Below are positions 1 through 64,000 of a DNA stretch of 64,000 bases, one piece after another. The notes under the pieces are model-generated. The model did no database searches. It worked only from the letters and a program-made list of their open reading frames with translations, and was not told the DNA's origin. Made by a program: the position numbers and the translations under genes. This DNA is from a virus. Each line of letters opens with the position of its first letter. Within the stretch, counting starts at the first letter, position 1. The DNA lies in the IMG/VR virus record IMGVR_UViG_3300032236_002285, positions 310,001 to 374,000 of that record; one strand, 5' to 3'.

Positions 1-441
1 AACTCTACCTTTGTCAATAAAGGGATTTAAAAAAGGCGTATGAACAAAGTATCTTTTTAATTTACCTGACTTTTTTATCCATTTTGAAGCAGATAAAATA
101 CAAACAACTTCCGGAAATTTATCAAACCAAATTTGACAATGTTCTAGATATGATGGATGATATAAATCATCACCGTCTATGTGAAATATAAATTCACCTT
201 TAGCATATAAAGAAGGATTTCTATAGAATTCTCTCTTCTCAGTTTGTATAATTCTTCTAACCCTTTTATCTTTTTTAGATATCTCTAATAAAGTTTTATC
301 AGTTTCTGGATTATCTGAAAAATCATCAGTGACAACCCATTCCCAATCTACATTTTGAGTTTTAGCACACTCATATAATCTGTAGATGTAAGATGGATCG
401 TCACCGAAGAAAGATGTTACAATAGAGAATTTAGGACTCAT
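1..441 (-). CDS. Family 2 glycosyltransferase, N-terminal part (cut by window edge)
   Basis: The reading frame is open from an ATG at 441 to the window edge, 147 codons. The N-terminus FSIVTSFFGDD, the acidic VVTDDFSDN segment near residue 40 and the DGDD motif (DxD, metal and nucleotide-sugar binding) near residue 94 are those of a GT-A fold, family 2 glycosyltransferase. It probably transfers a sugar to a phage or host acceptor; the acceptor cannot be read from the sequence. It lies three bases downstream of nrdB on the same strand, so the two are probably co-transcribed. The C-terminal half is outside the window. Confidence 0.85.
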   Translation of the reverse strand, partial: MSPKFSIVTSFFGDDPSYIYRLYECAKTQNVDWEWVVTDDFSDNPETDKTLLEISKKDKRVRRIIQTEKREFYRNPSLYAKGEFIFHIDGDDLYHPSYLEHCQIWFDKFPEVVCILSASKWIKKSGKLKRYFVHTPFLNPFIDKGRV

Positions 442-444
442 TAA

Positions 445-1401
445 TTAAAAATCGTCATCTAATTTATCAAAGTCAATAGCCTTGTCTGATACTTTTTGAT
501 ATTCAGCAACTCTTTTCTCAAAGAAGTTAGTTTTACCTTGTAAAGAAATCATATCCATAAAGTCAAAAGGATTTTCAACATTATAAACCTTTTTACAACC
601 TAAAGCACTCATCCAAAAATCAGCAACATACTCAATATATTGTTCCATCAATCTAGAATTCATACCAATTAAAGATACTGGTAAAGACTCAGTGATGAAT
701 TCTCTTTCGATATCAACAGCTGAGCAAATAATTTCTTGAATTCTTTCAGCACTTACTTTGTTTTGAATATATCTATTGTGTAACAAAGTAGCAAATTGAC
801 AATGTAAGCCTTCATCTCTTGAGATTAACTCATTAGAGAAAGTTAAACCTGGCATTAAACCTCTTTTCTTTAACCAGAAGATAGAACAGAATGAACCAGA
901 GAAAAAGATACCTTCAACAGCAGCAAATGCGATTAATCTTTCAGCAAATGATTCAGAGTTAATCCACTTCAAAGCCCAATCAGCTTTCTTCATAATAGAA
1001 GGGAAGTTGTCAATTGCGTGAAACAATCTATCTTTTTCAGCTGAATCTTTGATATAAGTATCAATTAAAAGAGAGTATGTTTCAGAGTGAACATTCTCCA
1101 TCGCAATTTGAAAACCATAGAAAGATTTTGCTTCTGGGTACTGAACTTCTTTTAGGAAGTTTTCGGCTAAGTTTTCATTTACAATACCGTCAGATGCGGC
1201 AAAGAATGCTAAAACCATTTTAATAAAATGCTGTTCATCGGCATTTAATTTTTCATTCCAATCGGTTAAGTCTTGAGCTAAATCAATTTCCTCGGCAGTC
1301 CAAAAGCTCATCTCAGCCGTCTTATACATTTCCCAAATATCGTGATATTTTAAGGGAAACATTACAAATCTGTCTTTGTTTTCTTGTAGTATGTGTTCCA
1401 T
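445..1401 (-). CDS. nrdB: Ribonucleotide reductase class I, small (beta) subunit
   Basis: This subunit houses the di-iron/tyrosyl radical that makes dNTPs from NDPs together with the large subunit NrdA, which is not in the window. Full length, 318 residues. Metal ligands seen by family pattern: D40 (WTAEEID), E102 and H105 ([10 protein letters not shown]), E163 (AVEGIFFSG), E197 and H200 (RDEGLHC); Y109 is in the place of the radical tyrosine. The C-terminus DFDKLDDDF matches the flexible tail that docks into the large subunit. The sequence is closer to the eukaryotic-like R2 type ([11 protein letters not shown]) than to E. coli NrdB. An ordinary phage nucleotide-metabolism gene. Confidence 0.97.
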
Positions 1402-1480
1402 ATTTTTAATTTATTTGTATTTATTTATATAGGTATTTATTAATAATGTTTAGTTTCTTTTTTATTTAATCCAAACTTAC

Positions 1481-1488
1481 TATATTTG
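1481..1488 (+). promoter_or_regulatory. Host-type promoter -7 box
   Basis: TATATTTG matches the Bacteroidota sigma-factor consensus TAnnTTTG. It stands about 20 bases before a possible TTG start (1509) and about 47 before the preferred ATG (1536), so this transcript has a leader, unlike the leaderless group elsewhere in the window. Confidence 0.6.
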
Positions 1489-1535
1489 TACTTTATAACA
1501 TTTAAAAGTTGAATACCGCAGAAACAAATAAAAAA

Positions 1536-2063
1536 ATGAAATGGACGAATAAGCGATCGAGAATAGTCGATGCGCTTGAAAGTAACGCGCATGAGAATAA
1601 ATTGGAAAGTATGATAAGTAACTTATCACTTTTGAACTCAGATGAATTTTCAAAAGTAAAAAATCGACTACTTTTCTTGGCTTTAAAAAATGCTTCAAAA
1701 GAGTGTGCTGAATTTCTTTTAAGTAAAGAATCAAAGTTTAACTCTATTGATATATTGCGTAAGTGTGACTGGACTAAAATGGTTGAGGTATTTAATTTAT
1801 TAAAACTTCATGAAGATAAAGACGACTCAGGAAATCATAAATCACTTCAAAAAGCATATCTAATAAATCGTTTAGTTGATCCTTCAAAAGTAGATGCTAA
1901 TAAAGAAAGAGTTGATTTCTTATTCAAGTTAATATCTGATGGATTTTTTACGGCTGAACAAGTTAGAGACCAAATAGAAGAAAACTACAAAGGTAAGCCT
2001 GAAAAGAAAGGTAGTTTTATTGCCATCTACCGAGAATTGACTTTAAAAGAATTGGGTATATGA
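1536..2063 (+). CDS. Hypothetical helical protein with C-terminal LKELGI tag
   Basis: Not recognised. About 175 residues, mostly charged amphipathic helices with leucine-rich pairs that could form helical repeats. I take ATG 1536 (MKWTNK); a TTG at 1509 would add nine residues. It ends IYRELTLKELGI, one version of the short C-terminal peptide shared by many genes in this window. The stop overlaps the start of the next gene (ATGA), so the two are translationally coupled. Transcribed from the TATATTTG box at 1481. Confidence 0.75.
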   Translation: MKWTNKRSRIVDALESNAHENKLESMISNLSLLNSDEFSKVKNRLLFLALKNASKECAEFLLSKESKFNSIDILRKCDWTKMVEVFNLLKLHEDKDDSGNHKSLQKAYLINRLVDPSKVDANKERVDFLFKLISDGFFTAEQVRDQIEENYKGKPEKKGSFIAIYRELTLKELGI

Positions 2064-2302
2064 GAGACTTGTTTAAGATAAAAGATGAATATGCTTATCA
2101 AAGTTGGTATAGTGATGGTGTATTTGAATTAGATTATATACATAGTGATAGACATATGCCTAGTTTTGGCACTGATTGTTCTTGGACTAACTTTAAAACC
2201 AAAGAAACTATTAATATTTGGGATAGATGTATGAGAAAAATAACTGATGAAGAAGGTAAACAACTTATCAGAGAATATAATTTATCTCAATTAGGAATTT
2301 AA
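2060..2302 (+). CDS. Small hypothetical protein, C-terminal tag
   Basis: 80 residues, rich in aromatic residues and acidic patches, no recognised domain. It overlaps the preceding gene by four bases and converges with the aldolase gene, overlapping that gene by four bases. The C-terminus REYNLSQLGI resembles the ends RELTLKELGI of the gene before it and REYKLEKLGI of the gene at 50953-51396. Confidence 0.7.
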   Translation: MRDLFKIKDEYAYQSWYSDGVFELDYIHSDRHMPSFGTDCSWTNFKTKETINIWDRCMRKITDEEGKQLIREYNLSQLGI

Positions 2303-3057
2303 TAAGCGGATTTTGTATCAGTTGATAAGTTATTTAGCTTATCAACTGCTGCATAACCCATACCAAATCTATTTACCATAGGTAACATAGAGTTAATTTG
2401 ATCAGATGTTCTAACACCACCAGAGGCTTTAATATTCATTTGCTTACCAGAATCTTTGATTGTGTCAAACATAATTTGAATCTTATTCATTTCAGCACCA
2501 ACAGCTACTTTACCGGTAGATGTTTTAATAAAATCAGCACCGGCTTCTAAACAAATATCAGTTGCTATTTTAGTTTCTTCTTCTGAAAGTAATCCAGATT
2601 CAACAATAACTTTAAGTATAACTTTTTCACCTTCTTTATTAGTATTAGAGTGACAAATATTAACCAATGAAGAAACTTCTTCAACTAAGAAATCATAATT
2701 TTCTTTCTTATTCTCAATTAACATTTTATAATTAAGAACCATATCAACCTCATCAGCACCATCAGAAATAACCTGTCTAGTTTGATCTTCTTTTTGAGTT
2801 AGTGATAAATTACCTTCTGGGAAAGAAACAACCGTACAAACTAAAACCTTTGAATGTATTAATTGTTCTTTAGCTAAGGCAACGTGTTTAGGAAGAACAC
2901 AAACTGATTTTACACCTAGCATATCAGCTTTTTTACAAAGGTTGATAATATCTGCGTCAGTTGCTGAGTCTTCTAATAAAGTATAATCAATCATGTTGTT
3001 ATACTGGAACATATTGTTCTCTTTAATAAATTGTGTGTAGTTCTTAATCTTTTTCAT
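2299..3057 (-). CDS. deoC: Deoxyribose-phosphate aldolase with capsid-targeting-like N-terminus
   Basis: Class I aldolase that splits 2-deoxyribose-5-phosphate into acetaldehyde and glyceraldehyde-3-phosphate. Numbered from an upstream ATG at 3069, the Schiff-base lysine is K182 (DFIKTSTGK), with D109 (DEVDM) and K214 (KASGGVR), so all catalytic residues are present. I prefer the ATG at 3057, two bases after the stop of the upstream gene; it makes the N-terminus MKKIKNYTQFIKE, which fits the capsid-targeting peptide seen on other genes here. About 252 residues from that start, normal for the family. It forms an operon with the deoxyribosyltransferase-like gene. A packaged nucleoside-sugar enzyme is unusual. 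Confidence 0.93.
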   Translation of the reverse strand: MKKIKNYTQFIKENNMFQYNNMIDYTLLEDSATDADIINLCKKADMLGVKSVCVLPKHVALAKEQLIHSKVLVCTVVSFPEGNLSLTQKEDQTRQVISDGADEVDMVLNYKMLIENKKENYDFLVEEVSSLVNICHSNTNKEGEKVILKVIVESGLLSEEETKIATDICLEAGADFIKTSTGKVAVGAEMNKIQIMFDTIKDSGKQMNIKASGGVRTSDQINSMLPMVNRFGMGYAAVDKLNNLSTDTKSAY

Positions 3058-3058
3058 A

Positions 3059-4036
3059 TTACTTTTCAAAATTTACCATTGTTTTTACAAACAACTTCAT
3101 ATCTTCAGTTGTTCTCATAATTTTAGAAACGTGAGGAAGATTCCAAGGTGAGTGACCAGAGATTTTCCACCCATCAATATACCAAGCAAACATTGGTTTA
3201 TTCAAGAATGATGTTTGTTGTAATTCGCCAAATGTACCACCACTTGTTACTTCATTGAATCCTACAAATACAGCATCACACTTGTTCACAATCAATTCAT
3301 CTTCAGGTTCAATTGTACCAGAGAAGATTCTTGATATCTCATCAAATTGTCTTGGGTCTTTAGTATCTTCATATTCACCAGATTTGAACTTACCCATTTC
3401 TTTACCAAAGTTAGGATTCTTAGTTCTATCCATTTCTTTTCTAACCGGATTAAGAACAGCTGGTCTATCATAATATTTAAGTGTGTAATTGTTACCTTCT
3501 TCAACAAATTGAGCTAAGTGTTCACCATCTACTACATAAGCAGGTTGTACTACAACATTCTGACCGTGATAAGGAATGTTAATCTTTTCCATTTCTTCAT
3601 AAGGTGAACCAGGGTTATTTACTTCAAATTCATATTCTACTTGAGCTCTCCATCCTGCGCCAACATCTTTAGCTTTATCCATACCACCGGCAAGGTATAT
3701 AGAATTTAATTCAAATGCTCTAAAGTTTTTCTTGATATCATCTAAAGTTGTTAAGTCAAAAAGGTCTAACTTACCAATCAATTCGGTATAAAATCTTTTT
3801 TTCTTGTTAACAATGTAGTTCATTATCTTTTCATCAAACCATTTAATAAGACGGTCTTTTAAGTTACTAAAGAAACCTTCATTTAGTGATTCAGTTAAAA
3901 GTGGTTGTAAATCTTTTTTAAGAGCTGGTATATCTTTTGATGAAATATTTTGAGCAATGTAATTTAGAATTGCTTCTAAATCTTTTTGTTCTTGATTATC
4001 ATACGACTCATTGAATTGTTGCCAGTTTTGGATCAT
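3059..4036 (-). CDS. Nucleoside 2-deoxyribosyltransferase-like protein with capsid-targeting-like N-terminus
   Basis: 325 residues. The N-terminus MIQNWQQFNESYDNQ fits the capsid-targeting pattern, with a possible protease site after FNE. Residues 20-110 are helical and charged. From about residue 112 (SIYLAGGMD) to the end there is a Rossmann-like domain, with NKCDAVFVGFNEVTSGGTFGELQ near residue 250, the pattern of nucleoside 2-deoxyribosyltransferase-like folds, where the late Glu is the usual nucleophile. Substrate unknown. Its partner deoC starts two bases downstream, so both may act on deoxyribose. A phage-type TTAATATATA box lies 21 bases before the ATG. Confidence 0.75.
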   Translation of the reverse strand: MIQNWQQFNESYDNQEQKDLEAILNYIAQNISSKDIPALKKDLQPLLTESLNEGFFSNLKDRLIKWFDEKIMNYIVNKKKRFYTELIGKLDLFDLTTLDDIKKNFRAFELNSIYLAGGMDKAKDVGAGWRAQVEYEFEVNNPGSPYEEMEKINIPYHGQNVVVQPAYVVDGEHLAQFVEEGNNYTLKYYDRPAVLNPVRKEMDRTKNPNFGKEMGKFKSGEYEDTKDPRQFDEISRIFSGTIEPEDELIVNKCDAVFVGFNEVTSGGTFGELQQTSFLNKPMFAWYIDGWKISGHSPWNLPHVSKIMRTTEDMKLFVKTMVNFEK

Positions 4037-4057
4037 AAAAATCTTTTATGTTTTTTT

Positions 4058-4067
4058 TATATATTAA
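4058..4067 (-). promoter_or_regulatory. Phage-type promoter box TTAATATATA
   Basis: Exact copy of the TTAATATATA box on the minus strand, 21 bases before the ATG of the deoxyribosyltransferase-like gene. This is one of at least 15 exact copies placed just upstream of genes. Confidence 0.65.
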
Positions 4068-4078
4068 ATTTTGATTTG

Positions 4079-4086
4079 TATATTTG
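4079..4086 (+). promoter_or_regulatory. Host-type promoter -7 box, leaderless class
   Basis: TATATTTG followed by five bases and ATG at 4092. The transcript would begin at or within a few bases of the start codon. Confidence 0.65.
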
Positions 4087-4091
4087 TAGTT

Positions 4092-4496
4092 ATGAAGTTA
4101 TATTATAACGGTAAAGGATATCCAGTTAAATGGAAATCTTTAATCAGAAAAGACATGTGGTATAATATGGAACCTGTAAAAATTAAATTTACACTTCCAG
4201 AATCTGTATATAAAGCTATACTTTTAGATATAAAATTAGATAATGAAAATAAAACTCTAAGAGATATTTTCAGATTTAATTTACTTTTACAAAAAGGCGA
4301 AATGTCAAGAGATAGAAATAAACTTGTTGTGGAAACAAATGAGTATTGGAAGATAGATACTTACTTAGATAGAGTTTCAACAACTTCTAAATTTAGAAAT
4401 GGAGATATTACTGCTATTTTTGAAGTTTCTATTTTTGAAGAAGAAGAATTAGACAAATCTGAACTTAGAGAAGTTTTATTAAATGAACTTGTTTAA
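4092..4496 (+). CDS. Hypothetical protein, probably from a leaderless mRNA
   Basis: 134 residues (MKLYYNGKGYPVKWKSL...), no recognised domain; mixed alpha/beta by residue pattern. ATG 4092 is chosen because it sits five bases after the promoter box; an upstream ATG at 4071 would lie inside the promoter. It ends ELREVLLNELV, a loose match to the shared C-terminal peptide. Followed directly by the three-hairpin region. Confidence 0.75.
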   Translation: MKLYYNGKGYPVKWKSLIRKDMWYNMEPVKIKFTLPESVYKAILLDIKLDNENKTLRDIFRFNLLLQKGEMSRDRNKLVVETNEYWKIDTYLDRVSTTSKFRNGDITAIFEVSIFEEEELDKSELREVLLNELV

Positions 4497-4500
4497 AAGC

Positions 4501-4579
4501 GAAAACACCGAGGAGCGAATTCGGTGTTTTCTATAGTTACCCGTTGGGGTTATAACTATAACCGGTCCTAAGCGGTTTC
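4501..4579 (+). ncRNA. Three-hairpin RNA element containing a 23S rRNA helix-69 look-alike
   Basis: Hairpin 1: an 11-bp perfect stem (4501-4511 with 4521-4531). Hairpin 2: 8-bp stem (4532-4539 with 4553-4560) with an inner CCC/GGG. Hairpin 3: ACCG/CGGT (4561-4564 with 4573-4576). Bases 4553-4572 read TAACTATAAC C GGTCCTAAG, identical except for one inserted C to the nearly universal 23S rRNA stretch around helix 69. GGTTAT/ATAACC (4548-4553 with 4558-4563) can form a helix-69-like stem instead. There is no T tract, so hairpin 1 is not a standard terminator. It could be part of the 3' UTR of the upstream gene or a separate RNA. Confidence 0.55.
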
Positions 4580-4652
4580 AAATAATAAATTATATATTAA
4601 ACTTTTATCTCTCTAAAACATAAAACAGAAGTAAATATAAATAAAATAAGAA

Positions 4653-4967
4653 ATGATTAAACACGAAATTAAGGTTGAATTTTCAAACTCAGAAGCTCTT
4701 AAAACACTTATCAACAAGGCTTACTTCGAACAAGGACAAATGGGTAAGATAATGGGGAAAGAAAATTATATCAAAGTTGATGAATCAACAGATGATATTG
4801 CCTACACAATTTTCAAAGGATTAAACAGCACAACTGCTAAAATAACCAATGAAGAAGTCATTGATGGAACAATGCGATTTATGATTGATGAAACTCAAGG
4901 CGAGGTTAGACTTTATCCGATTTCTATTTATTGTATTCAAGAAGAAAGTAAGTATATCTTTTATTAA
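4653..4967 (+). CDS. Hypothetical protein
   Basis: 104 residues beginning MIKHEIKVEFSNSEALKTL; alternating beta-like and helical stretches, no recognised domain. It starts about 70 bases after the hairpin cluster and overlaps the end of the convergent gene 4964-5257 by four bases. Confidence 0.65.
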   Translation: MIKHEIKVEFSNSEALKTLINKAYFEQGQMGKIMGKENYIKVDESTDDIAYTIFKGLNSTTAKITNEEVIDGTMRFMIDETQGEVRLYPISIYCIQEESKYIFY

Positions 4968-5257
4968 AGATATCTTTGGATATTCCCATATCTATCTACT
5001 ATACAGGTTCTACCATCTTTTTTTCTAAGAATTATACCACTATCATGGAATCTGGCCTCAAAGCCATCATTTGATATAACTCTTCTTACGGTACCATTGA
5101 TGTCTTTTAGCTCAACCTTTCCGTCAGTTTTTGTTACTAAAAAAGTAGATGTTGCTTCATCAAATGTACCAAAGACAACATTTTCGGAAATTCTACGACC
5201 TAGATTTCCCCACTTATCACAGATATAAAGAGTTCTATTTATTATTTTATATTCCAT
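4964..5257 (-). CDS. Hypothetical small beta-rich repeat protein
   Basis: 97 residues with beta-type repeats around Trp/Tyr-Gly-Asn: CDKWGNLGRRI near the start and VDRYGNIQRYL at the end, resembling WG-like or beta-propeller blades, which is as far as the call can go. A TTAATATATA box ends six bases before the ATG, so the mRNA is probably nearly leaderless. Confidence 0.7.
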   Translation of the reverse strand: MEYKIINRTLYICDKWGNLGRRISENVVFGTFDEATSTFLVTKTDGKVELKDINGTVRRVISNDGFEARFHDSGIILRKKDGRTCIVDRYGNIQRYL

Positions 5258-5263
5258 ATTTTA

Positions 5264-5273
5264 TATATATTAA
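5264..5273 (-). promoter_or_regulatory. Phage-type promoter box TTAATATATA
   Basis: Exact box on the minus strand, six bases before the ATG at 5257; it lies in a 21-base gap shared with the divergent gene at 5279. Confidence 0.6.
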
Positions 5274-5278
5274 ATATT

Positions 5279-5755
5279 ATGATAGTTGAATTTAATAAGT
5301 TTGTAGGTAGAGTAAAAGTTGATTCTTTAGATAAAGAAGAAGTTATTGAATTAGTTAGTGTTATAACTAAATTAAGACCTTCTTTGCCTGATTTAACTGA
5401 TGCAAATATATCAAAACTTATAGACAATATAACTTATTATTTGTCCGAAGATGGTAAATATAAAATCTCTGTTTATTTTAGAGAAAGTGATGTTTATCAA
5501 AATGAAGATGGTACTACAACTTATGGTAAATTCAAATCTTTATACAAAGTAAATATTGTTAAGTTAGAAGGTGATTTCAAAATAGGTGATATTAAAGATT
5601 ATACTTTATTAACATCAAGTATCATTCAAGAGGTTTATCCAGAGTCTAAGATTATAATTAAAGTCGATGATGAAAGAATACCAATGGGTGATTTCAAAGT
5701 ACTTAATGATGATGAGACTATTGATAATCTGAAACTTGTTATTAGAATTCTTTAA
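5279..5755 (+). CDS. Hypothetical protein
   Basis: 158 residues, MIVEFNKFVGRVKVDSLDKE..., no recognised domain. The first residues (FNKF) are only faintly like the capsid-targeting peptide and lack the F/I-x-E site. It starts 21 bases from the divergent gene 4964-5257 and ends at a bidirectional terminator. Confidence 0.7.
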   Translation: MIVEFNKFVGRVKVDSLDKEEVIELVSVITKLRPSLPDLTDANISKLIDNITYYLSEDGKYKISVYFRESDVYQNEDGTTTYGKFKSLYKVNIVKLEGDFKIGDIKDYTLLTSSIIQEVYPESKIIIKVDDERIPMGDFKVLNDDETIDNLKLVIRIL

Positions 5756-5760
5756 AAGTA

Positions 5761-5788
5761 AAAAACCACTTTCAAGTGGTTTTTTTTT
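5761..5788. terminator. Bidirectional terminator
   Basis: Stem ACCACTT/AAGTGGT with a TC loop, flanked by an A run and a T run; placed between convergent genes ending at 5755 and 5787. Confidence 0.8.
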
Positions 5789-6236
5789 ATTGTATATTTT
5801 TAAGTTTTGCTATTTGTCTTTCAAGACTTTGAATTTTTGCCTCGTATTCGGCTTTACTAATCTTCTTAGCATCATAGAAGCCGGTAGAGAATAATTCTAA
5901 ATTATTTTTAATTGTAGCTGCTTTGATTCTAGCATGTAATTTAGAAACAGCTTTAACATTTATAATTGTTCCTATATTTCTACCATAATCATCTGTGTTA
6001 TATACTTCATAAATATCCCATTCATCAGTCATTGTTGGGTTTAATACTGATAGATGATTAACTTCCGCTATTCTTTTATCATAGTATTCTGTATTTTTTG
6101 AAGATACGACTTTAGTACACCAATCTTTGAATTTTTCACCAAGCTTTTCTAAAAATTCGTTTACATCAGATTCAACATCAATTGGATCTTTGTAAGTATC
6201 TGATTCAAATATTTTATAATTATTTAAATGTTTCAT
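5787..6236 (-). CDS. Hypothetical protein with capsid-targeting-like N-terminus
   Basis: 149 residues. It begins MKHLNNYKIFESDTYKD, almost the same as the start of the gene at 15704-16168 (MKHLKSYKIFES), though the rest differs; a T4-type prohead-protease site would fall after IFE. The C-terminal 25 residues look like a short coiled coil (AKIQSLERQIAKLKN). Probably in one operon with the upstream virion-type gene (10-base gap). Confidence 0.75.
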   Translation of the reverse strand: MKHLNNYKIFESDTYKDPIDVESDVNEFLEKLGEKFKDWCTKVVSSKNTEYYDKRIAEVNHLSVLNPTMTDEWDIYEVYNTDDYGRNIGTIINVKAVSKLHARIKAATIKNNLELFSTGFYDAKKISKAEYEAKIQSLERQIAKLKNIQ

Positions 6237-6246
6237 ATTTTATTTA

Positions 6247-7050
6247 TTATCTTTTAACCATGTAGAACCAACTCGATGTTGATTGTCCTTTTACTTCTTC
6301 TTCAACTTGTTGAACTTCTTCTTTTCCTTGAGTAACCAAATCAGCCGCTTGAATTTTAACACCACCTGGTAAAGTAAAGTCATAACGACCCATTAAGTTA
6401 CCTAGTTGTTGCTTAGCATATCCAACAACATACTTAAAGAAAATATCTTCTTTGAATAAATTCTCTTGAGGAATATTAGCATATGCCTCCATAATAACAT
6501 GATAATTAACTTTAGTTAAGATATGTAATCTGTGATTTAATTGATTGAATTGATATCTTAAAGTGTATTTATTCATCTGATTTAACATATCAGACATATT
6601 ATCTAATACGGTTTTATAAATACCCAATTCACCAATTGTAGTAACATATGATGATAAATAAGGCTGATTAGTAACACCTAAGTTAACTGATAAGTTAGGA
6701 GTATTAATACCTAGTTGGAATAAACTACTACCTCTAACCTCATAAAGATAAACAACGGTTTGAATCTCACAAGGAACATTTACATAACTATATTTGGTAA
6801 ATTCTTCTGAATAAAAAGCACTTTGGTCAATAAAATAATATAACTTTTGAACAGCATACTGATAATTACGATAAAACCAAGGAAGTGCTCTTGTTTCAAT
6901 AATTTGTCTGATATTAGCATCAGGTAAAGTCTTTGGCAAAGCACAAGATATAGTTAATTCGTTTTGAACTAAGTCTATCATTTCTTCAATTGTGTACCCA
7001 CCTTGATAAGGTACATAATCTGCGTTTCCATAACCGTTTATATCTGCCAT
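6247..7050 (-). CDS. Probable virion structural protein (neck/connector type)
   Basis: 267 residues. The tail end GRYDFTLPGGVKIQAADLVTQGKEE, with its acidic C-terminal helix, resembles the ends of phage neck or head-completion proteins, and the middle is beta-rich and Tyr/Asn-rich. This is a pattern-based guess without a precise T4 counterpart. An exact TTAATATATA box lies 21 bases before the ATG, the longer spacing that the fibre gene also has. Confidence 0.55.
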   Translation of the reverse strand: MADINGYGNADYVPYQGGYTIEEMIDLVQNELTISCALPKTLPDANIRQIIETRALPWFYRNYQYAVQKLYYFIDQSAFYSEEFTKYSYVNVPCEIQTVVYLYEVRGSSLFQLGINTPNLSVNLGVTNQPYLSSYVTTIGELGIYKTVLDNMSDMLNQMNKYTLRYQFNQLNHRLHILTKVNYHVIMEAYANIPQENLFKEDIFFKYVVGYAKQQLGNLMGRYDFTLPGGVKIQAADLVTQGKEEVQQVEEEVKGQSTSSWFYMVKR

Positions 7051-7071
7051 AAAAATTATATTTCTTTTGTT

Positions 7072-7081
7072 TATATATTAA
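7072..7081 (-). promoter_or_regulatory. Phage-type promoter box TTAATATATA
   Basis: Exact box on the minus strand, 21 bases before the ATG of the virion-type gene at 7050. Confidence 0.65.
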
Positions 7082-7105
7082 TTTGGCATTTTCACTTATT
7101 ATTCT

Positions 7106-7113
7106 TATCTTTG
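7106..7113 (+). promoter_or_regulatory. Host-type promoter -7 box, leaderless class
   Basis: TATCTTTG, then CATT, then ATG at 7118. A TTTGG about 20 bases upstream (7083-7087) could serve as the -33 element. Confidence 0.7.
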
Positions 7114-7117
7114 CATT

Positions 7118-7306
7118 ATGAAAAACAAGAAAACCACTACAATAGGAAAATTTACAAAAGAAGATATTAGAAAAGCTAATAGAATGACTGGTCGTGAAAT
7201 TGACTTGGTTAATTCAGTTGGTTGGGTTGCTGTTCATAAATCTCATAAATCTGCTAAAGATTATACAAGAAAACCTAAACATAAAAAAAGCTATTCATTT
7301 GAATAG
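7118..7306 (+). CDS. Small basic protein from a leaderless mRNA
   Basis: 62 residues, very rich in Lys/Arg/Thr, no recognised domain; the charge suggests nucleic-acid binding, which is inference. The start is fixed by the TATCTTTG-N4-ATG arrangement. It ends with TAG, an amber codon of interest because a tRNA with a CUA anticodon is encoded at 50870; reading through would add 11 residues before TAA. Its 3' end overlaps the convergent gene 7295-7474. Confidence 0.7.
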   Translation: MKNKKTTTIGKFTKEDIRKANRMTGREIDLVNSVGWVAVHKSHKSAKDYTRKPKHKKSYSFE

Positions 7307-7320
7307 CCTTTTAATTTTTT
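7290..7320. terminator. Bidirectional terminator inside two convergent gene ends
   Basis: GCTATTC/GAATAGC with ATTT loop (7290-7307), A-rich before and T-rich after. The stem encodes the last codons of both the rightward gene (ends 7306) and the leftward gene (ends 7295). Confidence 0.7.
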
Positions 7321-7474
7321 TCTTTCTTTTCTCATTGTTTAAAGCATCTTTTCCAGAGACTCTTAACTCTTTCCAATTGCTACCATCAAATACATAAGTT
7401 TTACTTTTATTAATATCATAGTAAACTTCACCGGTTGATGGACTATGAGATTCCCAAGTATTTTGAGCTATCAT
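7295..7474 (-). CDS. Small hypothetical protein with KIKRLFK C-terminus
   Basis: 59 residues, start ATG 7474 overlapping the dnaJ stop (ATGA). Residues 1-37 (WESHSPSTGEVYYD...YVFDGSNWKEL) look like a short beta module of the kind found in phage fibre and neck proteins. The end, KRKKKIKRLFK, matches that of the small gene 28665-28835 (RKEKIKRLFGE) and the wider C-terminal peptide class. No leftward gene follows closely, which argues against the peptide being only a translation-coupling sequence. Confidence 0.75.
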   Translation of the reverse strand: MIAQNTWESHSPSTGEVYYDINKSKTYVFDGSNWKELRVSGKDALNNEKRKKKIKRLFK

Positions 7475-8523
7475 ACTTCAAAATTTTTAGATTTTTTTAA
7501 CTTTTCAAGAACTAATTTTTCGTCAAGTTCAATCTTCTTAGGTATTTTTACTGATATCTTGATATATAAATCACCTAAGCCATATTGTATATCAGGAATA
7601 CCCTTACCACTAATTCTAATAACTTTACCATGTTCTGTTCCTGGCTCAATAGCCACTGCCATTTCACCATGAGGTGTTTTAACTTTAACATTTGAGCCAA
7701 TAATAGCATCTATCACAGAAATAGTTTTTTCTACAATAATATTATTATTCTCTCTCTTAAATGATAAGTCTCTTTCCTCTTCAACGATAATATGTAAATC
7801 ACCTGGTTGACCATTTCTAATGTAATTACCAAAACCTGTCATATTCATTTGCATTCCATTTGAAACACCCATTGGTATTTCAACTTCTACGGTTTGATCT
7901 TTAACAATAGTACCATCACCTTTACAATCATTACATTTTGTATGAACAACTTGACCACTACCCGCACAATCTGGACAAGTTGTTGCTTGTCTTATTTGAC
8001 CAAATGGTGTATTCTGAACTACGGTTCTTTGACCACTACCATTACAAGGAATACAATTTCTAACATCTGTACCACCCTTACCATCACAAGATGTACATTT
8101 GTCTTGTCTTTTATATTTTAATTTTTTTGTGGTGCCTTTTAATATCTCATCGATTGTTAACGTGACTTTAATTCTTAAATTAGAGCCTCTACTTTGTGGT
8201 CTTTGTCCACCATATCTTTGATTGAAAGCGTTGCCAAATATATCACCAAAGTTGCTAAAAATATCTTCCATTCCACCAAAACCACCATTATATGATGAAC
8301 CGGGACCAGATGCTGATCCAAATCTATCATAATTAGATTTTTTATCTGGTGTTGATAGAACATCATAAGCTTCAGCAGCTTCTTTGAACTTAGCTTCCGA
8401 CTCAACATCTCCATCATTTTTATCTGGGTGATATTTCATAGCCATCTTACGATAAGCTTTCTTAATTTCATCCGGTGTAGCATCCTTTTCAACACCTAAT
8501 ATGTTGTAGTAATCTTTACTCAT
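7471..8523 (-). CDS. dnaJ: DnaJ (Hsp40) co-chaperone
   Basis: 350 residues with the full class A layout: J domain (1-70) with the HPDKN motif that triggers DnaK ATPase, Gly/Phe-rich linker (75-112), four zinc repeats (CTSCDGKG, CIPCNGSG, CPDCAGSG, CNDCKGDG), then the C-terminal substrate-binding domains. It delivers clients to the DnaK encoded at 18736. It overlaps the preceding gene by eight bases in an operon with grpE. Somewhat shorter than E. coli DnaJ (376), mainly at the C-terminus. Confidence 0.97.
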   Translation of the reverse strand: MSKDYYNILGVEKDATPDEIKKAYRKMAMKYHPDKNDGDVESEAKFKEAAEAYDVLSTPDKKSNYDRFGSASGPGSSYNGGFGGMEDIFSNFGDIFGNAFNQRYGGQRPQSRGSNLRIKVTLTIDEILKGTTKKLKYKRQDKCTSCDGKGGTDVRNCIPCNGSGQRTVVQNTPFGQIRQATTCPDCAGSGQVVHTKCNDCKGDGTIVKDQTVEVEIPMGVSNGMQMNMTGFGNYIRNGQPGDLHIIVEEERDLSFKRENNNIIVEKTISVIDAIIGSNVKVKTPHGEMAVAIEPGTEHGKVIRISGKGIPDIQYGLGDLYIKISVKIPKKIELDEKLVLEKLKKSKNFEV

Positions 8524-8836
8524 ATGTTAATATTTGTCTTATTTTTGAATCTCTATATATTTGTACGGGTGTTTCGGTCAGTTTTATAGTCACCCATCTA
8601 TTGTAATTTATTCTAAACTCATTTTTATAAATTTGAGCTGACATAATTGGAAGTTCTTCTATAATTTCTTTGAAGATAGTATTAGCTTCTTCTAACTTCC
8701 AATCTTTCATCTCAGTTAGCCTTTTACAGAAATAATCCATACAAGGTGAAGCCGTATCTATAACATTCCCTAAATACTTATCTCCTTTGAATCCATCTGG
8801 TGCTGATTCGGATATTTCAACATACCAATCTATCAT
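8516..8836 (-). CDS. Hypothetical protein in the grpE-dnaJ operon
   Basis: 106 residues, acidic first half, several Trp. No domain recognised. It overlaps both neighbours by a few bases, so it is translated together with dnaJ and grpE; a chaperone-linked role is only inference from position. Confidence 0.7.
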   Translation of the reverse strand: MIDWYVEISESAPDGFKGDKYLGNVIDTASPCMDYFCKRLTEMKDWKLEEANTIFKEIIEELPIMSAQIYKNEFRINYNRWVTIKLTETPVQIYRDSKIRQILTYE

Positions 8837-9432
8837 AACAACTCATCTTTATTTTCTTCAAATATTTGGTTTATATTTTCTTCTCTTTTCCATTGTTTCA
8901 ACAAACTATCAATTGCTTGATCGTAGTCATTAATATCTCTAACTCTTTGAACTAAACCAGCTACATAATTATCAACTATTAAAGTCAATGTTTCTACCGT
9001 TCTGTCAATATGTTCGAAGTGTTCTAAGCAATTTTTTGACTTGATAAACATATCAATTAGATAATCAATAAACTCATCTACATTAAAATACATAGTAAAT
9101 AACTTGTATCTTTTATTTTCTGGTAGAACTCTACCATAGTTAGAATCTTTGAAAAGAGTTGGTGGATCAATAAAGACCTTACCAAAAACTCTTCTAATAG
9201 CAGGTAGAACCAAATCCAAAGTTTCATCTTCTTCTAAATATAAGGCGCCTTTGAATTCTTCTCTATCAAATAAGTGATATTTTTTATCAATAACATATTC
9301 TAATAAAGACTTAAATGAGTTAAGATATTTACTATCTATACCCTGACAAAGTGCGTCAATTATAGTTTTTTTGTAAACTACATCTTTATAAAGATCTAAG
9401 AAACTTTTTTTATTCTCTACCTTTTTAGACAT
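8833..9432 (-). CDS. Hypothetical helical protein in the grpE-dnaJ operon
   Basis: 199 residues, helical and charged, no recognised motif. ATGs overlap the neighbours' stops on both sides. It ends NQIFEENKDELL, with only a weak likeness to the shared C-terminal peptide. Confidence 0.7.
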   Translation of the reverse strand: MSKKVENKKSFLDLYKDVVYKKTIIDALCQGIDSKYLNSFKSLLEYVIDKKYHLFDREEFKGALYLEEDETLDLVLPAIRRVFGKVFIDPPTLFKDSNYGRVLPENKRYKLFTMYFNVDEFIDYLIDMFIKSKNCLEHFEHIDRTVETLTLIVDNYVAGLVQRVRDINDYDQAIDSLLKQWKREENINQIFEENKDELL

Positions 9433-9869
9433 TATTGACCAAGAACAATTTTTGGATGTCTAAATGGTTTACCATTTAACATATAACCCTTAGTAACAAC
9501 ATCTATAACTTCTGTTTTACCAGTAGGAACTACACTAATAACTTCGTGTAACTCATCATCATAAGTTTCAGTTTGAATAGTTTCAATACCTTGAGACTTT
9601 AAAAAGTTTTCAAGTTTTTGAGCAATCAGTTGAATACCTTGTTTAGCTGATTCATCTTTAATGTTTTTAATAGCAATTGCTACATCATTATCCATATCAA
9701 GAATAGGAGTAACCATTCCAACTTTAGTATTGAATTTAATTTCTTCTTTTTCTTTTTGAACTCTTCTTTTGTAGTTTTCAAATTCAGCATAAAGACGAAC
9801 ATACTTATCTTCAGCCTCTGCCAACTTTTCAACTAATGTTTGTTCATTTTCAATTTGATTTTCTTGCAT
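9432..9869 (-). CDS. grpE: GrpE nucleotide-exchange factor
   Basis: 145 residues, shorter than the roughly 200 of bacterial GrpE because the N-terminal tail is reduced. The long coiled coil (residues 10-60, with YVRLYAEFENYKRRVQKEKEE) and the C-terminal beta domain (ETYDDELHEVISVVPT, GYMLNGKPFRHPKIVLGQ) match the family. It releases ADP from DnaK. With dnaJ downstream and dnaK at 18736, the phage carries the whole Hsp70 cycle. Confidence 0.95.
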   Translation of the reverse strand: MQENQIENEQTLVEKLAEAEDKYVRLYAEFENYKRRVQKEKEEIKFNTKVGMVTPILDMDNDVAIAIKNIKDESAKQGIQLIAQKLENFLKSQGIETIQTETYDDELHEVISVVPTGKTEVIDVVTKGYMLNGKPFRHPKIVLGQ

Positions 9870-9873
9870 AGTA

Positions 9874-10359
9874 TTAATAGTTAAATTTTAATAGTTTTCT
9901 TACATTGTTTGAGTTATAAAATTCATAAGTTACATTTTTATCTACAATCTTATGTATTTCTAATTTTTCAACCTCAATTTTCATTAATTCAACATAATCA
10001 ACCAATTCTTTAAGACATCTTGTCCAAACAGAATTTGGTTCCCAATAATCAGGAAATTTATCAACGAATTTATCAATAGCAATATCAAATGTTTTCTTTC
10101 TAACAAGTAAGTAATCTTTTTCTTTAATGGATTTATTTGTTAAGAACTCCATTATATAAGTATTGAATTTATGAATAAGATTATCTGTTTCAATAATTTT
10201 CAATAAACCTATTACCAAAGCATCTCTTTCAGAGAGTTCCATTTCTTTGTTTTCTTTTAGTAATTTCTCTGCTTCTTTCTCTGAACCAACTATGTAATAA
10301 ACATAATGATCCCACAAACACATTCTTACAATATCTTCTGGATAGATTTTAATAGTCAT
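9874..10359 (-). CDS. Hypothetical protein, first gene of the grpE-dnaJ operon
   Basis: 161 residues, helical, no recognised domain. It starts MTIKIYPEDIVRMCLWDHYVYYIVGS and ends four bases before grpE. No clear promoter box of either class is seen just upstream. The 211-base gap to the next rightward gene (10360-10570) is very AT-rich and shows only A/T runs. Confidence 0.7.
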   Translation of the reverse strand: MTIKIYPEDIVRMCLWDHYVYYIVGSEKEAEKLLKENKEMELSERDALVIGLLKIIETDNLIHKFNTYIMEFLTNKSIKEKDYLLVRKKTFDIAIDKFVDKFPDYWEPNSVWTRCLKELVDYVELMKIEVEKLEIHKIVDKNVTYEFYNSNNVRKLLKFNY

Positions 10360-10570
10360 TTTAAAATAGTATTTTTTTATTATAGTTTAAGTAACATACA
10401 AAGTTTTTTTAAATTAAAATTAACTATGTACTCAATAAACTCCATAGTTTTAGAAAAACTTTTAAAAAAGTTGAAAATTATTTAAAAAAACAAGAAAACT
10501 TGTATAAATAATTGAATATATAATTTCACTTTTACGATTGTAGGAGCTGAAAAAAATCAATATTTATGAA

Positions 10571-10798
10571 TTGAAAAACATTGTTAATTCAGAAGTGGAT
10601 ACACCTGATGGTAAAGCCACTCTAAAAGAAATCTATGTAACAGAATTAGGTTACATAATGGCAAAGATTTACTACCCTAAAAGAAGCGTATTTATTAATC
10701 ATCATATAGGGTCAATTAAAAATCTACTAGAATCGGAAAAGTTGAAACTAGTAACTGAATGGACAGAACATATAGTATTGAAAGAAAAGTTGATTTAA
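10571..10798 (+). CDS. Small hypothetical protein, TTG start
   Basis: 75 residues. No in-frame ATG exists near the start; TTG at 10571 (MKNIVNSEVDTPDGKATLKE) is used. An ATG five bases earlier opens a different frame that stops at once. A GAATATATAA sequence near 10513 is a variant of the phage-type box. The gene runs into a strong terminator. Not recognised. Confidence 0.6.
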   Translation: MKNIVNSEVDTPDGKATLKEIYVTELGYIMAKIYYPKRSVFINHHIGSIKNLLESEKLKLVTEWTEHIVLKEKLI

Positions 10799-10814
10799 TA
10801 ATCAACTTTTTTTA
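10785..10814 (+). terminator. Terminator
   Basis: AAAAGTTGATT/AATCAACTTTT with a TAAT loop followed by a T run; it covers the last codons and stop of the preceding gene. Confidence 0.8.
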
Positions 10815-10838
10815 CTTTTATAAAACAATAAAGGTTTT

Positions 10839-10848
10839 TTAATATATA
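10839..10848 (+). promoter_or_regulatory. Phage-type promoter box TTAATATATA
   Basis: Exact box 133 bases before the adhesin ATG, far more than the 4-22 bases at other genes, so this mRNA would have a long structured leader. Confidence 0.6.
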
Positions 10849-10866
10849 AAACCGAATTAGAAGAAT

Positions 10867-10948
10867 AGTTCTTTTTTAAAAGAACAACTCAATTTAGTAG
10901 AAATTGAGAAAGATTAACAACAATTAGACGAGGGATCAGATTATCTGA
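10867..10948 (+). promoter_or_regulatory. Leader with three hairpins before the adhesin gene
   Basis: Three consecutive inverted repeats: GTTCTTTT/AAAAGAAC (10867-10884), CTCAATTT/AAATTGAG (10887-10107 region, bases 10887-10907) and ATCAGA/TCTGAT (10934-10948). None has a T run, so they are leader structures rather than terminators. They may protect the mRNA or control its translation. Confidence 0.5.
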
Positions 10949-10981
10949 TTAATTTATTTACAAAAAATTAATTCATTTATC

Positions 10982-13789
10982 ATGAAAAAGATTAAGCTAT
11001 GCTTATTATCCTTGTTGTTAATCCTTGGATATCATCAAACTTTTGCTCAATGTGGTACATCAGATTGTTACATTAAAGGTGACTATGTTGAAGTTGGTGT
11101 TTCATCAACAGGTGCCTTTGGTGGTTGCACCGCGCCTTCTGGTTATCACAACAACGTTGGACTCAATCTTGGGTTTGTTGCTGACCCAGACAAAGATGGT
11201 TGGTTAGTAAGTGCACCGGGTAGTGCAAACTATATGGGTGACTACTTCGTTCCAGGTTCTCCTTATGAAGGCTGGGACTTACAATATAATGGTAACGTTT
11301 ATCGTTATCGAAATTGTCCATCGTTTGGAACTTGTCCAGGTTCTGCTTGTGCTAATACTGGTATTGTAACAACTGCAACAGATCAAACTACAACTTGGCA
11401 GGGAACAAACGGACCTTTATCTATCACACAAAAAACTGTTGTTAAAAAGGATAAATTGTATTTCGTTGTTTATATAGACATAGTAAATACTAGCGCCACT
11501 TTAGTTAATGGTGTTTATTACTTCAGAGGTCTTGACCCTGACAATGACCAACCTTGGTCAACATTAGCATCTTGTACTTTATGTGGATTCTCTACAGATA
11601 ACCGTGTAGTATTTCAACCAAGTTCAATTTCAAAAAACTGTCTTGTTACTGCAAATGGTCGTGGATACCCAGTTCAAGCTTACTTGGGTTTAGGAACTAA
11701 AGATTGTCGTGCTAAATCTTGTATTTTCAGTTCTTGGCCGTTCACTGGAACACCTAGCCAAGTATATACAGGTACAGGTTCTGCTGCTGCCGGTTCTGGT
11801 TGGTGGTATTCAGTTGGCTCTTATACACCTAATCAGGATATTGCGATTGGTATGGTTTTTAATTTAGGTAACTTAGCACCTGGTCAAAAAACATCATTAG
11901 CATTTACTTATATCCTAAAACAAGCTGACTTAGATTCCGCACTAAGTGAAACAGCTCCTAAGTTTGAATCTGCTGGTGCTGCTTACTCACCTTATACTAC
12001 TTTCCGTGTTTGTCCAGGTAAAACAGTTCCTTTGAAAATCTTAAACGGCGGTCAGTATAACTGGATTTGGACTCCGGGTACTTATATGACTGCTTCTGGT
12101 TCATCAACTACAATCCCAGTGGGAGGTACTATTCCTTCAATCACTGGTTCTTTAACATACCCATATGGTGCTGTTTACGGAGATTCTGCTGTAGTTACTG
12201 TTTGGGGACCAAAAACATATATCGCAACCGGTATTTCAAACTGTGATACTCAGTACTTAACTTTCTATGTTGATACTATTAGTTTTGCGGTTCCTCCATC
12301 TGTCACAACACCTATTAGATATTGTGAAGGTGATAAACCATCTATCTTGACAGCTAGTGGTGTAGCTGGTGGTATATTAAAATGGTATACAACACCAATC
12401 GGTGGTATATCAAGTCCTACGGCACCTACACCAACGACTACTTGGCCGGTTGGTAAAGTAGGTAGCTTTGATACAACAAGTTACTATGTTAGTCAGATGA
12501 ATGCTGCTGGATGTGAAACTCCAAGATCTCGTATTGATGTAATTGTTACTAAAAAGCCTACACCTCCAACTACTACAAATTTAGTATATTGTTTAGGTGA
12601 TACAACAAAATTACTAACTGCTGTTGGTTCTAATTTGAAATGGTATGATGCTTTAACAGCTGGAACTAAATATAGTACAACTCCTCTACCATCAAATTCA
12701 AAAGTTGGTATAACAAGTTATTATGTTTCTCAAAGTGTCAATGGTTGTGAAAGTGATCGTTCTAAATTAGATGTTGAGATTAGTAATGTTGTTGCTAGTT
12801 TTACAAAATCAAAGGATTCACTTTGTGGTGATGAATTACTTACCTTAATTAATAATTCTACAAGTAGTTCACCTGGAAGTTATGTTTCTCTGTGGACTTT
12901 AGGTGATGGTGTGAAAAGCACGGATAGTAATGTTAATCATAGTTACCTGGATATTAGAGGTACATATACTATTAAATTACTTGTTAAAAATGTTAATGGT
13001 TGTGTAGATAGTACATCACAAATAGTAAATGTATTTAAGAAACCTATATTAACATTATCTGCTAGTGATTCAATGATTTGTCAAGGTGAGGCAGTTGATT
13101 TTATAGGAACAGCCACTCCTGGTTATAGTTCATTGACTTGGGACTTTGGTGATGGTGATCCAGCTTATAACACTTTAAAAGTACGTCACGCTTTCACTAA
13201 ATCAGGATTCTTTAACATTATACTAAATGGTACTTATCCTGCTTGTCCTGGTGTTGGTTCGGGTGTTAATGTTAATGTGATTGAAGTACCTCATGTAAAT
13301 ATTGGTAGAGATACGGTAATATGTCCTGGTAATTTGGCACTTGAGTTAAAAAATCTAAATACATCAATATTACCATATTCATATATGTGGAATACAGGTG
13401 ATACAACACCAACAATATTAGTTCGTGCGGACGGTGAATATTCGTTGAGAGTTAGTTATTGGAAATGTTCAGCATCTGATAATATTACTATTAGTAAAGG
13501 TTGTTACTTAGATATACCAAATGCTTTTACACCGGGTTCTGGTAGTGATTATACAAATTATTTTATACCAAGAGATTTATTATCTAAATCAATTTTAACT
13601 TTTAGAATGAAGATATTTGATCGTTGGGGTCAATTAATATTTGAGAGTGATAAAGTAAATGGTAGAGGATGGGATGGTACATATAAAGGACAATATATGC
13701 CTTATGGTGTTTATGTTTATGTTATAAACGTATCATTTACAAATGGTGTTAGTGAGAATTATAGTGGTAACGTTACTCTTATAAGATAA
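10982..13789 (+). CDS. Secreted PKD/Ig-like adhesin with T9SS type B sorting domain
   Basis: 935 residues. Residues 1-22 are a Sec signal peptide (lysines, hydrophobic core, TFAQ cleavage). Then a Cys-rich N-terminal module, two Ig-like repeats of about 85 residues (each with YCxGD...LKWY...TSYYVSQ...GCE), two PKD domains with WxLGDG and WDFGDG motifs, and a third related module. The last about 85 residues (IPNAFTPGSG...FDRWGQLIFES...WDGTYKG...YGVYVYVI...GNVTLIR) are the gliding-motility-type C-terminal domain that routes Bacteroidota proteins through the type IX system. This is host-surface protein architecture in a phage genome. It may be a cargo gene that changes host adhesion, or a virion fibre derived from one. 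Confidence 0.9.
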   Translation: MKKIKLCLLSLLLILGYHQTFAQCGTSDCYIKGDYVEVGVSSTGAFGGCTAPSGYHNNVGLNLGFVADPDKDGWLVSAPGSANYMGDYFVPGSPYEGWDLQYNGNVYRYRNCPSFGTCPGSACANTGIVTTATDQTTTWQGTNGPLSITQKTVVKKDKLYFVVYIDIVNTSATLVNGVYYFRGLDPDNDQPWSTLASCTLCGFSTDNRVVFQPSSISKNCLVTANGRGYPVQAYLGLGTKDCRAKSCIFSSWPFTGTPSQVYTGTGSAAAGSGWWYSVGSYTPNQDIAIGMVFNLGNLAPGQKTSLAFTYILKQADLDSALSETAPKFESAGAAYSPYTTFRVCPGKTVPLKILNGGQYNWIWTPGTYMTASGSSTTIPVGGTIPSITGSLTYPYGAVYGDSAVVTVWGPKTYIATGISNCDTQYLTFYVDTISFAVPPSVTTPIRYCEGDKPSILTASGVAGGILKWYTTPIGGISSPTAPTPTTTWPVGKVGSFDTTSYYVSQMNAAGCETPRSRIDVIVTKKPTPPTTTNLVYCLGDTTKLLTAVGSNLKWYDALTAGTKYSTTPLPSNSKVGITSYYVSQSVNGCESDRSKLDVEISNVVASFTKSKDSLCGDELLTLINNSTSSSPGSYVSLWTLGDGVKSTDSNVNHSYLDIRGTYTIKLLVKNVNGCVDSTSQIVNVFKKPILTLSASDSMICQGEAVDFIGTATPGYSSLTWDFGDGDPAYNTLKVRHAFTKSGFFNIILNGTYPACPGVGSGVNVNVIEVPHVNIGRDTVICPGNLALELKNLNTSILPYSYMWNTGDTTPTILVRADGEYSLRVSYWKCSASDNITISKGCYLDIPNAFTPGSGSDYTNYFIPRDLLSKSILTFRMKIFDRWGQLIFESDKVNGRGWDGTYKGQYMPYGVYVYVINVSFTNGVSENYSGNVTLIR

Positions 13790-13812
13790 TATCAACAATA
13801 AAGTGAAAGAAT

Positions 13813-13842
13813 AGTTGGCTTAGGTCAACTTTTCTTTTTTTT
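13813..13842 (+). terminator. Terminator after the adhesin gene
   Basis: AGTTG/CAACT stem with a short loop followed by a T-rich run. Confidence 0.65.
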
Positions 13843-13858
13843 AAATAAAATTTTTATA

Positions 13859-13866
13859 TATATTTG
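13859..13866 (+). promoter_or_regulatory. Host-type promoter -7 box, leaderless class
   Basis: TATATTTG, TAAA, ATG at 13871: exactly four bases between box and start. Confidence 0.7.
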
Positions 13867-13870
13867 TAAA

Positions 13871-14509
13871 ATGTCTAAATACAACAGAACATATCATTTA
13901 CCTTGGTCACCTGGTTCTACCAACGATGATAGAATATCAAACGGAGTTGAAACTCTGTTAGGTGTTGATATTGTTATTACTGAAAAGTTAGACGGTGAAA
14001 ATTGTGGTATGACTAAAGATGGTGTTTATGCTAGAAGTCATGCGGCTTTTACTACATCACCTTGGTCTAGAGAAGTAAGACAGTTACACAACTTAATTAA
14101 GAACGATATAGACGAAGATGTGTTCATCTTTGGTGAGAATATGGAAGGAATACATTCTATTGAATATACGAATCTTAAATCGTATTTCTATATGTTTGGT
14201 GTGAGAGATAACAATATCTGGATTCCTTGGGAAGGTGTTGAAGAGTATTCTTACTTATTAGATATTCCAACTGTGCCTGTTTTATTTAAGGGTGTAGTGA
14301 ATACTGAAAAAGAATTGAAAGACCTTGTGAATAGTTTAGTTAGTAAACCATCACAATTAGGTGGACAAATAGAAGGTGTAGTTGTTAGAAATGCTAGTTT
14401 ATTTCATAATGACGACTTTGCTGATAATGTGATGAAGTGGGTTCGTAAGGGTCACGTTCAAACAGATGAACACTGGACTCGTAACTGGAGACGTGCTAAA
14501 ATTAATTAA
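13871..14509 (+). CDS. ATP-dependent RNA ligase, small type
   Basis: 212 residues. Nucleotidyltransferase motif I is EKLDGENCG (lysine near residue 39 takes AMP), motif III FIFGENMEG, motif IV EGVVVR, motif V VMKWVRK. The N-terminus RTYHLPWSPG is typical of a short phage/bacterial RNA-ligase family. It joins 5'-phosphate to 3'-OH RNA ends, most likely in RNA repair. It is the second RNA ligase here besides the Rnl1-type at 16882. Host-type leaderless promoter, so probably an early gene, while the other ligase has a phage-type box. Confidence 0.88.
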   Translation: MSKYNRTYHLPWSPGSTNDDRISNGVETLLGVDIVITEKLDGENCGMTKDGVYARSHAAFTTSPWSREVRQLHNLIKNDIDEDVFIFGENMEGIHSIEYTNLKSYFYMFGVRDNNIWIPWEGVEEYSYLLDIPTVPVLFKGVVNTEKELKDLVNSLVSKPSQLGGQIEGVVVRNASLFHNDDFADNVMKWVRKGHVQTDEHWTRNWRRAKIN

Positions 14510-14535
14510 AAAAGACCCAATTGGGTCTTTTTTTA
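14507..14535. terminator. Bidirectional terminator
   Basis: Palindrome AAAGACCC/GGGTCTTT with A and T runs either side, between convergent genes ending at 14509 and 14533. Confidence 0.85.
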
Positions 14536-15699
14536 TTTTACTTTCTTGAATACAACTAAAATTTGTTTTAATTTTATTTCAGTTACTTTATTTCTTTCTT
14601 TCATATCATCCGCTCTTTCAGGATATCTTTCTAAGTCAACATTAAGTGACCAAGATTTAGTACAATTATCTAAATCAGATAAAAGAGTTTCTATATCAGA
14701 ACCAGTTAAAACCAACTTATCATTGGAAGCATAATTCATACTTAACTTTTCAACATTAAGAGTTTTATAATATCTATTCCAAAGAGGTTTATCAGTATCA
14801 TCATCATATCTGTTTGAGTATTCTTTAGCTGCTGGAATTATTTCAGTTCCAAATCTACCGGCACTACCATTATAGAATAAAGGTCCTTCAACTCTATAAT
14901 TTATTACATAATTAAAATTAAGTTTTTCACTTTTCAAATAATCTTTAATTCTTTCTGAGACATCAGTTAGTAAGGAATTGACATCACTTGAATATAAAAG
15001 ATTTCTACTTTCACCAACTCTTATATCTAAACTAAGATAATTTTGCTCTTTACTGAAATAAGGTTTCACATCAACTGGTAATTCATCTTCCATTTCTAAA
15101 CAGATATCATCTACATATTGTTCAACCTCTTTTACTTTTTCTAATTCATCATATCTTGCTGCGATTAGAATCATTGGAAAGTTAGCAGGATCTTTTAGTT
15201 TATCTGGATACAACTTACCTTTAGAGTTCTTAGACATAATAAAATCATCTTCTGGATAAATATCAGAATCACTCAATCTATAACCTTTATAAGTATCACC
15301 TTTAGATATTTCATCTTTAGAAATAAAAATAACATCTCTGCCAATTTTACCGTGTTCTCCACCACCAGTTGATTTATAATCTTTAGCTAAGTAAAGATTC
15401 CAATCTCTTAAAAACATTGCCCATTTTAAAGAGTTAGGTGGTAATTTATCTATAGTTACTTTTTCTAATTCATGTTTCATTATTTGTGTATCACCTGTGT
15501 AGAATGGTGAATCTTTAAGACCTTTAGTAGCTCTTTTTAATTCACTCCATTTAATATTCAACATTGGATAGATACCAAGAAGTTTTTTACCAAGAAATCC
15601 TAAAAGAGCATTTGGTATAAACATAAGAGATCTTTTCTCAGAAGGACTTAGTTCTTCGTTTACTTTATTGAAATTGTTATATGATTGTAAGTGTTTCAT
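14533..15699 (-). CDS. Hypothetical protein with capsid-targeting-like N-terminus
   Basis: 388 residues starting MKHLQSYNNFNKVNEELS; a protease site could follow VNE. After a hydrophobic stretch near residues 28-48 the protein is mixed and charged, with GGGEHGKIGRDVIFISKDE near residue 110. No family recognised. Four bases downstream of another gene with the same kind of N-terminus. Confidence 0.75.
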   Translation of the reverse strand: MKHLQSYNNFNKVNEELSPSEKRSLMFIPNALLGFLGKKLLGIYPMLNIKWSELKRATKGLKDSPFYTGDTQIMKHELEKVTIDKLPPNSLKWAMFLRDWNLYLAKDYKSTGGGEHGKIGRDVIFISKDEISKGDTYKGYRLSDSDIYPEDDFIMSKNSKGKLYPDKLKDPANFPMILIAARYDELEKVKEVEQYVDDICLEMEDELPVDVKPYFSKEQNYLSLDIRVGESRNLLYSSDVNSLLTDVSERIKDYLKSEKLNFNYVINYRVEGPLFYNGSAGRFGTEIIPAAKEYSNRYDDDTDKPLWNRYYKTLNVEKLSMNYASNDKLVLTGSDIETLLSDLDNCTKSWSLNVDLERYPERADDMKERNKVTEIKLKQILVVFKKVK

Positions 15700-15703
15700 T
15701 ATA

Positions 15704-16168
15704 TTAATCTATTTTTCTGAATGCAAATGTAACAGAGTCAACCATTTGATTATCTGGTAAAGCATCTACTGAATTATAATATAAATACTTAGGAATTCTC
15801 ATAGTAAAAATATATTCTATTTCAAGACCTAATTCACCCTTAGCATATGATTCAGCAAATTTTAAATCTTCTTTAATATCAGATAAATTAAACTCTTTTA
15901 ATGTAGGTCCAAAAAATCTTGTATTGTCTTGAGCCAAAACTCTTTTTTCAATCTTAACATCTACTGTTTTTATAGATTGAGAAGTGCCTGGTTCTTCTTG
16001 CATATAATGAATATCAATTACATTTGATTTAGAAAAATCTAATTTTAGTGTATTTGATTCTTTAACACTAACTTTAAATCCTTGGTCTTTTAGTTCTTGA
16101 AATATATCCAAGAATATACTAAAATCCTGAGATTCAAATATTTTATATGATTTCAGGTGTTTCATCAA
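15704..16168 (-). CDS. Hypothetical protein with capsid-targeting-like N-terminus
   Basis: 154 residues, MMKHLKSYKIFESQDFSIF; the second ATG (16165) gives the cleaner peptide MKHLKSYKIFE. The remainder is beta-rich and unrecognised. It overlaps the end of the HD hydrolase gene by 26 bases in another frame. Confidence 0.75.
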   Translation of the reverse strand: MMKHLKSYKIFESQDFSIFLDIFQELKDQGFKVSVKESNTLKLDFSKSNVIDIHYMQEEPGTSQSIKTVDVKIEKRVLAQDNTRFFGPTLKEFNLSDIKEDLKFAESYAKGELGLEIEYIFTMRIPKYLYYNSVDALPDNQMVDSVTFAFRKID

Positions 16169-16748
16169 AGTCTTTAAATCTTTTTATCTTAAAAATAGAA
16201 CTGATATTTTTAAGTTTGCCTTTTATCTCATTTAACATTAATCTTTGAATTCTGTTTAATCTTCTGTGTTTTTCCAAAGCATCAACAATTTTTGATGTTT
16301 CCTCAAAGTATTTATTTCTAAATTTTTCAGAAGCGGTAAAAGCATCTGATATGTTTTGTAATCTATCTGCTAGTTTTATAGTTAAAGCACCTTCACTCAT
16401 ATTAACCATTTTAGACATTAAGTATTCGGCTTTTCCACCATATTTTTCAATTTCATCTTTGTTGGATGTTAATTCAACTACAATATCAGCAACTCTTTTA
16501 CCAAATTTACTTTTAATTAATTCATATCCTTCTTCAAAATTATCAAAACAATCTTCTATTGTATCATGTAAAAGACTAGCACAAAGCAAATCTTCTTCTG
16601 TTGTATATTGTTTTACAATACCGTTTACTTTTTGAACGTGTGCTTCAAAATAAGGCTTACCTATGAACTTTCTTATTTGTCCACTATGTAATTCTTCAGC
16701 TAATGTCCAAGCTTCTCTTTCTTTTTGTGTTAATGGTCTATTTGGCAT
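16143..16748 (-). CDS. SpoT/MESH1-like HD-domain (p)ppGpp hydrolase
   Basis: 201 residues, one HD domain. Visible metal and active-site residues: H37 (FEAHV), H61-D62 and E65-D66 (LLHDTIED), D128 (KLADRLQNI), plus the HSGQIRK start motif. This is the pattern of the hydrolase half of SpoT/Rel and of small MESH1-type enzymes, which remove pyrophosphate from (p)ppGpp. No synthetase domain follows. A phage could use it to relax the stringent response or to break a nucleotide alarm signal; the substrate is not proven. A TTAATATATA box ends four bases before the ATG. Confidence 0.85.
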   Translation of the reverse strand: MPNRPLTQKEREAWTLAEELHSGQIRKFIGKPYFEAHVQKVNGIVKQYTTEEDLLCASLLHDTIEDCFDNFEEGYELIKSKFGKRVADIVVELTSNKDEIEKYGGKAEYLMSKMVNMSEGALTIKLADRLQNISDAFTASEKFRNKYFEETSKIVDALEKHRRLNRIQRLMLNEIKGKLKNISSIFKIKRFKDFDETPEII

Positions 16749-16752
16749 ATTG

Positions 16753-16762
16753 TATATATTAA
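16753..16762 (-). promoter_or_regulatory. Phage-type promoter box TTAATATATA
   Basis: Exact box four bases before the ATG of the HD hydrolase gene (16748); this short spacing implies a nearly leaderless mRNA. Confidence 0.65.
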
Positions 16763-16867
16763 ATAAATTTTGTATTTTTGTAGTATTATAAAATAAATTA
16801 GTTTTATAATCGTCTATTTACAAGATAGTATAAAAAATTCAATTATACAAATTATTATTGACTTATT

Positions 16868-16877
16868 TTAATATATA
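16868..16877 (+). promoter_or_regulatory. Phage-type promoter box TTAATATATA
   Basis: Exact box four bases before the ATG of the Rnl1-type ligase gene (16882). Confidence 0.65.
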
Positions 16878-16881
16878 AATT

Positions 16882-18225
16882 ATGAAGCTATTTAGATATA
16901 AAGAATTTTTAAGAGAATCATTGGAGTCAAAAAACTACAATATTCCCACATATGAACAAGCACTTGAACTTTGCTCAGGTGAAGAATCCCCATTTTATGA
17001 ATCTAAGATGGTTGTTGATGGGTTTAATGTATCTGTATTTAACTACCGTCTTGCTCAATATAAAGACTTTGCTAATCCTATTCCAGAAAAACCAGAGTTG
17101 AAAGGCTACGAAATGAGAGGTTTGACTTTTGTTTTTAATGAAGATGGTTCTTTATTCAATAGATATGTACTACTTGAAAAGTTCTTTAACTTAAATCAAG
17201 TACCAGAATCTTTATATTCAGTTGTTAAGAACTATAAAATTAAATTTGTGAATAACAAAGAAGATGGTTCTATTGCTTCATTTATTAAACTACCAAACGG
17301 TAAAATCGTTGGTAAATCTAAAATGGGGTTTGATAATGACCAAGCTGAAGGTATTAATCGTATTTATAAAACTAATAATCAAATCAAAAGTCTTGTTAAA
17401 TGGGCTTTAGATAATGATATTGTGCCTATATTTGAATATGTAGCACCAAACAACCGTATTGTATTAAGATACCCAGGTGAAGAATTAATCTTATTGAGAT
17501 TAAGAGATAATAAAACAGGTAAACATATTGATATTAGAGATCACTTAGATAAGGTTGGTGATATTAGAATTGCGCCATTTGAAGATGAAGTAAAAGACTT
17601 GGATCAATTAATTGAGTTGACAGCTACTCAAGTAGATAAAGAAGGTTCAATTGTTACTTGCGAAGATGAAATGGGTAGAGACTTTTTCTTTAAGTTAAAG
17701 ACTCCTTGGTATTGTGAACGTCATGGTTTACTTACTGAAGATCTTTATAGAGAGCATGTTATTATTGGTTATATCTTAGATGATAAGATAGACGATATCT
17801 TAGGTCAAGTACCAGAAGATGAAAAAGAAGCACATGAAAGAATTAATAAGATTATTTCTATTGTTAAGAAAACCATATCTGACAAAGTGTCAGAAATTGA
17901 AAAAGCTTACGAACAATTTGTCAAGTCTGGTATGACTAAAAAAGAATATGCTCTAAAGCATAGAGTTGGTAACCCAAACTTTGCCTTTGTGATGAATATG
18001 GTTAAGGCTGATGATTTAAGGAAGATGTCTAAGGAAGAAATCCTTGACATTTATGATATTATGGAAGACTATGAAAAATCATTACAAAGATGTGAACCAT
18101 ATGAAATGGCTAAAGAATGGTTAAGAGATATGACTAAGAGATTACACATTGCTAGAGAATGGTTACAAACAAAAGATAAAACTTTGTTTTTCCAAGATCC
18201 AGAAGAAAATGATGATGATAACTAA
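16882..18225 (+). CDS. rnlA: T4 Rnl1-type RNA ligase with capsid-targeting-like N-terminus
   Basis: 447 residues. The first residues MKLFRYKEFLRESLESK fit the capsid-targeting pattern with a likely protease site after LRE. Ligase motifs: I KEDGS near residue 130, IIIa/III FEYVAPNNRIVLRY near 195, IV EGSIVT near 265, V FFKLKTPWY near 280, then a helical C-terminal domain as in T4 Rnl1. T4 Rnl1 reseals tRNA cut by host anticodon nucleases. If the N-terminal peptide works as in T4, this repair enzyme would be injected with the DNA, ready before any phage gene is expressed. That step is inference. Confidence 0.9.
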   Translation: MKLFRYKEFLRESLESKNYNIPTYEQALELCSGEESPFYESKMVVDGFNVSVFNYRLAQYKDFANPIPEKPELKGYEMRGLTFVFNEDGSLFNRYVLLEKFFNLNQVPESLYSVVKNYKIKFVNNKEDGSIASFIKLPNGKIVGKSKMGFDNDQAEGINRIYKTNNQIKSLVKWALDNDIVPIFEYVAPNNRIVLRYPGEELILLRLRDNKTGKHIDIRDHLDKVGDIRIAPFEDEVKDLDQLIELTATQVDKEGSIVTCEDEMGRDFFFKLKTPWYCERHGLLTEDLYREHVIIGYILDDKIDDILGQVPEDEKEAHERINKIISIVKKTISDKVSEIEKAYEQFVKSGMTKKEYALKHRVGNPNFAFVMNMVKADDLRKMSKEEILDIYDIMEDYEKSLQRCEPYEMAKEWLRDMTKRLHIAREWLQTKDKTLFFQDPEENDDDN

Positions 18226-18470
18226 TGAGAATTTTAAAATTTAATGAATTGAAAGTAAACGATCCAAAACACAGATGTAAAATATGTGGTGAGCCTCTAT
18301 ATAGAACAGATGGTGGTGGTCACTCAGTTATATTACAATGTTCTTCAGATGCTGCTAAATTTTGGAACTTTGAAAGAGGTTCTAAAGATCAAAGTATTTC
18401 ACATAAACATTTTATGGATTCTACAATGAGTATACCAGTTGAAGAATGGAATGAATTAGAAAAGATATGA
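18225..18470 (+). CDS. Small zinc-ribbon-like protein with capsid-targeting-like N-terminus
   Basis: 81 residues, MRILKFNELKVND at the start. A CKICGEPLYRTDGGGHS...C pattern with later His could hold one zinc. It overlaps the ligase stop (TAATGA) and the next small gene. Function unknown. Confidence 0.7.
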   Translation: MRILKFNELKVNDPKHRCKICGEPLYRTDGGGHSVILQCSSDAAKFWNFERGSKDQSISHKHFMDSTMSIPVEEWNELEKI

Positions 18471-18619
18471 AACTAAAGAAATTTAAAGATTTTAAGAAAA
18501 GAAAAAAGACCGTAATTAAAAAAATTACGGATGCGCCATATGATTGGAGACCTACATTCGATCAAAATAGTCCTGCTCCAGGATATCAAATTAATATAGT
18601 ACAAACTAAACTTTCTTAA
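18467..18619 (+). CDS. Small basic protein, MKLKKFKDFKK start
   Basis: 50 residues from an ATG overlapping the preceding stop (ATGA). The first 20 residues are almost all Lys and Phe (KFKDFKKRKK), followed by DAPYDWRPTFDQ. The start resembles the capsid-targeting peptide but lacks the F/I-x-E cut site, so it may be a strongly basic internal protein. Third gene of the Rnl1 operon. Confidence 0.6.
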   Translation: MKLKKFKDFKKRKKTVIKKITDAPYDWRPTFDQNSPAPGYQINIVQTKLS

Positions 18620-18690
18620 ACTTATACCATACAAGTAATACAAGAAAATTAACAAAGAAAATTTCTGAATTTTTATCAGATTAAAAAACT

Positions 18691-18707
18691 TTGGCACGAT
18701 TTTTGAT
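18691..18707 (+). promoter_or_regulatory. Possible sigma-54-type promoter of dnaK
   Basis: TTGGCACG-ATTT-TTGAT has the -24 GG and the right 12-base spacing of a sigma-54 promoter, but the -12 dinucleotide is GA rather than GC. It lies about 29 bases before the dnaK ATG. Neither of the window's two common promoter boxes is present here. Confidence 0.35.
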
Positions 18708-18735
18708 TTATCATTAATAAAAATAAAAATAAAGT

Positions 18736-20619
18736 ATGGCAAAAGACGTAATTATTGGAATTGACTTAGGAACTACAAACTCATGTGTAGCTGTAGTTGA
18801 AGGTGGTGAACCAATCGTAATCACCAACTCCGAAGGAAAAAGAACAACTCCTTCAGTTGTCGGATTTACCGACAAAGATAGAAAAATTGGAGACCCTGCG
18901 AAAAGACAGGCTGTTACCAATCCAAAAAATACCGTTTATTCAATTAAAAGATTTATTGGTAAAGACTATTCAGTTTGTACTGATGAAGTAACAAGAGTTC
19001 CTTATCAAGTTGTAAAAGCAGGTAAAAATGTACCAGCTGTTCAAATTGGTGATAGAACTTACACTCCTCAAGAAATCTCTGCTATGATTCTTCAAAAAAT
19101 GAAGAAAACCGCTGAAGACTTCTTAGGATATGAAGTAAAAAGAGCTGTTATCACGGTTCCTGCTTATTTCGGTGACGCTGAAAGAACTGCAACAATCGAA
19201 GCTGGTGAAATTGCTGGTTTGAAAGTTGAGCGTATCATTAATGAACCAACTGCTGCTGCCTTGGCTTATGGCTTGGACAAAAAGAATACAGATTCTAAAA
19301 TCTTAGTGTTCGACTGCGGTGGTGGTACTCATGACGTATCAGTTCTAGAAATTGGTGATGGTGTATTTGAAGTAAAATCTACTGACGGTGATACTCACTT
19401 AGGTGGTGACGACTTTGATAACGCTATTATCTCTTGGATGGTTGATGAATTCAAATCTGAAAACTCAATTGATCTTTCTAAAGATCCTATGGCTCTTCAG
19501 CGTTTGAAAGATGCTGCTGAGAAAGCAAAGATTGAATTATCTTCTACTACTCAGTCAGAAATTAATCTTCCTTATATCACTGCTCAAGATGGTGTTCCTT
19601 TACACTTTGTTAAACAACTTACAAGAGCTAAGTTTGATCAAATGACTTCAAGTCTTGTTGATAGAGCTATAGCTTGTGCTAAGTCTGCTTTGAAAAGTGC
19701 TGGATTAAAACCATCTGACATTGATGAAGTTATTCTTGTTGGTGGTTCTACAAGAATTCCTTCTATTCAAGAAGCATTGGAAAAATACACTGGTAAAAAG
19801 CCAAATAAATCAGTTAACCCTGATGAAGTGGTTGCTTTAGGTGCCGCTATTCAAGGTGCTGTATTAACTGGTGGTATTACCGACGTTCTTCTTCTTGATG
19901 TAACTCCACTATCACTTGGTATTGAGACAATGGGTAGTGTAATGACGAGATTGATTGAAGCTAACACTACAATCCCTACTCGTAAAACTGAAACATTCTC
20001 TACTGCTTCTGACAATCAACCATCTGTAGAAATTCACGTTCTACAAGGTGAGAGACCAATGGCTAAGGATAACCGTTCTCTTGGTAAATTCCATCTTGAT
20101 GGTATTATGCCAGCACCGAGAGGTATTCCTCAAGTAGAGGTAACATTAGATATTGATGCTAATGGTGTACTTTCAGTATCTGCTAAAGACAAAGCATCTG
20201 GTAAGGAAAACAAAATCCGTATCGAAGGTGGTTCTCAATTGTCTAAAGAAGAAATTGAAAGAATGAAAGCTGAGGCTGAAGCAAATGCTGAATCAGATCG
20301 TCTTGAGAGAGAAAAGGTTGAAAAGTTAAATATGGCTGATAACCTTATCTTTCAAACAGAGAAACAAATTAAAGAGTACTCTGAAAAATTAACTGAAGAT
20401 GATAAGTCAAATCTTAATGCTGATTTAGAAACTTTGAAAAAAGCACACTCTGAAAAAGACATTACAGCTATTGATGATGCCTCTCAAAAATTGAATTCAA
20501 CTTGGCAAACAATCTCAACAAGATTGTATCAAGAAGCTCAATCAGAACCACAAACTTCAAACACTAACACTGGTAATGGCGGTGATGTTGAAGATACTTC
20601 CTATGAAGAAGTTAAGTAA
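18736..20619 (+). CDS. dnaK: DnaK (Hsp70) chaperone
   Basis: 627 residues, full length. N-terminal ATPase domain: [14 protein letters not shown] (phosphate 1), [13 protein letters not shown], phosphate 2 as [12 protein letters not shown] (the usual DLGGGTFD has become DCGGGTHD), LVGGSTRIP. Then the linker [14 protein letters not shown], the peptide-binding domain, the helical lid and an acidic C-terminus ending EEVK. It works with the DnaJ and GrpE encoded 9-11 kb upstream on the other strand. Probably helps fold virion proteins or protects infection under stress. It is followed by a structured RNA and a terminator. Confidence 0.97.
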
Positions 20620-20620
20620 T

Positions 20621-20731
20621 GTCTACTTTTAGGTCGTAAGTCAGGGAAAGGAACGGATCGGAAACCTCTTAGAAATAAGGTAAGAAACAAAGAAAATATC
20701 CTGATGTTTTGACCCCGTTCAAGTTAAAGAC
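20621..20731 (+). ncRNA. Pseudoknotted structured RNA candidate after dnaK
   Basis: About 110 bases, more GC-rich than the surroundings. Closing stem GTCTACTT (20621-20628) with AAGT...AGAC (20721-20731, 3-base bulge). Inside: GGTC/GACC (20632-20635, 20711-20714); TCAGGG/TCCTGA (20641-20646, 20699-20704); GAACGG/CCGTTC (20651-20656, 20715-20720), which crosses the previous two and makes a pseudoknot; and CTTA-GAAA-TAAG, a GNRA-capped hairpin (20668-20679). Too many matching helices for chance in AT-rich DNA. No known class fits. A terminator follows. Confidence 0.6.
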
Positions 20732-20740
20732 AGAAAAACT

Positions 20741-20770
20741 AAAAACCCAGTCAAATGACTGGGTTTTTTT
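20741..20770. terminator. Bidirectional terminator
   Basis: AAACCCAGTCA/TGACTGGGTTT with a two-base loop, A run before and T run after; ends the dnaK/RNA transcript and the convergent gene at 20774. Confidence 0.85.
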
Positions 20771-20773
20771 ATT

Positions 20774-22006
20774 TTAATTTTCTTCATATCCACCATCGGT
20801 ATCTTTTAGATATCTATCATATCCTATACTAGGATCATTACTAATTCTATAATTATCTAAATTAAGATAACACATTGTATCACAATAAGGATAATATTCA
20901 AAATCAGCAGAATCTAAATCAACTTTTATAGTAGCTTCTTTTATAGTTGAACCATCTGTAATTGATTCTTCTGGTTCCATTGATTGTCTTTTTTTATACC
21001 ACCAACCATTCTTTTCAGCAAATTGCTTGAATAGTTCAACATCAGCATCTTGTGATGTATAAATTCTATCCATGAATTTAATCGGTTGACCATCAGCCTT
21101 AGCATCCCAAAGGATTGCTCTACCTTTAATCAAAAAATCTGTATATTTACCGTCAGTAATTGTACCACCATCACCATAAAGAATAACTAATGACACTTGA
21201 CTATTTTGTGTATAAATATCAAAATAATCAGAATCAACTGAGGCCATACAAGAGTTATTTAGTGAACCACCACCATCAACATATTTTTCTGAATCATACC
21301 AATAAGCAATTTTACTACCTTTAACTATATCAAATTGTTTAAGTGCATCTTTTGCAAAGTCATAAGTTGCTTTATAAGTATTAGTAAATTGTTCTAATTC
21401 GGTATCTGTTATTGGTATTTTAGCCGCTGTTAAAATAGCTCTTGCTACTCTACCGATTTTAATATTATTTCTTGATGTTGACCAAATTCTTTGATCCTCA
21501 GCATCAGTTGGTTCCATAGCTTCCTTATTAATAACACCTATTTTCTCACCATTATATTCTTTGAACATAACAAATATTTTACCAGATGTTCTACTAACCG
21601 TTTCCGATAGAATAACGCCTATTTCACCAACAGAAGGTGACCAGCAATTATATTTTTTCTTATCATAACCAAGTGCACTGAATATACTATCATTTCTATC
21701 ACTACTTGTAAGGTATCTACCACCATCAATTATTTTCCAGGTTTCTGGTCTATCTTTAATAATATCTTGAACTTTTCTATCAGGAGTAAAGCTAACAGCA
21801 TCTTTAGCATCAGTAATATCAATATAGTTTTGAGCAATACCATCAACATCTTTTGAATAAAGACTTAGTAATTGACTTGCTATTTTATTAGCTTTCATTT
21901 TACTTAGCAAGTTTATAAACTTTTTAGAGTAAATAACCTTGGACTCAAGTAAAATATCATAAATTGCTTTTTCTGAAATAAAATCTCCGTATTTAAGAAC
22001 ACTCAT
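20774..22006 (-). CDS. Hypothetical protein with capsid-targeting-like N-terminus
   Basis: 410 residues, MSVLKYGDFISEKAIYD, with a likely cut after ISE. The central and C-terminal part carries GGGSLNNSCM, then YFDIYTQNSQVSLVIL, IKGRAILWD and KFMDRIYTSQD. This order of motifs looks like a conserved phage-protein family of unknown function; I cannot name it. An exact TTAATATATA box lies 22 bases before the ATG. Confidence 0.8.
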   Translation of the reverse strand: MSVLKYGDFISEKAIYDILLESKVIYSKKFINLLSKMKANKIASQLLSLYSKDVDGIAQNYIDITDAKDAVSFTPDRKVQDIIKDRPETWKIIDGGRYLTSSDRNDSIFSALGYDKKKYNCWSPSVGEIGVILSETVSRTSGKIFVMFKEYNGEKIGVINKEAMEPTDAEDQRIWSTSRNNIKIGRVARAILTAAKIPITDTELEQFTNTYKATYDFAKDALKQFDIVKGSKIAYWYDSEKYVDGGGSLNNSCMASVDSDYFDIYTQNSQVSLVILYGDGGTITDGKYTDFLIKGRAILWDAKADGQPIKFMDRIYTSQDADVELFKQFAEKNGWWYKKRQSMEPEESITDGSTIKEATIKVDLDSADFEYYPYCDTMCYLNLDNYRISNDPSIGYDRYLKDTDGGYEEN

Positions 22007-22028
22007 AATAAAAATATTTTTGTTAGAA

Positions 22029-22038
22029 TATATATTAA
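22029..22038 (-). promoter_or_regulatory. Phage-type promoter box TTAATATATA
   Basis: Exact box 22 bases before the ATG at 22006. Confidence 0.65.
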
Positions 22039-22114
22039 TTTTAAAAATTTCAATATTTGATTTTTAATGATTTTAATACAATAATATATAAATTATAAAA
22101 ATAACCCCAAAAAA

Positions 22115-22354
22115 ATGAAAGATAAAGTAGCTGATATAATCAGAATTTTAGGTATGGGCTTTAATGAGCTTGTCTTTGACTTTGAAGTTGATGGTGTAGA
22201 CTTCAATTCAATTGAGTGGGATCCTGAACAAGATAAAGTATTTCTTCATATCTTTGATGATGAAAATGAAATGGACCATCATTGTGATTTTGAGGGCATG
22301 GACATTGATAAACAAATCAAAGTTTATAAAATACTATCTGTTTTTTTAAATTAA
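22115..22354 (+). CDS. Small acidic hypothetical protein
   Basis: 79 residues, strongly acidic (FDFEVDGVDFNSIEWDPEQ, HIFDDENEMDHH), unrecognised. DNA-mimic behaviour is possible from charge alone but unproven. An AATAATATATAA sequence (22080-22091) is a variant of the phage-type box. Overlaps the end of the endolysin gene by four bases. Confidence 0.65.
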   Translation: MKDKVADIIRILGMGFNELVFDFEVDGVDFNSIEWDPEQDKVFLHIFDDENEMDHHCDFEGMDIDKQIKVYKILSVFLN

Positions 22355-23331
22355 AGACTATTTAACATTTGAATCATTTCTTTCTGTGGAAAGATATCAA
22401 AAACATCTTTTCTTACATGAGAATGACTTCTTATGCCACCATTTGAAATGTACAAAGAATTATAGTTAAACCAATTCTCATTATAAATTTTACCTTCAAT
22501 TGTAATAGCATTTTTATTGATTAGATAAATAATTAAGCTTCTAGCACTATCTAACTGAGCATCTGTATATCTTTCAAAATAATCATAACCTCTAAAAGTT
22601 CTATCTAATTTAACGACATCTTTTTCGTTAACTAATTTATTAACTGAGTTATAGAATCTACCATCAACACCTAATGTTAATGGACCATAATTACAAAATT
22701 CAATACCTATTGATTTAGAGTTAAGATCTAAAGATTGATTATTAGTAATCCCTAAATGGTATGCCCAGTATTTATCATCAAATGTGTTTAATACTTTACC
22801 ATCCCAGATTGTTTCATCAGTTGAAGATGATTTTCTACCAATAATATAAGAAACTCCAACTTTTAATGGCTTAACTCCACCATTTTGGTCTAATACCAAA
22901 TTACCACCTAAATCTTTCTCAAATTCTTTATCCCATCCATTAACACTCCAATCAGGACGAGAACCACCACCAGTATTGTGTAGCCAAATAGTTTCTTTTT
23001 TAGTAATTTCTTGGTAGTATGAGTCAGGTGATAAAGGATAATTATAAATAGTCAACCCGTTTTGATTTGAATAAGATATATCATATGGTATTTCATTTTG
23101 AGAAACTATAGGTTTACCATAATTCATTAAATTATTCCAAGTAAGAGAACCAACAACACCATCAGATTTAGTGCCGATAGCTCTTTGGAAATTAGTAACT
23201 GAAACTAAAAGATTTTGACCAAAATAACCATCAATTCTTTCATTAAAGAATCCGTTTTCTTTTAGCATTGTCTGTAATAAAGTAACATCTTCACCAGACA
23301 TTTTTAATGTTAATATTCTTTTTAGTTTCAT
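22351..23331 (-). CDS. Endolysin: peptidoglycan-binding domain plus amidase
   Basis: 326 residues. Residues 1-70 form a peptidoglycan-binding domain (GEDVTLLQTMLKENGFF...DGYFGQNLLVSVTNFQ...DGVVG). Residues about 105-320 form an N-acetylmuramoyl-L-alanine amidase type 2 domain; zinc ligands are probably the His of WLHNTGG, of YHLG and of RSHSHVRKD. It cuts the stem peptide from the glycan at lysis. No signal peptide. A TTAATATATA box ends four bases before the ATG. No holin is recognisable beside it. Confidence 0.88.
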   Translation of the reverse strand: MKLKRILTLKMSGEDVTLLQTMLKENGFFNERIDGYFGQNLLVSVTNFQRAIGTKSDGVVGSLTWNNLMNYGKPIVSQNEIPYDISYSNQNGLTIYNYPLSPDSYYQEITKKETIWLHNTGGGSRPDWSVNGWDKEFEKDLGGNLVLDQNGGVKPLKVGVSYIIGRKSSSTDETIWDGKVLNTFDDKYWAYHLGITNNQSLDLNSKSIGIEFCNYGPLTLGVDGRFYNSVNKLVNEKDVVKLDRTFRGYDYFERYTDAQLDSARSLIIYLINKNAITIEGKIYNENWFNYNSLYISNGGIRSHSHVRKDVFDIFPQKEMIQMLNSL

Positions 23332-23335
23332 AACT

Positions 23336-23345
23336 TATATATTAA
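23336..23345 (-). promoter_or_regulatory. Phage-type promoter box TTAATATATA
   Basis: Exact box four bases before the endolysin ATG; it lies between the endolysin start and the preceding gene's stop (23346). Confidence 0.65.
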
Positions 23346-23852
23346 TTATTGCTTATATCTTTGTGCGTTTTGTTGCTCTAAAAATGCTTTTAAATCTTCA
23401 TATCTAACCGATCCAGGATTCATCTTAACCAAATCAGCATTTCCGGTTGTTTTAGTCTCAACTTTCTTTTCAGCACTTGCTTTTACTCTTTCTTCATGTT
23501 CATCTTCAACTTTCTTCAGAATATGACCTAAGTAAAAATCTATGCCTTTTTCTTTTATTAGTTCAAAATCAACATTGATTATAAACTCTTCATGTTCTGG
23601 TCCAACATAAACAGCAATTAAAGGCTCCTTAATGAAAACATCAACATAAAATTTTATATCACCTACATTTCCTTGAGCATAGATAGTTGTCCTATATTGA
23701 GTATTATAATAATAAGCAAATTTATCTCTATCGTTAAATTCTCTATTTCCGTTTTTATCAACGGTTGATGCTAAACCCAGATTAGTTTTGAAGTATCTAC
23801 ATCTTTTAACTTCTTGCATCACAACAGAATTAGTTACCACATTATATGCCAT
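23346..23852 (-). CDS. Hypothetical protein
   Basis: 168 residues: beta-rich first two thirds (VGDIKFYVDVFIKEPLIAVYVG) and a charged helical tail. Possibly structural, by general composition only. Confidence 0.65.
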   Translation of the reverse strand: MAYNVVTNSVVMQEVKRCRYFKTNLGLASTVDKNGNREFNDRDKFAYYYNTQYRTTIYAQGNVGDIKFYVDVFIKEPLIAVYVGPEHEEFIINVDFELIKEKGIDFYLGHILKKVEDEHEERVKASAEKKVETKTTGNADLVKMNPGSVRYEDLKAFLEQQNAQRYKQ

Positions 23853-23902
23853 AGTAACTTATTTATTAAATAGTAGAAGTTTCCTTATTTTAATAAATAA
23901 TG

Positions 23903-23910
23903 TATATTTG
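23903..23910 (+). promoter_or_regulatory. Host-type promoter -7 box, leaderless class
   Basis: TATATTTG, CAAA, ATG at 23915. Confidence 0.7.
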
Positions 23911-23914
23911 CAAA

Positions 23915-24100
23915 ATGAAAATATTGGACTTAAATAAAATAAACTATGATGTTTATAGATTTATATCAGATAATCAAAATAAATTACCAGTTTGTATAGT
24001 TTCAGAAAGTATAGATTCTTTGAAAAAATCAATAATGATTTTAGAAGAACATGATTTTAAGTTTAGATTGGACGGGTTAAAAATAATTGTATTTGAATAG
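23915..24100 (+). CDS. Small hypothetical protein from a leaderless mRNA
   Basis: 61 residues, MKILDLNKINYDVYRFIS..., one helix-strand-rich unit, unrecognised. ATG 23915 is set by its distance of four bases to the promoter box; an ATG at 23900 overlaps the box. Stop codon is TAG; read-through would add about 20 residues. Confidence 0.7.
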   Translation: MKILDLNKINYDVYRFISDNQNKLPVCIVSESIDSLKKSIMILEEHDFKFRLDGLKIIVFE

Positions 24101-24664
24101 TTATTCAGTTTCGATTTCAAATTCCTCTTCTTCACCAAATTTATCATCCATTTCAATTTTTAAATCAACTAGAAACTCTTCATCAATCTTTTTAATTTCA
24201 ACATTCTTTGTTATCTGACCAATAACTTCAAATGTATCAAGGTCGTATTTTTTGAATTTAATGTAACACTTCTCAATATCTTCATATGAGAAGTCTTTAT
24301 TAGGATCTTTTGGTAAAGCTTCTTTAATATCAATAGCTATGAAAAGATTATAAGTAGCCTCATCATCAGAAAATTTAACGGTTAGATTATCATACATTTT
24401 TGAGTATTTAGATATCTCAGAACTTTCAAGTCTAACGCCTAAATCTTTTAACGACATCTTAGATTTATCCTTAGCTTCAGCCTTAGCTCTTTTAATAGAT
24501 TTTTCAGTTTTACCTTCTTCTGATGGTTCTTCTGACTCATTTTCTTGAAATTCAAACATCTTATCAATCTTTCTTTTGATTTGCTTTAAAGCAAGCTCAA
24601 CATAAGACTCCGGAGTGTCATTCATTTCTTCGTTAATAAAATCCGCATATTTTCTAATTTTCAT
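24101..24664 (-). CDS. Hypothetical acidic protein with capsid-targeting-like N-terminus
   Basis: 187 residues, MKIRKYADFINEEMNDTPES, possible cut after INE. Residues 30-85 are a highly charged helix (KRAKAEAKDKSK), and the C-terminus is very acidic (FGEEEEFEIETE). Phage-type box four bases before the ATG. Confidence 0.75.
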   Translation of the reverse strand: MKIRKYADFINEEMNDTPESYVELALKQIKRKIDKMFEFQENESEEPSEEGKTEKSIKRAKAEAKDKSKMSLKDLGVRLESSEISKYSKMYDNLTVKFSDDEATYNLFIAIDIKEALPKDPNKDFSYEDIEKCYIKFKKYDLDTFEVIGQITKNVEIKKIDEEFLVDLKIEMDDKFGEEEEFEIETE

Positions 24665-24668
24665 AATG

Positions 24669-24678
24669 TATATATTAA
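24669..24678 (-). promoter_or_regulatory. Phage-type promoter box TTAATATATA
   Basis: Exact box four bases before the ATG at 24664. Confidence 0.65.
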
Positions 24679-24688
24679 AAATAATTCC

Positions 24689-25480
24689 TTATTTATTAGT
24701 TTGCCAATAGTTTTTACCTGGCATTTCTAATTTATTTTTTTTAATACACCAAGTTACTTGCCTTGGTGTTACATTCAGCTCTTTGGCTATTTTTGGAACT
24801 GACATCTTCCAGATTAATGGTTTAATTAGTTCTAATAATTCACTATCATCCTTGAAATAACCATCTTTTCTTTTTTCTTTTGTTTTAAGAAAAACATTTT
24901 TGTAAAAATCCTCTAGATCGGATTTCAGATATTCTTCTCTTTTCTCATCGAAGTTTATAAAGCAATGTTTGCCTATTAGATATAGAGCAACCTTATCATA
25001 CATCTCAGCCGCTTCAATTTCACTATTTGTAAATTTAATTTTTGATATTAAATTATTATCAAATCTACACATCCAAGATTTCTTGCTTTCTTTCCAATAA
25101 ACACCTTTATACTTTGAAGATTTTTTGTTATCTGGTTTATAATCAGTTCCTATTCTAAATGTAGATAAGTGTTTTTTTAATTCATCGTCTACAAATTTAT
25201 TATCACCACAACCTCTTATATTATATCCATTTGGTCTATAGGTGTTATACTTTTCAGCATATTTAATTTCTAATTTATTTAATTCATCTATATCCTTAAT
25301 ATTATCTTCTATTATTTCAAAATCAAAATTTTCTATACCATATTTATTAACAGCATTTTTAAGAATTAAATTATGTGTATATTTTACCCAGTCACCTCTA
25401 TACCTCTTATTAAAACTCACAACAGATTGACCTATATAAGATTTCCCATTTATTTTATTAAAAATTCTATAAATTATCAT
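24689..25480 (-). CDS. GIY-YIG homing endonuclease with AP2-like domain
   Basis: 263 residues. Residues 1-95: GIY-YIG nuclease (IIYRIFNKINGKSYIGQS, then RYRGDW, NKYGIENF). Residues about 120-185: AP2-like DNA-binding domain (SSKYKGVYWKESKKSWMCRF). C-terminus: a helix-turn-helix (SVPKIAKELNVTPRQV). A freestanding mobile gene. Its upstream TATATATTAT is a one-base variant of the phage box. Confidence 0.88.
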   Translation of the reverse strand: MIIYRIFNKINGKSYIGQSVVSFNKRYRGDWVKYTHNLILKNAVNKYGIENFDFEIIEDNIKDIDELNKLEIKYAEKYNTYRPNGYNIRGCGDNKFVDDELKKHLSTFRIGTDYKPDNKKSSKYKGVYWKESKKSWMCRFDNNLISKIKFTNSEIEAAEMYDKVALYLIGKHCFINFDEKREEYLKSDLEDFYKNVFLKTKEKRKDGYFKDDSELLELIKPLIWKMSVPKIAKELNVTPRQVTWCIKKNKLEMPGKNYWQTNK

Positions 25481-25500
25481 ATACTATATATTATTTTTAG

Positions 25501-25508
25501 TATATTTG
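25501..25508 (+). promoter_or_regulatory. Host-type promoter -7 box, leaderless class
   Basis: TATATTTG, TATC, ATG at 25513. Confidence 0.7.
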
Positions 25509-25512
25509 TATC

Positions 25513-26439
25513 ATGGGTAATATAGGATATTGTTGTATTAATATCTCGTTGAACGAGAGTAAGAGTAAGAAAGACCAAGTAACGGTCAATAGAGGAATGA
25601 CCAAAAAAACATTTGAGACTAAAGGTCTTGAATATGTATCTGAGTTAGCAATACAGAATATTAATGATTTTGAAAAAATACTTCAATGGAATTTTAGAAA
25701 CAATATTCTTGTTTATAGAATGTCAAGTGATATGTTTCCATGTATTGGCTTCTATAAATTAGAAGATTTGCCAAACTTTAAGATTATATCTAATAAGTTA
25801 AAATTAATAGGTGATTACTCAAAATCTAAAGGAATGAGACTTTCCTTCCACCCAACTCACTTCTGTATTCCAGCTAGTGAAAACCCAGTTGTTGTAAAAA
25901 ACGCTATTGATGAATTGAATAAACATGCCCAAATAATGGATTTAATGGGACTAGAACAGACACATTACTATCCAATCAATATACATGTCAACACAACTAA
26001 ACCAACAAGAGAGGAAGCGGCTGAGAGATTTTGCCTTCAATTTTATAATCTAAGTGAATCTTGTCAAAAAAGATTAGTAGTTGAAAATGATGATGGTCCA
26101 AATCAATATTCAACTAAAATTTTATATGATTTGATTTATAAAAAAATAGGAATTCCTATTACACATGATTTTCATCATCATAACTACGGACCTCAGGATA
26201 TCTCACAGGAAGAAGCAATTAGACTTGCCTGTTCTACCTGGGGTGATATAACACCAATGACTCATATGAGTTCACCAAAAACATTAGAAGATAATTCAGG
26301 AAAACAAACAGCCCATGCAGATTATATTTATGAAGAAATTAAAACGTTCGGTCTTGACTTTGATACAGAAATTGAGGCGAAAGCAAAAGACCTCGCAGTT
26401 ATTAGATACAGAAATCAGTTTAAAGTTCTCAAAGGGTGA
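25513..26439 (+). CDS. uvsE: UV-damage endonuclease UvdE/UvsE
   Basis: 308 residues, the TIM-barrel UV dimer endonuclease that nicks 5' of photoproducts. Family pattern seen: MGNIGYCCIN start, LVYRMSSDMFP, MRLSFHPTHF, NIHVNTTK, VVENDD, PITHDFHHHNYGP, with metal-binding His, Asp and Glu along the barrel. From a leaderless host-type promoter. It ends FKVLKG at GGG-TGA, inside the next frame; see the frameshift finding. Confidence 0.92.
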   Translation: MGNIGYCCINISLNESKSKKDQVTVNRGMTKKTFETKGLEYVSELAIQNINDFEKILQWNFRNNILVYRMSSDMFPCIGFYKLEDLPNFKIISNKLKLIGDYSKSKGMRLSFHPTHFCIPASENPVVVKNAIDELNKHAQIMDLMGLEQTHYYPINIHVNTTKPTREEAAERFCLQFYNLSESCQKRLVVENDDGPNQYSTKILYDLIYKKIGIPITHDFHHHNYGPQDISQEEAIRLACSTWGDITPMTHMSSPKTLEDNSGKQTAHADYIYEEIKTFGLDFDTEIEAKAKDLAVIRYRNQFKVLKG

Positions 26440-26674
26440 TCGTGTTGTTATAATGTCACGAGCTTATGAGGATCTTAAATATCGAACTGGTGAAATAGTT
26501 GCTGGTGGGAAATCAACGCCTGACTTAAATATCTATAGAGTTGCTTTAGATTTATATCCAAGTGGATATCAAATACAACAGCATCTAATTCCTATTGTAT
26601 TTGCAGAAGAGGAATTAGCATTTGAAGATAACTCTAAAGAAAGGGATTGGAAACTTAAAAAAGTATTAAATTGA
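26315..26674 (+). CDS. KOW/SH3-like hypothetical protein overlapping uvsE
   Basis: The recognisable part begins at KGDRVVIMSRAYEDL (about 26432) and looks like a KOW/SH3-type module. The possible starts are ATG 26315 or 26330 (deep inside uvsE) or ATG 26452, which would cut off the module's first strand. None is satisfying. A +1 slip at the uvsE stop would fuse the two. The C-terminus RDWKLKKVLN carries the shared C-terminal peptide. Confidence 0.55.
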   Translation: MQIIFMKKLKRSVLTLIQKLRRKQKTSQLLDTEISLKFSKGDRVVIMSRAYEDLKYRTGEIVAGGKSTPDLNIYRVALDLYPSGYQIQQHLIPIVFAEEELAFEDNSKERDWKLKKVLN

Positions 26675-27003
26675 TAAAGAAACTATTATCTATATTCAAG
26701 AAAGATAAGGTAGAAAATACTTTTGGTTTTATCAAATTTGAAAGAGGTGATGAAGTTAAGGTAACTATTTACTCAGAAGTGCCAGAATTTTGGTACATCG
26801 GTAAAATATTAGATATCAATGCTAGATATGCTGTTCCTTCAATCCAAGAAAGCTGGCGAGTTGAATACTATGTTTCTTTTAAGAACAATAATGGTAATGT
26901 ATTGAAATATTGGTTTCTAGAATCTGAGTTAAAAAAATACTCTTTACAAGAAGAAAGAAATTCAGTTATTGATATGATATTAAAAGAAAAAGAGAGTCAA
27001 TGA
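26671..27003 (+). CDS. KOW/SH3-like hypothetical protein, TTG start
   Basis: 110 residues from TTG 26671, which overlaps the preceding stop (TTGA). ERGDEVKVTIYSEVPEFWYIGKILD resembles the module in the previous gene, so the two may be diverged duplicates. Ends ERNSVIDMILKEKESQ, a tag followed by five extra residues. Confidence 0.65.
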   Translation: MIKKLLSIFKKDKVENTFGFIKFERGDEVKVTIYSEVPEFWYIGKILDINARYAVPSIQESWRVEYYVSFKNNNGNVLKYWFLESELKKYSLQEERNSVIDMILKEKESQ

Positions 27004-27016
27004 CTCTCTTTTTTTA
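26986..27016. terminator. Bidirectional terminator
   Basis: AGAGAGTCA/TGACTCTCT with A and T runs; between convergent genes ending at 27003 and 27020. Confidence 0.8.
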
Positions 27017-27019
27017 ATA

Positions 27020-27487
27020 CTATACTTTTTGTTTTTTGGCATTTTCCTTTTCTTTTTCAAGTTCTTCTGGGTGAAGTAAGCCTCTTCCATAAGTTTTAAA
27101 TCTCTCTGAGTATCTTGTTTTAACTCTTTCAGATATTGGTATTGGTGAACCTTCTTCATCAAGTTTTACAAATACCATTTTTGTGGAGCATACTAAATCT
27201 TGTTTTCCAGTATGTACATTGTGCTTTCTTGCTTCTAAATCTATTGTTACTGAAGTATTACCAAATTTATTTACTTTAGCATAGATTTTAATAAGATTTC
27301 CAACTTTAACTGGACTTTTGAAAACTACTTCTTCAATTTTCATTGTGACCATCTTAGCTGAGTCACAAACCTGACAGGCATACGCTGCTGCCGCTTCATC
27401 TAAGAATGACATCATTGATCCACCAAATAAATTCCCGTGGACTCCTAAGTCTAATGCCATACAGATTTTTGTTGTTACTAATTCCAT
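27020..27487 (-). CDS. Hotdog-fold acyl-CoA thioesterase
   Basis: 155 residues. HGNLFGGSMMSFLDEAAAAYA is the hotdog helix with the catalytic Asp region of YciA-like acyl-CoA thioesterases; VVFKSPVKVGNLIKIYAKV and ARKHNVHTGKQDLVCSTKMVFVKLD follow as in that family. It would hydrolyse acyl-CoA. Rare in phages; may alter host lipids or a CoA-linked signal. Ends in TAG, with TAA two codons later. Starts one base after the preceding gene. Confidence 0.85.
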   Translation of the reverse strand: MELVTTKICMALDLGVHGNLFGGSMMSFLDEAAAAYACQVCDSAKMVTMKIEEVVFKSPVKVGNLIKIYAKVNKFGNTSVTIDLEARKHNVHTGKQDLVCSTKMVFVKLDEEGSPIPISERVKTRYSERFKTYGRGLLHPEELEKEKENAKKQKV

Positions 27488-27488
27488 A

Positions 27489-27992
27489 TTATTTTAATAT
27501 TTCTTCTAATTTATTATCTCTTTCTTCATATTTTTCTGTTATATCAGCATATCTAACCCTATATGATGAACTTAAAGCAACTAAGTCAACATATTTAATA
27601 ATAGAAAACATAACAAATGTTCTCCATCTGCTTTTTTCAAAAAAATCATTGATTAATTCATCTGACTCAAATTCTTTTGTTATACAATTGTAGCTCCTTG
27701 AAACTATTTCATTATTCTCTACTTTCATTATATTAAAAGAAGGTAATGAAGTAACATAAGAAATTTTACTCCAATGTCTATCTAAAAATTGACCTAACCA
27801 AATTGATGGGTCAATAGTTGCTATTTGAACATTATTGTTGTCATTCCCCATTCGGAAGCAATTATCAATAAGTATTTTTATACCTTCAAGATTATTTTCA
27901 CCAACAGGATAAACCTGTATTGATTTAGCATCAATATTAGGTGATATATTAGCTGATGATTTAATATTTTGTAAAAGTTCTTTGAATATCAT
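27489..27992 (-). CDS. Hypothetical protein with C-terminal tag
   Basis: 167 residues, unrecognised. It ends YEERDNKLEEILK, one of the best copies of the shared C-terminal peptide on the minus strand. The thioesterase ATG follows after one base. Confidence 0.7.
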   Translation of the reverse strand: MIFKELLQNIKSSANISPNIDAKSIQVYPVGENNLEGIKILIDNCFRMGNDNNNVQIATIDPSIWLGQFLDRHWSKISYVTSLPSFNIMKVENNEIVSRSYNCITKEFESDELINDFFEKSRWRTFVMFSIIKYVDLVALSSSYRVRYADITEKYEERDNKLEEILK

Positions 27993-27994
27993 AT

Positions 27995-28672
27995 CTATTT
28001 TATGTAATAATATAATTTAAGTTTATCACCCCAAGAAACTTCTACATTAAATTCTTCCTTCATTATTTTACAATCTCTAATATCTCTGGATGATATAAAA
28101 TGACAATTCTTAGGTAGTGACTCATAAATATCTAATACCAATTTATCATCAAAACTAACATCGTTCATAAAAACAATTGTTGCTATAGATGTGTCAAAAT
28201 CTTTAATATCTTTATTAATAAAGAAAACTGAATTATTTTCCGGAAGAATTTGTTGCTTTATATACTTAGCATAGTTATTTCTATGAGTAAGTATTTCAAC
28301 ACCAACTAATGTTTTTATATTAGACATTATAGCGGTGTGTAAAACTAACTTACCACAACCAGAACCAATATCAACAAAAACGTCTTTTTCTTTTGGTTTT
28401 TTATACTTATTGATTTTACTAATTATAGTATCAACACCGGTTCTTAAAATCTCACCATAAACAAAATTATTATCATAATCACCTTTATAAGTAAAATGTT
28501 TATTAATACGGCTGTCTCTTTTAGTGATATTTTCTAGTTTGAACTTTTCTTCTGATGAATATTCATCCCAAGTACCAAGTAATTCACAAATAGCCTTGAT
28601 GCTAAATAAGTTATTCTTATAAAGCTGATCTAATTTAGAATTATCTAATAATGCTTTAAGTTCTTTATTCAC
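27995..28672 (-). CDS. DOT1-like SAM-dependent methyltransferase
   Basis: About 225 residues. Motif I FVDIGSGCGKLVLHTA, post-I VGVEILTHRNNYAKY, and IVFMNDVSFDDKLVLDIYESLP fit the class I methyltransferase fold of the DOT1 type; GEILRTGVDTII before motif I also fits. The target is unknown. I chose GTG 28672, which overlaps the stop of the small upstream gene; ATG 28717 or 28765 would be nested inside that gene. Confidence 0.8.
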   Translation of the reverse strand: MNKELKALLDNSKLDQLYKNNLFSIKAICELLGTWDEYSSEEKFKLENITKRDSRINKHFTYKGDYDNNFVYGEILRTGVDTIISKINKYKKPKEKDVFVDIGSGCGKLVLHTAIMSNIKTLVGVEILTHRNNYAKYIKQQILPENNSVFFINKDIKDFDTSIATIVFMNDVSFDDKLVLDIYESLPKNCHFISSRDIRDCKIMKEEFNVEVSWGDKLKLYYYIK

Positions 28673-28835
28673 CAAATAATCTTTTAATTTTTTCTTTTCT
28701 AATACTTTTTCGCAAATCATTAATAATATTAGCAACAGCTGATGAGATAACCATATAGTTGCCACTTCCTCTTGTAGATGCTTTATGAATCTTTTCAGAA
28801 GCCATTAATAACTTATCCATTAGTTCCTTACTCAT
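28665..28835 (-). CDS. Small hypothetical protein with KIKRLFGE C-terminus
   Basis: 56 residues, MSKELMDKLLMASEKIHKAS...; helical. It overlaps the stop of the HNH gene and runs into the methyltransferase start (GTGAATAA). The end SIRKEKIKRLFGE closely matches KRKKKIKRLFK of the gene at 7295-7474, which supports it as real. Confidence 0.65.
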   Translation of the reverse strand: MSKELMDKLLMASEKIHKASTRGSGNYMVISSAVANIINDLRKSIRKEKIKRLFGE

Positions 28836-29610
28836 GTGTTATTCTAATATCTGTTTTAACACTCCAGTCTTTTGGTAGGTGCTTACAATCATTATGTTCT
28901 AAAAAGTGTGATCTCCACATTTCTATAAATGTTTGTATATTATCTATCCTAGATATAACAACCTCCCCGTGTGTTTTTCTAAGAAAAGTAGTTTTAGTTT
29001 CAGATATACTTTTAAGACGAACCATTGTCAGTCTTTTGATACCAAAATACTTTTTGATTTCATTTTTAAGTGATTTAATTCTTTTCTTTGGTATATTTGA
29101 AGTATCACCAATAAGAGCCCTGGCTATCTTTATCCACTTGATCATATCACCTTTAACTTCTACTTCTCCGTTGATTGGTGCGTTATATATAGTAGCTAAT
29201 TTTTCTTTTAACTCATCAGCTTTTCTTTCATAAGCATCATGACAATCAGCACATAAAGAAAGAACATCGTGAAAGTTATGTGATTTTAGTTCTGTTGGAA
29301 AATATCTACGGTAGCAATAAGGCACAACATGGTGTCTGGTAAGATATTCTTCATTACCACAGGTTACACACTTGTTACCCATTTCAGATAAACCAAATGA
29401 TTTATTATGATTACCAAGTCCTTTTGGTTCAAAATTTAATTTGACGATTAATGGTGACTCAGAAACTACGGTACCTAAATTCCTGTTAAGATACCAATTA
29501 GCTTTTTTCTCATCACATCTAAACATCAAAATCCCACCCGGAGATAGGACTTGACAATTTCCATAAATCTTACGGTCTTTATCTACACCATATGATTTGT
29601 ATATAGACAT
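28828..29610 (-). CDS. HNH endonuclease-domain protein
   Basis: 260 residues. Zinc-stabilised HNH core: CVTCG (80-84), LTRHHVVP (92-99), SLCADCHDAYE (near 120). Long N-terminal beta region and helical C-terminus. Could be a homing-type or host-DNA-cutting enzyme; no intron is present. Four bases after the NusG-like gene. Confidence 0.8.
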   Translation of the reverse strand: MSIYKSYGVDKDRKIYGNCQVLSPGGILMFRCDEKKANWYLNRNLGTVVSESPLIVKLNFEPKGLGNHNKSFGLSEMGNKCVTCGNEEYLTRHHVVPYCYRRYFPTELKSHNFHDVLSLCADCHDAYERKADELKEKLATIYNAPINGEVEVKGDMIKWIKIARALIGDTSNIPKKRIKSLKNEIKKYFGIKRLTMVRLKSISETKTTFLRKTHGEVVISRIDNIQTFIEMWRSHFLEHNDCKHLPKDWSVKTDIRITHE

Positions 29611-29613
29611 TTA

Positions 29614-30162
29614 CTAAACTATTTTATCTATTTGATTCAATTCTAAATCAACTATTGTTTTTCTACCAAAAATCATAACACCAACCTTTACTCTTTGTTC
29701 ATTAACACTTTCAATTGTTCCATTGAAGTTAGTGAATGGTCCATCAATGATTTTAATTTCTTGACCAGCGACAAAATTAGTTTCTGCGATTTCAATAGTG
29801 TCTTTACTAACACCTATCATTCTTTGAACTTCTAAGTCAGATACTTGTTGAACTTGACCACTTTTTGAAGAAAGTAAACCAATTGCGCCATCACAAGCTT
29901 TAACAAAATGTGTTAATTCACCAACAGATGACGTTTCTACAAAAATGTAACCAGGATACATAATTTTTTCTCTGATAACCTTTTTACCACTTTTAACACT
30001 AACGGTTTTCTCCATTGGAACTATAACCTGACCAATTTTACCAGTCAAGGTTCCTTTTAATGATTCTTTAGTTAACTTCTCAGAAACTGATCTTTCACGA
30101 TTGGCTTGAGCTCTTACTATGTACCATTTCATAGTTTTTTGATTTTCCATAATTGTATTCAT
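29614..30162 (-). CDS. nusG: NusG-family transcription elongation/antitermination factor
   Basis: 182 residues. NGN domain (MKWYIVRAQANRERSVSEKL, YPGYIFVE, GAIGLLSS) and a C-terminal KOW domain (VAGQEIKIIDGPFTNFNGTIESV). A phage NusG-like factor could modify host RNA polymerase to read through the many terminators between convergent genes. The stop is TAG followed at once by TAA. Confidence 0.92.
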   Translation of the reverse strand: MNTIMENQKTMKWYIVRAQANRERSVSEKLTKESLKGTLTGKIGQVIVPMEKTVSVKSGKKVIREKIMYPGYIFVETSSVGELTHFVKACDGAIGLLSSKSGQVQQVSDLEVQRMIGVSKDTIEIAETNFVAGQEIKIIDGPFTNFNGTIESVNEQRVKVGVMIFGRKTIVDLELNQIDKIV

Positions 30163-30171
30163 ATTTATTTT

Positions 30172-30567
30172 TTAATTTCCTTTTTCTATTTGTTTGTAAT
30201 ATTTTAGCTCTTCTTTAACAAAATCTAAATGATTATCAATTAGGTAATCTAAATCAAGATTTTTAATTTTAAGCTTTTGTAAGATAAGTTTGTAATCTTT
30301 TTCACTAATATCCGACTTTCCGGATTTCTCTGACTTTGACCAAAACCAACTAGGGTATGGTTTTCTTAACATAAAATAATACCAAGTATCAAATGCTGAT
30401 ACTTTATCTATATTTTTAAGATTCAAAAGTTGAGCTTGCTCTGGATATTTTTTGGCAAAATATCGGTTAAAGATAAAAAAGAACTTCTCTTTATCCTCAT
30501 CCGATATTGTGGACCATTTATCTTTGTTTGTAAATAAAGCATTTGCTACATCTGTTATCTCAGCCAT
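30172..30567 (-). CDS. Hypothetical protein between fen and nusG
   Basis: 131 residues, aromatic-rich (FFFIFNRYFAKKYPEQ, DTWYYFMLRKPYPSWFW). By its place beside the FEN nuclease it may belong to replication, but no family is recognised. Overlaps the FEN stop by one base. Confidence 0.7.
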   Translation of the reverse strand: MAEITDVANALFTNKDKWSTISDEDKEKFFFIFNRYFAKKYPEQAQLLNLKNIDKVSAFDTWYYFMLRKPYPSWFWSKSEKSGKSDISEKDYKLILQKLKIKNLDLDYLIDNHLDFVKEELKYYKQIEKGN

Positions 30568-31538
30568 TATTTCCCAATATATTTACTTTCCATTTTATTA
30601 ATAATCTCATCAGGTAAGTTATGTAATCTTAAATCAATTAATCTCATGTTGCCTTTAATATTCTCAACGATAGATTCAATTTGAGTTTTACTTAACTTCT
30701 TTTTTTCACAGATTAAATCGGCTATGTTCTCATATAAGTCTGGGTCGGCTAAGTTTACTTCACCAAACTCTAAAAGATAATCGTCATAAATTGTTTTTGC
30801 GCCTTTTTCACCTATTCCTCTTTTCTTACCATTTTTAGTAACTGACCACACAGAGCCAATATTATCTGAAGTATCACCTGATATTATTTTAACCATTAAT
30901 GCTTCAACTGGATCAATCTCATTAATCTCATATTTGTTAAGAAATCTATCTAATAAAAGAATGAAGTCATTATTATCATTTAGATTAAAGATATCATCAT
31001 TTGGTAGTTTTGAAACTTTATTCAAAAATACCTGATAGTTTCTTGGTATAAATAATTTCTCTTTATTATACATCTCATTAGTCATTATGTTAATAAAAAG
31101 AGGATCTAAACCGTAATTCACAATCTGTTTAATATCGTGGTCGTTTGAAACTATAATTGTTGATCTACCTTCTCTGTTAGCTTTATTAACTAAAAAAGAA
31201 ATCCAATCATCACCTTCAACATGAGGTGCTTCTAATATTTTTATTAGACCTTTCATTGAATCCTTAAATTCACCGTAAGCGTTATAAACAAACTGCCAGT
31301 CAATATCAGAGTCTTTTTTACGAGTAGCTTTGTATGAAGTTGTTAATTGTTTTCTCCAAGATTTTTCCTTGGAATCGGATACAAGATAAACATTAGCAAA
31401 TGGATACCATTTTCTATAATTATTTACCGTATTCTCTAGTGACTTATGTAGTGCACCGAACAATAAATTGTTCTTGTGTAATGTAAAAGTATTTTTGCTT
31501 AAAATATAGTTGCCATCGATCACCAAGTCGCAAATCAT
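30567..31538 (-). CDS. rnh: T4 RNase H/FEN-type 5'-3' nuclease
   Basis: 323 residues. Acidic metal sites of the FEN family: LVIDGNYI (D8), VEGDDWISFL, IIVSNDHDIKQI, SGDTSDNIGS; helix-hairpin-helix-like GIGEKGAK; basic YKATRKK arch. It removes RNA primers at the lagging strand. Insertion GSVWSVTKNGKKR precedes the GIGEKG motif. Confidence 0.92.
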   Translation of the reverse strand: MICDLVIDGNYILSKNTFTLHKNNLLFGALHKSLENTVNNYRKWYPFANVYLVSDSKEKSWRKQLTTSYKATRKKDSDIDWQFVYNAYGEFKDSMKGLIKILEAPHVEGDDWISFLVNKANREGRSTIIVSNDHDIKQIVNYGLDPLFINIMTNEMYNKEKLFIPRNYQVFLNKVSKLPNDDIFNLNDNNDFILLLDRFLNKYEINEIDPVEALMVKIISGDTSDNIGSVWSVTKNGKKRGIGEKGAKTIYDDYLLEFGEVNLADPDLYENIADLICEKKKLSKTQIESIVENIKGNMRLIDLRLHNLPDEIINKMESKYIGK

Positions 31539-31552
31539 ATTATTTAATTATT

Positions 31553-31562
31553 TTAATATATA
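31553..31562 (+). promoter_or_regulatory. Phage-type promoter box TTAATATATA
   Basis: Exact box 18 bases before the ATG at 31581, in the gap divergent from the FEN gene. Confidence 0.6.
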
Positions 31563-31580
31563 TACTAAAAAATACTAATT

Positions 31581-32495
31581 ATGTTGTTAAGTTCTCATGT
31601 CAAAGTTGAAATGAATAGGGGTAACTTAGGTTATTATAATAGAGTAATGAATAGTAAATTTAAAATTGGTGATGAAATTGATGTTCCAATTAAATTAATT
31701 TCAAAAAGTAGTCAAGTTTTAGTTGATGTTTCTTGTGATATATGTAATTCTGAGTCAAAAACAACATATAGAAACTACAATGATTGTTTAAATTATGATT
31801 TTTATTCTTGTAATAAATGTAAGCATATAAAACGCAAAATTACTAATAAATCAAAACATGGAATGGATAATTACCAAAATGTTGATAAAATAAAGAGTAC
31901 AAAATTAGCAAAGTATGGTGATGAAAATTTTACAGGTAGAGAAAAATCAAAAATAACATGTTTGAAGAAATATGGAGAAGACAATGTATCAAAATTAGAT
32001 TTTGTTAAAGATAAAAAAAAGGTAACAAATAATAAAAATTGGGGAGTTGATAATGTTTTTCAATCTGATGAGATAAAAAAAATATCAAAAAGTTCAATGA
32101 TGAATAGATTTGGAGTTGAACATCCTAATCAAAATGTTGAAATTTTCAATAGAGCTCAAACAACTGGTTTTAAAATAAAAAAGTATAAAAATGGTTTTTA
32201 TAGAGGAACATACGAGTTAGACTTTATAAACTACTGTGATAGTAAAAATATAGATGTCATTAATGGTCCATCTATAAAATATGAATTTAATGGCAAAATA
32301 AAAATTTATCACTCAGATTTTTTTATAAAAAGTAAAAATCTAATATGTGAAGTGAAATCGTCATATACATATAATTTTGACAAAGATCTAAATGATGCTA
32401 AAAAATTAGGATCTATAAAAAATGGATATAATTTTATCTTCATAATAGATAAAGATTATAGTGAGTTTGATAAAATAATTTCTAATTCTATTTAA
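31581..32495 (+). CDS. PD-(D/E)xK homing-endonuclease-like protein
   Basis: 304 residues. A zinc knuckle (CDICNS...CNKCKH, residues 51-80), then five NUMOD-like repeats of KYG-x-[DE]-N type (residues 95-195), then a restriction-fold nuclease: RGTYELDFINYCD, YHSDFFIKSKNLICEVKSS with the D...ExK triad. Typical of freestanding mobile nucleases. It interrupts a leftward gene set on the opposite strand. Confidence 0.8.
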   Translation: MLLSSHVKVEMNRGNLGYYNRVMNSKFKIGDEIDVPIKLISKSSQVLVDVSCDICNSESKTTYRNYNDCLNYDFYSCNKCKHIKRKITNKSKHGMDNYQNVDKIKSTKLAKYGDENFTGREKSKITCLKKYGEDNVSKLDFVKDKKKVTNNKNWGVDNVFQSDEIKKISKSSMMNRFGVEHPNQNVEIFNRAQTTGFKIKKYKNGFYRGTYELDFINYCDSKNIDVINGPSIKYEFNGKIKIYHSDFFIKSKNLICEVKSSYTYNFDKDLNDAKKLGSIKNGYNFIFIIDKDYSEFDKIISNSI

Positions 32496-32916
32496 GAATA
32501 TCTTTTATTTTTCTATCTCTTTCTAAAATCTTGAACTTTACTTCTAAGTAGTCTTCTATCTCATTTGGTAAAGGAACTTTATTCTTTTTTAATTCATCAT
32601 AAAAAGGTTTACCTAAAATATTAAGTGTGGCTATTGCTATAGCAATATCTGAACTACCATAACCCTCAACTTCAACATCTTCACCTAAAACATGATAAGT
32701 TGTTTTCTGAATAGTATAGTTAGCGGTGCTACCACCATAAACTAAATACTGACCGTTTCCTACTGAAGTTGTGATGTTTGAATTTGTACCAGATATAGTT
32801 AAAGTACCAGATGAGCCAGTTACATATAATGACCCGGTAATTGAAGGTGTTCCAAAGATTGGATTACCTATTGTGCTTGTATGAACTATTTGTCCGCCTA
32901 TGTTTACAAAACCCAT
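32488..32916 (-). CDS. Short fibre-like protein with C-terminal tag
   Basis: 142 residues. Residues 1-70 are Gly/Ser/Thr-rich beta repeats (GSLYVTGSSGTLTISGTNSN) as in phage fibre proteins; the rest is helical. It ends ILERDRKIKDILK, a clear copy of the C-terminal peptide. No leftward gene follows for about 950 bases, so the peptide here cannot serve translation coupling. Confidence 0.75.
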   Translation of the reverse strand: MGFVNIGGQIVHTSTIGNPIFGTPSITGSLYVTGSSGTLTISGTNSNITTSVGNGQYLVYGGSTANYTIQKTTYHVLGEDVEVEGYGSSDIAIAIATLNILGKPFYDELKKNKVPLPNEIEDYLEVKFKILERDRKIKDILK

Positions 32917-32946
32917 ATAGGATTATATGAGTATTGTAATAAAAGT

Positions 32947-33492
32947 TTATAATATCTTACTAATTTGAATATGACGATAAAGTCTTTGAAAATCTTCTCT
33001 TACTTCTTCTGAATATTCATAGCTATATTTATTTGCGTAGAAGTCAAATTGTGTTCTCTGTACCATTTTATGTACTTCTTCATAGTTGGATTTGACTTTA
33101 TCAAAACAATCTTCTTTAGTGGTCCACTTAACCATATTATCAATTAAATCAAAGTCTATTTTTCTAAACCCGTTAAAGAAAAAAGATTGAGCATAACTAA
33201 ATAAATAGTGCTTAATCACTTTATCATGATATTCATCCTCATTAACTCCTTTAGGATTAGATAATTCTGGTGTTGTAAAGTAAAACTCAACATCTATCTC
33301 AATTAAGTGCTTAACTAACTTTATTATAGCATTTGGAACTTTATTATCTAAGAAAACATAAACAACATCATTTTCAACAAAGCATATTGGAATATGTTCA
33401 TATTTTTTAAACATAAGAAATTTACCCTTAACCACCCAAGTAGGGTTGTGTAAAGGTCTAAATTTATCAGGTATTAATCTATTTAAGTCCAT
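32947..33492 (-). CDS. Hypothetical protein
   Basis: 181 residues, aromatic and charged, no recognised domain. Overlaps the preceding gene by 14 bases. Confidence 0.7.
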   Translation of the reverse strand: MDLNRLIPDKFRPLHNPTWVVKGKFLMFKKYEHIPICFVENDVVYVFLDNKVPNAIIKLVKHLIEIDVEFYFTTPELSNPKGVNEDEYHDKVIKHYLFSYAQSFFFNGFRKIDFDLIDNMVKWTTKEDCFDKVKSNYEEVHKMVQRTQFDFYANKYSYEYSEEVREDFQRLYRHIQISKIL

Positions 33493-33808
33493 TTTCTTTT
33501 AATATCTTCAAAAATAATCTTTTATCACCTTCTCTTGTTTCATCACGTCTACCATCTCTCCAATGACATTTACCTTTATTTGGTGAATACTTAACCTTAT
33601 ATCTAGAATCCCATTTTGTTGTTGTGTGTGTTTTAGACCTAAAATTTATCTCTGAGCCAATAAATGATGATACTGATATCTTTTTAGATATAAAACTATT
33701 AGCATCTTCAAACCCTCTCCACCACCTATTGGCATAAGCAAAACGAGTCATTCTACGAATAACTATTCGTTCCTCCATATATCTACGCCATGCTCTATCT
33801 CGGATCAT
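33479..33808 (-). CDS. Small Arg/Trp-rich basic protein
   Basis: 109 residues, MIRDRAWRRYMEERIVIRRM..., extremely basic with many Trp; looks like a nucleic-acid-binding protein by composition. Ends FLKILKENGLK. No family recognised. Confidence 0.65.
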   Translation of the reverse strand: MIRDRAWRRYMEERIVIRRMTRFAYANRWWRGFEDANSFISKKISVSSFIGSEINFRSKTHTTTKWDSRYKVKYSPNKGKCHWRDGRRDETREGDKRLFLKILKENGLK

Positions 33809-33831
33809 TAGGCAAAGATATGAATTAAATA

Positions 33832-35676
33832 TTACTTTAACAACTCAGTCTTTCTTAAATCAGAACTCTTACCAAACCAGATATCTAAAGAGTTAGCAGA
33901 CATATCATCTTTTGAGATTAAAGTCATTTTAGGACTATTGATAATATCTTGATATTCATCATCAACAAGTGCGGCTAAACCTTTCTTATATTTAATCTCG
34001 TAGTTCTTTAAGTCATTCTTAGCGGCCCAATCATTGTATTCTGTTTGAGAATAGAAAAGAACTTTCTTTTTAGTTTTAGCTTTTGGTACAGCAACTACAA
34101 TAGGAGTTTCAACTTTGTAAATCATTCGTCTTTCAAACATATCAGGCCAGTACTTGTAAAAGAAGTTTAAAAGTAAACCAGCGATTGAATTACCATCAAC
34201 ATCAGCATCTACATAAAAAAGAATACGACCATATCTTAAATCTTTTAATTCAATTCTTTGACCTAATTTTAGACCAATAGCTGCCATTAAATTTACCACT
34301 TCATCATTTTGAACCAATTTTTGATTAGTCATTTCAGATACATTCACAAATTTACCTTTAAGCGCAAAAGCACCCATAGTTTCTGGGACACGATATTTTC
34401 TAAAAGCCGATATAGCAGAATCACCTTCAAATAAACCAATAGAGTACTTCCATCTATCTCTACCTTTAGCATCAATAAGTTTTTCTACTTTTATTTTATC
34501 AAGTTTCTTATTAAGATCTCTTTGTAATTTAGATTCTTCGGCACTTTTCTTTTGTTGAATCCAATCTAAAATAGAGTTAACAATTTCAGATTTAATAATT
34601 GATTGAATTAACTTAGTGGAAACTTCAAATGTAGAACCAAAATCTTTAACCTCTGTAATTAACTTTTCTTTAGTTTGTGAAGAAAAAGATGGATTAATTA
34701 TAGTTGAGTCTAAGAATAAAAACATGTGGTTTTTTAATTCAGATGGTTTAACATCTACTTTATGTTTCTTCATAAAGAATTCTCTTAACTGCGCAATGAT
34801 TTGATTCATTACATAATCAACGTGAGTACCACCATCATAAGTATCAGTAGAGTTAGCAAATGAAACCTGTTGAAATCCATTTTCAGAAAGACCGATGGCT
34901 AAAGACCAAGTTTTATCTTTCTTAGATTCATAGAAGTAGTCTTTAGTATAGTATTTAATATAGTCTTCAAATGATTTGAAATTAATTAATTTACCGTTGA
35001 AATAAACTTTAAGATTAGTATTACAAGCCGCAATATCATAAACTCTTTTCTCAATCATCTTAAAGTGGTCATCATCAATACCAGTTAAGGCAAACTTTTC
35101 AAAATCAACTAAGTAATTAATTTCAGTAAAGCCTTTTGTGGATTTTTTAACCTTAGCAGGAGTTCTTTTTCTCATATTATTAGAGAAAGTTTGAGTAAAG
35201 TGATTAGCACCATCACAAGTAGTTACCGTAAATTCTTTTGAATAGATATTAGTAAGTGTAGAACCTACGCCATTTGTACCAGCGCCGGTTCTTTGTTCAT
35301 CATCGTTAAAGTTAGAACCTGCTTTAAGATTTGAGAATATCATCTCAGGAATCCATTCTTTGTGTTGTGTGTGTTTAACTACAGGAATTCCACCATTATC
35401 CCAGATGGTTATGTAATTTGTGGCTCTATCAACATCTACTTTAACAATGTTTAATTTAGAACCTTTTCTTTTGCTTTCATCAACAGAGTTGGTAACAATC
35501 TCATCAAAAATTTTAAGCAATCCTGGGTTATAGGTTACTTCTTTTTGAGTCATCTTATCTTCTTCAACAATCCATTTAGTAGCTTTATGAGGTTTAATTG
35601 AACCGATATACATACCAGGTCTTAATATAACGTGGTCTATATCATCTAACTTTTTAAACTTTTTATCTACTGACAT
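33832..35676 (-). CDS. 39: Topoisomerase II large subunit (T4 gp39 type)
   Basis: 614 residues, GyrB-like. GHKL ATPase: FDEIVTNSVDE (near 57-67), WDNGGIP (92), TGAGTNGVGSTLTNIYS (130-146). TOPRIM: GLFEGDSA (414-421) and DADVDG (490-495). Together with the gp52-type subunit at 38022 it forms the phage topoisomerase II. The two genes point away from each other around the LPS-modifying pair. Confidence 0.95.
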   Translation of the reverse strand: MSVDKKFKKLDDIDHVILRPGMYIGSIKPHKATKWIVEEDKMTQKEVTYNPGLLKIFDEIVTNSVDESKRKGSKLNIVKVDVDRATNYITIWDNGGIPVVKHTQHKEWIPEMIFSNLKAGSNFNDDEQRTGAGTNGVGSTLTNIYSKEFTVTTCDGANHFTQTFSNNMRKRTPAKVKKSTKGFTEINYLVDFEKFALTGIDDDHFKMIEKRVYDIAACNTNLKVYFNGKLINFKSFEDYIKYYTKDYFYESKKDKTWSLAIGLSENGFQQVSFANSTDTYDGGTHVDYVMNQIIAQLREFFMKKHKVDVKPSELKNHMFLFLDSTIINPSFSSQTKEKLITEVKDFGSTFEVSTKLIQSIIKSEIVNSILDWIQQKKSAEESKLQRDLNKKLDKIKVEKLIDAKGRDRWKYSIGLFEGDSAISAFRKYRVPETMGAFALKGKFVNVSEMTNQKLVQNDEVVNLMAAIGLKLGQRIELKDLRYGRILFYVDADVDGNSIAGLLLNFFYKYWPDMFERRMIYKVETPIVVAVPKAKTKKKVLFYSQTEYNDWAAKNDLKNYEIKYKKGLAALVDDEYQDIINSPKMTLISKDDMSANSLDIWFGKSSDLRKTELLK

Positions 35677-35846
35677 TCTTTATTTCAAATTTTAATTATA
35701 TATGGTAAAGTTTTGTCTTTGTTTAGATATTTGTTTTAAGTGATATTTTTGCTAAATTTACTTAACATAAAAATAATATACAATAATAATTTGAAAAAAT
35801 AAACATTTTGAGTAAAATACAATTTAATATACTTATACATACATTA

Positions 35847-36788
35847 ATGAAAATTTTATACGGAATACAACTTAATGGAAATGGTCACATAACAAGATCA
35901 TTGGAGTTGATAAGCAAACTAAGACAATATGGCTACTCAGTTGATGTAATTACATCTGGTGGTAACTCAAGTTTGACTCTACCAATAGAAGTTATTAAAA
36001 GCTTCCAAGGCTTCTCTATGTATTTTAGTAAGAATGGTAAAATAGACTGGTTAAAAACTACACTCTCATCAAATATATTTAAAATTATAAGAGATATCAA
36101 TTTTGATTGCCGTGGTTATGACTTAGTTATATCCGATTTTGAACCTATCAGTGCTTACTCAGCTAAAAAATACGGTGTTAAATCAATTGGTATATCAAAT
36201 CAATGCTCATTAATGAATAATAAGTCAATAAAATACTTTTTCTCATGGCAATTTATTAAATACTTTGCTCCTTGTGATTCTTATATACCTTTAGATTACA
36301 AAGGCTATTTTCAACCTATAATATCTCAAGATTTATTAAATAGTAAGAAGTCTGAAGAAGAATTTTATTTAGTCTATTTAGCCGCTTATAGTTTAGAATA
36401 TATTATGTGTGAACTTGAACAATCTGATAAAAAATTCAAAGTTTATAGTAATGAGATTATAAAAGATGGTGTTATAAATAATATAGAGTTTAAAAAACCT
36501 GATAGAAAAAACTTTCAATCTGATTTGCTTAATTGCTCAGGTGTAATAACAGCTTCTGGATTCTCAACAACATCTGAAGCACTTGTGCTAGGTAAAAAAC
36601 TTTGGTCAATTCCAGTTAGAGGTCAGTTTGAACAAATTTGCAATGCTAATAAATTAAATGAGTTAGGTGTTTATACAAAAAAGCTAACATATGATAATCT
36701 AGATAATTGGCTAAATAACTATAAAAAAATAGAATATCACTGGATTAATCCAATAAAAAATATAATTCATAAAATAAATGAAAATTAG
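35847..36788 (+). CDS. Glycosyltransferase, GT-B type (UDP-glycosyltransferase-like)
   Basis: 313 residues from ATG 35847 (MKILYGIQLNGNGHITRSLEL); an upstream TTG at 35808 is less likely because TTTAATATA (35823-35831) lies between. GT-B signs: the N-terminal GNGHITRS loop and the C-terminal SGVITASGFSTTSEALVLGKKLWSIP, where the nucleotide-sugar is held. Resembles MurG/MGT-type enzymes. Followed with overlap by an LpxH-like gene, so a lipid A/LPS target is plausible. Stops at TAG. Confidence 0.82.
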   Translation: MKILYGIQLNGNGHITRSLELISKLRQYGYSVDVITSGGNSSLTLPIEVIKSFQGFSMYFSKNGKIDWLKTTLSSNIFKIIRDINFDCRGYDLVISDFEPISAYSAKKYGVKSIGISNQCSLMNNKSIKYFFSWQFIKYFAPCDSYIPLDYKGYFQPIISQDLLNSKKSEEEFYLVYLAAYSLEYIMCELEQSDKKFKVYSNEIIKDGVINNIEFKKPDRKNFQSDLLNCSGVITASGFSTTSEALVLGKKLWSIPVRGQFEQICNANKLNELGVYTKKLTYDNLDNWLNNYKKIEYHWINPIKNIIHKINEN

Positions 36789-37509
36789 AACATTATTTAT
36801 ATCAGATATTCACTTGGGTAACCATAAGTCACAAGCTGATAAATTACTTGAAGTGTTAAAAAGTTATGATTATGAAAATTTAATTATAGTTGGTGATTTC
36901 ATTGACTTAACATCACTAAAGAAAAAATTCTATTGGAATTCTGACCACTCTACCGTTATTCAAAAGGTTTTAAGATCTTCAAGAAAAGGTGTTAAAGTTA
37001 CTTACATCTTAGGTAATCATGACTTTTATTTAAGAGGTCTTATAAAAGATGAAAATATAAATATTGGTGATATTGAGCTTTGTGATGAAATGTACTATCA
37101 AACATTAAAAGGTGAAAAAATATACATTTGTCACGGTGATCAGTTTGATGGTTTTGTTAGATTACATCCTTTCTTATATGTTTTAGGTGATTGGGCTTAT
37201 GAATTTAGCTTTAAGATTAATAAAGCTTATAACTGGTTTAGAAGAATATTTGGACTTGAATATTGGTCTTTATCACAATATCTAAAATCCAAGGTTAAAA
37301 ATGCACTAACTTATATAAATGATTTTAAGCTATTATCTCTTAAAAAATTAGATGAGGTTAAATGTGATTCAATTATGATTGGTCATATTCATACACCAGC
37401 AATTGAAAAAGTAGGTAATAAAAATTATTACAACACTGGAGATTTTTGTGAAACCTGTTCGTTTTTATATGAAGACTTAGAAGGTAGTATCAATCTTATG
37501 ATTGCTTGA
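36778..37509 (+). CDS. LpxH-like metallophosphoesterase
   Basis: 243 residues, calcineurin-like fold. Metal ligands D10, H12 (SDIHLG), D40 (VGDFID), N80-H81 (LGNHD), H119 (CHGD), H203 and H205 (GHIH). The length and the HxHPF...LGDWAY segment resemble UDP-2,3-diacylglucosamine diphosphatase LpxH, which makes lipid X in lipid A synthesis. It overlaps the glycosyltransferase by 11 bases. A phage copy could change lipid A during infection; the substrate is inference. Confidence 0.85.
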   Translation: MKIRTLFISDIHLGNHKSQADKLLEVLKSYDYENLIIVGDFIDLTSLKKKFYWNSDHSTVIQKVLRSSRKGVKVTYILGNHDFYLRGLIKDENINIGDIELCDEMYYQTLKGEKIYICHGDQFDGFVRLHPFLYVLGDWAYEFSFKINKAYNWFRRIFGLEYWSLSQYLKSKVKNALTYINDFKLLSLKKLDEVKCDSIMIGHIHTPAIEKVGNKNYYNTGDFCETCSFLYEDLEGSINLMIA

Positions 37510-37983
37510 TTTTCTAGCATTGTTGTGATGCCAGAATGATGGGACTTTTACATAATAACCCTTGGGTAAGGTGGAATTGGACCATGGTCCGCATCCTCCT
37601 GGTTCATTTACTATAAACCCAAAATACCATTTATATAAGCGGTCATTATAATCTATATTGGCTTTATCACCATCGGTTGAATAAAAGCTATTATTATTAA
37701 CTTTAAACATTTGCATATCTAAGAAAGGATTATTATACTCTTGTGATAAAAACCTTGAAACTCTTCTAATAGCTTCAATAACATTTGAGTCTCTCTTAAA
37801 TTCTCTATTAGAATAAATTAAAATCTCATAAAAACAAATACCATCTTTATTATCATAAATAACATCAGTTTTTAACCCCAAGTCATTTATCTCAACAAGG
37901 ATATCCTCAATATCTCTTTTTATACTTTGCGGGTCAGCACTTTCAACAATTAAAAACTCGTTGTATTTCTTTAACCTTTGCAT
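37477..37983 (-). CDS. Hypothetical protein with capsid-targeting-like N-terminus
   Basis: 168 residues from ATG 37983 (MQRLKKYNEFLIVESADPQS), possible cut after IVE; a TTG at 37995 is the alternative start. A CGPWSNST motif lies near the C-terminus. Unrecognised. Overlaps the end of the convergent LpxH-like gene by 33 bases. Confidence 0.7.
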   Translation of the reverse strand: MQRLKKYNEFLIVESADPQSIKRDIEDILVEINDLGLKTDVIYDNKDGICFYEILIYSNREFKRDSNVIEAIRRVSRFLSQEYNNPFLDMQMFKVNNNSFYSTDGDKANIDYNDRLYKWYFGFIVNEPGGCGPWSNSTLPKGYYVKVPSFWHHNNARKSSNHKIDTTF

Positions 37984-38021
37984 TTTTTTCAACAAAACTA
38001 CATTTTTAGTATATATAAAAT

Positions 38022-39365
38022 ATGATGGCTGAAAAAACTATATCTGATTTCTTATCGAATGAGTATAAGGAATTCGCAATGTATGTAATTGAAGGAAGAG
38101 CTATACCTTCAGTTATTGATGGCTTTAAGCCAACTCAAAGAAAAATAATTCATGTTTCTAACGATATTTGGAAGAGCGGTGGTGAAAAAACACTTAAAGT
38201 ATTCCAACTAGCTGGTAAAGTAGCATCTGATGCTTTTTATCATCACGGTAATGCTTCATTAGAAAATGCTATTATCACCATGGCTCAAAGGTTTAAGAAT
38301 AATGCCGCTCTTTTAGAAGAAGATGGTCAGTTTGGATCTTTAAGATCACCACAGGCGGGTGCACCTCGTTATATTGGAACTAAGTTATCTGAAAACTTTA
38401 GATTGATTTATAAAGATTTTGAACTTCTTGAATATAAAGAAGAAGAAGGTGAGTCAATTGAACCAAAGTTTTTCTTACCTATTGTACCAGCTGTTTTATT
38501 AAATGGTTCATCTGGTATTGCTGTAGGATTTGCTTCTAATATCTTAAACAGAGATATTAAATCCATTATTGATGCTTGTGTTAAAGTTTTATCAGGTAAA
38601 AATCCTGGTGAGGTTAAACCATCACTGAATGAGTTCACCGGTGATTTTATACAAGACACAGAAAATAATAAAAGATGGGTAATTAGAGGTAAGTTTGTAA
38701 GAGTGAATACTTCTACGGTTAAAATTAGCGAGTTACCACCTTCGATGACTTATGAAAAATACGAAGAAATATTAGATAAATTAGTTGATGATAAGCTAAT
38801 TACAAGTTATGATGATAATTGCAAAGATAATATTGATTATACAATTAAATTTACAAGATCTGATTTAGAAAAATTAGATGATGAGAAGTTAGTTAAATTA
38901 TTAAAATTAGAAGAATCATCTACTGAAATATTCTCAACCTTAGATGAGAATGGTAAGTTAAAAATATTTGATAATACAAGTGATATCATTAAGTATTTTG
39001 TTGAATTTAGATTAACATATTATCATAAAAGAAAGCAGTTCTTATTAGATAAAATGAATAGAGAGTTAAAAATACTTTCTAATCGTGGTCGATTCATCAA
39101 AGCTATTATTGATGGTAAATTAAAAGTAAATAATGTTGCTAAAGTTATTATCATTGAAGGCATTGAATCAATGGGATTAGATAAGATTGATGACTCATAT
39201 GACTACTTATTGAGAATGCCTATCTACTCTTTAACAAAAGAGATGTATGAAAAGATTAAAGAAGATTTTACTACTAAGAAAGAAGAGATTAAAGTCTTAG
39301 AGGCGACAGATCCTAAAGATATGTACCTATTGGATTTAACTGAATTAAAAAAGAAGTTTAAATGA
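38022..39365 (+). CDS. 52: Topoisomerase II medium subunit (T4 gp52 type)
   Basis: 447 residues, GyrA-like. Active-site tyrosine Y117 in AGAPRYIGTKL; DGFKPTQRKI near 33-42; FLPIVPAVLLNGSSGIAVGFASNI near 150. It cuts and rejoins DNA with the gp39-type subunit. The second codon pair (ATGATG) leaves the start ambiguous by one codon. A small gene overlaps its stop. Confidence 0.95.
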   Translation: MMAEKTISDFLSNEYKEFAMYVIEGRAIPSVIDGFKPTQRKIIHVSNDIWKSGGEKTLKVFQLAGKVASDAFYHHGNASLENAIITMAQRFKNNAALLEEDGQFGSLRSPQAGAPRYIGTKLSENFRLIYKDFELLEYKEEEGESIEPKFFLPIVPAVLLNGSSGIAVGFASNILNRDIKSIIDACVKVLSGKNPGEVKPSLNEFTGDFIQDTENNKRWVIRGKFVRVNTSTVKISELPPSMTYEKYEEILDKLVDDKLITSYDDNCKDNIDYTIKFTRSDLEKLDDEKLVKLLKLEESSTEIFSTLDENGKLKIFDNTSDIIKYFVEFRLTYYHKRKQFLLDKMNRELKILSNRGRFIKAIIDGKLKVNNVAKVIIIEGIESMGLDKIDDSYDYLLRMPIYSLTKEMYEKIKEDFTTKKEEIKVLEATDPKDMYLLDLTELKKKFK

Positions 39366-39514
39366 AACCACACAGAACTTGGTTTAAAATAATATTTAAT
39401 CCTATTTTAAGAAAGTTTGGATGGTCTATTGTTAGTGTATTTGATGCTGATGAATTAAAAGGATATCAATTAAGAAGATATCCAGAAAATTGTGAAGTTT
39501 TAAAAATTAAATAA
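39362..39514 (+). CDS. Small hypothetical protein
   Basis: 50 residues, MKPHRTWFKIIFNPILRKFG...ENCEVLKIK; basic, with one amphipathic or membrane-leaning helix. The start overlaps the topoisomerase stop (ATGA) and its stop overlaps the next ATG (TAATG), the arrangement of translated genes here. Confidence 0.6.
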   Translation: MKPHRTWFKIIFNPILRKFGWSIVSVFDADELKGYQLRRYPENCEVLKIK

Positions 39515-39867
39515 TGAATCAAAGGTCAATTAATCTTTCGCCTTGGAAAGAAATATCCATATCAACTGAAATACAACATCATACAATGATTGAAATGGCT
39601 ACAATTATTGTTGGTAATGACGATGACTATTATATAATACAAGATGATATTGAAAAGATACTAGATGTTAGTTCAATGCCTAATTACATAAAAGAAGATT
39701 GGATTAGATATAACAAGAAAGAACTTAATCAAAATATTTTAGATAAACATATCAAAGTCTATATTGATATATCTGATATGCAATATCCACCAGATGAAGA
39801 AATTGAAAAGATAATTTCAACATTGAAATCAATAAAAAGACAATTAATTATTAAAAAGATAATTTAA
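39514..39867 (+). CDS. Hypothetical protein
   Basis: 117 residues, acidic middle, Ile/Lys-rich C-terminus (SIKRQLIIKKII). Unrecognised; third in the topoisomerase operon. Confidence 0.65.
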   Translation: MNQRSINLSPWKEISISTEIQHHTMIEMATIIVGNDDDYYIIQDDIEKILDVSSMPNYIKEDWIRYNKKELNQNILDKHIKVYIDISDMQYPPDEEIEKIISTLKSIKRQLIIKKII

Positions 39868-39872
39868 TTCCT

Positions 39873-39880
39873 TATCTTTG
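39873..39880 (+). promoter_or_regulatory. Host-type promoter -7 box
   Basis: TATCTTTG, six bases, ATG at 39887. Confidence 0.6.
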
Positions 39881-39886
39881 TATTTA

Positions 39887-40063
39887 ATGAAACACTTAAA
39901 ACCAATAAAAGATAGAAAGGATCCATTGGAAGACTTTATACCAATAGGTAAAAAGGATTGTCAAGGTATGTGTGATCGTGAAGTTATAATGACTAAAGAT
40001 GGTCCGGTTATTGTGTGTCATGGATGTAATAGAATTGTAATGGATAATCGAAATAAAAAATGA
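39887..40063 (+). CDS. Small zinc-ribbon-like protein
   Basis: 58 residues with CQGMC...CHGC (CxxxC and CxxC), able to bind one zinc. Begins MKHLKPIKDRKD, which recalls the capsid-targeting peptide only in its first four residues. Overlaps the rhomboid gene start (ATGA). Confidence 0.65.
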   Translation: MKHLKPIKDRKDPLEDFIPIGKKDCQGMCDREVIMTKDGPVIVCHGCNRIVMDNRNKK

Positions 40064-40623
40064 TAAGTTTAACACCAATAGTAAAGCAATTACTCAGAAT
40101 TAATGTTATAGTATTTATTATAACATATTTTTTACATGAAATGAATATTCCAGTTGTTGAGAATTTTGTATTATTCCCAATGCAGTCTGAAAATTTTCAT
40201 ATCTATCAACTTGTAAGTTATATGTTTTTACATAGCTCGGTTTTACATATTGTTTTCAATATGTTGGGTTTAGTAACATTTGGTCCTGAAATTGAAGAAA
40301 GATTTGGTAGTAAGAAATTTCTTAATATTTATTTACTAATGGGTGTAATATCTGGTCTGTCACATGTATTATTTATTAATAACCCTGTTTTAGGTGCATC
40401 CGGTGCCATTTGGGGTATTATGATGATATATGCCTTATATAATCCTAATCACGTTTTTAATCTTTATTTCATCATACCAGTAAAAGCTAAATATATCATA
40501 AGTGTATTCTTCACTATAGAATTATACTTAGCAATCATTGGTAGTAATGATGGTGTTAGTCACATAGCACATGTAGGTGGAGCCTTAACAGGTTTATTAG
40601 TTTACATTTTTAATAGAAAATAA
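40060..40623 (+). CDS. Rhomboid-family intramembrane serine protease
   Basis: 187 residues, about six membrane helices. Catalytic serine S114 in LGASGAIWG, catalytic histidine H171 in SHIAHVGG, and the helix-2 signature LHIVFNMLG (H63, N67). It cuts membrane proteins within the bilayer. Very uncommon in phages; the target may be a host envelope or defence protein. Co-transcribed from the 39873 promoter. Confidence 0.92.
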   Translation: MISLTPIVKQLLRINVIVFIITYFLHEMNIPVVENFVLFPMQSENFHIYQLVSYMFLHSSVLHIVFNMLGLVTFGPEIEERFGSKKFLNIYLLMGVISGLSHVLFINNPVLGASGAIWGIMMIYALYNPNHVFNLYFIIPVKAKYIISVFFTIELYLAIIGSNDGVSHIAHVGGALTGLLVYIFNRK

Positions 40624-40624
40624 T

Positions 40625-40987
40625 ATGAATAAGCAAAGAATAGCAGATATGGTTGATAGAAATATCATAACAAGCCTTGGTGAAGGACATGCTATACAAT
40701 ATATCAAAGAAGAACTTGGTCAGAAAATGAATAAGTATGTTGAAAACATCAGACAATATGATAAGAGTGTTGATGTTTTAAAATTGCTTTTATCTGATCC
40801 AGAAACTATAACACCAACCAGAACAAGGTACCAGATAATGTATATCAATCAGTGTAAACAAAGAGTAAAGGATTTAGATTGGGTTGCTAAAAACAAATCA
40901 AAATTTCCAAAACTTAGTCGTTCTCAAGTATTTAAAATGATTAAATTAAAGGAAAAACTTTCAGAAGAAAACGCACTTCCATTCTAA
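40625..40987 (+). CDS. Hypothetical helical protein
   Basis: 120 residues, helical, MNKQRIADMVDRNIITSLG...; unrecognised. Starts one base after the rhomboid stop. Confidence 0.65.
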   Translation: MNKQRIADMVDRNIITSLGEGHAIQYIKEELGQKMNKYVENIRQYDKSVDVLKLLLSDPETITPTRTRYQIMYINQCKQRVKDLDWVAKNKSKFPKLSRSQVFKMIKLKEKLSEENALPF

Positions 40988-41015
40988 TTTATTTGGTGAT
41001 TTGCAGATATATGCG

Positions 41016-41023
41016 TATATTTG
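41016..41023 (+). promoter_or_regulatory. Host-type promoter -7 box, leaderless class
   Basis: TATATTTG, TGAT, ATG at 41028. TTTGG at 40992 could be the -33 element. Confidence 0.7.
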
Positions 41024-41027
41024 TGAT

Positions 41028-41261
41028 ATGAAAATCACTACAGAAAATAAAGCAATCCTTTGGTCAATCCTTGAAAAATACGATGGTATTTCAGAATATA
41101 AAAACCTTTGTGATTCTATCTCAAGAATTATACAAGATAAATTAAATAGTGATGATTTACTCACTATCTATAACAATCTATTAGAAATTGATATGATTGA
41201 TAAGAAAAAAATTGATGCTACCATAGGTGCTGATATTGATGCTTGTTTGTTCTCTATTTAA
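41028..41261 (+). CDS. Small helical protein from a leaderless mRNA
   Basis: 77 residues, MKITTENKAILWSILEKYDG...; helical, acidic, unrecognised. The start is fixed by the four-base distance from the promoter box. Confidence 0.7.
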   Translation: MKITTENKAILWSILEKYDGISEYKNLCDSISRIIQDKLNSDDLLTIYNNLLEIDMIDKKKIDATIGADIDACLFSI

Positions 41262-41341
41262 AAACCATGCAACATCATGATGCCTAATCTCTAATAATAA
41301 CACTCAAAAAATTTCAAAATTCGATACTGGATTTTTTACAG

Positions 41342-41374
41342 AAAAAGAAAACCTCTCAATTTGAGAGGTTTTCT
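41342..41374. terminator. Bidirectional terminator
   Basis: GAAAACCTCTCAA/TTGAGAGGTTTTC around a one-base centre. The 80 bases before it (41262-41341) hold no gene; they include a short CATCATGATG palindrome. Confidence 0.8.
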
Positions 41375-42107
41375 ATATTTTAATCCAATTTCTAAATTTC
41401 ATTATAGATTCTTGTAATGACTCTACAAAGTTAAATTCTTTTAAGAAGTCCGAAAAGTCTTCTTTATAGCCTTTTTTACTTTCATCATACTTATCTTTAG
41501 TCCACTGCCAGTTAAATGTTAAAACATCTGGAGTTTTAAAACCAAAGAAAGAAAGTACTTGTTTTTCTAACTTAACAGCTTCTTCACCGTTCCAGTTATG
41601 TCCAATAGCAATGATACCTGCTTCTTTATCCTTTATAAGATTAGACTCACCTAAAGTAGTATGTCTGTTTTCTAACCAAGTTAATCTTTCAATGATTTGA
41701 GTATAAACAGCATTCATTTTACCCCAACGAATAGAACCAAAGAAAATAACTATATCTGCTTCAAAAATAGCATTAGCTACTTTATACATTTCATCTGATG
41801 GATTATTTACAGCCGCCCAACATCTGATATCACCAGTTGGATTCTTTTTATCATCTTTAAGTTTAGCTTCTTTTAAACCACAACCATTACCTTTCTTATT
41901 TGATACATTGCCTTCACAAGAAAAGATTTTAAGTTTAGAAACATCTATGATTTGACAATCATCTAATCTTTTACATAATTCATCAGCAACAATAGAAGAT
42001 TTAGGAAGTTCTTTTTCACCTTCCCATCTATTTGATGTTGTTAAGAAAACAATCTTCTTATCCTTTTGTTTCTTTAAGTAATTATAAAGTTTCTTTAAGT
42101 CGTCCAT
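41373..42107 (-). CDS. Flavodoxin-fold NADPH-dependent FMN reductase-like protein
   Basis: 244 residues. KKIVFLTTSNRWEG near the start, a Cys-containing insertion (CEGNVSNKKGNGCG), ADIVIFFGSIRWGKMNAVYTQIIERL and AGIIAIGHNWNGEEA fit the NAD(P)H-dependent FMN reductase fold. Cofactor and electron acceptor unknown. Phage-type box eight bases before the ATG. Confidence 0.8.
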   Translation of the reverse strand: MDDLKKLYNYLKKQKDKKIVFLTTSNRWEGEKELPKSSIVADELCKRLDDCQIIDVSKLKIFSCEGNVSNKKGNGCGLKEAKLKDDKKNPTGDIRCWAAVNNPSDEMYKVANAIFEADIVIFFGSIRWGKMNAVYTQIIERLTWLENRHTTLGESNLIKDKEAGIIAIGHNWNGEEAVKLEKQVLSFFGFKTPDVLTFNWQWTKDKYDESKKGYKEDFSDFLKEFNFVESLQESIMKFRNWIKI

Positions 42108-42115
42108 TATGAAAG

Positions 42116-42125
42116 TATATATTAA
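42116..42125 (-). promoter_or_regulatory. Phage-type promoter box TTAATATATA
   Basis: Exact box eight bases before the ATG at 42107. Confidence 0.65.
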
Positions 42126-42141
42126 ATTTTATATATAGGAT

Positions 42142-42711
42142 ATGAGATATTTAAAATATTTTGAATCTAAAGAAAATCCAGAAGAGTTAATGTTGAAGTA
42201 TGCTGATGATATCGTCAGAGTTTATGTTACTTATGATAGGGAGTTTAGTGGTGATGATTTAAGTTATAGATTATCAGAAGTAGTTTGGAACACCTCTGTA
42301 GGTGATGAATATGGTGAAACAGGTGTTTTAACTGAAGATATGATGCGTCAAGTGATTGAAGATCACAAAGGTGCTTGGAGAGCTATTGACAAACTACTTG
42401 AAGTTTATTATGATTGTAAACCATTTGTTGACTCATTAAACAAAGATTTAGAAAAAGACATTCAAGAAATATTTTTAGATTACTCTGATATCGGTCAGGT
42501 TGAAGTTTCTAAAACTTCTAAGTTTAACGATGATAGATATGCTGTTAATATAAAAATGAAAGATATATTCTTTCAAATTAATTTTGAAGAAGTATTTGGT
42601 AGAATAAAAGAATTAGGATTTGAAAGTTATCACGTCGATGGTGTTAAAAACGGTTCTACTGAATATATGAAAATTGAATTTTGGAAACCACTACCAAAAG
42701 AAGAAGAATAA
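42142..42711 (+). CDS. Hypothetical protein with capsid-targeting-like N-terminus
   Basis: 189 residues, MRYLKYFESKENPEEL, possible cut after YFE. Acidic, mixed fold, unrecognised. Upstream TTTTATATATAGGATATG is a variant of the phage box. Confidence 0.7.
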   Translation: MRYLKYFESKENPEELMLKYADDIVRVYVTYDREFSGDDLSYRLSEVVWNTSVGDEYGETGVLTEDMMRQVIEDHKGAWRAIDKLLEVYYDCKPFVDSLNKDLEKDIQEIFLDYSDIGQVEVSKTSKFNDDRYAVNIKMKDIFFQINFEEVFGRIKELGFESYHVDGVKNGSTEYMKIEFWKPLPKEEE

Positions 42712-42740
42712 AAAAAACCCACTCTAAAGTGGGTTTAATT
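42712..42740. terminator. Bidirectional terminator
   Basis: AAACCCACT/AGTGGGTTT with CTAA loop between convergent genes ending at 42711 and 42742. Confidence 0.8.
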
Positions 42741-42741
42741 T

Positions 42742-43716
42742 TTAGTCAAATAAGTTATTATCAACTCTTTCTCTTAATTTATGAATAGCTCTAGTTAATT
42801 CACCAGCTACTTGAATAACAACAGGGTGATTAAATCCTGATAAGGTATTAGCTATACCATCAATATTTCTAACCTCTGCCTCTATTCCTTTTAACTCAGC
42901 CTCCAAATCATCATATATTTTACTTTTATTAGCTTCTGTAATTTCGTTCATTTTAGATTCCAATTTAGATTCCAAATCTTTAACTTTTTTGAAGCCTGCT
43001 TCTAATTCTTTTTCTCTTTTAGAAAGATCAGCTAAATCAGAATCAATTTTACTTTGAAGTTCAGCATATTTTGTATCATACTCTTTTGCAGACATAAGAG
43101 CAGTTCTATCAAGATTTCTTTCTCTTTCGTTTAGCTCTTGAGATTTCTCTTGAATGTCTAATTCTTTTTCGGTTATAGTTCTGTTTTTAGATCTAATTTC
43201 ATCATCTTTCTTTTCTAAAGTTTTAAGATCTAGTTTGTACTCATCTTCTCTTTTTTCAACTCTTTTAAGTCTGATTTCAATTTCGTCTTCTCTATCTTTA
43301 ATTCTTCTTTCTCTTGAATCCAAATCTGATTCTTTTCTATCTAAATCTCTTTTAAAAGTGTTTAATTCAGCTTCTCTTTTTTCAACATCTTTCATTAAAG
43401 CAGGATCCATAGAAGGACCTGATTGTTGTTGAATTGAAGACATAATCATATCTTCAAAGAAAGGAATAAGTTTTTTACCTAACTGAGCAGGTTGAGGCAT
43501 TTTCTCAGCTCTCATAAATGAAAGTAATTCAACTTTCCAATCAATTGGGTCAAAAAGTTGAGGATTCGCTTCTACAATTTCTTTATCTATTGGGATTGAC
43601 TCACCCTTTAACTTGTAGATATACTCTTCAATTATAGTACCTGTCTTAATAAGAAAAATCTTCTTATCAGGCGATGTGTATTGATAATCTGATAAAAGTT
43701 TGTGTTTAATTTTCAT
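42742..43716 (-). CDS. Long coiled-coil protein
   Basis: 324 residues. Residues 1-105 globular (KIFLIKTGTIIEEYIYKLKG); 108-280 an almost unbroken charged coiled coil rich in RE/KD heptads; a short C-terminal domain. A structural, scaffold or spacer role is possible. Upstream TATATATTGT is a weak version of the phage box. Confidence 0.8.
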   Translation of the reverse strand: MKIKHKLLSDYQYTSPDKKIFLIKTGTIIEEYIYKLKGESIPIDKEIVEANPQLFDPIDWKVELLSFMRAEKMPQPAQLGKKLIPFFEDMIMSSIQQQSGPSMDPALMKDVEKREAELNTFKRDLDRKESDLDSRERRIKDREDEIEIRLKRVEKREDEYKLDLKTLEKKDDEIRSKNRTITEKELDIQEKSQELNERERNLDRTALMSAKEYDTKYAELQSKIDSDLADLSKREKELEAGFKKVKDLESKLESKMNEITEANKSKIYDDLEAELKGIEAEVRNIDGIANTLSGFNHPVVIQVAGELTRAIHKLRERVDNNLFD

Positions 43717-44419
43717 AAACTATATATTGTTTTTTAATATCTCTATTTATTTTACTACAAAGTGGCTGAAAGTTTGTATAATGATATAATTTTTTTATTT
43801 CATCTTTGTTTTTTGCTGATGATATAGGTATTTTGTGATCTAAATCCCAACCATAATTAAATTCACCATTATATAATCCATAATTATCCCAGTTCATCCA
43901 ATTCTCAAAATTTGACTCTAAATATGTTATGAAGAACTTATATGTACAACCTAAAATATTAATCATCTTATCATCTTTTTTATCATTTATTGACTTTAGA
44001 TGTTTTTTTAAGTTTACTTTTATATTGTGTTTTATTCTGAAGTTAGTATCTTCTTTCAATCTTTGATTATATCTTTTGTTTCTTTTCTCAAAAAGGCACT
44101 TTTTGCATGTTCTATAGTTCGTGTAATACTCATTAACATCTTTTGTAGTTTTACAAACTCTACATTCTTTTTCAGTAACAACTGGTATTTTATTTCTGAT
44201 AGAACATTTTCTACATCTAGTATTAGGAACCTGTGTTGAATAAATAATTGTTTCATATTCACAATTGCAGTCAATACAAGTACTTTTAACTATTTTTTTA
44301 TTTTTTTCTTTCCATTTTTTGTTATTCTCAACACCACAAGACCTACAAGTTCTTTTCCATTTTACAAATAAAGAAATATCTTTTTCGTTATTACACACTT
44401 TACATATTTTTGTTTCCAT
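43706..44419 (-). CDS. HNH homing endonuclease with zinc knuckles
   Basis: 237 residues from ATG 44419, preferred over an upstream ATG at 44497 because the exact TTAATATATA box ends four bases before it. Four CxxC pairs in residues 5-120 (CKVC, CRSC, CIDC, CRKC, CRVC, CKKC) form zinc knuckles. The C-terminal HNH is WDLDHKIPISSA...TNFQPLCSKINRDIK. A freestanding mobile nuclease. Confidence 0.85.
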   Translation of the reverse strand: METKICKVCNNEKDISLFVKWKRTCRSCGVENNKKWKEKNKKIVKSTCIDCNCEYETIIYSTQVPNTRCRKCSIRNKIPVVTEKECRVCKTTKDVNEYYTNYRTCKKCLFEKRNKRYNQRLKEDTNFRIKHNIKVNLKKHLKSINDKKDDKMINILGCTYKFFITYLESNFENWMNWDNYGLYNGEFNYGWDLDHKIPISSAKNKDEIKKLYHYTNFQPLCSKINRDIKKQYIVYEN

Positions 44420-44423
44420 ATAG

Positions 44424-44433
44424 TATATATTAA
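44424..44433 (-). promoter_or_regulatory. Phage-type promoter box TTAATATATA
   Basis: Exact box four bases before ATG 44419; it decides the start of the HNH gene. Confidence 0.65.
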
Positions 44434-44475
44434 AAAATAATTCTACTATTTCAAAGAAATCTGGTTTATTTTCAG

Positions 44476-44483
44476 TATATTTG
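44476..44483 (+). promoter_or_regulatory. Host-type promoter -7 box, leaderless class
   Basis: TATATTTG, TGAG, ATG at 44488. Also a likely promoter for the RNase P RNA. Confidence 0.7.
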
Positions 44484-44487
44484 TGAG

Positions 44488-44988
44488 ATGATATCACTCA
44501 ATAAAGAATATAATCAAATTGTGAATCTTGTAAAGTTCAATGTGAATTTCAGTAAGTTTATTCATAATAATGAACTTTTGAGTCATGATCCTTCTTATAT
44601 TCTTGAAAAGTATAATCACTGGATTGGCTTTGAACCAAGGGTTGAGTATAAAATGTACACACCAGATGATATGATTACTTTTTTTCTGAAATATGGTAAA
44701 AGGTGGGCAACATATGATATGTATTGTAAAGTTGAACCAAGTATTTCTAAAAGAAAAAGTGGAGTTAAGAATATTTTGATGTATCTTTACTCAACTCAAA
44801 GTATGAACCTTATAACAATGGTTGATAAGTTTGAAGAATATATCGGTCCAATTAGTATGATATCAGATACTTCAAATAAACCGGGGCTACATCCTAAAAC
44901 AGAAGAGTTTGCTTTGAAGGTATTAGAAGAAAATAAAGACAATGTAAAAGTTGTTTTACGAGATATGAAAATTAGTAACTTAATATAA
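44488..44988 (+). CDS. Hypothetical protein upstream of RNase P RNA
   Basis: 166 residues, unrecognised; MISLNKEYNQIVNLVKF..., with a late segment HPKTEEFALKVLEENKDNVKVVLRDMKIS that looks like a helix-turn-helix. Its stop codon (44986-44988) lies within the 5' strand of helix P1 of the RNase P RNA, so mRNA and RNA gene overlap by a few bases. Confidence 0.7.
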   Translation: MISLNKEYNQIVNLVKFNVNFSKFIHNNELLSHDPSYILEKYNHWIGFEPRVEYKMYTPDDMITFFLKYGKRWATYDMYCKVEPSISKRKSGVKNILMYLYSTQSMNLITMVDKFEEYIGPISMISDTSNKPGLHPKTEEFALKVLEENKDNVKVVLRDMKISNLI

Positions 44989-45199
44989 ATTAAAGGACCT
45001 ATCGCTGGTGGTAACACTGGAGGAAGTTCGCGACTACAGAACCTAACACGGGAGAATAAGTAAAGAAATTGAAAGTTCGTTTGCACCGAGGAAGTAGCAA
45101 CACATACAGACCTAGAGTGTCGGTTCCTCTATGATGGTCGGGTTGTGGCATAGATAAATGATGGGATAAAACAGGATCGCGGCTACACTTGATTTATAT
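44983..45199 (+). ncRNA. rnpB: Compact RNase P RNA
   Basis: About 217 bases with the bacterial RNase P RNA layout. P1: 11 bp, 44983-44993 with 45189-45199. P2: CCTATC (44998-45003) with GATGGG (45160-45165). P3: CUGGUG-GUAA-CACUGG (45005-45020). Conserved AGGAAGU block 45021-45027. P4: AG-U-UCGCGA (45025-45033) with TCGCGGCT (45177-45184), keeping the universal bulged U at 45027. The 3' conserved block reads TAGATAAATG...ACAG (45151-45174), as in E. coli TAGATGAATG...ACAG. An inner GAGGAA/TTCCTC helix encloses ACAC/GTGT. Much smaller than the usual 330-400 bases. It would trim tRNA 5' ends with a host or phage protein subunit. Confidence 0.88.
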
Positions 45200-45243
45200 T
45201 ATTTTACTAAAACTTTTAAGCATATTTGATACTATAATTGAAC

Positions 45244-45813
45244 ATGGATAAAATTTGGATCGTTTATAACAAGGGAAGTTATAAAAAGAAATACAGGATA
45301 TTCAAAACTGAAGCCGATATGGCTAAGAATATCAGTGATAGTGACAGGTACACTATATTAGAATATGAGTTGAAGTCCTCAACCGTAGCATCTGACTACA
45401 TGAAATCTAAAGAAAGAGATACTCAACTTAGAACTATCTTAGGTGAGTTATCAGAACATGAAACTAATGGTCTTAAACTAATAGAGCTTTATGATGCTTT
45501 AGTTCCTGTTAATCCTAATGATAGATACAATCGTAAACAAAATCAGATAAACCATCTTAAAAAAATAGTATCTGATAAAAAAGCATTTGCTAACTATTTG
45601 GTTAACAACAAAAAACAATTCTTTCAAGTTTCTGATAGTTTAGAATGGGTATTGTCAATACTTAAATGTCATAACTTCCAAGATTATATTTATGATTCTG
45701 CAAGGTGGGATTCTGTTAAAAGGACTTATGTTAAAGTAGACAACGCATCTGATGCACTAAAGGAAAATTTCAAATTAGCAAAAGCCGAATTAAAAAAGAT
45801 TAAAAAGAAATAA
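45244..45813 (+). CDS. Hypothetical helical protein
   Basis: 189 residues from ATG 45244 (MDKIWIVYNKGSYKKKY), preferred to TTG 45238. Helical and lysine-rich, ending ELKKIKKK. It contains KERDTQLRTILGEL near residue 60, an internal look-alike of the C-terminal peptide. CATATTTG 15 bases upstream is a one-base variant of the host-type box. Confidence 0.7.
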   Translation: MDKIWIVYNKGSYKKKYRIFKTEADMAKNISDSDRYTILEYELKSSTVASDYMKSKERDTQLRTILGELSEHETNGLKLIELYDALVPVNPNDRYNRKQNQINHLKKIVSDKKAFANYLVNNKKQFFQVSDSLEWVLSILKCHNFQDYIYDSARWDSVKRTYVKVDNASDALKENFKLAKAELKKIKKK

Positions 45814-45866
45814 TTAAAAATAAACTCAAAGATTACACAGGTGATAAAACCAACTACAAAAACTCG

Positions 45867-45874
45867 TAGATTTG
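45867..45874 (+). promoter_or_regulatory. Host-type promoter -7 box
   Basis: TAGATTTG, 30 bases before the lipoprotein ATG; probably drives the long rightward operon. Confidence 0.55.
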
Positions 45875-45904
45875 TATAAAATTAAAAACTAAAAATAGAT
45901 AAAA

Positions 45905-46390
45905 ATGAAATCAATTAAATTTCTGATGTTGGCTCTTGTAGCAACAATGTTAATGACTTCTTGTAGTGAAAACTATTCTAATGGTGAGCGAATTGGTCTT
46001 GTGACTAAGTTCTCTGAGAAAGGTTTCTGGTATAAATCTTGGGAAGGTGATTTAACTATCACTCAAACCGGTATGAACCAAGCCAACTCTGACTTTATGT
46101 TCTCGTTAGATAACGATCGTAAAGACGAAGAAGGTTATGCTAAATGTAAAGCCACTTTGGATAGTGCTGCTCAGTTTGGCTGGAAAGTTAAGGTGGTCTA
46201 TCACCAAACATTATGCAAGAACTGGTTTAGTAACCGCGGTGAAACCGATTACTTTGTAAATCGTGTTGAAGTTCTTGACCGAAATCCTCTTAAATCAGTA
46301 TTCGGTACTGGTGGATCACCTACTACAAGTGGTAAAGTTATTGATACAATTTATGTTGTAATTGTACCAAAAGAAAAAGTTATCAAGTAA
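45905..46390 (+). CDS. Lipoprotein with YSNGERxGxVTKFSxKG motif
   Basis: 161 residues. Lipoprotein signal peptide with lipobox LMTSC (C20), so it is anchored in the host membrane. The motif YSNGERIGLVTKFSEKGFWYKSWEGDL belongs to a family seen in phages and plasmids whose function is unknown. Possible roles are superinfection exclusion or an envelope change. First gene of a run of tightly linked small genes. Confidence 0.8.
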   Translation: MKSIKFLMLALVATMLMTSCSENYSNGERIGLVTKFSEKGFWYKSWEGDLTITQTGMNQANSDFMFSLDNDRKDEEGYAKCKATLDSAAQFGWKVKVVYHQTLCKNWFSNRGETDYFVNRVEVLDRNPLKSVFGTGGSPTTSGKVIDTIYVVIVPKEKVIK

Positions 46391-46391
46391 G

Positions 46392-46604
46392 ATGGCTATA
46401 AGAAAAGGAGATAAGTTTTTGTGTACCAAAGATGTGAATAACTACTTTGGTATGCCTCTTTTTAAGAAAGGCGAAGTATATGAAGTGCTTTGCGTTGACA
46501 ACGAACAAGTAAAAACATATGTTACTTTAAATCATATTCTTTATGATAATGAGTATGCAGAACATGAATTAAAATGGATATTAGAAAATTTTAAGCAATT
46601 ATGA
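46392..46604 (+). CDS. Small SH3-like protein
   Basis: 70 residues from ATG 46392 (MAIRKGDKFLCTKDVNNYFG). KGDKFLC...FKKGEVYEVLCVD is a short SH3/KOW-like beta barrel as in many phage accessory genes. Ends HELKWILENFKQL, a loose tag. Overlaps the next gene by four bases. Confidence 0.7.
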   Translation: MAIRKGDKFLCTKDVNNYFGMPLFKKGEVYEVLCVDNEQVKTYVTLNHILYDNEYAEHELKWILENFKQL

Positions 46605-47050
46605 TAAACGAAAAAGTTAAAATGATTATAGAAAATCTAACACTATCAACTAAGAATGGTGAGTTAGATTGGATTAATAAAGGTTCTGCTGATAAGAGAA
46701 ACTTCCATCGTGAATATTATGCTATTGCTGAAGATGGTACCAGATACGAAACTGAGGTTAAGTACACACTAAGTAATGGTGCTTGGCAATTAGAATCATC
46801 ACCTTCTATTTTTGTTAGAAATGAGAAGCTACCAAATGGTGTTTATTATATTTATGGTGGTAACAATGATATAAAAGATATTATTGGTGAATTCCGAAAA
46901 GTAATTATGGATAAGTATTGTCAAGATATGAAACCATCTGAGAAAATAGTTGAAGATGCTTTAGAAAATATCGCTAAAGGTATTAGTTTATCTACTTATC
47001 GTGATAATAAATTAAACAAGATTCTTGGCGTTTTTGGATTAGGTAAATAA
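46601..47050 (+). CDS. Hypothetical protein with C-terminal tag
   Basis: 149 residues, unrecognised. The tag RDNKLNKILG is followed by seven more residues (VFGLGK). Stop overlaps the next ATG (TAATG). Confidence 0.7.
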   Translation: MINEKVKMIIENLTLSTKNGELDWINKGSADKRNFHREYYAIAEDGTRYETEVKYTLSNGAWQLESSPSIFVRNEKLPNGVYYIYGGNNDIKDIIGEFRKVIMDKYCQDMKPSEKIVEDALENIAKGISLSTYRDNKLNKILGVFGLGK

Positions 47051-47472
47051 TGGACTACAAACAAATATTAGAAGATGTTTTAAAACTTGATGAAAGTATA
47101 ACTATCATAAGAGGGTTTTCTGATATTATAACAATACCAGATCCTAATCAAAAACTTGGATTCTTTCCACAAGAAAAAATATTCAAAGATTTTAATAAAG
47201 ATAGTTTCTGGGTTGTTATGGGCAGAGGAAGTGAAGATTTGATAATAGAATCAATGTCTGAATTTTCTTGTAATGTTGATAAAGAAGGTGAGTATGAGTT
47301 CAAGGCAGTTCTTAGATGGTCACCAAGTGAGTATGATGATTATGGTCGTCTAACAATGAGAAGTTACTTAGAAGTTGAATACATTGAATTTAAGTTTATA
47401 CAAACCTTTTTAGAAAGAGAAAGAGAATCTAAATTAGATACATTACTTGACCTTGATAATTTATTTTTATGA
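47050..47472 (+). CDS. Hypothetical protein with tag-like C-terminus
   Basis: 140 residues, acidic. Ends ERERESKLDTLLDLDNLFL: the tag core plus an acidic-hydrophobic tail that resembles clamp-binding peptides (inference). Confidence 0.65.
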   Translation: MDYKQILEDVLKLDESITIIRGFSDIITIPDPNQKLGFFPQEKIFKDFNKDSFWVVMGRGSEDLIIESMSEFSCNVDKEGEYEFKAVLRWSPSEYDDYGRLTMRSYLEVEYIEFKFIQTFLERERESKLDTLLDLDNLFL

Positions 47473-47505
47473 GATTAAACATAAGTGAATTAAGAATAAA
47501 ATAAT
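47470..47505 (+). CDS. Possible 11-residue mini-gene
   Basis: MRLNISELRIK, starting on the stop of the previous gene (ATGA) and ending on the ATG of the next (TAATG). Comparable to the mini-gene at 56574. It may only pass ribosomes on to the next gene. Confidence 0.3.
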
Positions 47506-47863
47506 GGCAAAAAATACAAACGCAAAAGATGAGTTTTTGAGACATATCTCTAATAGAGAAGTTCTTTGTGCCCAAATTCAAAAAGGTGATGATTATGATG
47601 AAGAACAATCTGTATTTAATCTAACCACTGGTTGGACTAAAGAAGATTGGGATTCATTTCTATCTAACCTTGATTTTGAGTATGACTCTGGTTATGGTGG
47701 TCAAAACTTATTTGGTACTATCTGGTATGTAGATGGTACTTGGTCTGAGCGCGCCGAGTATGACGGCAGTGAATGGTATGCCCATAGGTCATGCCCAAAT
47801 ATTACACAAGAATTAAATAGAGTTGATAAAGTTCGTGATAAAAAGTTAAATCAAATATTATGA
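47504..47863 (+). CDS. Hypothetical acidic protein with C-terminal tag
   Basis: 119 residues, acidic and Trp/Tyr/Gly-rich (YDSGYGGQNLFGTIWYVDG). Ends KVRDKKLNQIL. Overlaps the next start by four bases. Confidence 0.7.
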   Translation: MAKNTNAKDEFLRHISNREVLCAQIQKGDDYDEEQSVFNLTTGWTKEDWDSFLSNLDFEYDSGYGGQNLFGTIWYVDGTWSERAEYDGSEWYAHRSCPNITQELNRVDKVRDKKLNQIL

Positions 47864-48135
47864 GTAAGGAAAGAGATAAAGTACTAGTCAAAGAAACTGG
47901 TGAGATAAAAGATGTTGAAAGTCAATATGAAGTAAAGTATATTACTATGACCTTCAATTTTGATTTAACTGATGATCAAAATGATAAAATTCAACAAATG
48001 ACACTTGTTCATGATTCTGAACCTCAAGAAGAAGGTAAGCATTACACTCTTTCTGATGGTAAAGTATATCATGAAAAAGATGTAGTTGTTGGTGTGGATA
48101 ATATCCGTGAAGAAAAGTTAAAAAAGATTATATGA
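47860..48135 (+). CDS. Hypothetical protein with C-terminal tag
   Basis: 91 residues, acidic, beta-rich. Ends NIREEKLKKII. Overlaps neighbours on both sides (ATGA). Confidence 0.7.
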   Translation: MSKERDKVLVKETGEIKDVESQYEVKYITMTFNFDLTDDQNDKIQQMTLVHDSEPQEEGKHYTLSDGKVYHEKDVVVGVDNIREEKLKKII

Positions 48136-48719
48136 GTACAAAATTATACAACGGAATAAAATTCAAATCTAATAACATTAAATATGTATTAGACCAATTA
48201 ATGTCTATTAAGAAAAGGGCAAATGAGATTGCTCTTGATCTTTTAGATGATGAAAGTCTAGCTCTATTTATATCAGCTAATAATCTTTTAGATAAAAATA
48301 AGTGGGAAATTTCAAGAGAAATGCTTGATGCACTAGAATCATCTAACTATAACAAATGGAATTTTAAACCAAGATTACACTTCTCGGTTGTTGTTTACCC
48401 AACAACAGAAGGTGATATCTATGGATATTACTTTGACTCAGATAAACAAGAGTTCAATGATTTATTAAAACCATTTTATACTGATTTTCACTATCAAAAT
48501 CAAACAGATTCACCAACCGATGTGACTGAAGAAGAGTGGAATTTTCGTAGAGAAAAGTGGGATGAATTGCTACCAGGTGATAAATTCGCAGATAGTGGCT
48601 TACAATATAATATTGTAACTGGTGATAGTTTAGATATCTGGGACTTACAAGATAAGATTGCTTTAGTTTTAGAAAAGATAAAAAGACAATCAAAAATAGA
48701 TCAAGTTTTAGATAAATAA
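48132..48719 (+). CDS. Hypothetical protein with C-terminal tag
   Basis: 195 residues, mixed fold, unrecognised. Ends KRQSKIDQVLDK. Confidence 0.7.
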   Translation: MSTKLYNGIKFKSNNIKYVLDQLMSIKKRANEIALDLLDDESLALFISANNLLDKNKWEISREMLDALESSNYNKWNFKPRLHFSVVVYPTTEGDIYGYYFDSDKQEFNDLLKPFYTDFHYQNQTDSPTDVTEEEWNFRREKWDELLPGDKFADSGLQYNIVTGDSLDIWDLQDKIALVLEKIKRQSKIDQVLDK

Positions 48720-48750
48720 AACTTATTAATTTTTATAGAATATAACGTCT

Positions 48751-49575
48751 ATGGAAATTAATGCTATTCATCAAGGTGATTCTTTAGAGTTACTGAAACA
48801 ACTACCAGACAACTCTGTTGACTTGGTAATAACATCTCCACCATATTCAACATTAAAAGTTTATATAGATAATGGTGGAATCTTAGCCAAAGATTATGTC
48901 AATTGGTTTATCCCCTACTGTAAAGAAATAGAAAGAGTTCTTAAACCAACTGGATCCTTCATCTTAAATATCAATGATAAAGTTGAGAATGGCTTTAGAC
49001 ATCCTTATGTCTTTGATTTAATATCAGAATTACATAAACAAACAGGATTAAAAATGTTTGAGAGATTGTTCTGGAACAAATTAAAAAGTCTTCCTAATAG
49101 AGCCAGATTTGGTGATAGAGTAGAATACTTATTTTGGTTTGCTAAAGAAAAAGGATTCAAGTTTAATCTTGATGAAATGAGAACTGAGTATTCTGAGAAG
49201 TCTATTAAAAGAATGACTAAACCTCTAAAGAAAAGATTTGCCAGAACAGAAGGTGATGATAATTTAGAGTATAAAGATTGGGCTCCAAATCCAAAAGGTG
49301 CTTTACCAACTACTCTAGTAAATATCTCATCTGAATCAAAAAGAATTGCTGATAATCACGTTGCTGTTTTCCCGGTTGAACTTATTGAGTACTTTATTAA
49401 AGGTGCTACAGATAAAGGTGATTTAGTATTAGATATTTTTATGGGTACTGGTACAACTGCTGTTGCTTCTAAGAATCTTGGTAGAAATTGGATAGGATTT
49501 GAATTACAACAAGATTACATTGATGTGGCTAATAAAAGATTAGGTGAGTATGCAGAAGCGCAAGATTCTAAGTAA
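48751..49575 (+). CDS. Site-specific DNA methyltransferase (beta class, TSPPY)
   Basis: 274 residues. Catalytic motif IV TSPPYSTLK (residues 30-38), SAM-binding motif I DIFMGTGTTAVASKNLGRNWIGFEL near 230-255, in the order of the beta class. TSPPY favours cytosine-N4, but adenine-N6 cannot be excluded. No endonuclease partner is next to it, so it may protect phage DNA from host restriction. Confidence 0.9.
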   Translation: MEINAIHQGDSLELLKQLPDNSVDLVITSPPYSTLKVYIDNGGILAKDYVNWFIPYCKEIERVLKPTGSFILNINDKVENGFRHPYVFDLISELHKQTGLKMFERLFWNKLKSLPNRARFGDRVEYLFWFAKEKGFKFNLDEMRTEYSEKSIKRMTKPLKKRFARTEGDDNLEYKDWAPNPKGALPTTLVNISSESKRIADNHVAVFPVELIEYFIKGATDKGDLVLDIFMGTGTTAVASKNLGRNWIGFELQQDYIDVANKRLGEYAEAQDSK

Positions 49576-49783
49576 AGTGGGAATTATATTCGGTATACTA
49601 GCATTTCTAATGTTGTTTGTTATACCATTTTTTATTAAATCTAATGATAAAATACTTGCTGGTGTTTACTTTGTTTTATTTTTAACCTGTACTGGTGTTG
49701 CTAATATAACAATGGAAAAATCAAATAAACCTATAACTCTTGAAGAAGAAAGAGAAGAAAAAATCAGGCAAATTATTAAGTGA
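49550..49783 (+). CDS. Small two-helix membrane protein with C-terminal tag
   Basis: 77 residues from ATG 49550, overlapping the methyltransferase end by 26 bases. Two membrane helices (GIIFGILAFLMLFVIPFFI and ILAGVYFVLFLTCTGVA), then a cytoplasmic-type tail ending EEREEKIRQIIK, so the tag can sit on a membrane protein. Confidence 0.7.
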   Translation: MQKRKILSKVGIIFGILAFLMLFVIPFFIKSNDKILAGVYFVLFLTCTGVANITMEKSNKPITLEEEREEKIRQIIK

Positions 49784-50073
49784 AAGTTTATTGTAAAAGA
49801 ACCTATTTTGAGAAAAACACATATTTCTTTCCAGTAAATGGAAAAGAATATGGTCAAGATTATGTTAAGTGGGCTTGGGGTAAACTATATGAATGTAGAG
49901 AACCTGATGGTTATGAAAGAGGTGGTCATACAGAAATGTTTCCAGGAATTTATTTGTACATAGAATCTGAAGTTAAAAATACTTGGTACCCGATAAAAGA
50001 AAAGGAATTTAAAAGACACTTTGAAACTTTAGAAGAAAATCGTGATAGAAAATTAGAGCAAATTTTAAAATGA
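49780..50073 (+). CDS. Hypothetical protein, GTG start, C-terminal tag
   Basis: 97 residues from GTG 49780 (GTGA overlap). Aromatic-rich, unrecognised. Ends EENRDRKLEQILK, a near-consensus tag, and overlaps the next start. Confidence 0.7.
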   Translation: MKVYCKRTYFEKNTYFFPVNGKEYGQDYVKWAWGKLYECREPDGYERGGHTEMFPGIYLYIESEVKNTWYPIKEKEFKRHFETLEENRDRKLEQILK

Positions 50074-50825
50074 AATATTTATCAGATACAGAAATCCTTA
50101 ATTGGAATAAAAGATTAGAAAAAAGTGACTATAGTGTTTACGCTCTTTCTAATACTAGATCAGGCAATCCTGATATTGTCTTTAGACAAAAAATTAACAC
50201 TGGTTTTAATGCTATGGGTCAACAATTTGTTGAAACCTTAGATCCGTTCATTCGTTATGACTTTACATTTTCAATATCTTCTAATAGAAAAGAAACATTC
50301 TTTGATTTATTTAATAAATTATCAAAAGTAACTTTTGGTACTAAGTCTTGTTACATTGATGATAGGAGCAACTCTTATGATAGAAAGTTATCAGATATTA
50401 AATTTAATGATGATGTTATTGAAAGTAAAGAAGAAAATACTCATATGGTTTATGAAAAAGAGTATGTTAGATTCACATATCACTTTGCGGGTAAATTAGG
50501 TTCTATAATGGCTTATATTTCATATTTAGAAGATGCTATTAACTATTTGTCGGAAATGTGGGGATATAATGAAGATGGTACAGAAGTTTGTTTATTGAAA
50601 TATCCAATTGGTACAATCGTTTCTAAAAATTCTGATAAATCAACTGATTATCTAGTATTAGATTATAGATATACAAAAACAAATGGTAAATACTATATTG
50701 ATTTTATTGCTAGTGAAATGATGAATACTAAGGGTTCGGTTATAACTTACGGTGAGGTTTATACATTCACAGAGGCTGATTTGTGTTATAGTCGCAATTC
50801 AAGAATTGACGATATTTTAAATTAA
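50070..50825 (+). CDS. Hypothetical protein with tag-like C-terminus
   Basis: 251 residues, beta-rich with many Tyr/Asp. Ends SRNSRIDDILN. The next feature is a tRNA, not a coding start. Confidence 0.7.
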   Translation: MKYLSDTEILNWNKRLEKSDYSVYALSNTRSGNPDIVFRQKINTGFNAMGQQFVETLDPFIRYDFTFSISSNRKETFFDLFNKLSKVTFGTKSCYIDDRSNSYDRKLSDIKFNDDVIESKEENTHMVYEKEYVRFTYHFAGKLGSIMAYISYLEDAINYLSEMWGYNEDGTEVCLLKYPIGTIVSKNSDKSTDYLVLDYRYTKTNGKYYIDFIASEMMNTKGSVITYGEVYTFTEADLCYSRNSRIDDILN

Positions 50826-50851
50826 ATATTTGCTATTTGAAAAAGTTTTAC

Positions 50852-50859
50852 TATCTTTG
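50852..50859 (+). promoter_or_regulatory. Host-type promoter -7 box of the tRNA
   Basis: TATCTTTG ten bases before the tRNA 5' end, leaving a 5' leader of only a few bases for RNase P to remove. Confidence 0.6.
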
Positions 50860-50869
50860 TAAAACAATT

Positions 50870-50949
50870 GCGGGTAGAGTCTAATGCGGCGTGGATGTCG
50901 CGGGCGCCTCTAAAACGTCTGGCATCGGGTTCAAATCCTGCTATCCGCA
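50870..50949 (+). tRNA. tRNA-like gene with CUA (amber) anticodon
   Basis: 80 bases. The acceptor pairs GCGGGTAG with CTATCCGC (8 bp, one G-U). T arm: CGGG/CCTG around loop TTCAAAT. D arm: TGCG/CGCG around a loop with GTGGAT. Anticodon stem GGCG(C)/(A)CGTC with one C-A mismatch, loop CTCTAAA, so anticodon CUA reading UAG. Variable loop of five or six bases. Odd points: about seven bases between acceptor and D stem, an 8/4 acceptor/T split, and CCA not encoded. It may be a suppressor tRNA or a decaying copy. Confidence 0.65.
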
Positions 50950-50952
50950 CTA

Positions 50953-51396
50953 ATGATAATTAAACGAGACGATGATTTTATGGTTGGCTTATACTGGTTT
51001 TGGGATAAGTATGTTCATTATAAAACTAAAAGTAAGCGAGGTTTGCCAGAAAGATTTGAGTCTCAGTTTAATAAAATGTTAGCAATCTTAGAAGTAAAAT
51101 ATCCACATATGTCAGGCAGATGGAATGGTCAAACCAAAGCAGAGTTTGAAAAGAATTATAAAAGAGTTAAAGACATCGTTGATAAATCAACCGGTGATGA
51201 AGATAAAGCGGTCGCTTTAGCACAAACACAAGCCAACCGAATTACAGATGAATTTAAAGCCATTAATAGAGCAATGGCTGCTAAATCTATGAATCAAGAA
51301 CACATTTTTGAAGTATTCTTTCAAAGAGCTTATGAGTTAGGTTCTGTTAGTAAACAAGAGTATCGTGAATACAAATTAGAAAAGTTAGGTATTTAA
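50953..51396 (+). CDS. Hypothetical helical protein with C-terminal LEKLGI tag
   Basis: 147 residues, three bases after the tRNA, MIIKRDDDFMVGLYWFWDKY...; helical, with a central KNYKRVKDIVDKSTGDEDKA. Ends EYREYKLEKLGI, as do the genes at 1536-2302. Confidence 0.7.
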   Translation: MIIKRDDDFMVGLYWFWDKYVHYKTKSKRGLPERFESQFNKMLAILEVKYPHMSGRWNGQTKAEFEKNYKRVKDIVDKSTGDEDKAVALAQTQANRITDEFKAINRAMAAKSMNQEHIFEVFFQRAYELGSVSKQEYREYKLEKLGI

Positions 51397-51695
51397 TGAT
51401 AGTTAAAACTAAATTTCTTTGTAAGAGTGGTAGTAGAACTGGTTCTGGTATTGCTGGTGATGTTTGGATAGATAAGTTCATAGAAGATAAGTGGTATGAT
51501 GGTGAGTATCAAACTTGGTCATTTGAAGATGGTTACAGAATCAATGGTGGTTGGAGAAGATACTGGGCAATAAATGAGCAAGGTAAAAAAGAAGAAATCT
51601 CAAGAGCTTTGTTTAGAATAATATTTGAAACTGATATTCAACAATTAAGAGATAAAAAAATAGAAGATATAATAAATGAAAACGTTAATAGTTAA
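51396..51695 (+). CDS. Small hypothetical protein with internal tag
   Basis: 99 residues, Gly/Trp-rich. The tag RDKKIEDII is followed by NENVNS, because the 3' end is shared for 20 bases with the start of the next gene. Confidence 0.7.
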   Translation: MIVKTKFLCKSGSRTGSGIAGDVWIDKFIEDKWYDGEYQTWSFEDGYRINGGWRRYWAINEQGKKEEISRALFRIIFETDIQQLRDKKIEDIINENVNS

Positions 51696-52212
51696 TTTTT
51701 ACGGTGGTCCTGGTTCTGGTAAATCTACGGCAGCAGCAAGGAATTTTTCAGAATTAAAAGACCTTGGATATAATGTTGAATTAGCAACAGAGTATGCTAA
51801 AGATTTAACATGGCAGGAATCTTTCAATGTATTAAGAAACCAGATTTACATTTTTGGCAAACAACAACATAGAATTTGGAGATTGGATGGTAAAGTACAA
51901 ATCATCTTAACTGACTCACCTTTATTACTTAGCACGGTCTATGCCGCTGACGAAACAACCGAACTATTCAAATCAATGGTAATTGAAGAATATCGTAAAA
52001 GACCTACAATTAATATCTTCTTAAATAGAACTAAGCCATATAATCCAGCAGGTAGAAGCCAATCAGAAGAAGCCGCAATTGAATTGGATAAAAAAATCAG
52101 AGAGAAAGTTCTTGAGATTGATAAGTTTCACTTAACCGTGAATGGGGAAAAAGAATCAACACAAACAATAACTGAATTCATTATAAACGAATATAATAAA
52201 TTAAACAAATAA
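51676..52212 (+). CDS. P-loop ATPase/kinase-like protein
   Basis: 178 residues. Walker A GGPGSGKSTAA (residues 10-20); ILTDSPLLLS as the second acidic motif; RTKPYNPAGRSQSEEAA resembles a lid. Looks like a nucleoside- or NMN-kinase-like AAA family protein; substrate unknown. No tag at its end. Confidence 0.8.
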   Translation: MKTLIVNFYGGPGSGKSTAAARNFSELKDLGYNVELATEYAKDLTWQESFNVLRNQIYIFGKQQHRIWRLDGKVQIILTDSPLLLSTVYAADETTELFKSMVIEEYRKRPTINIFLNRTKPYNPAGRSQSEEAAIELDKKIREKVLEIDKFHLTVNGEKESTQTITEFIINEYNKLNK

Positions 52213-52213
52213 T

Positions 52214-52615
52214 ATGTACGATTACGAAAATACACAGCCTAAGAATATCAATGTTTCAAAAGATTTTGTTGATATTTATACAAATTTCAACGTGGTTACT
52301 CAAGTTGAGAAGATGAAAAAATTATCTAAGAAAGAATTGTATTTATTACTAACCGTTTGCTTAGACAAGTTTTCAGATGAGGACCCAGTTGTTAAATACA
52401 ATTTACTTCCTTTCAAAGATGAATGTATGGCTATCTTTGATATTCAAGATGATAAAGAAACAACTGATGTTGATCTTATTAGTCTTATAGAAGAGTCTGG
52501 TGATAAGTATATTGAAACTGATAATATTGTTTATAATGAAGATCAGAAGCTTCCTGAACCTTTAACAAAAGAGCAAGTTCGTGATGCTAAAATAAATATC
52601 ATCAACGAAGACTAA
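52214..52615 (+). CDS. Hypothetical acidic protein
   Basis: 133 residues, very acidic, helical. Ends KEQVRDAKINIINED, a degraded tag. Confidence 0.65.
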   Translation: MYDYENTQPKNINVSKDFVDIYTNFNVVTQVEKMKKLSKKELYLLLTVCLDKFSDEDPVVKYNLLPFKDECMAIFDIQDDKETTDVDLISLIEESGDKYIETDNIVYNEDQKLPEPLTKEQVRDAKINIINED

Positions 52616-52632
52616 TTTTAAAATATTTTTAC

Positions 52633-52640
52633 TATATTTG
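52633..52640 (+). promoter_or_regulatory. Host-type promoter -7 box
   Basis: TATATTTG 14 bases before ATG 52655. Confidence 0.6.
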
Positions 52641-52654
52641 TAATCTAAATAAAT

Positions 52655-54400
52655 ATGATGGATCAAGAAATAATCAATGAACAAGAGGTAAAACAACCAG
52701 TGATTGGTGAGTTCAAACCGAAGCGTGCTTTTCTAAACTTTGTATCGGCTGTAAACGGAGCAAGAGTTCGTTTCATCCGTGATGTCGCATTTGTGAAAGG
52801 TGAGAAGCTTTCCGGTACCTTAGAAGGTATCGTTTTCAAAATCACTATCTGTGATGAAGGTACAATTAACTTTGAAGAAGTTGATACAAATGTAACTGAT
52901 GCGGCTCAACGTCAAAGACTTATTGATGATATTGATACAACTGATGTAACTGGCTATGCTCAAAAGTATGTAGTTGCTGGTATTCAGTTCGCTGATGTTA
53001 ATGGTGACATCTGTTATCTTGAAGTTGAAGAAAAGAAACCAATTGATAAGTTGAAATCATTATTTGATGAAGAAGAAAAACCTTCTTTGTCTAATAAGGG
53101 TATGAGTTTTCTTGATGATTTGTTAAGTGGTTCTGACGAAGTTGAACCATTGGTACTTTCTGAACAAGATGCTGAAATTTTTGTAGAAGCAATTGAAAAT
53201 CCAGCAGAGCCAAATGAGAATTTGAAGAGTGCGGCTACTTCATATATGGAAGAACAATTCCGTAAGATGAATGAAGATAAAGTAAACGAATTAAAAAATC
53301 GTGTTGAAGACTCTGAAAAAGAAGTAGTTAAGTTAAAAAGAGAAATTTCAATCTCTGAAAGTAAGTTAAAAAAACAAACAGAAGATTTGAAAGTTCTTAA
53401 CTCACGTCTTGAGAGTTTAACACCAGGTGATGAACCAAATGGTTATGTTTTCTATGTTTCAGAAGAACAAAAAAATGATGTTGGTTTAGACGAATCAACC
53501 AAACACGTTGCTGATAAAATTGCTGACCTTTTAGGTCTTAAAAAAGAAGTTCTTTTTGAACAATTGACTGGTGGTTTTTACCGTATTAAGATTGCTAAGA
53601 AAGATGATATTACTAATCAAGATTTCAAATTAGAAAAAGAAATCTATGATAAGATTGCTACTATTGATGTAACAGGTAAAATGACCGTTGTTGATGGTGA
53701 ATTTGAATATCGTGGTGATATGACTTGGCATCAATTAGTTGGTAAGATGTTGCGTAAAGGTTTTGAACAAGATCCAGAATTTGACAAGTTATGTCAATCT
53801 AATTCTTATGAATCTCATGAAGAAGAAAAAACAGGTTCCTTAACAGAATCAATTCAAGAAGTTAATAAAGATATGTTGGAAAAGATTGAAGAGTTGAAAA
53901 AAGAAACAAAAAATACTTCACTTGAAATCAAGTCACAAACCGTAAGAACCTACAATGAGGAAACTACATTAGTAGTTATGGGTACAATTGACCACAATGA
54001 GAATCGTGATGTTGAGATTACTGATGATTACACCTCATTTGGAGTTTATGTTGGTGATAAAAGAATAAAAGGTTATTATGAATCTGATGGGTTTATCTCA
54101 ATTATGACTCTACCAGAATTCAAAAAGTGGCAAGCTAATTTTCCAGATGCTATGACTGATGGTGGTGCGGTGGATTCATTCTTATTACCTAACTTCAAGG
54201 GAACTATTGGTGTAACTGCTATGGTTGATGATGAATTCACTTCTGATTTTGATTTGGGTGATTATATTCAACATCAATTAGAAGATGCTGATGTGTTTTT
54301 AACACTTCCAGAAGGAACTGAGATTATGAAGATGGACGACTACCACAAAGTTCCAGTAGCCGCAATGAGAGATATTAAAATTGATAAAATTATTAAGTAA
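52655..54400 (+). CDS. Large coiled-coil protein with C-terminal tag
   Basis: 581 residues, acidic. N-terminal beta domain (1-130), linker, coiled coil (about 185-260: KVNELKNRVEDSEKEVVKLKREIS), a globular domain, a second coiled coil (about 400-430) and a C-terminal domain ending AMRDIKIDKIIK, a full tag. Unrecognised. Codon use and base content match its neighbours. Confidence 0.8.
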   Translation: MMDQEIINEQEVKQPVIGEFKPKRAFLNFVSAVNGARVRFIRDVAFVKGEKLSGTLEGIVFKITICDEGTINFEEVDTNVTDAAQRQRLIDDIDTTDVTGYAQKYVVAGIQFADVNGDICYLEVEEKKPIDKLKSLFDEEEKPSLSNKGMSFLDDLLSGSDEVEPLVLSEQDAEIFVEAIENPAEPNENLKSAATSYMEEQFRKMNEDKVNELKNRVEDSEKEVVKLKREISISESKLKKQTEDLKVLNSRLESLTPGDEPNGYVFYVSEEQKNDVGLDESTKHVADKIADLLGLKKEVLFEQLTGGFYRIKIAKKDDITNQDFKLEKEIYDKIATIDVTGKMTVVDGEFEYRGDMTWHQLVGKMLRKGFEQDPEFDKLCQSNSYESHEEEKTGSLTESIQEVNKDMLEKIEELKKETKNTSLEIKSQTVRTYNEETTLVVMGTIDHNENRDVEITDDYTSFGVYVGDKRIKGYYESDGFISIMTLPEFKKWQANFPDAMTDGGAVDSFLLPNFKGTIGVTAMVDDEFTSDFDLGDYIQHQLEDADVFLTLPEGTEIMKMDDYHKVPVAAMRDIKIDKIIK

Positions 54401-54882
54401 TGACTAGTATTAAGAAATTGAAGTATAAGTATTTCCGCCTTATTATAAAATGGCGTAGATGGAGAACATCTATTAATGATAAGATGGTTGCTGAAAGGTC
54501 AAAACTTACAGCATATGAAGAGAAAGCTCTTAGGCTTTGGAAGATACTCTTAAAAGATGAAGATACTAAAATGTCTTATAATACTTTTGGTGTTCGTCAA
54601 ATTGAGAAGAAGAATATCTTTATGAAGCTTCAACCAGGTGGAAACAATGATTGTATAATGACATTGATAGATATTACCACAGAACGCAGAAGTTTATATG
54701 AGATACATATTCCTCAAAGTCATGCTGATGTGATAATTGACTATTTTGATTATGAGTTAGAGAAGAGGATGAAAAAGGCTGAGATAAATAAGCGCATCAT
54801 TATTGAAACTGATATTGATAACCTTCTAGAACAAGAAGAAAAAATGGTATTAGAAAAAATTGCCAAAAAAATAAATACATAA
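54400..54882 (+). CDS. Hypothetical basic helical protein
   Basis: 160 residues, basic N-terminus (KKLKYKYFRLIIKWRRWRTS), ends EEKMVLEKIAKKINT. Starts on the stop of the previous gene (TAATG). Confidence 0.65.
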   Translation: MTSIKKLKYKYFRLIIKWRRWRTSINDKMVAERSKLTAYEEKALRLWKILLKDEDTKMSYNTFGVRQIEKKNIFMKLQPGGNNDCIMTLIDITTERRSLYEIHIPQSHADVIIDYFDYELEKRMKKAEINKRIIIETDIDNLLEQEEKMVLEKIAKKINT

Positions 54883-54908
54883 TATTTGTGAGATTAGAAA
54901 TAATTTCA

Positions 54909-54916
54909 TATCTTTG
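54909..54916 (+). promoter_or_regulatory. Host-type promoter -7 box
   Basis: TATCTTTG 18 bases before ATG 54935. Confidence 0.6.
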
Positions 54917-54934
54917 TAAAAAGAACATATAAAA

Positions 54935-56518
54935 ATGATATTAAAGAACATACACGAAAAGCTATTATCAGGTATCCAAACAATGTTAATTGATACCAAG
55001 ATTAACTTGCCTTACTACGGTGAGTTTAACCTTCATATCAACTTTGTTGAGCAAGACTCTGTTGGTACTTGTGGTGTTAACGTAACATCAAAAGGAATGA
55101 ACTTCTTCTATTCACCTAAATTTTTAGAAGATATGTCTCAAAAAGAAGTGAACTTTATCACTCTCCACGAGGACTTCCACTTGCTTTTCAATCACCCTAA
55201 GCGTACCGTAACTGGTCAATATGACCACAAACTTTCTAATATCGCTCAAGACATGATTATCAATCACGTTATTTGGGAAGATATTCCACACGCTTTCGTT
55301 GAAATTCCTAAGAGCAAAGATGGTAAAAACATGGCTTTGTTCGTTCCAAAAGAATATACTGGTAAACTTATCTTTGAAGAGTTATATGAGTGGTTGAAAG
55401 AAGAAAAAGAAAAGTGGCAGAAAGAACAAAAGAAAAACCAACAATGTAAATCTTGTAACGGTACTGGTAAGAAAGATCAAGGTCAAGGTCAAAAACAAGA
55501 CCAAAAAGGTCAAGGTCAACAACAACCAGGTGATGGTCAAGGTGAAGGTGAGAAACAAGAAGGTCAAGGCAAAGGTCAACAACCAGGTGATGGTCAAGGT
55601 GAAGGTCAAGACTCTCAAGACCAAGGTGGACAAGGTGAAGGTCAGGGTCAAGGACAACAAGGTCAAGGACAAGGTGGTGGTCATTCTCATGGAGAAGGTG
55701 AACCTTGCCCAGATTGTGGTGGAACTGGTAACGAAGGTGGTAAAGACTCAAGTGGTAAACCTTCTTACGGTCCTTATGGTAAGAACCCATCTAAAGATGG
55801 TGAATCATTAGACACTTGGTCTAAAGAGCAAATCTTCCAAGATATGGAAAATGGCACTGGTGAGTATTTAGACAAACACATTGGTGATGATGTTCCAGAA
55901 GAAATGCGTGATGCTATGGTTAAAGATGTGATGGAACGTTTAGCTGCTCGTGGTTTATCTGCTGGTAATGTTGAACAAACATTAAACAAACTTCGTAAGA
56001 AGCGTAAAGATTATCTTCGTGAAATCAAACGCGCTGTATCAAATATGATTTTCGGTACCGTGAAACAAAAAACAATTGTTAAACCTAACCGTCGTCAAAT
56101 CGCTGGCTTGAAAGGTAACCGTAAAGTAAAAACCAAAATCAATTGTATCTTAGATACATCTGGTTCAATGGGTGGTACTTTTGAAAGAGTTCTTTCTTAT
56201 GTATATCGTAATGATATTGAAATCAATTTGATTGAAGCTGATACCGAAGTTAAGTGGATTGAAAACATCAAGAACAAACGTAAATTGGAAACAATGAAGA
56301 TTAAAGGTCTTGGTGGTACTATCTTACAACCTGCTATTGACTTAGTAGCTGACCAATTCAATGAATTTAACACCGTAGTCCTAACAGACGGTTATTGCGA
56401 CTCACTCGATTTGTCAAAAATCAAAGGTCGTGTTCTTCTTATCTCGATTGGTGTAAAAGTGCCAATCTCAAGAAGCAACGGTAAAATTAAACATATCGTT
56501 GTTGAGAAAGAAAACTAA
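54935..56518 (+). CDS. Putative metallopeptidase plus VWA-like protein with DnaJ-type zinc knuckles
   Basis: 527 residues. N-terminal domain with HExxH as LHEDFHLLFNH (H78, E79, H82), the zinc site of a putative metallopeptidase. A Gln/Gly-rich low-complexity linker (about 179-255) is bracketed by two DnaJ-like knuckles, CKSCNGTG (171-178) and CPDCGGTG (near 258-265). C-terminal VWA-like domain with MIDAS motif DTSGSMGG near 405. This pairing usually works with a MoxR-type AAA ATPase, which is not in the window. Role in the phage unknown; the zinc-knuckle linker is odd. Confidence 0.85.
   Translation: MILKNIHEKLLSGIQTMLIDTKINLPYYGEFNLHINFVEQDSVGTCGVNVTSKGMNFFYSPKFLEDMSQKEVNFITLHEDFHLLFNHPKRTVTGQYDHKLSNIAQDMIINHVIWEDIPHAFVEIPKSKDGKNMALFVPKEYTGKLIFEELYEWLKEEKEKWQKEQKKNQQCKSCNGTGKKDQGQGQKQDQKGQGQQQPGDGQGEGEKQEGQGKGQQPGDGQGEGQDSQDQGGQGEGQGQGQQGQGQGGGHSHGEGEPCPDCGGTGNEGGKDSSGKPSYGPYGKNPSKDGESLDTWSKEQIFQDMENGTGEYLDKHIGDDVPEEMRDAMVKDVMERLAARGLSAGNVEQTLNKLRKKRKDYLREIKRAVSNMIFGTVKQKTIVKPNRRQIAGLKGNRKVKTKINCILDTSGSMGGTFERVLSYVYRNDIEINLIEADTEVKWIENIKNKRKLETMKIKGLGGTILQPAIDLVADQFNEFNTVVLTDGYCDSLDLSKIKGRVLLISIGVKVPISRSNGKIKHIVVEKEN
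55485..55690 (+). repeat. Low-complexity GGTCAA repeat coding a Gln/Gly linker
   Basis: Imperfect six-base repeats (GGTCAA/GGTGAA). A 27-base unit occurs twice exactly, at 55523-55549 and 55580-55606. Length change in steps of three would keep the frame. Confidence 0.85.
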
Positions 56519-56520
56519 TA

Positions 56521-56545
56521 AAAAGTCCCTTTTGGGACTTTTTTG
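56521..56545 (+). terminator. Terminator
   Basis: AAAAGTCCC/GGGACTTTT with a TTTT loop and T run. Confidence 0.85.
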
Positions 56546-56561
56546 TTTTAAATACTTTCCT

Positions 56562-56569
56562 TATCTTTG
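56562..56569 (+). promoter_or_regulatory. Host-type promoter -7 box, leaderless class
   Basis: TATCTTTG, TTAA, ATG at 56574, the start of a 14-residue mini-gene. Confidence 0.65.
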
Positions 56570-56573
56570 TTAA

Positions 56574-56618
56574 ATGTCGGAAGTATTCCGAGATATAAAG
56601 TTAGAATCAATAGTATGA
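56574..56618 (+). CDS. 14-residue leader mini-gene consisting of the tag
   Basis: MSEVFRDIKLESIV, placed like every other leaderless gene (box-N4-ATG) and ending on the HAD start (ATGA). RDIKLESIV is almost the same as RDIKIDKIIK, the end of the 52655-54400 protein. It is either a remnant, a coupling leader, or a free copy of the tag peptide. Confidence 0.45.
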   Translation: MSEVFRDIKLESIV

Positions 56619-57181
56619 AAGTAATATTTTTAGATAATGATGGTGTAGTTTGCCTTTCCTCTGAGTGGGGTGGTCGCAAAAACAAAAAGCTAAAGTACTT
56701 GAAAGAATTTCCAGGTACTGCTGAAGAATCTATGCCTGCTTGGATAAAAATGGATAACTTTAATGACAAAGCTGTTAAGGTTCTTAATTCAATCTTAGAA
56801 CAAACTGATGCTGAGATCGTTGTTAGTTCTGATTGGAAGTTATATTGTACTTTAGAAGAACTTCAAGAAATGTTCTTAAAATATGATGTTATTAAAGCAC
56901 CAATTGATGTAACTCCAAACAAGGAACTTGCTATGCCTAAACAATGGTATGATAAAGGAGAATTAGCCGAATTTAGAGTAGGTGAAATTAATATGTGGTT
57001 AAAAGAACACCCAGAAGTAACTCAGTGGGTTGCTGTTGATGATTTGCCTTTAGGTGAATTATATGGACCAATCTCTGGTAACTTTCTTGGTGGCTTAAAG
57101 AACTTTGTCTTAACACCAAAGAGTTCTGAGGGTATTAAACAAAGTGGTATTAAAGAAAAAATATTAAAATTTTTATTGTGA
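56615..57181 (+). CDS. HAD-superfamily protein
   Basis: 188 residues from ATG 56615 (MKVIFLDNDGVVCLS); the motif I aspartates are in FLDNDGVV, motif II is VVSSDWK, and VAVDDLPL is the late acidic motif. Phosphatase-like, similar to HAD proteins linked with nucleic-acid repair in phages. Ends GIKEKILKFLL, a weak tag. Translated after the mini-gene. Confidence 0.8.
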   Translation: MKVIFLDNDGVVCLSSEWGGRKNKKLKYLKEFPGTAEESMPAWIKMDNFNDKAVKVLNSILEQTDAEIVVSSDWKLYCTLEELQEMFLKYDVIKAPIDVTPNKELAMPKQWYDKGELAEFRVGEINMWLKEHPEVTQWVAVDDLPLGELYGPISGNFLGGLKNFVLTPKSSEGIKQSGIKEKILKFLL

Positions 57182-57645
57182 TATATCGTTTAGATTTTAC
57201 CAATCTTTATGAGTGGAATAATTGTAATTCTGCTAACTCTAAGTTACTTGAAATGGTTCATAACTTAGTGCCGGATTCTTTATTACTATATCGATATAGG
57301 GTTAGGAAATCTATTGTTAATAAATATGGCGTTAATGATCCTGAGAAAATTAACTTTGATTTGATTAATCATAGATCAATTATTGTTTACCATTTAGATA
57401 TCTATAGAGAGAAACCTACTTTGATAAATGATTTAATTAAATTCTGCTTAAAAACAGATAGAGATTTGTTTATACCAACTCAACAAAATATATACTATGG
57501 TTCTGACGATAACTACAAAAAGAAACATGAATATAAACGTGATATAGCACTTGAGTTAGATGCTTATGATTATCAATACTATGATATGAATTTGGATAGC
57601 TCTTTAGTACAATTAAAAAGGGAGTTAGTTCTTAACTCCCTTTAA
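57178..57645 (+). CDS. Hypothetical protein, GTG start
   Basis: 155 residues, from GTG overlapping the previous stop (GTGA). Tyr/Asn/Asp-rich, unrecognised. Ends LKRELVLNSL; its last codons form a terminator stem. Confidence 0.65.
   Translation: MIYRLDFTNLYEWNNCNSANSKLLEMVHNLVPDSLLLYRYRVRKSIVNKYGVNDPEKINFDLINHRSIIVYHLDIYREKPTLINDLIKFCLKTDRDLFIPTQQNIYYGSDDNYKKKHEYKRDIALELDAYDYQYYDMNLDSSLVQLKRELVLNSL
57617..57645. terminator. Bidirectional terminator
   Basis: AAGGGAGTTA/TAACTCCCTT with GTTCT loop, between convergent genes and partly coding. Confidence 0.75.
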
Positions 57646-57649
57646 TTTA

Positions 57650-57997
57650 TTATTTTTTAATATTACCATATCTTTCTAATGGCTCACCAAAATTAATATC
57701 TGTTATACGACTTGGAAAATTCATATTTTTAATCTTTTCAAGTTCATAACCCAGTGACATCTTTGACATCTTTGAAATATCCATACCATTGAATTTAATA
57801 TTATCTAGAAATTGCTCAGCCATCTGTTCTCTAATATCAGCTTTGTGTATTCTACTGGCAACCTCTTCTATATTATTTAGGTCTGTTGTAGATACACAAT
57901 CAGTTACTTCTATTTTACCACTCTCTGGGTTATATACATGTTTCTTGTAAGTTACTGTTTTACTTGAACTCTCATTAAACTTATTTAAGTGCTTCAT
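57650..57997 (-). CDS. Hypothetical protein with capsid-targeting-like N-terminus
   Basis: 115 residues, MKHLNKFNESSSKTV, possible cut after FNE. Helical C-terminal half. Second gene after 58007-59056 on the same strand. Confidence 0.7.
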   Translation of the reverse strand: MKHLNKFNESSSKTVTYKKHVYNPESGKIEVTDCVSTTDLNNIEEVASRIHKADIREQMAEQFLDNIKFNGMDISKMSKMSLGYELEKIKNMNFPSRITDINFGEPLERYGNIKK

Positions 57998-58006
57998 TAT
58001 TACTTA

Positions 58007-59056
58007 TTAATTTTTATTTATAATTGATTCGTTTTGATAGTTGTGATTTAAAGTAATTCTTAAAAAAGTTCTTCTTTTACCTTTACTGATTAACAATGTT
58101 TCGTGAGGTGTATTACTTGACATAAAGTATAATTGATTCTTTTCAAAAATAACTTTTCTATCGTCAGTTAATTGTTCTTCCATTTTTTCAAATGAACCTT
58201 CTGACATAATTTCACCGTGAAAATCACCTGTCCAAGCTTGACATCCAACTTCAGTTGATACTGTTAAAATACCACCTTTTGAAGATGAAACATATTCAGA
58301 AACAGGGATAGTAATATCATAAGGTAAAACCCAGTCCATTTTGACGTGAGAGTTATCTGGTTGTGCTTCAAATTGTGACTCTCTAACTAAAGAGTAAACA
58401 TCATTATCACCTTTTACTAAAGAGTATTTAGGATAAGAAACTGATTCGTAAGAAGCACCACCCCAACTTGGTCTTGGTTCAGCACCACCCCAAGATGATT
58501 TGATATCTTCAACATTTTCTGAATCATAAGTAGCTCCACCCCAAGATGGCCTTGGTTCAGCACCACCCCAAGAAGATTTTGATGGTTCTTGATAAGAAGC
58601 ACCACCCCAAGATGAAGAATTATCATCATAACTAGCACCACCCCAAGAAGCTTTCTCTGTAATAGCTGATGAGAAATAAGGATCAACACAGAAGTTACCA
58701 TCAATATGAACACCTTCTCTTCTCAAGAACTCATCAGTTGTAAAGAATTTAGTATCTATTGTAACATAGTGAGTGTTAGCACCTTCTTGTAAAGGAATAT
58801 ATTTTAGAACTTCATTGAAAGATTCTTCCCATTGTTTGAACCCTTCTGGTAAAGAAACCCAAGAACCATTGTTTTCAAATGGCATAACACTTAATTTGAA
58901 ATCACCGGTATTTGGGTCTGGTAGAATAACCTCACCTAAGTTTTTAACACTTGTTCTGTGATAGTTAACATTCTCAATAAGCATTTTTTTAGATTTACTT
59001 TCAGGTTTTGATAGTAAACTTTCTTTGAATTTTAATAAGTTTTTTAGATACTTCAT
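58007..59056 (-). CDS. 2OG-Fe(II) oxygenase-like protein with SWGGA repeats and capsid-targeting-like N-terminus
   Basis: 349 residues. MKYLKNLLKFKESLLSK fits the capsid-targeting pattern (cut after FKE). H117-x-D119 (REGVHIDGNF), H318 (NTPHETLL) and R329/R333 have the order of the iron and oxoglutarate ligands of a double-stranded beta-helix oxygenase. Between HxD and the distal His sit six SWGGA repeats (residues 137-201), two of them in an exact SSWGGAEPRPSWGGA block. Substrate unknown; the repeats may bind another virion protein. An enzyme is likely but unproven. Confidence 0.7.
   Translation of the reverse strand: MKYLKNLLKFKESLLSKPESKSKKMLIENVNYHRTSVKNLGEVILPDPNTGDFKLSVMPFENNGSWVSLPEGFKQWEESFNEVLKYIPLQEGANTHYVTIDTKFFTTDEFLRREGVHIDGNFCVDPYFSSAITEKASWGGASYDDNSSSWGGASYQEPSKSSWGGAEPRPSWGGATYDSENVEDIKSSWGGAEPRPSWGGASYESVSYPKYSLVKGDNDVYSLVRESQFEAQPDNSHVKMDWVLPYDITIPVSEYVSSSKGGILTVSTEVGCQAWTGDFHGEIMSEGSFEKMEEQLTDDRKVIFEKNQLYFMSSNTPHETLLISKGKRRTFLRITLNHNYQNESIINKN
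58454..58648 (-). repeat. SWGGA-coding repeat array
   Basis: Six copies of a 15-base unit coding Ser-Trp-Gly-Gly-Ala, spaced 9-17 residues apart. On the plus strand the unit reads as AGCACCACCCCAAGA. Confidence 0.9.
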
Positions 59057-59059
59057 AAA

Positions 59060-59314
59060 TTACATTTCTATTTTTTCAACGTCATTTAAATCGACATTGT
59101 ATTCTTTTCCGTTAATCTCAACGGTGATTAAACCATCTTGATCAATATCAACTGGAGTCATACCTTCTTCAGGTTTATTTTCAGGAAAATCATGAACAAT
59201 TGTAGCATAAATAAGACCTCTATTTTTTATACAGTTTATAATATCCTCTTGTGTTATAAGAGTTCCTTCTTCATTGTTCTTCTTAAAATCCTCAAAAAGT
59301 TTCATCCATTTCAT
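59060..59314 (-). CDS. Small hypothetical protein with capsid-targeting-like N-terminus
   Basis: 84 residues from ATG 59314 (MKWMKLFEDFKKNNEEG), chosen because the TTAATATATA box ends five bases before it; a longer frame up to 59359 would run through the promoter. Acidic; unrecognised. First gene of the leftward operon to 57650. Confidence 0.7.
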   Translation of the reverse strand: MKWMKLFEDFKKNNEEGTLITQEDIINCIKNRGLIYATIVHDFPENKPEEGMTPVDIDQDGLITVEINGKEYNVDLNDVEKIEM

Positions 59315-59319
59315 GAGTT

Positions 59320-59329
59320 TATATATTAA
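59320..59329 (-). promoter_or_regulatory. Phage-type promoter box TTAATATATA (leftward)
   Basis: Exact box, back to back with the rightward copy at 59332-59341; two bases separate them. Confidence 0.7.
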
Positions 59330-59331
59330 AT

Positions 59332-59341
59332 TTAATATATA
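59332..59341 (+). promoter_or_regulatory. Phage-type promoter box TTAATATATA (rightward)
   Basis: Exact box 21 bases before the tail fibre ATG. Confidence 0.7.
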
Positions 59342-59362
59342 CATAAAAATATTTCTCAATAA

Positions 59363-62300
59363 ATGGCATTACAATGGCAAGGAGGCTGGGTTGGCTCTGG
59401 GGCACCTGGTACAAGTTTAGTAACATATTATACGGGCGATGTTGTATTATATGAAAATATATCATATGTCGTTCAAAAAAATGTAATATCGGTTCCTATA
59501 GGATCACCGCCACCTCCAAATGATATGTCTAATTGGGATGTACTTGTTGCCGGTGGTACTTCAGGATCTTCTGGTACATCAGGTGTTGGTGGTGGAAGCG
59601 GTACTTCTGGTTCAGACGGATCTTCAGGATCAAGTGGTACTTCAGGATCAAGTGGTATTAATGGTGTTTCAGGCTCTGCTGGATCTTCCGGTACATCAGG
59701 TGTTAATGGTAGTTCTGGATCTGCTGGATCAAGTGGTACATCTGGATATGGAATTCCAACAGGTGGTACATCTGGTCAGGTTTTGGCTAAAATAGACGGT
59801 ACTAATTATAATACACAATGGATTAATCAAACAGGTGGTGTTGGTTCTGGTACATCTGGTACTTCAGGAGTTAATGGTGGTGGATACCTAAAGATGACAC
59901 AACTATTGGATAATGTACAAGCTACATCAAGATCCGGTTCAACCATAGTAACTGAATGGACGACATCATATACATCAGTTGCTGGTAGTACATTAATGTT
60001 TAATCTTAGCTTCACTGCATATGTTCCTTCAAGTGGAGCCACAAAACAATTCGATCTCTTAGTAGATAGTAGTGTAGTAGCATCTACAACATTTTTCTTT
60101 AATCAAACAAATGTTCACACAACAATACCTTGTTTATTTAATGTTGAAAGTTTATCAGCAGGTACTCATACCATTCAAATAAGAATTCCAGCTGGTGTGG
60201 TTGTAGATACTGGTGATTATGCAAAAATGACAGTTATAGAAACAATGAGTGATGGTGTTACTGGCACATCTGGTTCAAGTGGTACATCAGGTACTACATT
60301 GAATTTTGCTGCTAGTTATATGAGAGGTTCTCGCTCAACTCAACAAGCAACAGGTTTAACCGCTGGTAGTAGAGTTGTATTCACACAAACAGATAACTCA
60401 ACTGGATCTGATATATCATTAAATACAAGTACTGGTCAAATTACACTTTCTTCTGGTAAAACATATAGAATTTTAGGACAAGTTCCTAATATAACTAGCA
60501 CTGGAGGAAATTTGGCACTTTGTTGGTACAATGAAACTGCCGGTGCTTATATAGGTAGTCTATCATCAATATACTCACCTACTAATGGTGCTGGTTATGC
60601 GGCTTTTGGTGGTCTATCAGAAGTATTATTAACCACATCTACATCTACGATAATATCATATAGAATAACAAACAACAATTCAGTAACAGGGTTAGGTGGA
60701 AACACTGACTTCACAACCACAGGATCTTATCCATGGTTTGATATTGAAGTTATATCTGGATATTCTCCATTGGTTAATGGTACTTCAGGTTCTGCTGGCA
60801 CTTCTGGCTCCTCTGGTTCAAGTGGTACTAGTGGATCATCAGGTGTTAATGGTAGCTCAGGTCAAACTGGGTCAAATGGTTCGTCAGGTACTTCAGGATC
60901 AAGTGGATCATCTGGGTCGAGTGGATCATCTGGGTCGAGTGGATCATCAGGATCAAGTGGTACTTCTGGTACAAGTCCAACTGGAGTTGCTGTATCTGTA
61001 GTATATCCATCATTGTTACTTGCCTCAAATAGTGCTGACCAAAGTGGTGTAGGAAATGGAACAGCTGTAGCTTTCCAAACAACAAACGCTTCTAATGGTT
61101 CTTTAATTACAAAAACATCAAATACTCAAGTAACTCTAACTGGTGGTAAAACATACAAATTGGAAGCAATCATTAGAAGATTCGTATCAAACTCAACATG
61201 GGGTACTTTTAAATGGTATGATGTTACAAACAGTGCTTATGTTGGTATTGAAGGGTTTGGTGAAGTTACTACAAGTAGTCAACCAGTAGCATCTACAGCT
61301 ATTGCTACTTATATTGTGACACCACCAATAAATACAACATATGAATTAAGACAAACAACCGCAAATAGTATTACTGTTAGTGGGGGGTATGCTAGTTATG
61401 AGATTATACAATTAGATCCAACTATAATGGTTAATAATGGAACTTCTGGATCATCGGGTACTTCGGGTTCTTCTGGATCAAGTGGTTCATCTGGTACTTC
61501 AGGTTCATCAGGTGTTACTGGAAACTCATCACTTTTAATTAGAAAACATAGTGCTACACAGAGCATTCCAACATCAAGTGACACAGTGGTTCTATTTGAT
61601 ACTTTAAAATCAAGTTCTGGAAGTCAAACTCTTACTTATAGTAATGGTACATTCTCCAATACCTCATCAACAACAAGAACGTATATTGTTGAAGCTACTA
61701 TATCATTTGCTCTAAATTCGACAGGTACTAGAGCGGTCTATATTGGTTTAAATTCGGCTAGTACTGCCTTACCAGAAAACAGATATGCAGAAACATTAAT
61801 TCAAACTGCAACTTCAGATGGTACTGGTATAAATGTTTGTGGAAGCATACAATTAGCACCTAGTGAATATTTTAAGATTTACACATGGCAATCAAGTGGG
61901 GGTAATTTAACTATTGGTAATTCAGTGGGTTTTAATGGTTGTCAAGTAACAATTCAAGAAACAGCAGGTTCTGGTACTTCTGGATCATCAGGAACATCTG
62001 GATCAAGTGGCTCATCAGGCTCTTCTGGATTAAATGGCACTTCAGGTTCAAGTGGCACTTCAGGTTCAAGCGGAACATCTGGATCAAGTGGTTCATCCGG
62101 AACAAGCTACAATGGAACATCAAACTATTTATATGCTACAAGAACTGTAACACAAACAATCGCTTCAGGTACTTGGTCTAATAGAGATATTATATTTAAT
62201 ACTAAAAATACTGGTAGTGGTATAACTTATGCGACTGCTAGTGGTATTGCTTCTTTAACAGGTGGTAGAGTTTATAAAATAAATGCTGGTGTTTCTTGGA

Positions 62301-63286
62301 ATATATTTGCTAGTAATTATGTATTACAAATTGGATTATATGATAGTTCTAATAACTTATTAAGTCCGGTATTTGAAAGTTTACCACCAACATCAACCAG
62401 TAACAATGTATCTGAACAGATGCTTGATTTTATATATGCTCCTGTAAGTAATACTGATGTTAAAATTAGAACAACTGGTAATACTACAGCTTTGAGTGGT
62501 GAAAATGTTAGAGGTGATGTTGCTACTTTCTTCTCTATTGTTGAAGTTGGTAATAACTCAGGTACAAGTGGTTTACTTTCATTAACTGGTGCGACAAATA
62601 ATGGTTTAATTACATTAAATGGTTCAGCTCCTAATGGTACAGTTGAATCTAATCTAACATTTGATGGTACAACTTTAACAGTTACAGGTACGGTGAGTAC
62701 TACAAATAACGCTACTTTTGGTGGTCAAATAACAATTGGTAAAACAACTGCTGCACTTAATGAAGGAGGTCAGATTGATTTAGCAACTGCACCAAGTGGT
62801 GGTTTAACTGGTAGTACTGTTACTTTAGATATTTATGCTGATAAATTTAGAATATTTGAAGCTGGTGGTAATAATAGAGGTGTTAGTATTGACCTTAGTA
62901 AGGCTCCTAATACTGTTGGTGGTGAATTGATGTGGAAAACTGGTGGTTATGTGAATGCGGGTTCGTATGTAACTTTAGATAACTTAAAAGCAACAGTAAC
63001 AACATCGGGTAATCGTGGGTTAAGTTTGGCTACTGTAGCAGGAACAGTTAGTAGTACAATAAGTGGTTCATATGCACTCTATGCTGGTGGTATCAGTGGT
63101 ACATCTAATGCTTTAACAATAACAACAACAGCAAGTAGTTCATTATTTAGTTGGAACTTTACTGGTCAAGGTGACACAGCAACATATATTATTAATGATA
63201 CGACAAATAGTAGAGTATATCGTATAATATTAATGATAGGTGGTAGTTATAATAATAACTTGATTACAATTGAAAGATTAGTTTAA
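59363..63286 (+). CDS. Collagen-like tail fibre / receptor-binding protein
   Basis: 1307 residues. N-terminal module (1-66, YYTGDVVLYENISYVV) like carbohydrate-binding modules on phage fibres. Then collagen-like Gly-X-Y stretches made of GSS/GTS triplets alternate with about five beta-sandwich modules of 120-150 residues each, similar in layout to C1q/TNF-like heads (for example AASYMRGSRST..., VYPSLLLASNS..., SLLIRKHSATQ..., YLYATRTVTQT...). The C-terminal 230 residues are Gly/Thr/Asn-rich beta repeats (DGTTLTVTGTVSTTNNATFGGQ). The repeat DNA can change length in frame. Confidence 0.88.
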   Translation: MALQWQGGWVGSGAPGTSLVTYYTGDVVLYENISYVVQKNVISVPIGSPPPPNDMSNWDVLVAGGTSGSSGTSGVGGGSGTSGSDGSSGSSGTSGSSGINGVSGSAGSSGTSGVNGSSGSAGSSGTSGYGIPTGGTSGQVLAKIDGTNYNTQWINQTGGVGSGTSGTSGVNGGGYLKMTQLLDNVQATSRSGSTIVTEWTTSYTSVAGSTLMFNLSFTAYVPSSGATKQFDLLVDSSVVASTTFFFNQTNVHTTIPCLFNVESLSAGTHTIQIRIPAGVVVDTGDYAKMTVIETMSDGVTGTSGSSGTSGTTLNFAASYMRGSRSTQQATGLTAGSRVVFTQTDNSTGSDISLNTSTGQITLSSGKTYRILGQVPNITSTGGNLALCWYNETAGAYIGSLSSIYSPTNGAGYAAFGGLSEVLLTTSTSTIISYRITNNNSVTGLGGNTDFTTTGSYPWFDIEVISGYSPLVNGTSGSAGTSGSSGSSGTSGSSGVNGSSGQTGSNGSSGTSGSSGSSGSSGSSGSSGSSGSSGTSGTSPTGVAVSVVYPSLLLASNSADQSGVGNGTAVAFQTTNASNGSLITKTSNTQVTLTGGKTYKLEAIIRRFVSNSTWGTFKWYDVTNSAYVGIEGFGEVTTSSQPVASTAIATYIVTPPINTTYELRQTTANSITVSGGYASYEIIQLDPTIMVNNGTSGSSGTSGSSGSSGSSGTSGSSGVTGNSSLLIRKHSATQSIPTSSDTVVLFDTLKSSSGSQTLTYSNGTFSNTSSTTRTYIVEATISFALNSTGTRAVYIGLNSASTALPENRYAETLIQTATSDGTGINVCGSIQLAPSEYFKIYTWQSSGGNLTIGNSVGFNGCQVTIQETAGSGTSGSSGTSGSSGSSGSSGLNGTSGSSGTSGSSGTSGSSGSSGTSYNGTSNYLYATRTVTQTIASGTWSNRDIIFNTKNTGSGITYATASGIASLTGGRVYKINAGVSWNIFASNYVLQIGLYDSSNNLLSPVFESLPPTSTSNNVSEQMLDFIYAPVSNTDVKIRTTGNTTALSGENVRGDVATFFSIVEVGNNSGTSGLLSLTGATNNGLITLNGSAPNGTVESNLTFDGTTLTVTGTVSTTNNATFGGQITIGKTTAALNEGGQIDLATAPSGGLTGSTVTLDIYADKFRIFEAGGNNRGVSIDLSKAPNTVGGELMWKTGGYVNAGSYVTLDNLKATVTTSGNRGLSLATVAGTVSSTISGSYALYAGGISGTSNALTITTTASSSLFSWNFTGQGDTATYIINDTTNSRVYRIILMIGGSYNNNLITIERLV
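60905..60958 (+). repeat. 18-base tandem repeat in the fibre gene
   Basis: Two perfect 18-base copies (60905-60922, 60923-60940) and a third, degenerate one. It codes GSSGSS and lies in the longest GSS run (about 60780-60975). Confidence 0.85.
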
Positions 63287-63291
63287 CATTT

Positions 63292-63301
63292 TTAATATAT
63301 A
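63292..63301 (+). promoter_or_regulatory. Phage-type promoter box TTAATATATA
   Basis: Exact box 22 bases before ATG 63324. Confidence 0.65.
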
Positions 63302-63323
63302 AGAAAGAAATAATATTTACAAT

Positions 63324-64000
63324 ATGAAATACTTAAAAAGATTTAACGAAGAACTTAAACCAAGTACATATATGTCTGCTGCTAAAAAGCTAACAGCAAT
63401 TGGTCATACAGGTAGAGCCAATGCTCTAAAAGATTGGGCGAATGAAACTGAAAAAAGAGAAGAGATGTCTAAGTGGAAGGATCGTTTACAAGACTATGGT
63501 CTTTTTGGTTCTTATAAGATGAATATTGTTAATCCAGAAACTGAAGAAAAATTTACAGGTGATTTTTACTTAGATATTAATTTTGATGAAATGGCATTTG
63601 AGGATAGCTTTGAATATGAGAAAGAAAATAATCCAGATAATATTAAAGGTGTTTCTATTTTATTTTTTATTGGTTTAATTCCAACATCTGAAGAAACACT
63701 TAGAAAATGTATGGAGATTATGCCTTGTGCAGAGTTTGGTAATGGTATGTTCTGGGGTATGAGTTGTGGTTTAGACTTACAAATTCTAAACGATAGATTA
63801 ACATTTACTAAATTCAGTTTAGATGATTATGATGATAACCTATCAGGTAATGTTTCTTTTGCTGATAGAGCTTCTGCTGGTAAATTCAAAACTTTATTAA
63901 AGAATATATTTAGTAATCCAGAATTAAACTATCCAAGTGGATATACAGATGTTGAATATATGTACCAAAAATTAGAACAAGTAGTTTGTATTAGACAATC
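63324..64000 (+). CDS. Hypothetical protein with capsid-targeting-like N-terminus (cut by window edge)
   Basis: Open to the end of the window, 225 codons so far. MKYLKRFNEELKPSTY fits the capsid-targeting pattern, possible cut after FNE. The rest is acidic and unrecognised (MPCAEFGNGMFWGMSCGLD). Confidence 0.75.
   Translation, partial: MKYLKRFNEELKPSTYMSAAKKLTAIGHTGRANALKDWANETEKREEMSKWKDRLQDYGLFGSYKMNIVNPETEEKFTGDFYLDINFDEMAFEDSFEYEKENNPDNIKGVSILFFIGLIPTSEETLRKCMEIMPCAEFGNGMFWGMSCGLDLQILNDRLTFTKFSLDDYDDNLSGNVSFADRASAGKFKTLLKNIFSNPELNYPSGYTDVEYMYQKLEQVVCIRQ

Follow-up and report, generated by a model that had tools for sequence, protein, structure and literature searches.

A reduced RNase P RNA of bacterial type A descent in tRNA-rich phages and its predicted role in phage tRNA maturation

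RNase P is the RNA enzyme that trims tRNAs in nearly all cells and, to our knowledge, no virus has previously been reported to possess an RNase P RNA. The question that arises for the locus analyzed here is what occupies the 249-nt gap between two open reading frames (44488–44988 and 45238–45813) in a 64,000-nt stretch of viral DNA (hereinafter the window; positions 310,001–374,000 of the IMG/VR record IMGVR_UViG_3300032236_002285), for which a preliminary description had proposed a phage-encoded, miniaturized RNase P RNA. The source of the window is not in question: the contig carries phage terminase and gp23-type capsid genes and hence is a phage, a member of the T4 superfamily with a 476-kb genome.

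The gap houses an RNA gene of about 221 nt (44981–45201, on the plus strand, as are all of its elements) which extends from one strand of helix P1 to the other and was delineated from the match to a held-out covariance model (44996–45185) and a check of helix pairing. P1 (44981–44993 with 45189–45201) consists of 13 bp, not the 11 bp originally given, and its 5′ strand overlaps the stop codon (44986–44988) of the upstream open reading frame, as had been stated. When read against E. coli M1 RNA, the elements follow in the order P1, P2, P3, J3/4, P4, P5, the 5′ strand of P6, a short hairpin, P5′, J5/15, P15, P16, P17, the GGU of L15, P15′, J18/2, P2′, J2/4, P4′ and P1′. The 6-bp helix P2 joins CCUAUC (44998–45003) to GAUGGG (45160–45165), and P3 is a 6-bp hairpin with a GUAA loop (45005–45020); the pairing of both was checked and agrees with the preliminary description, all other named elements of which (the AGGAAGU block, P4 and the 3′ block) are likewise present and pair as claimed. 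J3/4 (AGGA, 45021–45024), which is invariant or nearly so in the relatives, precedes the 5′ strand of P4 (AGU, bulged U45028 and CGCGA; 45025–45033), and the latter pairs with UCGCG-GCU (45177–45184).

Several further elements, beyond those in the preliminary description, could be placed. P5 is formed by CUAC (45034–45037) and GUAG (45094–45097), and the P6 pseudoknot by GAACC (45039–45043) and GGUUC (45122–45126), the latter within L17. The region 45098–45147, supported by comparison of P15 and P16 pairing with shuffled sequences, comprises J5/15, P15 (CAC 45101–45103 with GUG 45145–45147), P16 (45109–45112 with 45136–45139), P17 (45113–45117 with 45127–45131), the loop of which bears the 3′ strand of P6, and L15 with its GGU (45141–45143). 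J18/2 (AGAUAAAU, 45152–45159) and J2/4 (ACAGGA, 45171–45176) are conserved single strands and P18 is absent; thus, the window's RNA contains all of the conserved single strands J3/4, J5/15, J18/2 and J2/4. A clear terminator for the gene was not found in the window.

The P4 helix with its bulged U belongs to the universal core of RNase P and here shows compensatory changes. In the same register, the window's RNA reads GAGGA-AGU-U-CGCGA and UCGCG-GCU where the E. coli RNA reads GAGGA-AAG-U-CCGGG and CCCGG-CUU, so that both partners differ in several pairs whereas the bulged U has been kept at the bacterial position, which bears out the earlier remark that this P4 differs from that of E. coli yet pairs. 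Across the family, the bulged U is retained in all 68 sequences and five of the eight P4 pairs show double-sided changes.

The folding energy of the single sequence is ordinary (z = −0.22) and, the fold alone being unremarkable, the identification of the RNA rests on homology and covariation. The helices were tested on 68 distinct family sequences (61 after dereplication), with shuffled partners as controls. In the relatives, P5 is 99% paired against 61% in the control, P15 97% against 63%, P16 99% against 64% and P4 99% against 85%, and the mean length of the P1 helix is 9.6 bp compared with 5.8 bp in the control. Because the position of P2 was picked by best fit, the full 6-bp P2 followed by GC, found in 55 of the 61 relatives, was compared with a shuffled control that yielded 4.4. 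For the P6 pseudoknot, the mean helix is 5.48 bp compared with 3.93 bp (sd 0.11) in shuffled sequences; this test confronted the strand after P5 with L17 only, an earlier wide-window version having given a weak result. The L15 sequence is CGGGUU in 57 and contains GGU in all of the 61 relatives.

In an alignment of 24 sequences constructed with MAFFT (A2), from which the window and its three closest relatives were left out, 92.2% of the pair cells of the whole structure are paired compared with 68.8% after shuffling and 34–44% when the structure was slid along the alignment. Covariation in homologues had been suggested as a check on the original proposal and is clearly seen: 29 of the 40 pairs in A2 change on both sides and P1, P2 and P4 exceed their controls. 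None of the 500 shuffles matched the observed values; the shuffles leave the relatedness of the sequences in place, and the sliding control preserves it too. A covariance model derived from A2, and thus blind to the window, matches 44996–45185 with a score of 151.1 bits (E = 4.5e-45), the second-best match inside the window reaching 10.4 bits, and a covariance model search of the whole 476-kb genome indicates that the RNA is single-copy. The RNA is 90–95% identical to that of one relative (L004), whereas the downstream flank is 61–78% identical; the gene is a conservation island relative to its flank. Taken with the anatomy of the core, the held-out match and the covariation uphold the original proposal of a phage-encoded RNase P RNA.

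The most pronounced departure from the bacterial enzyme concerns the specificity domain, the part of bacterial RNase P that binds the tRNA elbow. The interval between the P5 strands (45038–45093) spans 56 nt, compared with 164 nt in E. coli, and contains the P6 strand and a single hairpin as the remnant of this domain, in agreement with the characterization of the RNA as miniaturized; the class A specificity domain P7–P14, with the CR-II/CR-III T-loops of P11/P12, is missing. In the family, the spacing of the P5 strands ranges from 40 to 236 nt (median 53) and the total length lies between about 187 and 444 nt (median 229). The remnant hairpin includes P7 (45049–45051 with 45086–45088) and a conserved internal loop (GGAG ... 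CGUU), the two sides of which recur in 59 (a GGAG-type motif) and 47 (CGUU) of the 61 relatives, respectively. The support for P7 comes mainly from the pair counts in the alignment, given that the longest-helix test shows only a slight excess (4.51 against 4.15 in the control, sd 0.10). Six family members (L136, L146, L193, L222, L225 and L232) carry long, mutually unalike insertions in this hairpin. With the elbow-binding part missing, substrate recognition must differ from that of bacterial RNase P.

The preliminary description had named the lack of an Rfam RNase P hit above threshold as a result that would refute it, and for this sequence such a lack is indeed observed: none of the RNase P types in Rfam gives a match in the window, even at E = 10, and the window's RNA accordingly falls short of the gathering cut-off (100 bits) of RF00010, the bacterial class A (rnpB) model. 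When RF00010 was run on 44 phage records, nine members were matched at the family's locus with scores of 27–67 bits (maximum 66.7), below the cut-off, among them Stenotrophomonas phage DLP_6 (54.7 bits, E = 3.3e-17); in the alignments shown, the reduced relatives leave the P7–P14 positions of the model unmatched. The miss counts against the identification, but since RF00010 recognizes the relatives at the same place, it is ascribed to the limited reach of the Rfam models.

In viral records, RF00010 passes two full-length versions of the RNA (268 and 247 bits), and the phage covariance model R2 matches both (49 and 39.9 bits) as well as E. coli rnpB (18.1 bits, E = 1.3e-4). These full-length class A RNAs are located in the IMG/VR contigs G034 (L235, 2869–3210) and G020 (L236, 2793–3131), respectively. 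The RNA of G034 sits in a dense tRNA array and so probably belongs to a phage, and it may represent the ancestral full-size form; neither of the two phage markers tested was found in this contig. G020, in which no phage hallmark gene was confirmed, is retained as no more than a possible phage case.

Within class A, the window's RNA shares with M1 RNA the order and pairing of P1–P5, the P6 pseudoknot with L17, P16 and P17, P15 and the L15 GGU motif, for which pairing with the tRNA RCCA end is predicted, as well as J3/4, J5/15, J18/2, J2/4 and the register of P4 with its bulged U. It differs from the class in the lack of P18, the pairwise changes of the P4 letters, its location in a phage genome and its score below the Rfam cut-off. 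Covariation demonstrates the fold, and covariance models that match either way demonstrate the homology to type A; judged from the anatomy, these two-way matches and the short P5 interval, the window's RNA is identified as a catalytic domain of type A that retains only a vestige of the specificity domain.

Reduced RNase P RNAs occur elsewhere. The archaeal type T RNA of Pyrobaculum (Lai et al., 2010, cited in PMC8172020) is reportedly about 200 nt long, with the catalytic domain kept and the specificity domain essentially lost, and thus resembles the phage RNA in size, the two being set side by side by description only. Type T is defined by an archaeal-type core without P6, P16 and P17 and has archaeal protein partners; the phage RNA, in contrast, has P6, P16 and P17, and its genome encodes a bacterial RnpA (see below), which assigns it to the type A lineage of bacteria. 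Rfam thresholds also fail to pick up diverged RNase P RNAs of Candidate Phyla Radiation bacteria, two of which have lost even P12 in the specificity domain and about two-thirds of which are without the UGG/GGU motif (Lui et al., 2021; PMC8172020). Those RNAs are the products of chromosomal housekeeping genes, and the motif that most of them lack is retained in the phage RNAs.

The first relatives were retrieved with blastn in two huge phages (LR745206, 634 kb; LR756501/3, 735 kb) and in DLP_6 and further ones by motif scans of IMG/VR, in which a 15-base P4 pattern gave many chance matches that were filtered by structure and then by the covariance model. At E ≤ 1e-5, R2 recovers 147 of the 233 fetched loci (39, 77 and 31), some of them near-identical, and the RNA is present in at least 140 phage records other than the window's phage, including a 735-kb huge phage and the culturable isolate DLP_6. 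A scan of one genome from each of about 85,000 species of bacteria and archaea, which detects only the CGCG type of P4, yielded one match to the phage-type motif, in a 3-kb contig, so the CGCG-P4 type is essentially viral. A canonical rnpB in 'Microcystis phage MaAM05', with engB, fabI and mtgA nearby, looks like bacterial contamination and was excluded, as were Salmonella and Acinetobacter records. Such records in the 'phages' collection, which resemble bacterial chromosome, are probably mislabelled: MW495066.1 (112823–118018; L244), where rnpB has these three genes nearby, and AGRM01000002.1 (558810–559187), a Salmonella assembly.

The window's phage also encodes an RnpA of 99 aa, at 440379–440669 of its genome (G000; L234 3377–3676, minus strand, corresponds to about 440376–440676), the predicted partner of the RNA by analogy with the bacterial holoenzyme. 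It matches PF00825 (E = 1.9e-13) and TIGR00188 (48.3 bits against a cut-off of 38.35), its PDB matches, which include 1a6f, are RNase P proteins of solved structure, and like bacterial RnpA it bears the RNR-type motif, here SSKKFKRAVDRNRIKRLMKES; its gene is distant from the RNA gene. The neighboring open reading frame (L234 3755–4513) resembles ClpP protease by eye. LR745206 encodes an RnpA as well, 63% identical over 97 aa. Only two of the 69 records tested have an RnpA match, many of the other 67 being fragments, so that most relatives would depend on the host's RnpA or on a diverged version, or would do without.

The same genome encodes the head domain of a CCA-adding enzyme/poly(A) polymerase (378839–379207, plus strand; PF01743, E = 1.5e-31) and contains 59 tRNA matches; CCA is not encoded in any of the 17 tRNAs inspected, many of which are separated by 3–10 nt. 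All 34 carrier records tested contain tRNAs (2–74 matches each). In DLP_6 the RNA (105774–106022) is located within the tRNA array, and in G034 and others it is in or beside such arrays. The tRNA proposed at 50860–50949 of the window as a cleavage substrate gives a match below threshold only: the tRNA-like sequence (50870–50949) scores 24.4 bits against an Rfam cut-off of 29 and is missed by ARAGORN under default settings, and better substrates exist elsewhere in the genome, tRNAs being present for example at 255.7–258 kb. Its anticodon loop, CUCUAAA, could read CUA (amber suppressor). Relaxed ARAGORN settings produced hundreds of false tRNAs and were discarded. In DLP_6 (KU682439.2), the array includes tRNA matches where no tRNA is annotated and an unannotated tmRNA (L003 821–1094, plus strand; permuted tmRNA RF04321, 136.8 bits). 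The window itself also encodes a rhomboid-family protein (40060–40623; PF01694, E = 1.6e-31) and an N6/N4 DNA methylase (48751–49575; PF01555, E = 1.8e-48).

The combination of RnpA, a CCA-adding enzyme domain and 59 tRNA matches in one genome makes an RNase P that matures phage tRNAs the best reading, and we assign a probability of roughly 0.86 to the RNA being the catalytic subunit of such a type A-derived enzyme with a pruned specificity domain; the early suggestion that the phage processes its own tRNA thus appears well supported by genomic context. The missing specificity domain, along with the presence of the RNA without detectable RnpA in most relatives, would also fit a decoy that mimics the catalytic domain, titrates host RnpA and blocks host tRNA maturation while cutting nothing. 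We consider this improbable because a decoy would need neither the invariant bulged U of P4 (68 of 68) nor the L15 GGU, a motif for tRNA CCA binding, nor J5/15, and because the window's phage supplies its own RnpA and CCA enzyme domain and tRNAs are found in every carrier tested.

The loss of the elbow-binding domain could alternatively indicate an active RNase P whose main targets are structured phage mRNAs or host RNAs, and cleavage of non-tRNA substrates by RNase P is known (reviewed in PMC11143913); given that the carriers are rich in tRNAs, that the RNA often adjoins tRNA genes and that the GGU motif for CCA ends is kept, such a role seems about as improbable as a decoy. Hardly any credence can be given to a functionless, decaying remnant of a host rnpB acquired by the phage: the RNA is indeed shorter than bacterial RNase P RNA and scores under the Rfam cut-off, but some 60 dereplicated sequences display strong compensatory evolution, which already contradicts drift, the RNA is a conservation island, and the phage-type motif was matched only once in the bacterial and archaeal genome scan, in the 3-kb contig.

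Under the preferred reading, maturation of phage tRNAs, the RNA would descend from a bacterial type A RNA in which P7–P14 were pruned to a single hairpin and the catalytic domain was retained. Its protein partner would be the RnpA encoded by the phage itself or, in most relatives, that of the host. P4 with its bulged U, J2/4, J5/15 and J18/2 would form the metal-ion active site, the L15 GGU would pair with the 3′ RCCA end of the pre-tRNA, and the phage ribonucleoprotein would cleave off the 5′ leaders of the closely spaced phage tRNAs, with the result that the phage tRNA supply would not rely on the host enzyme alone. That the RNA is transcribed, binds protein and cleaves its substrates is inferred, and any escape from host control, also suggested in the preliminary description, would be speculative.

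A survey that covered 5.39 million open papers found no report of a phage-encoded RNase P RNA; given this coverage, priority is uncertain. RNase P goes unmentioned in the main texts of the huge-phage paper (PMC7162821) and the paper on the DLP6 genome (PMC5349666), and passages about phages in two RNase P reviews (PMC11143913; PMC6380272) describe none encoded by a phage.

It appears likely that a separate and widespread lineage of type A-derived RNase P RNAs exists in tailed phages, ranging from full-length to about 190 nt, in which the elbow-binding domain was lost or rebuilt, and that some huge phages encode a complete RNA-plus-protein RNase P together with a CCA-adding enzyme, a viral line of tRNA maturation tuned to viral tRNAs. 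Among tRNA-rich phages the RNA is common, with most of its members escaping current models. These natural minimal RNase P RNAs of about 190–220 nt show the extent to which a near-universal ribozyme can be pruned in nature with its core retained. The purpose of phage tRNA arrays is still debated; the putative enzyme described here would tie them to a dedicated phage processing activity.
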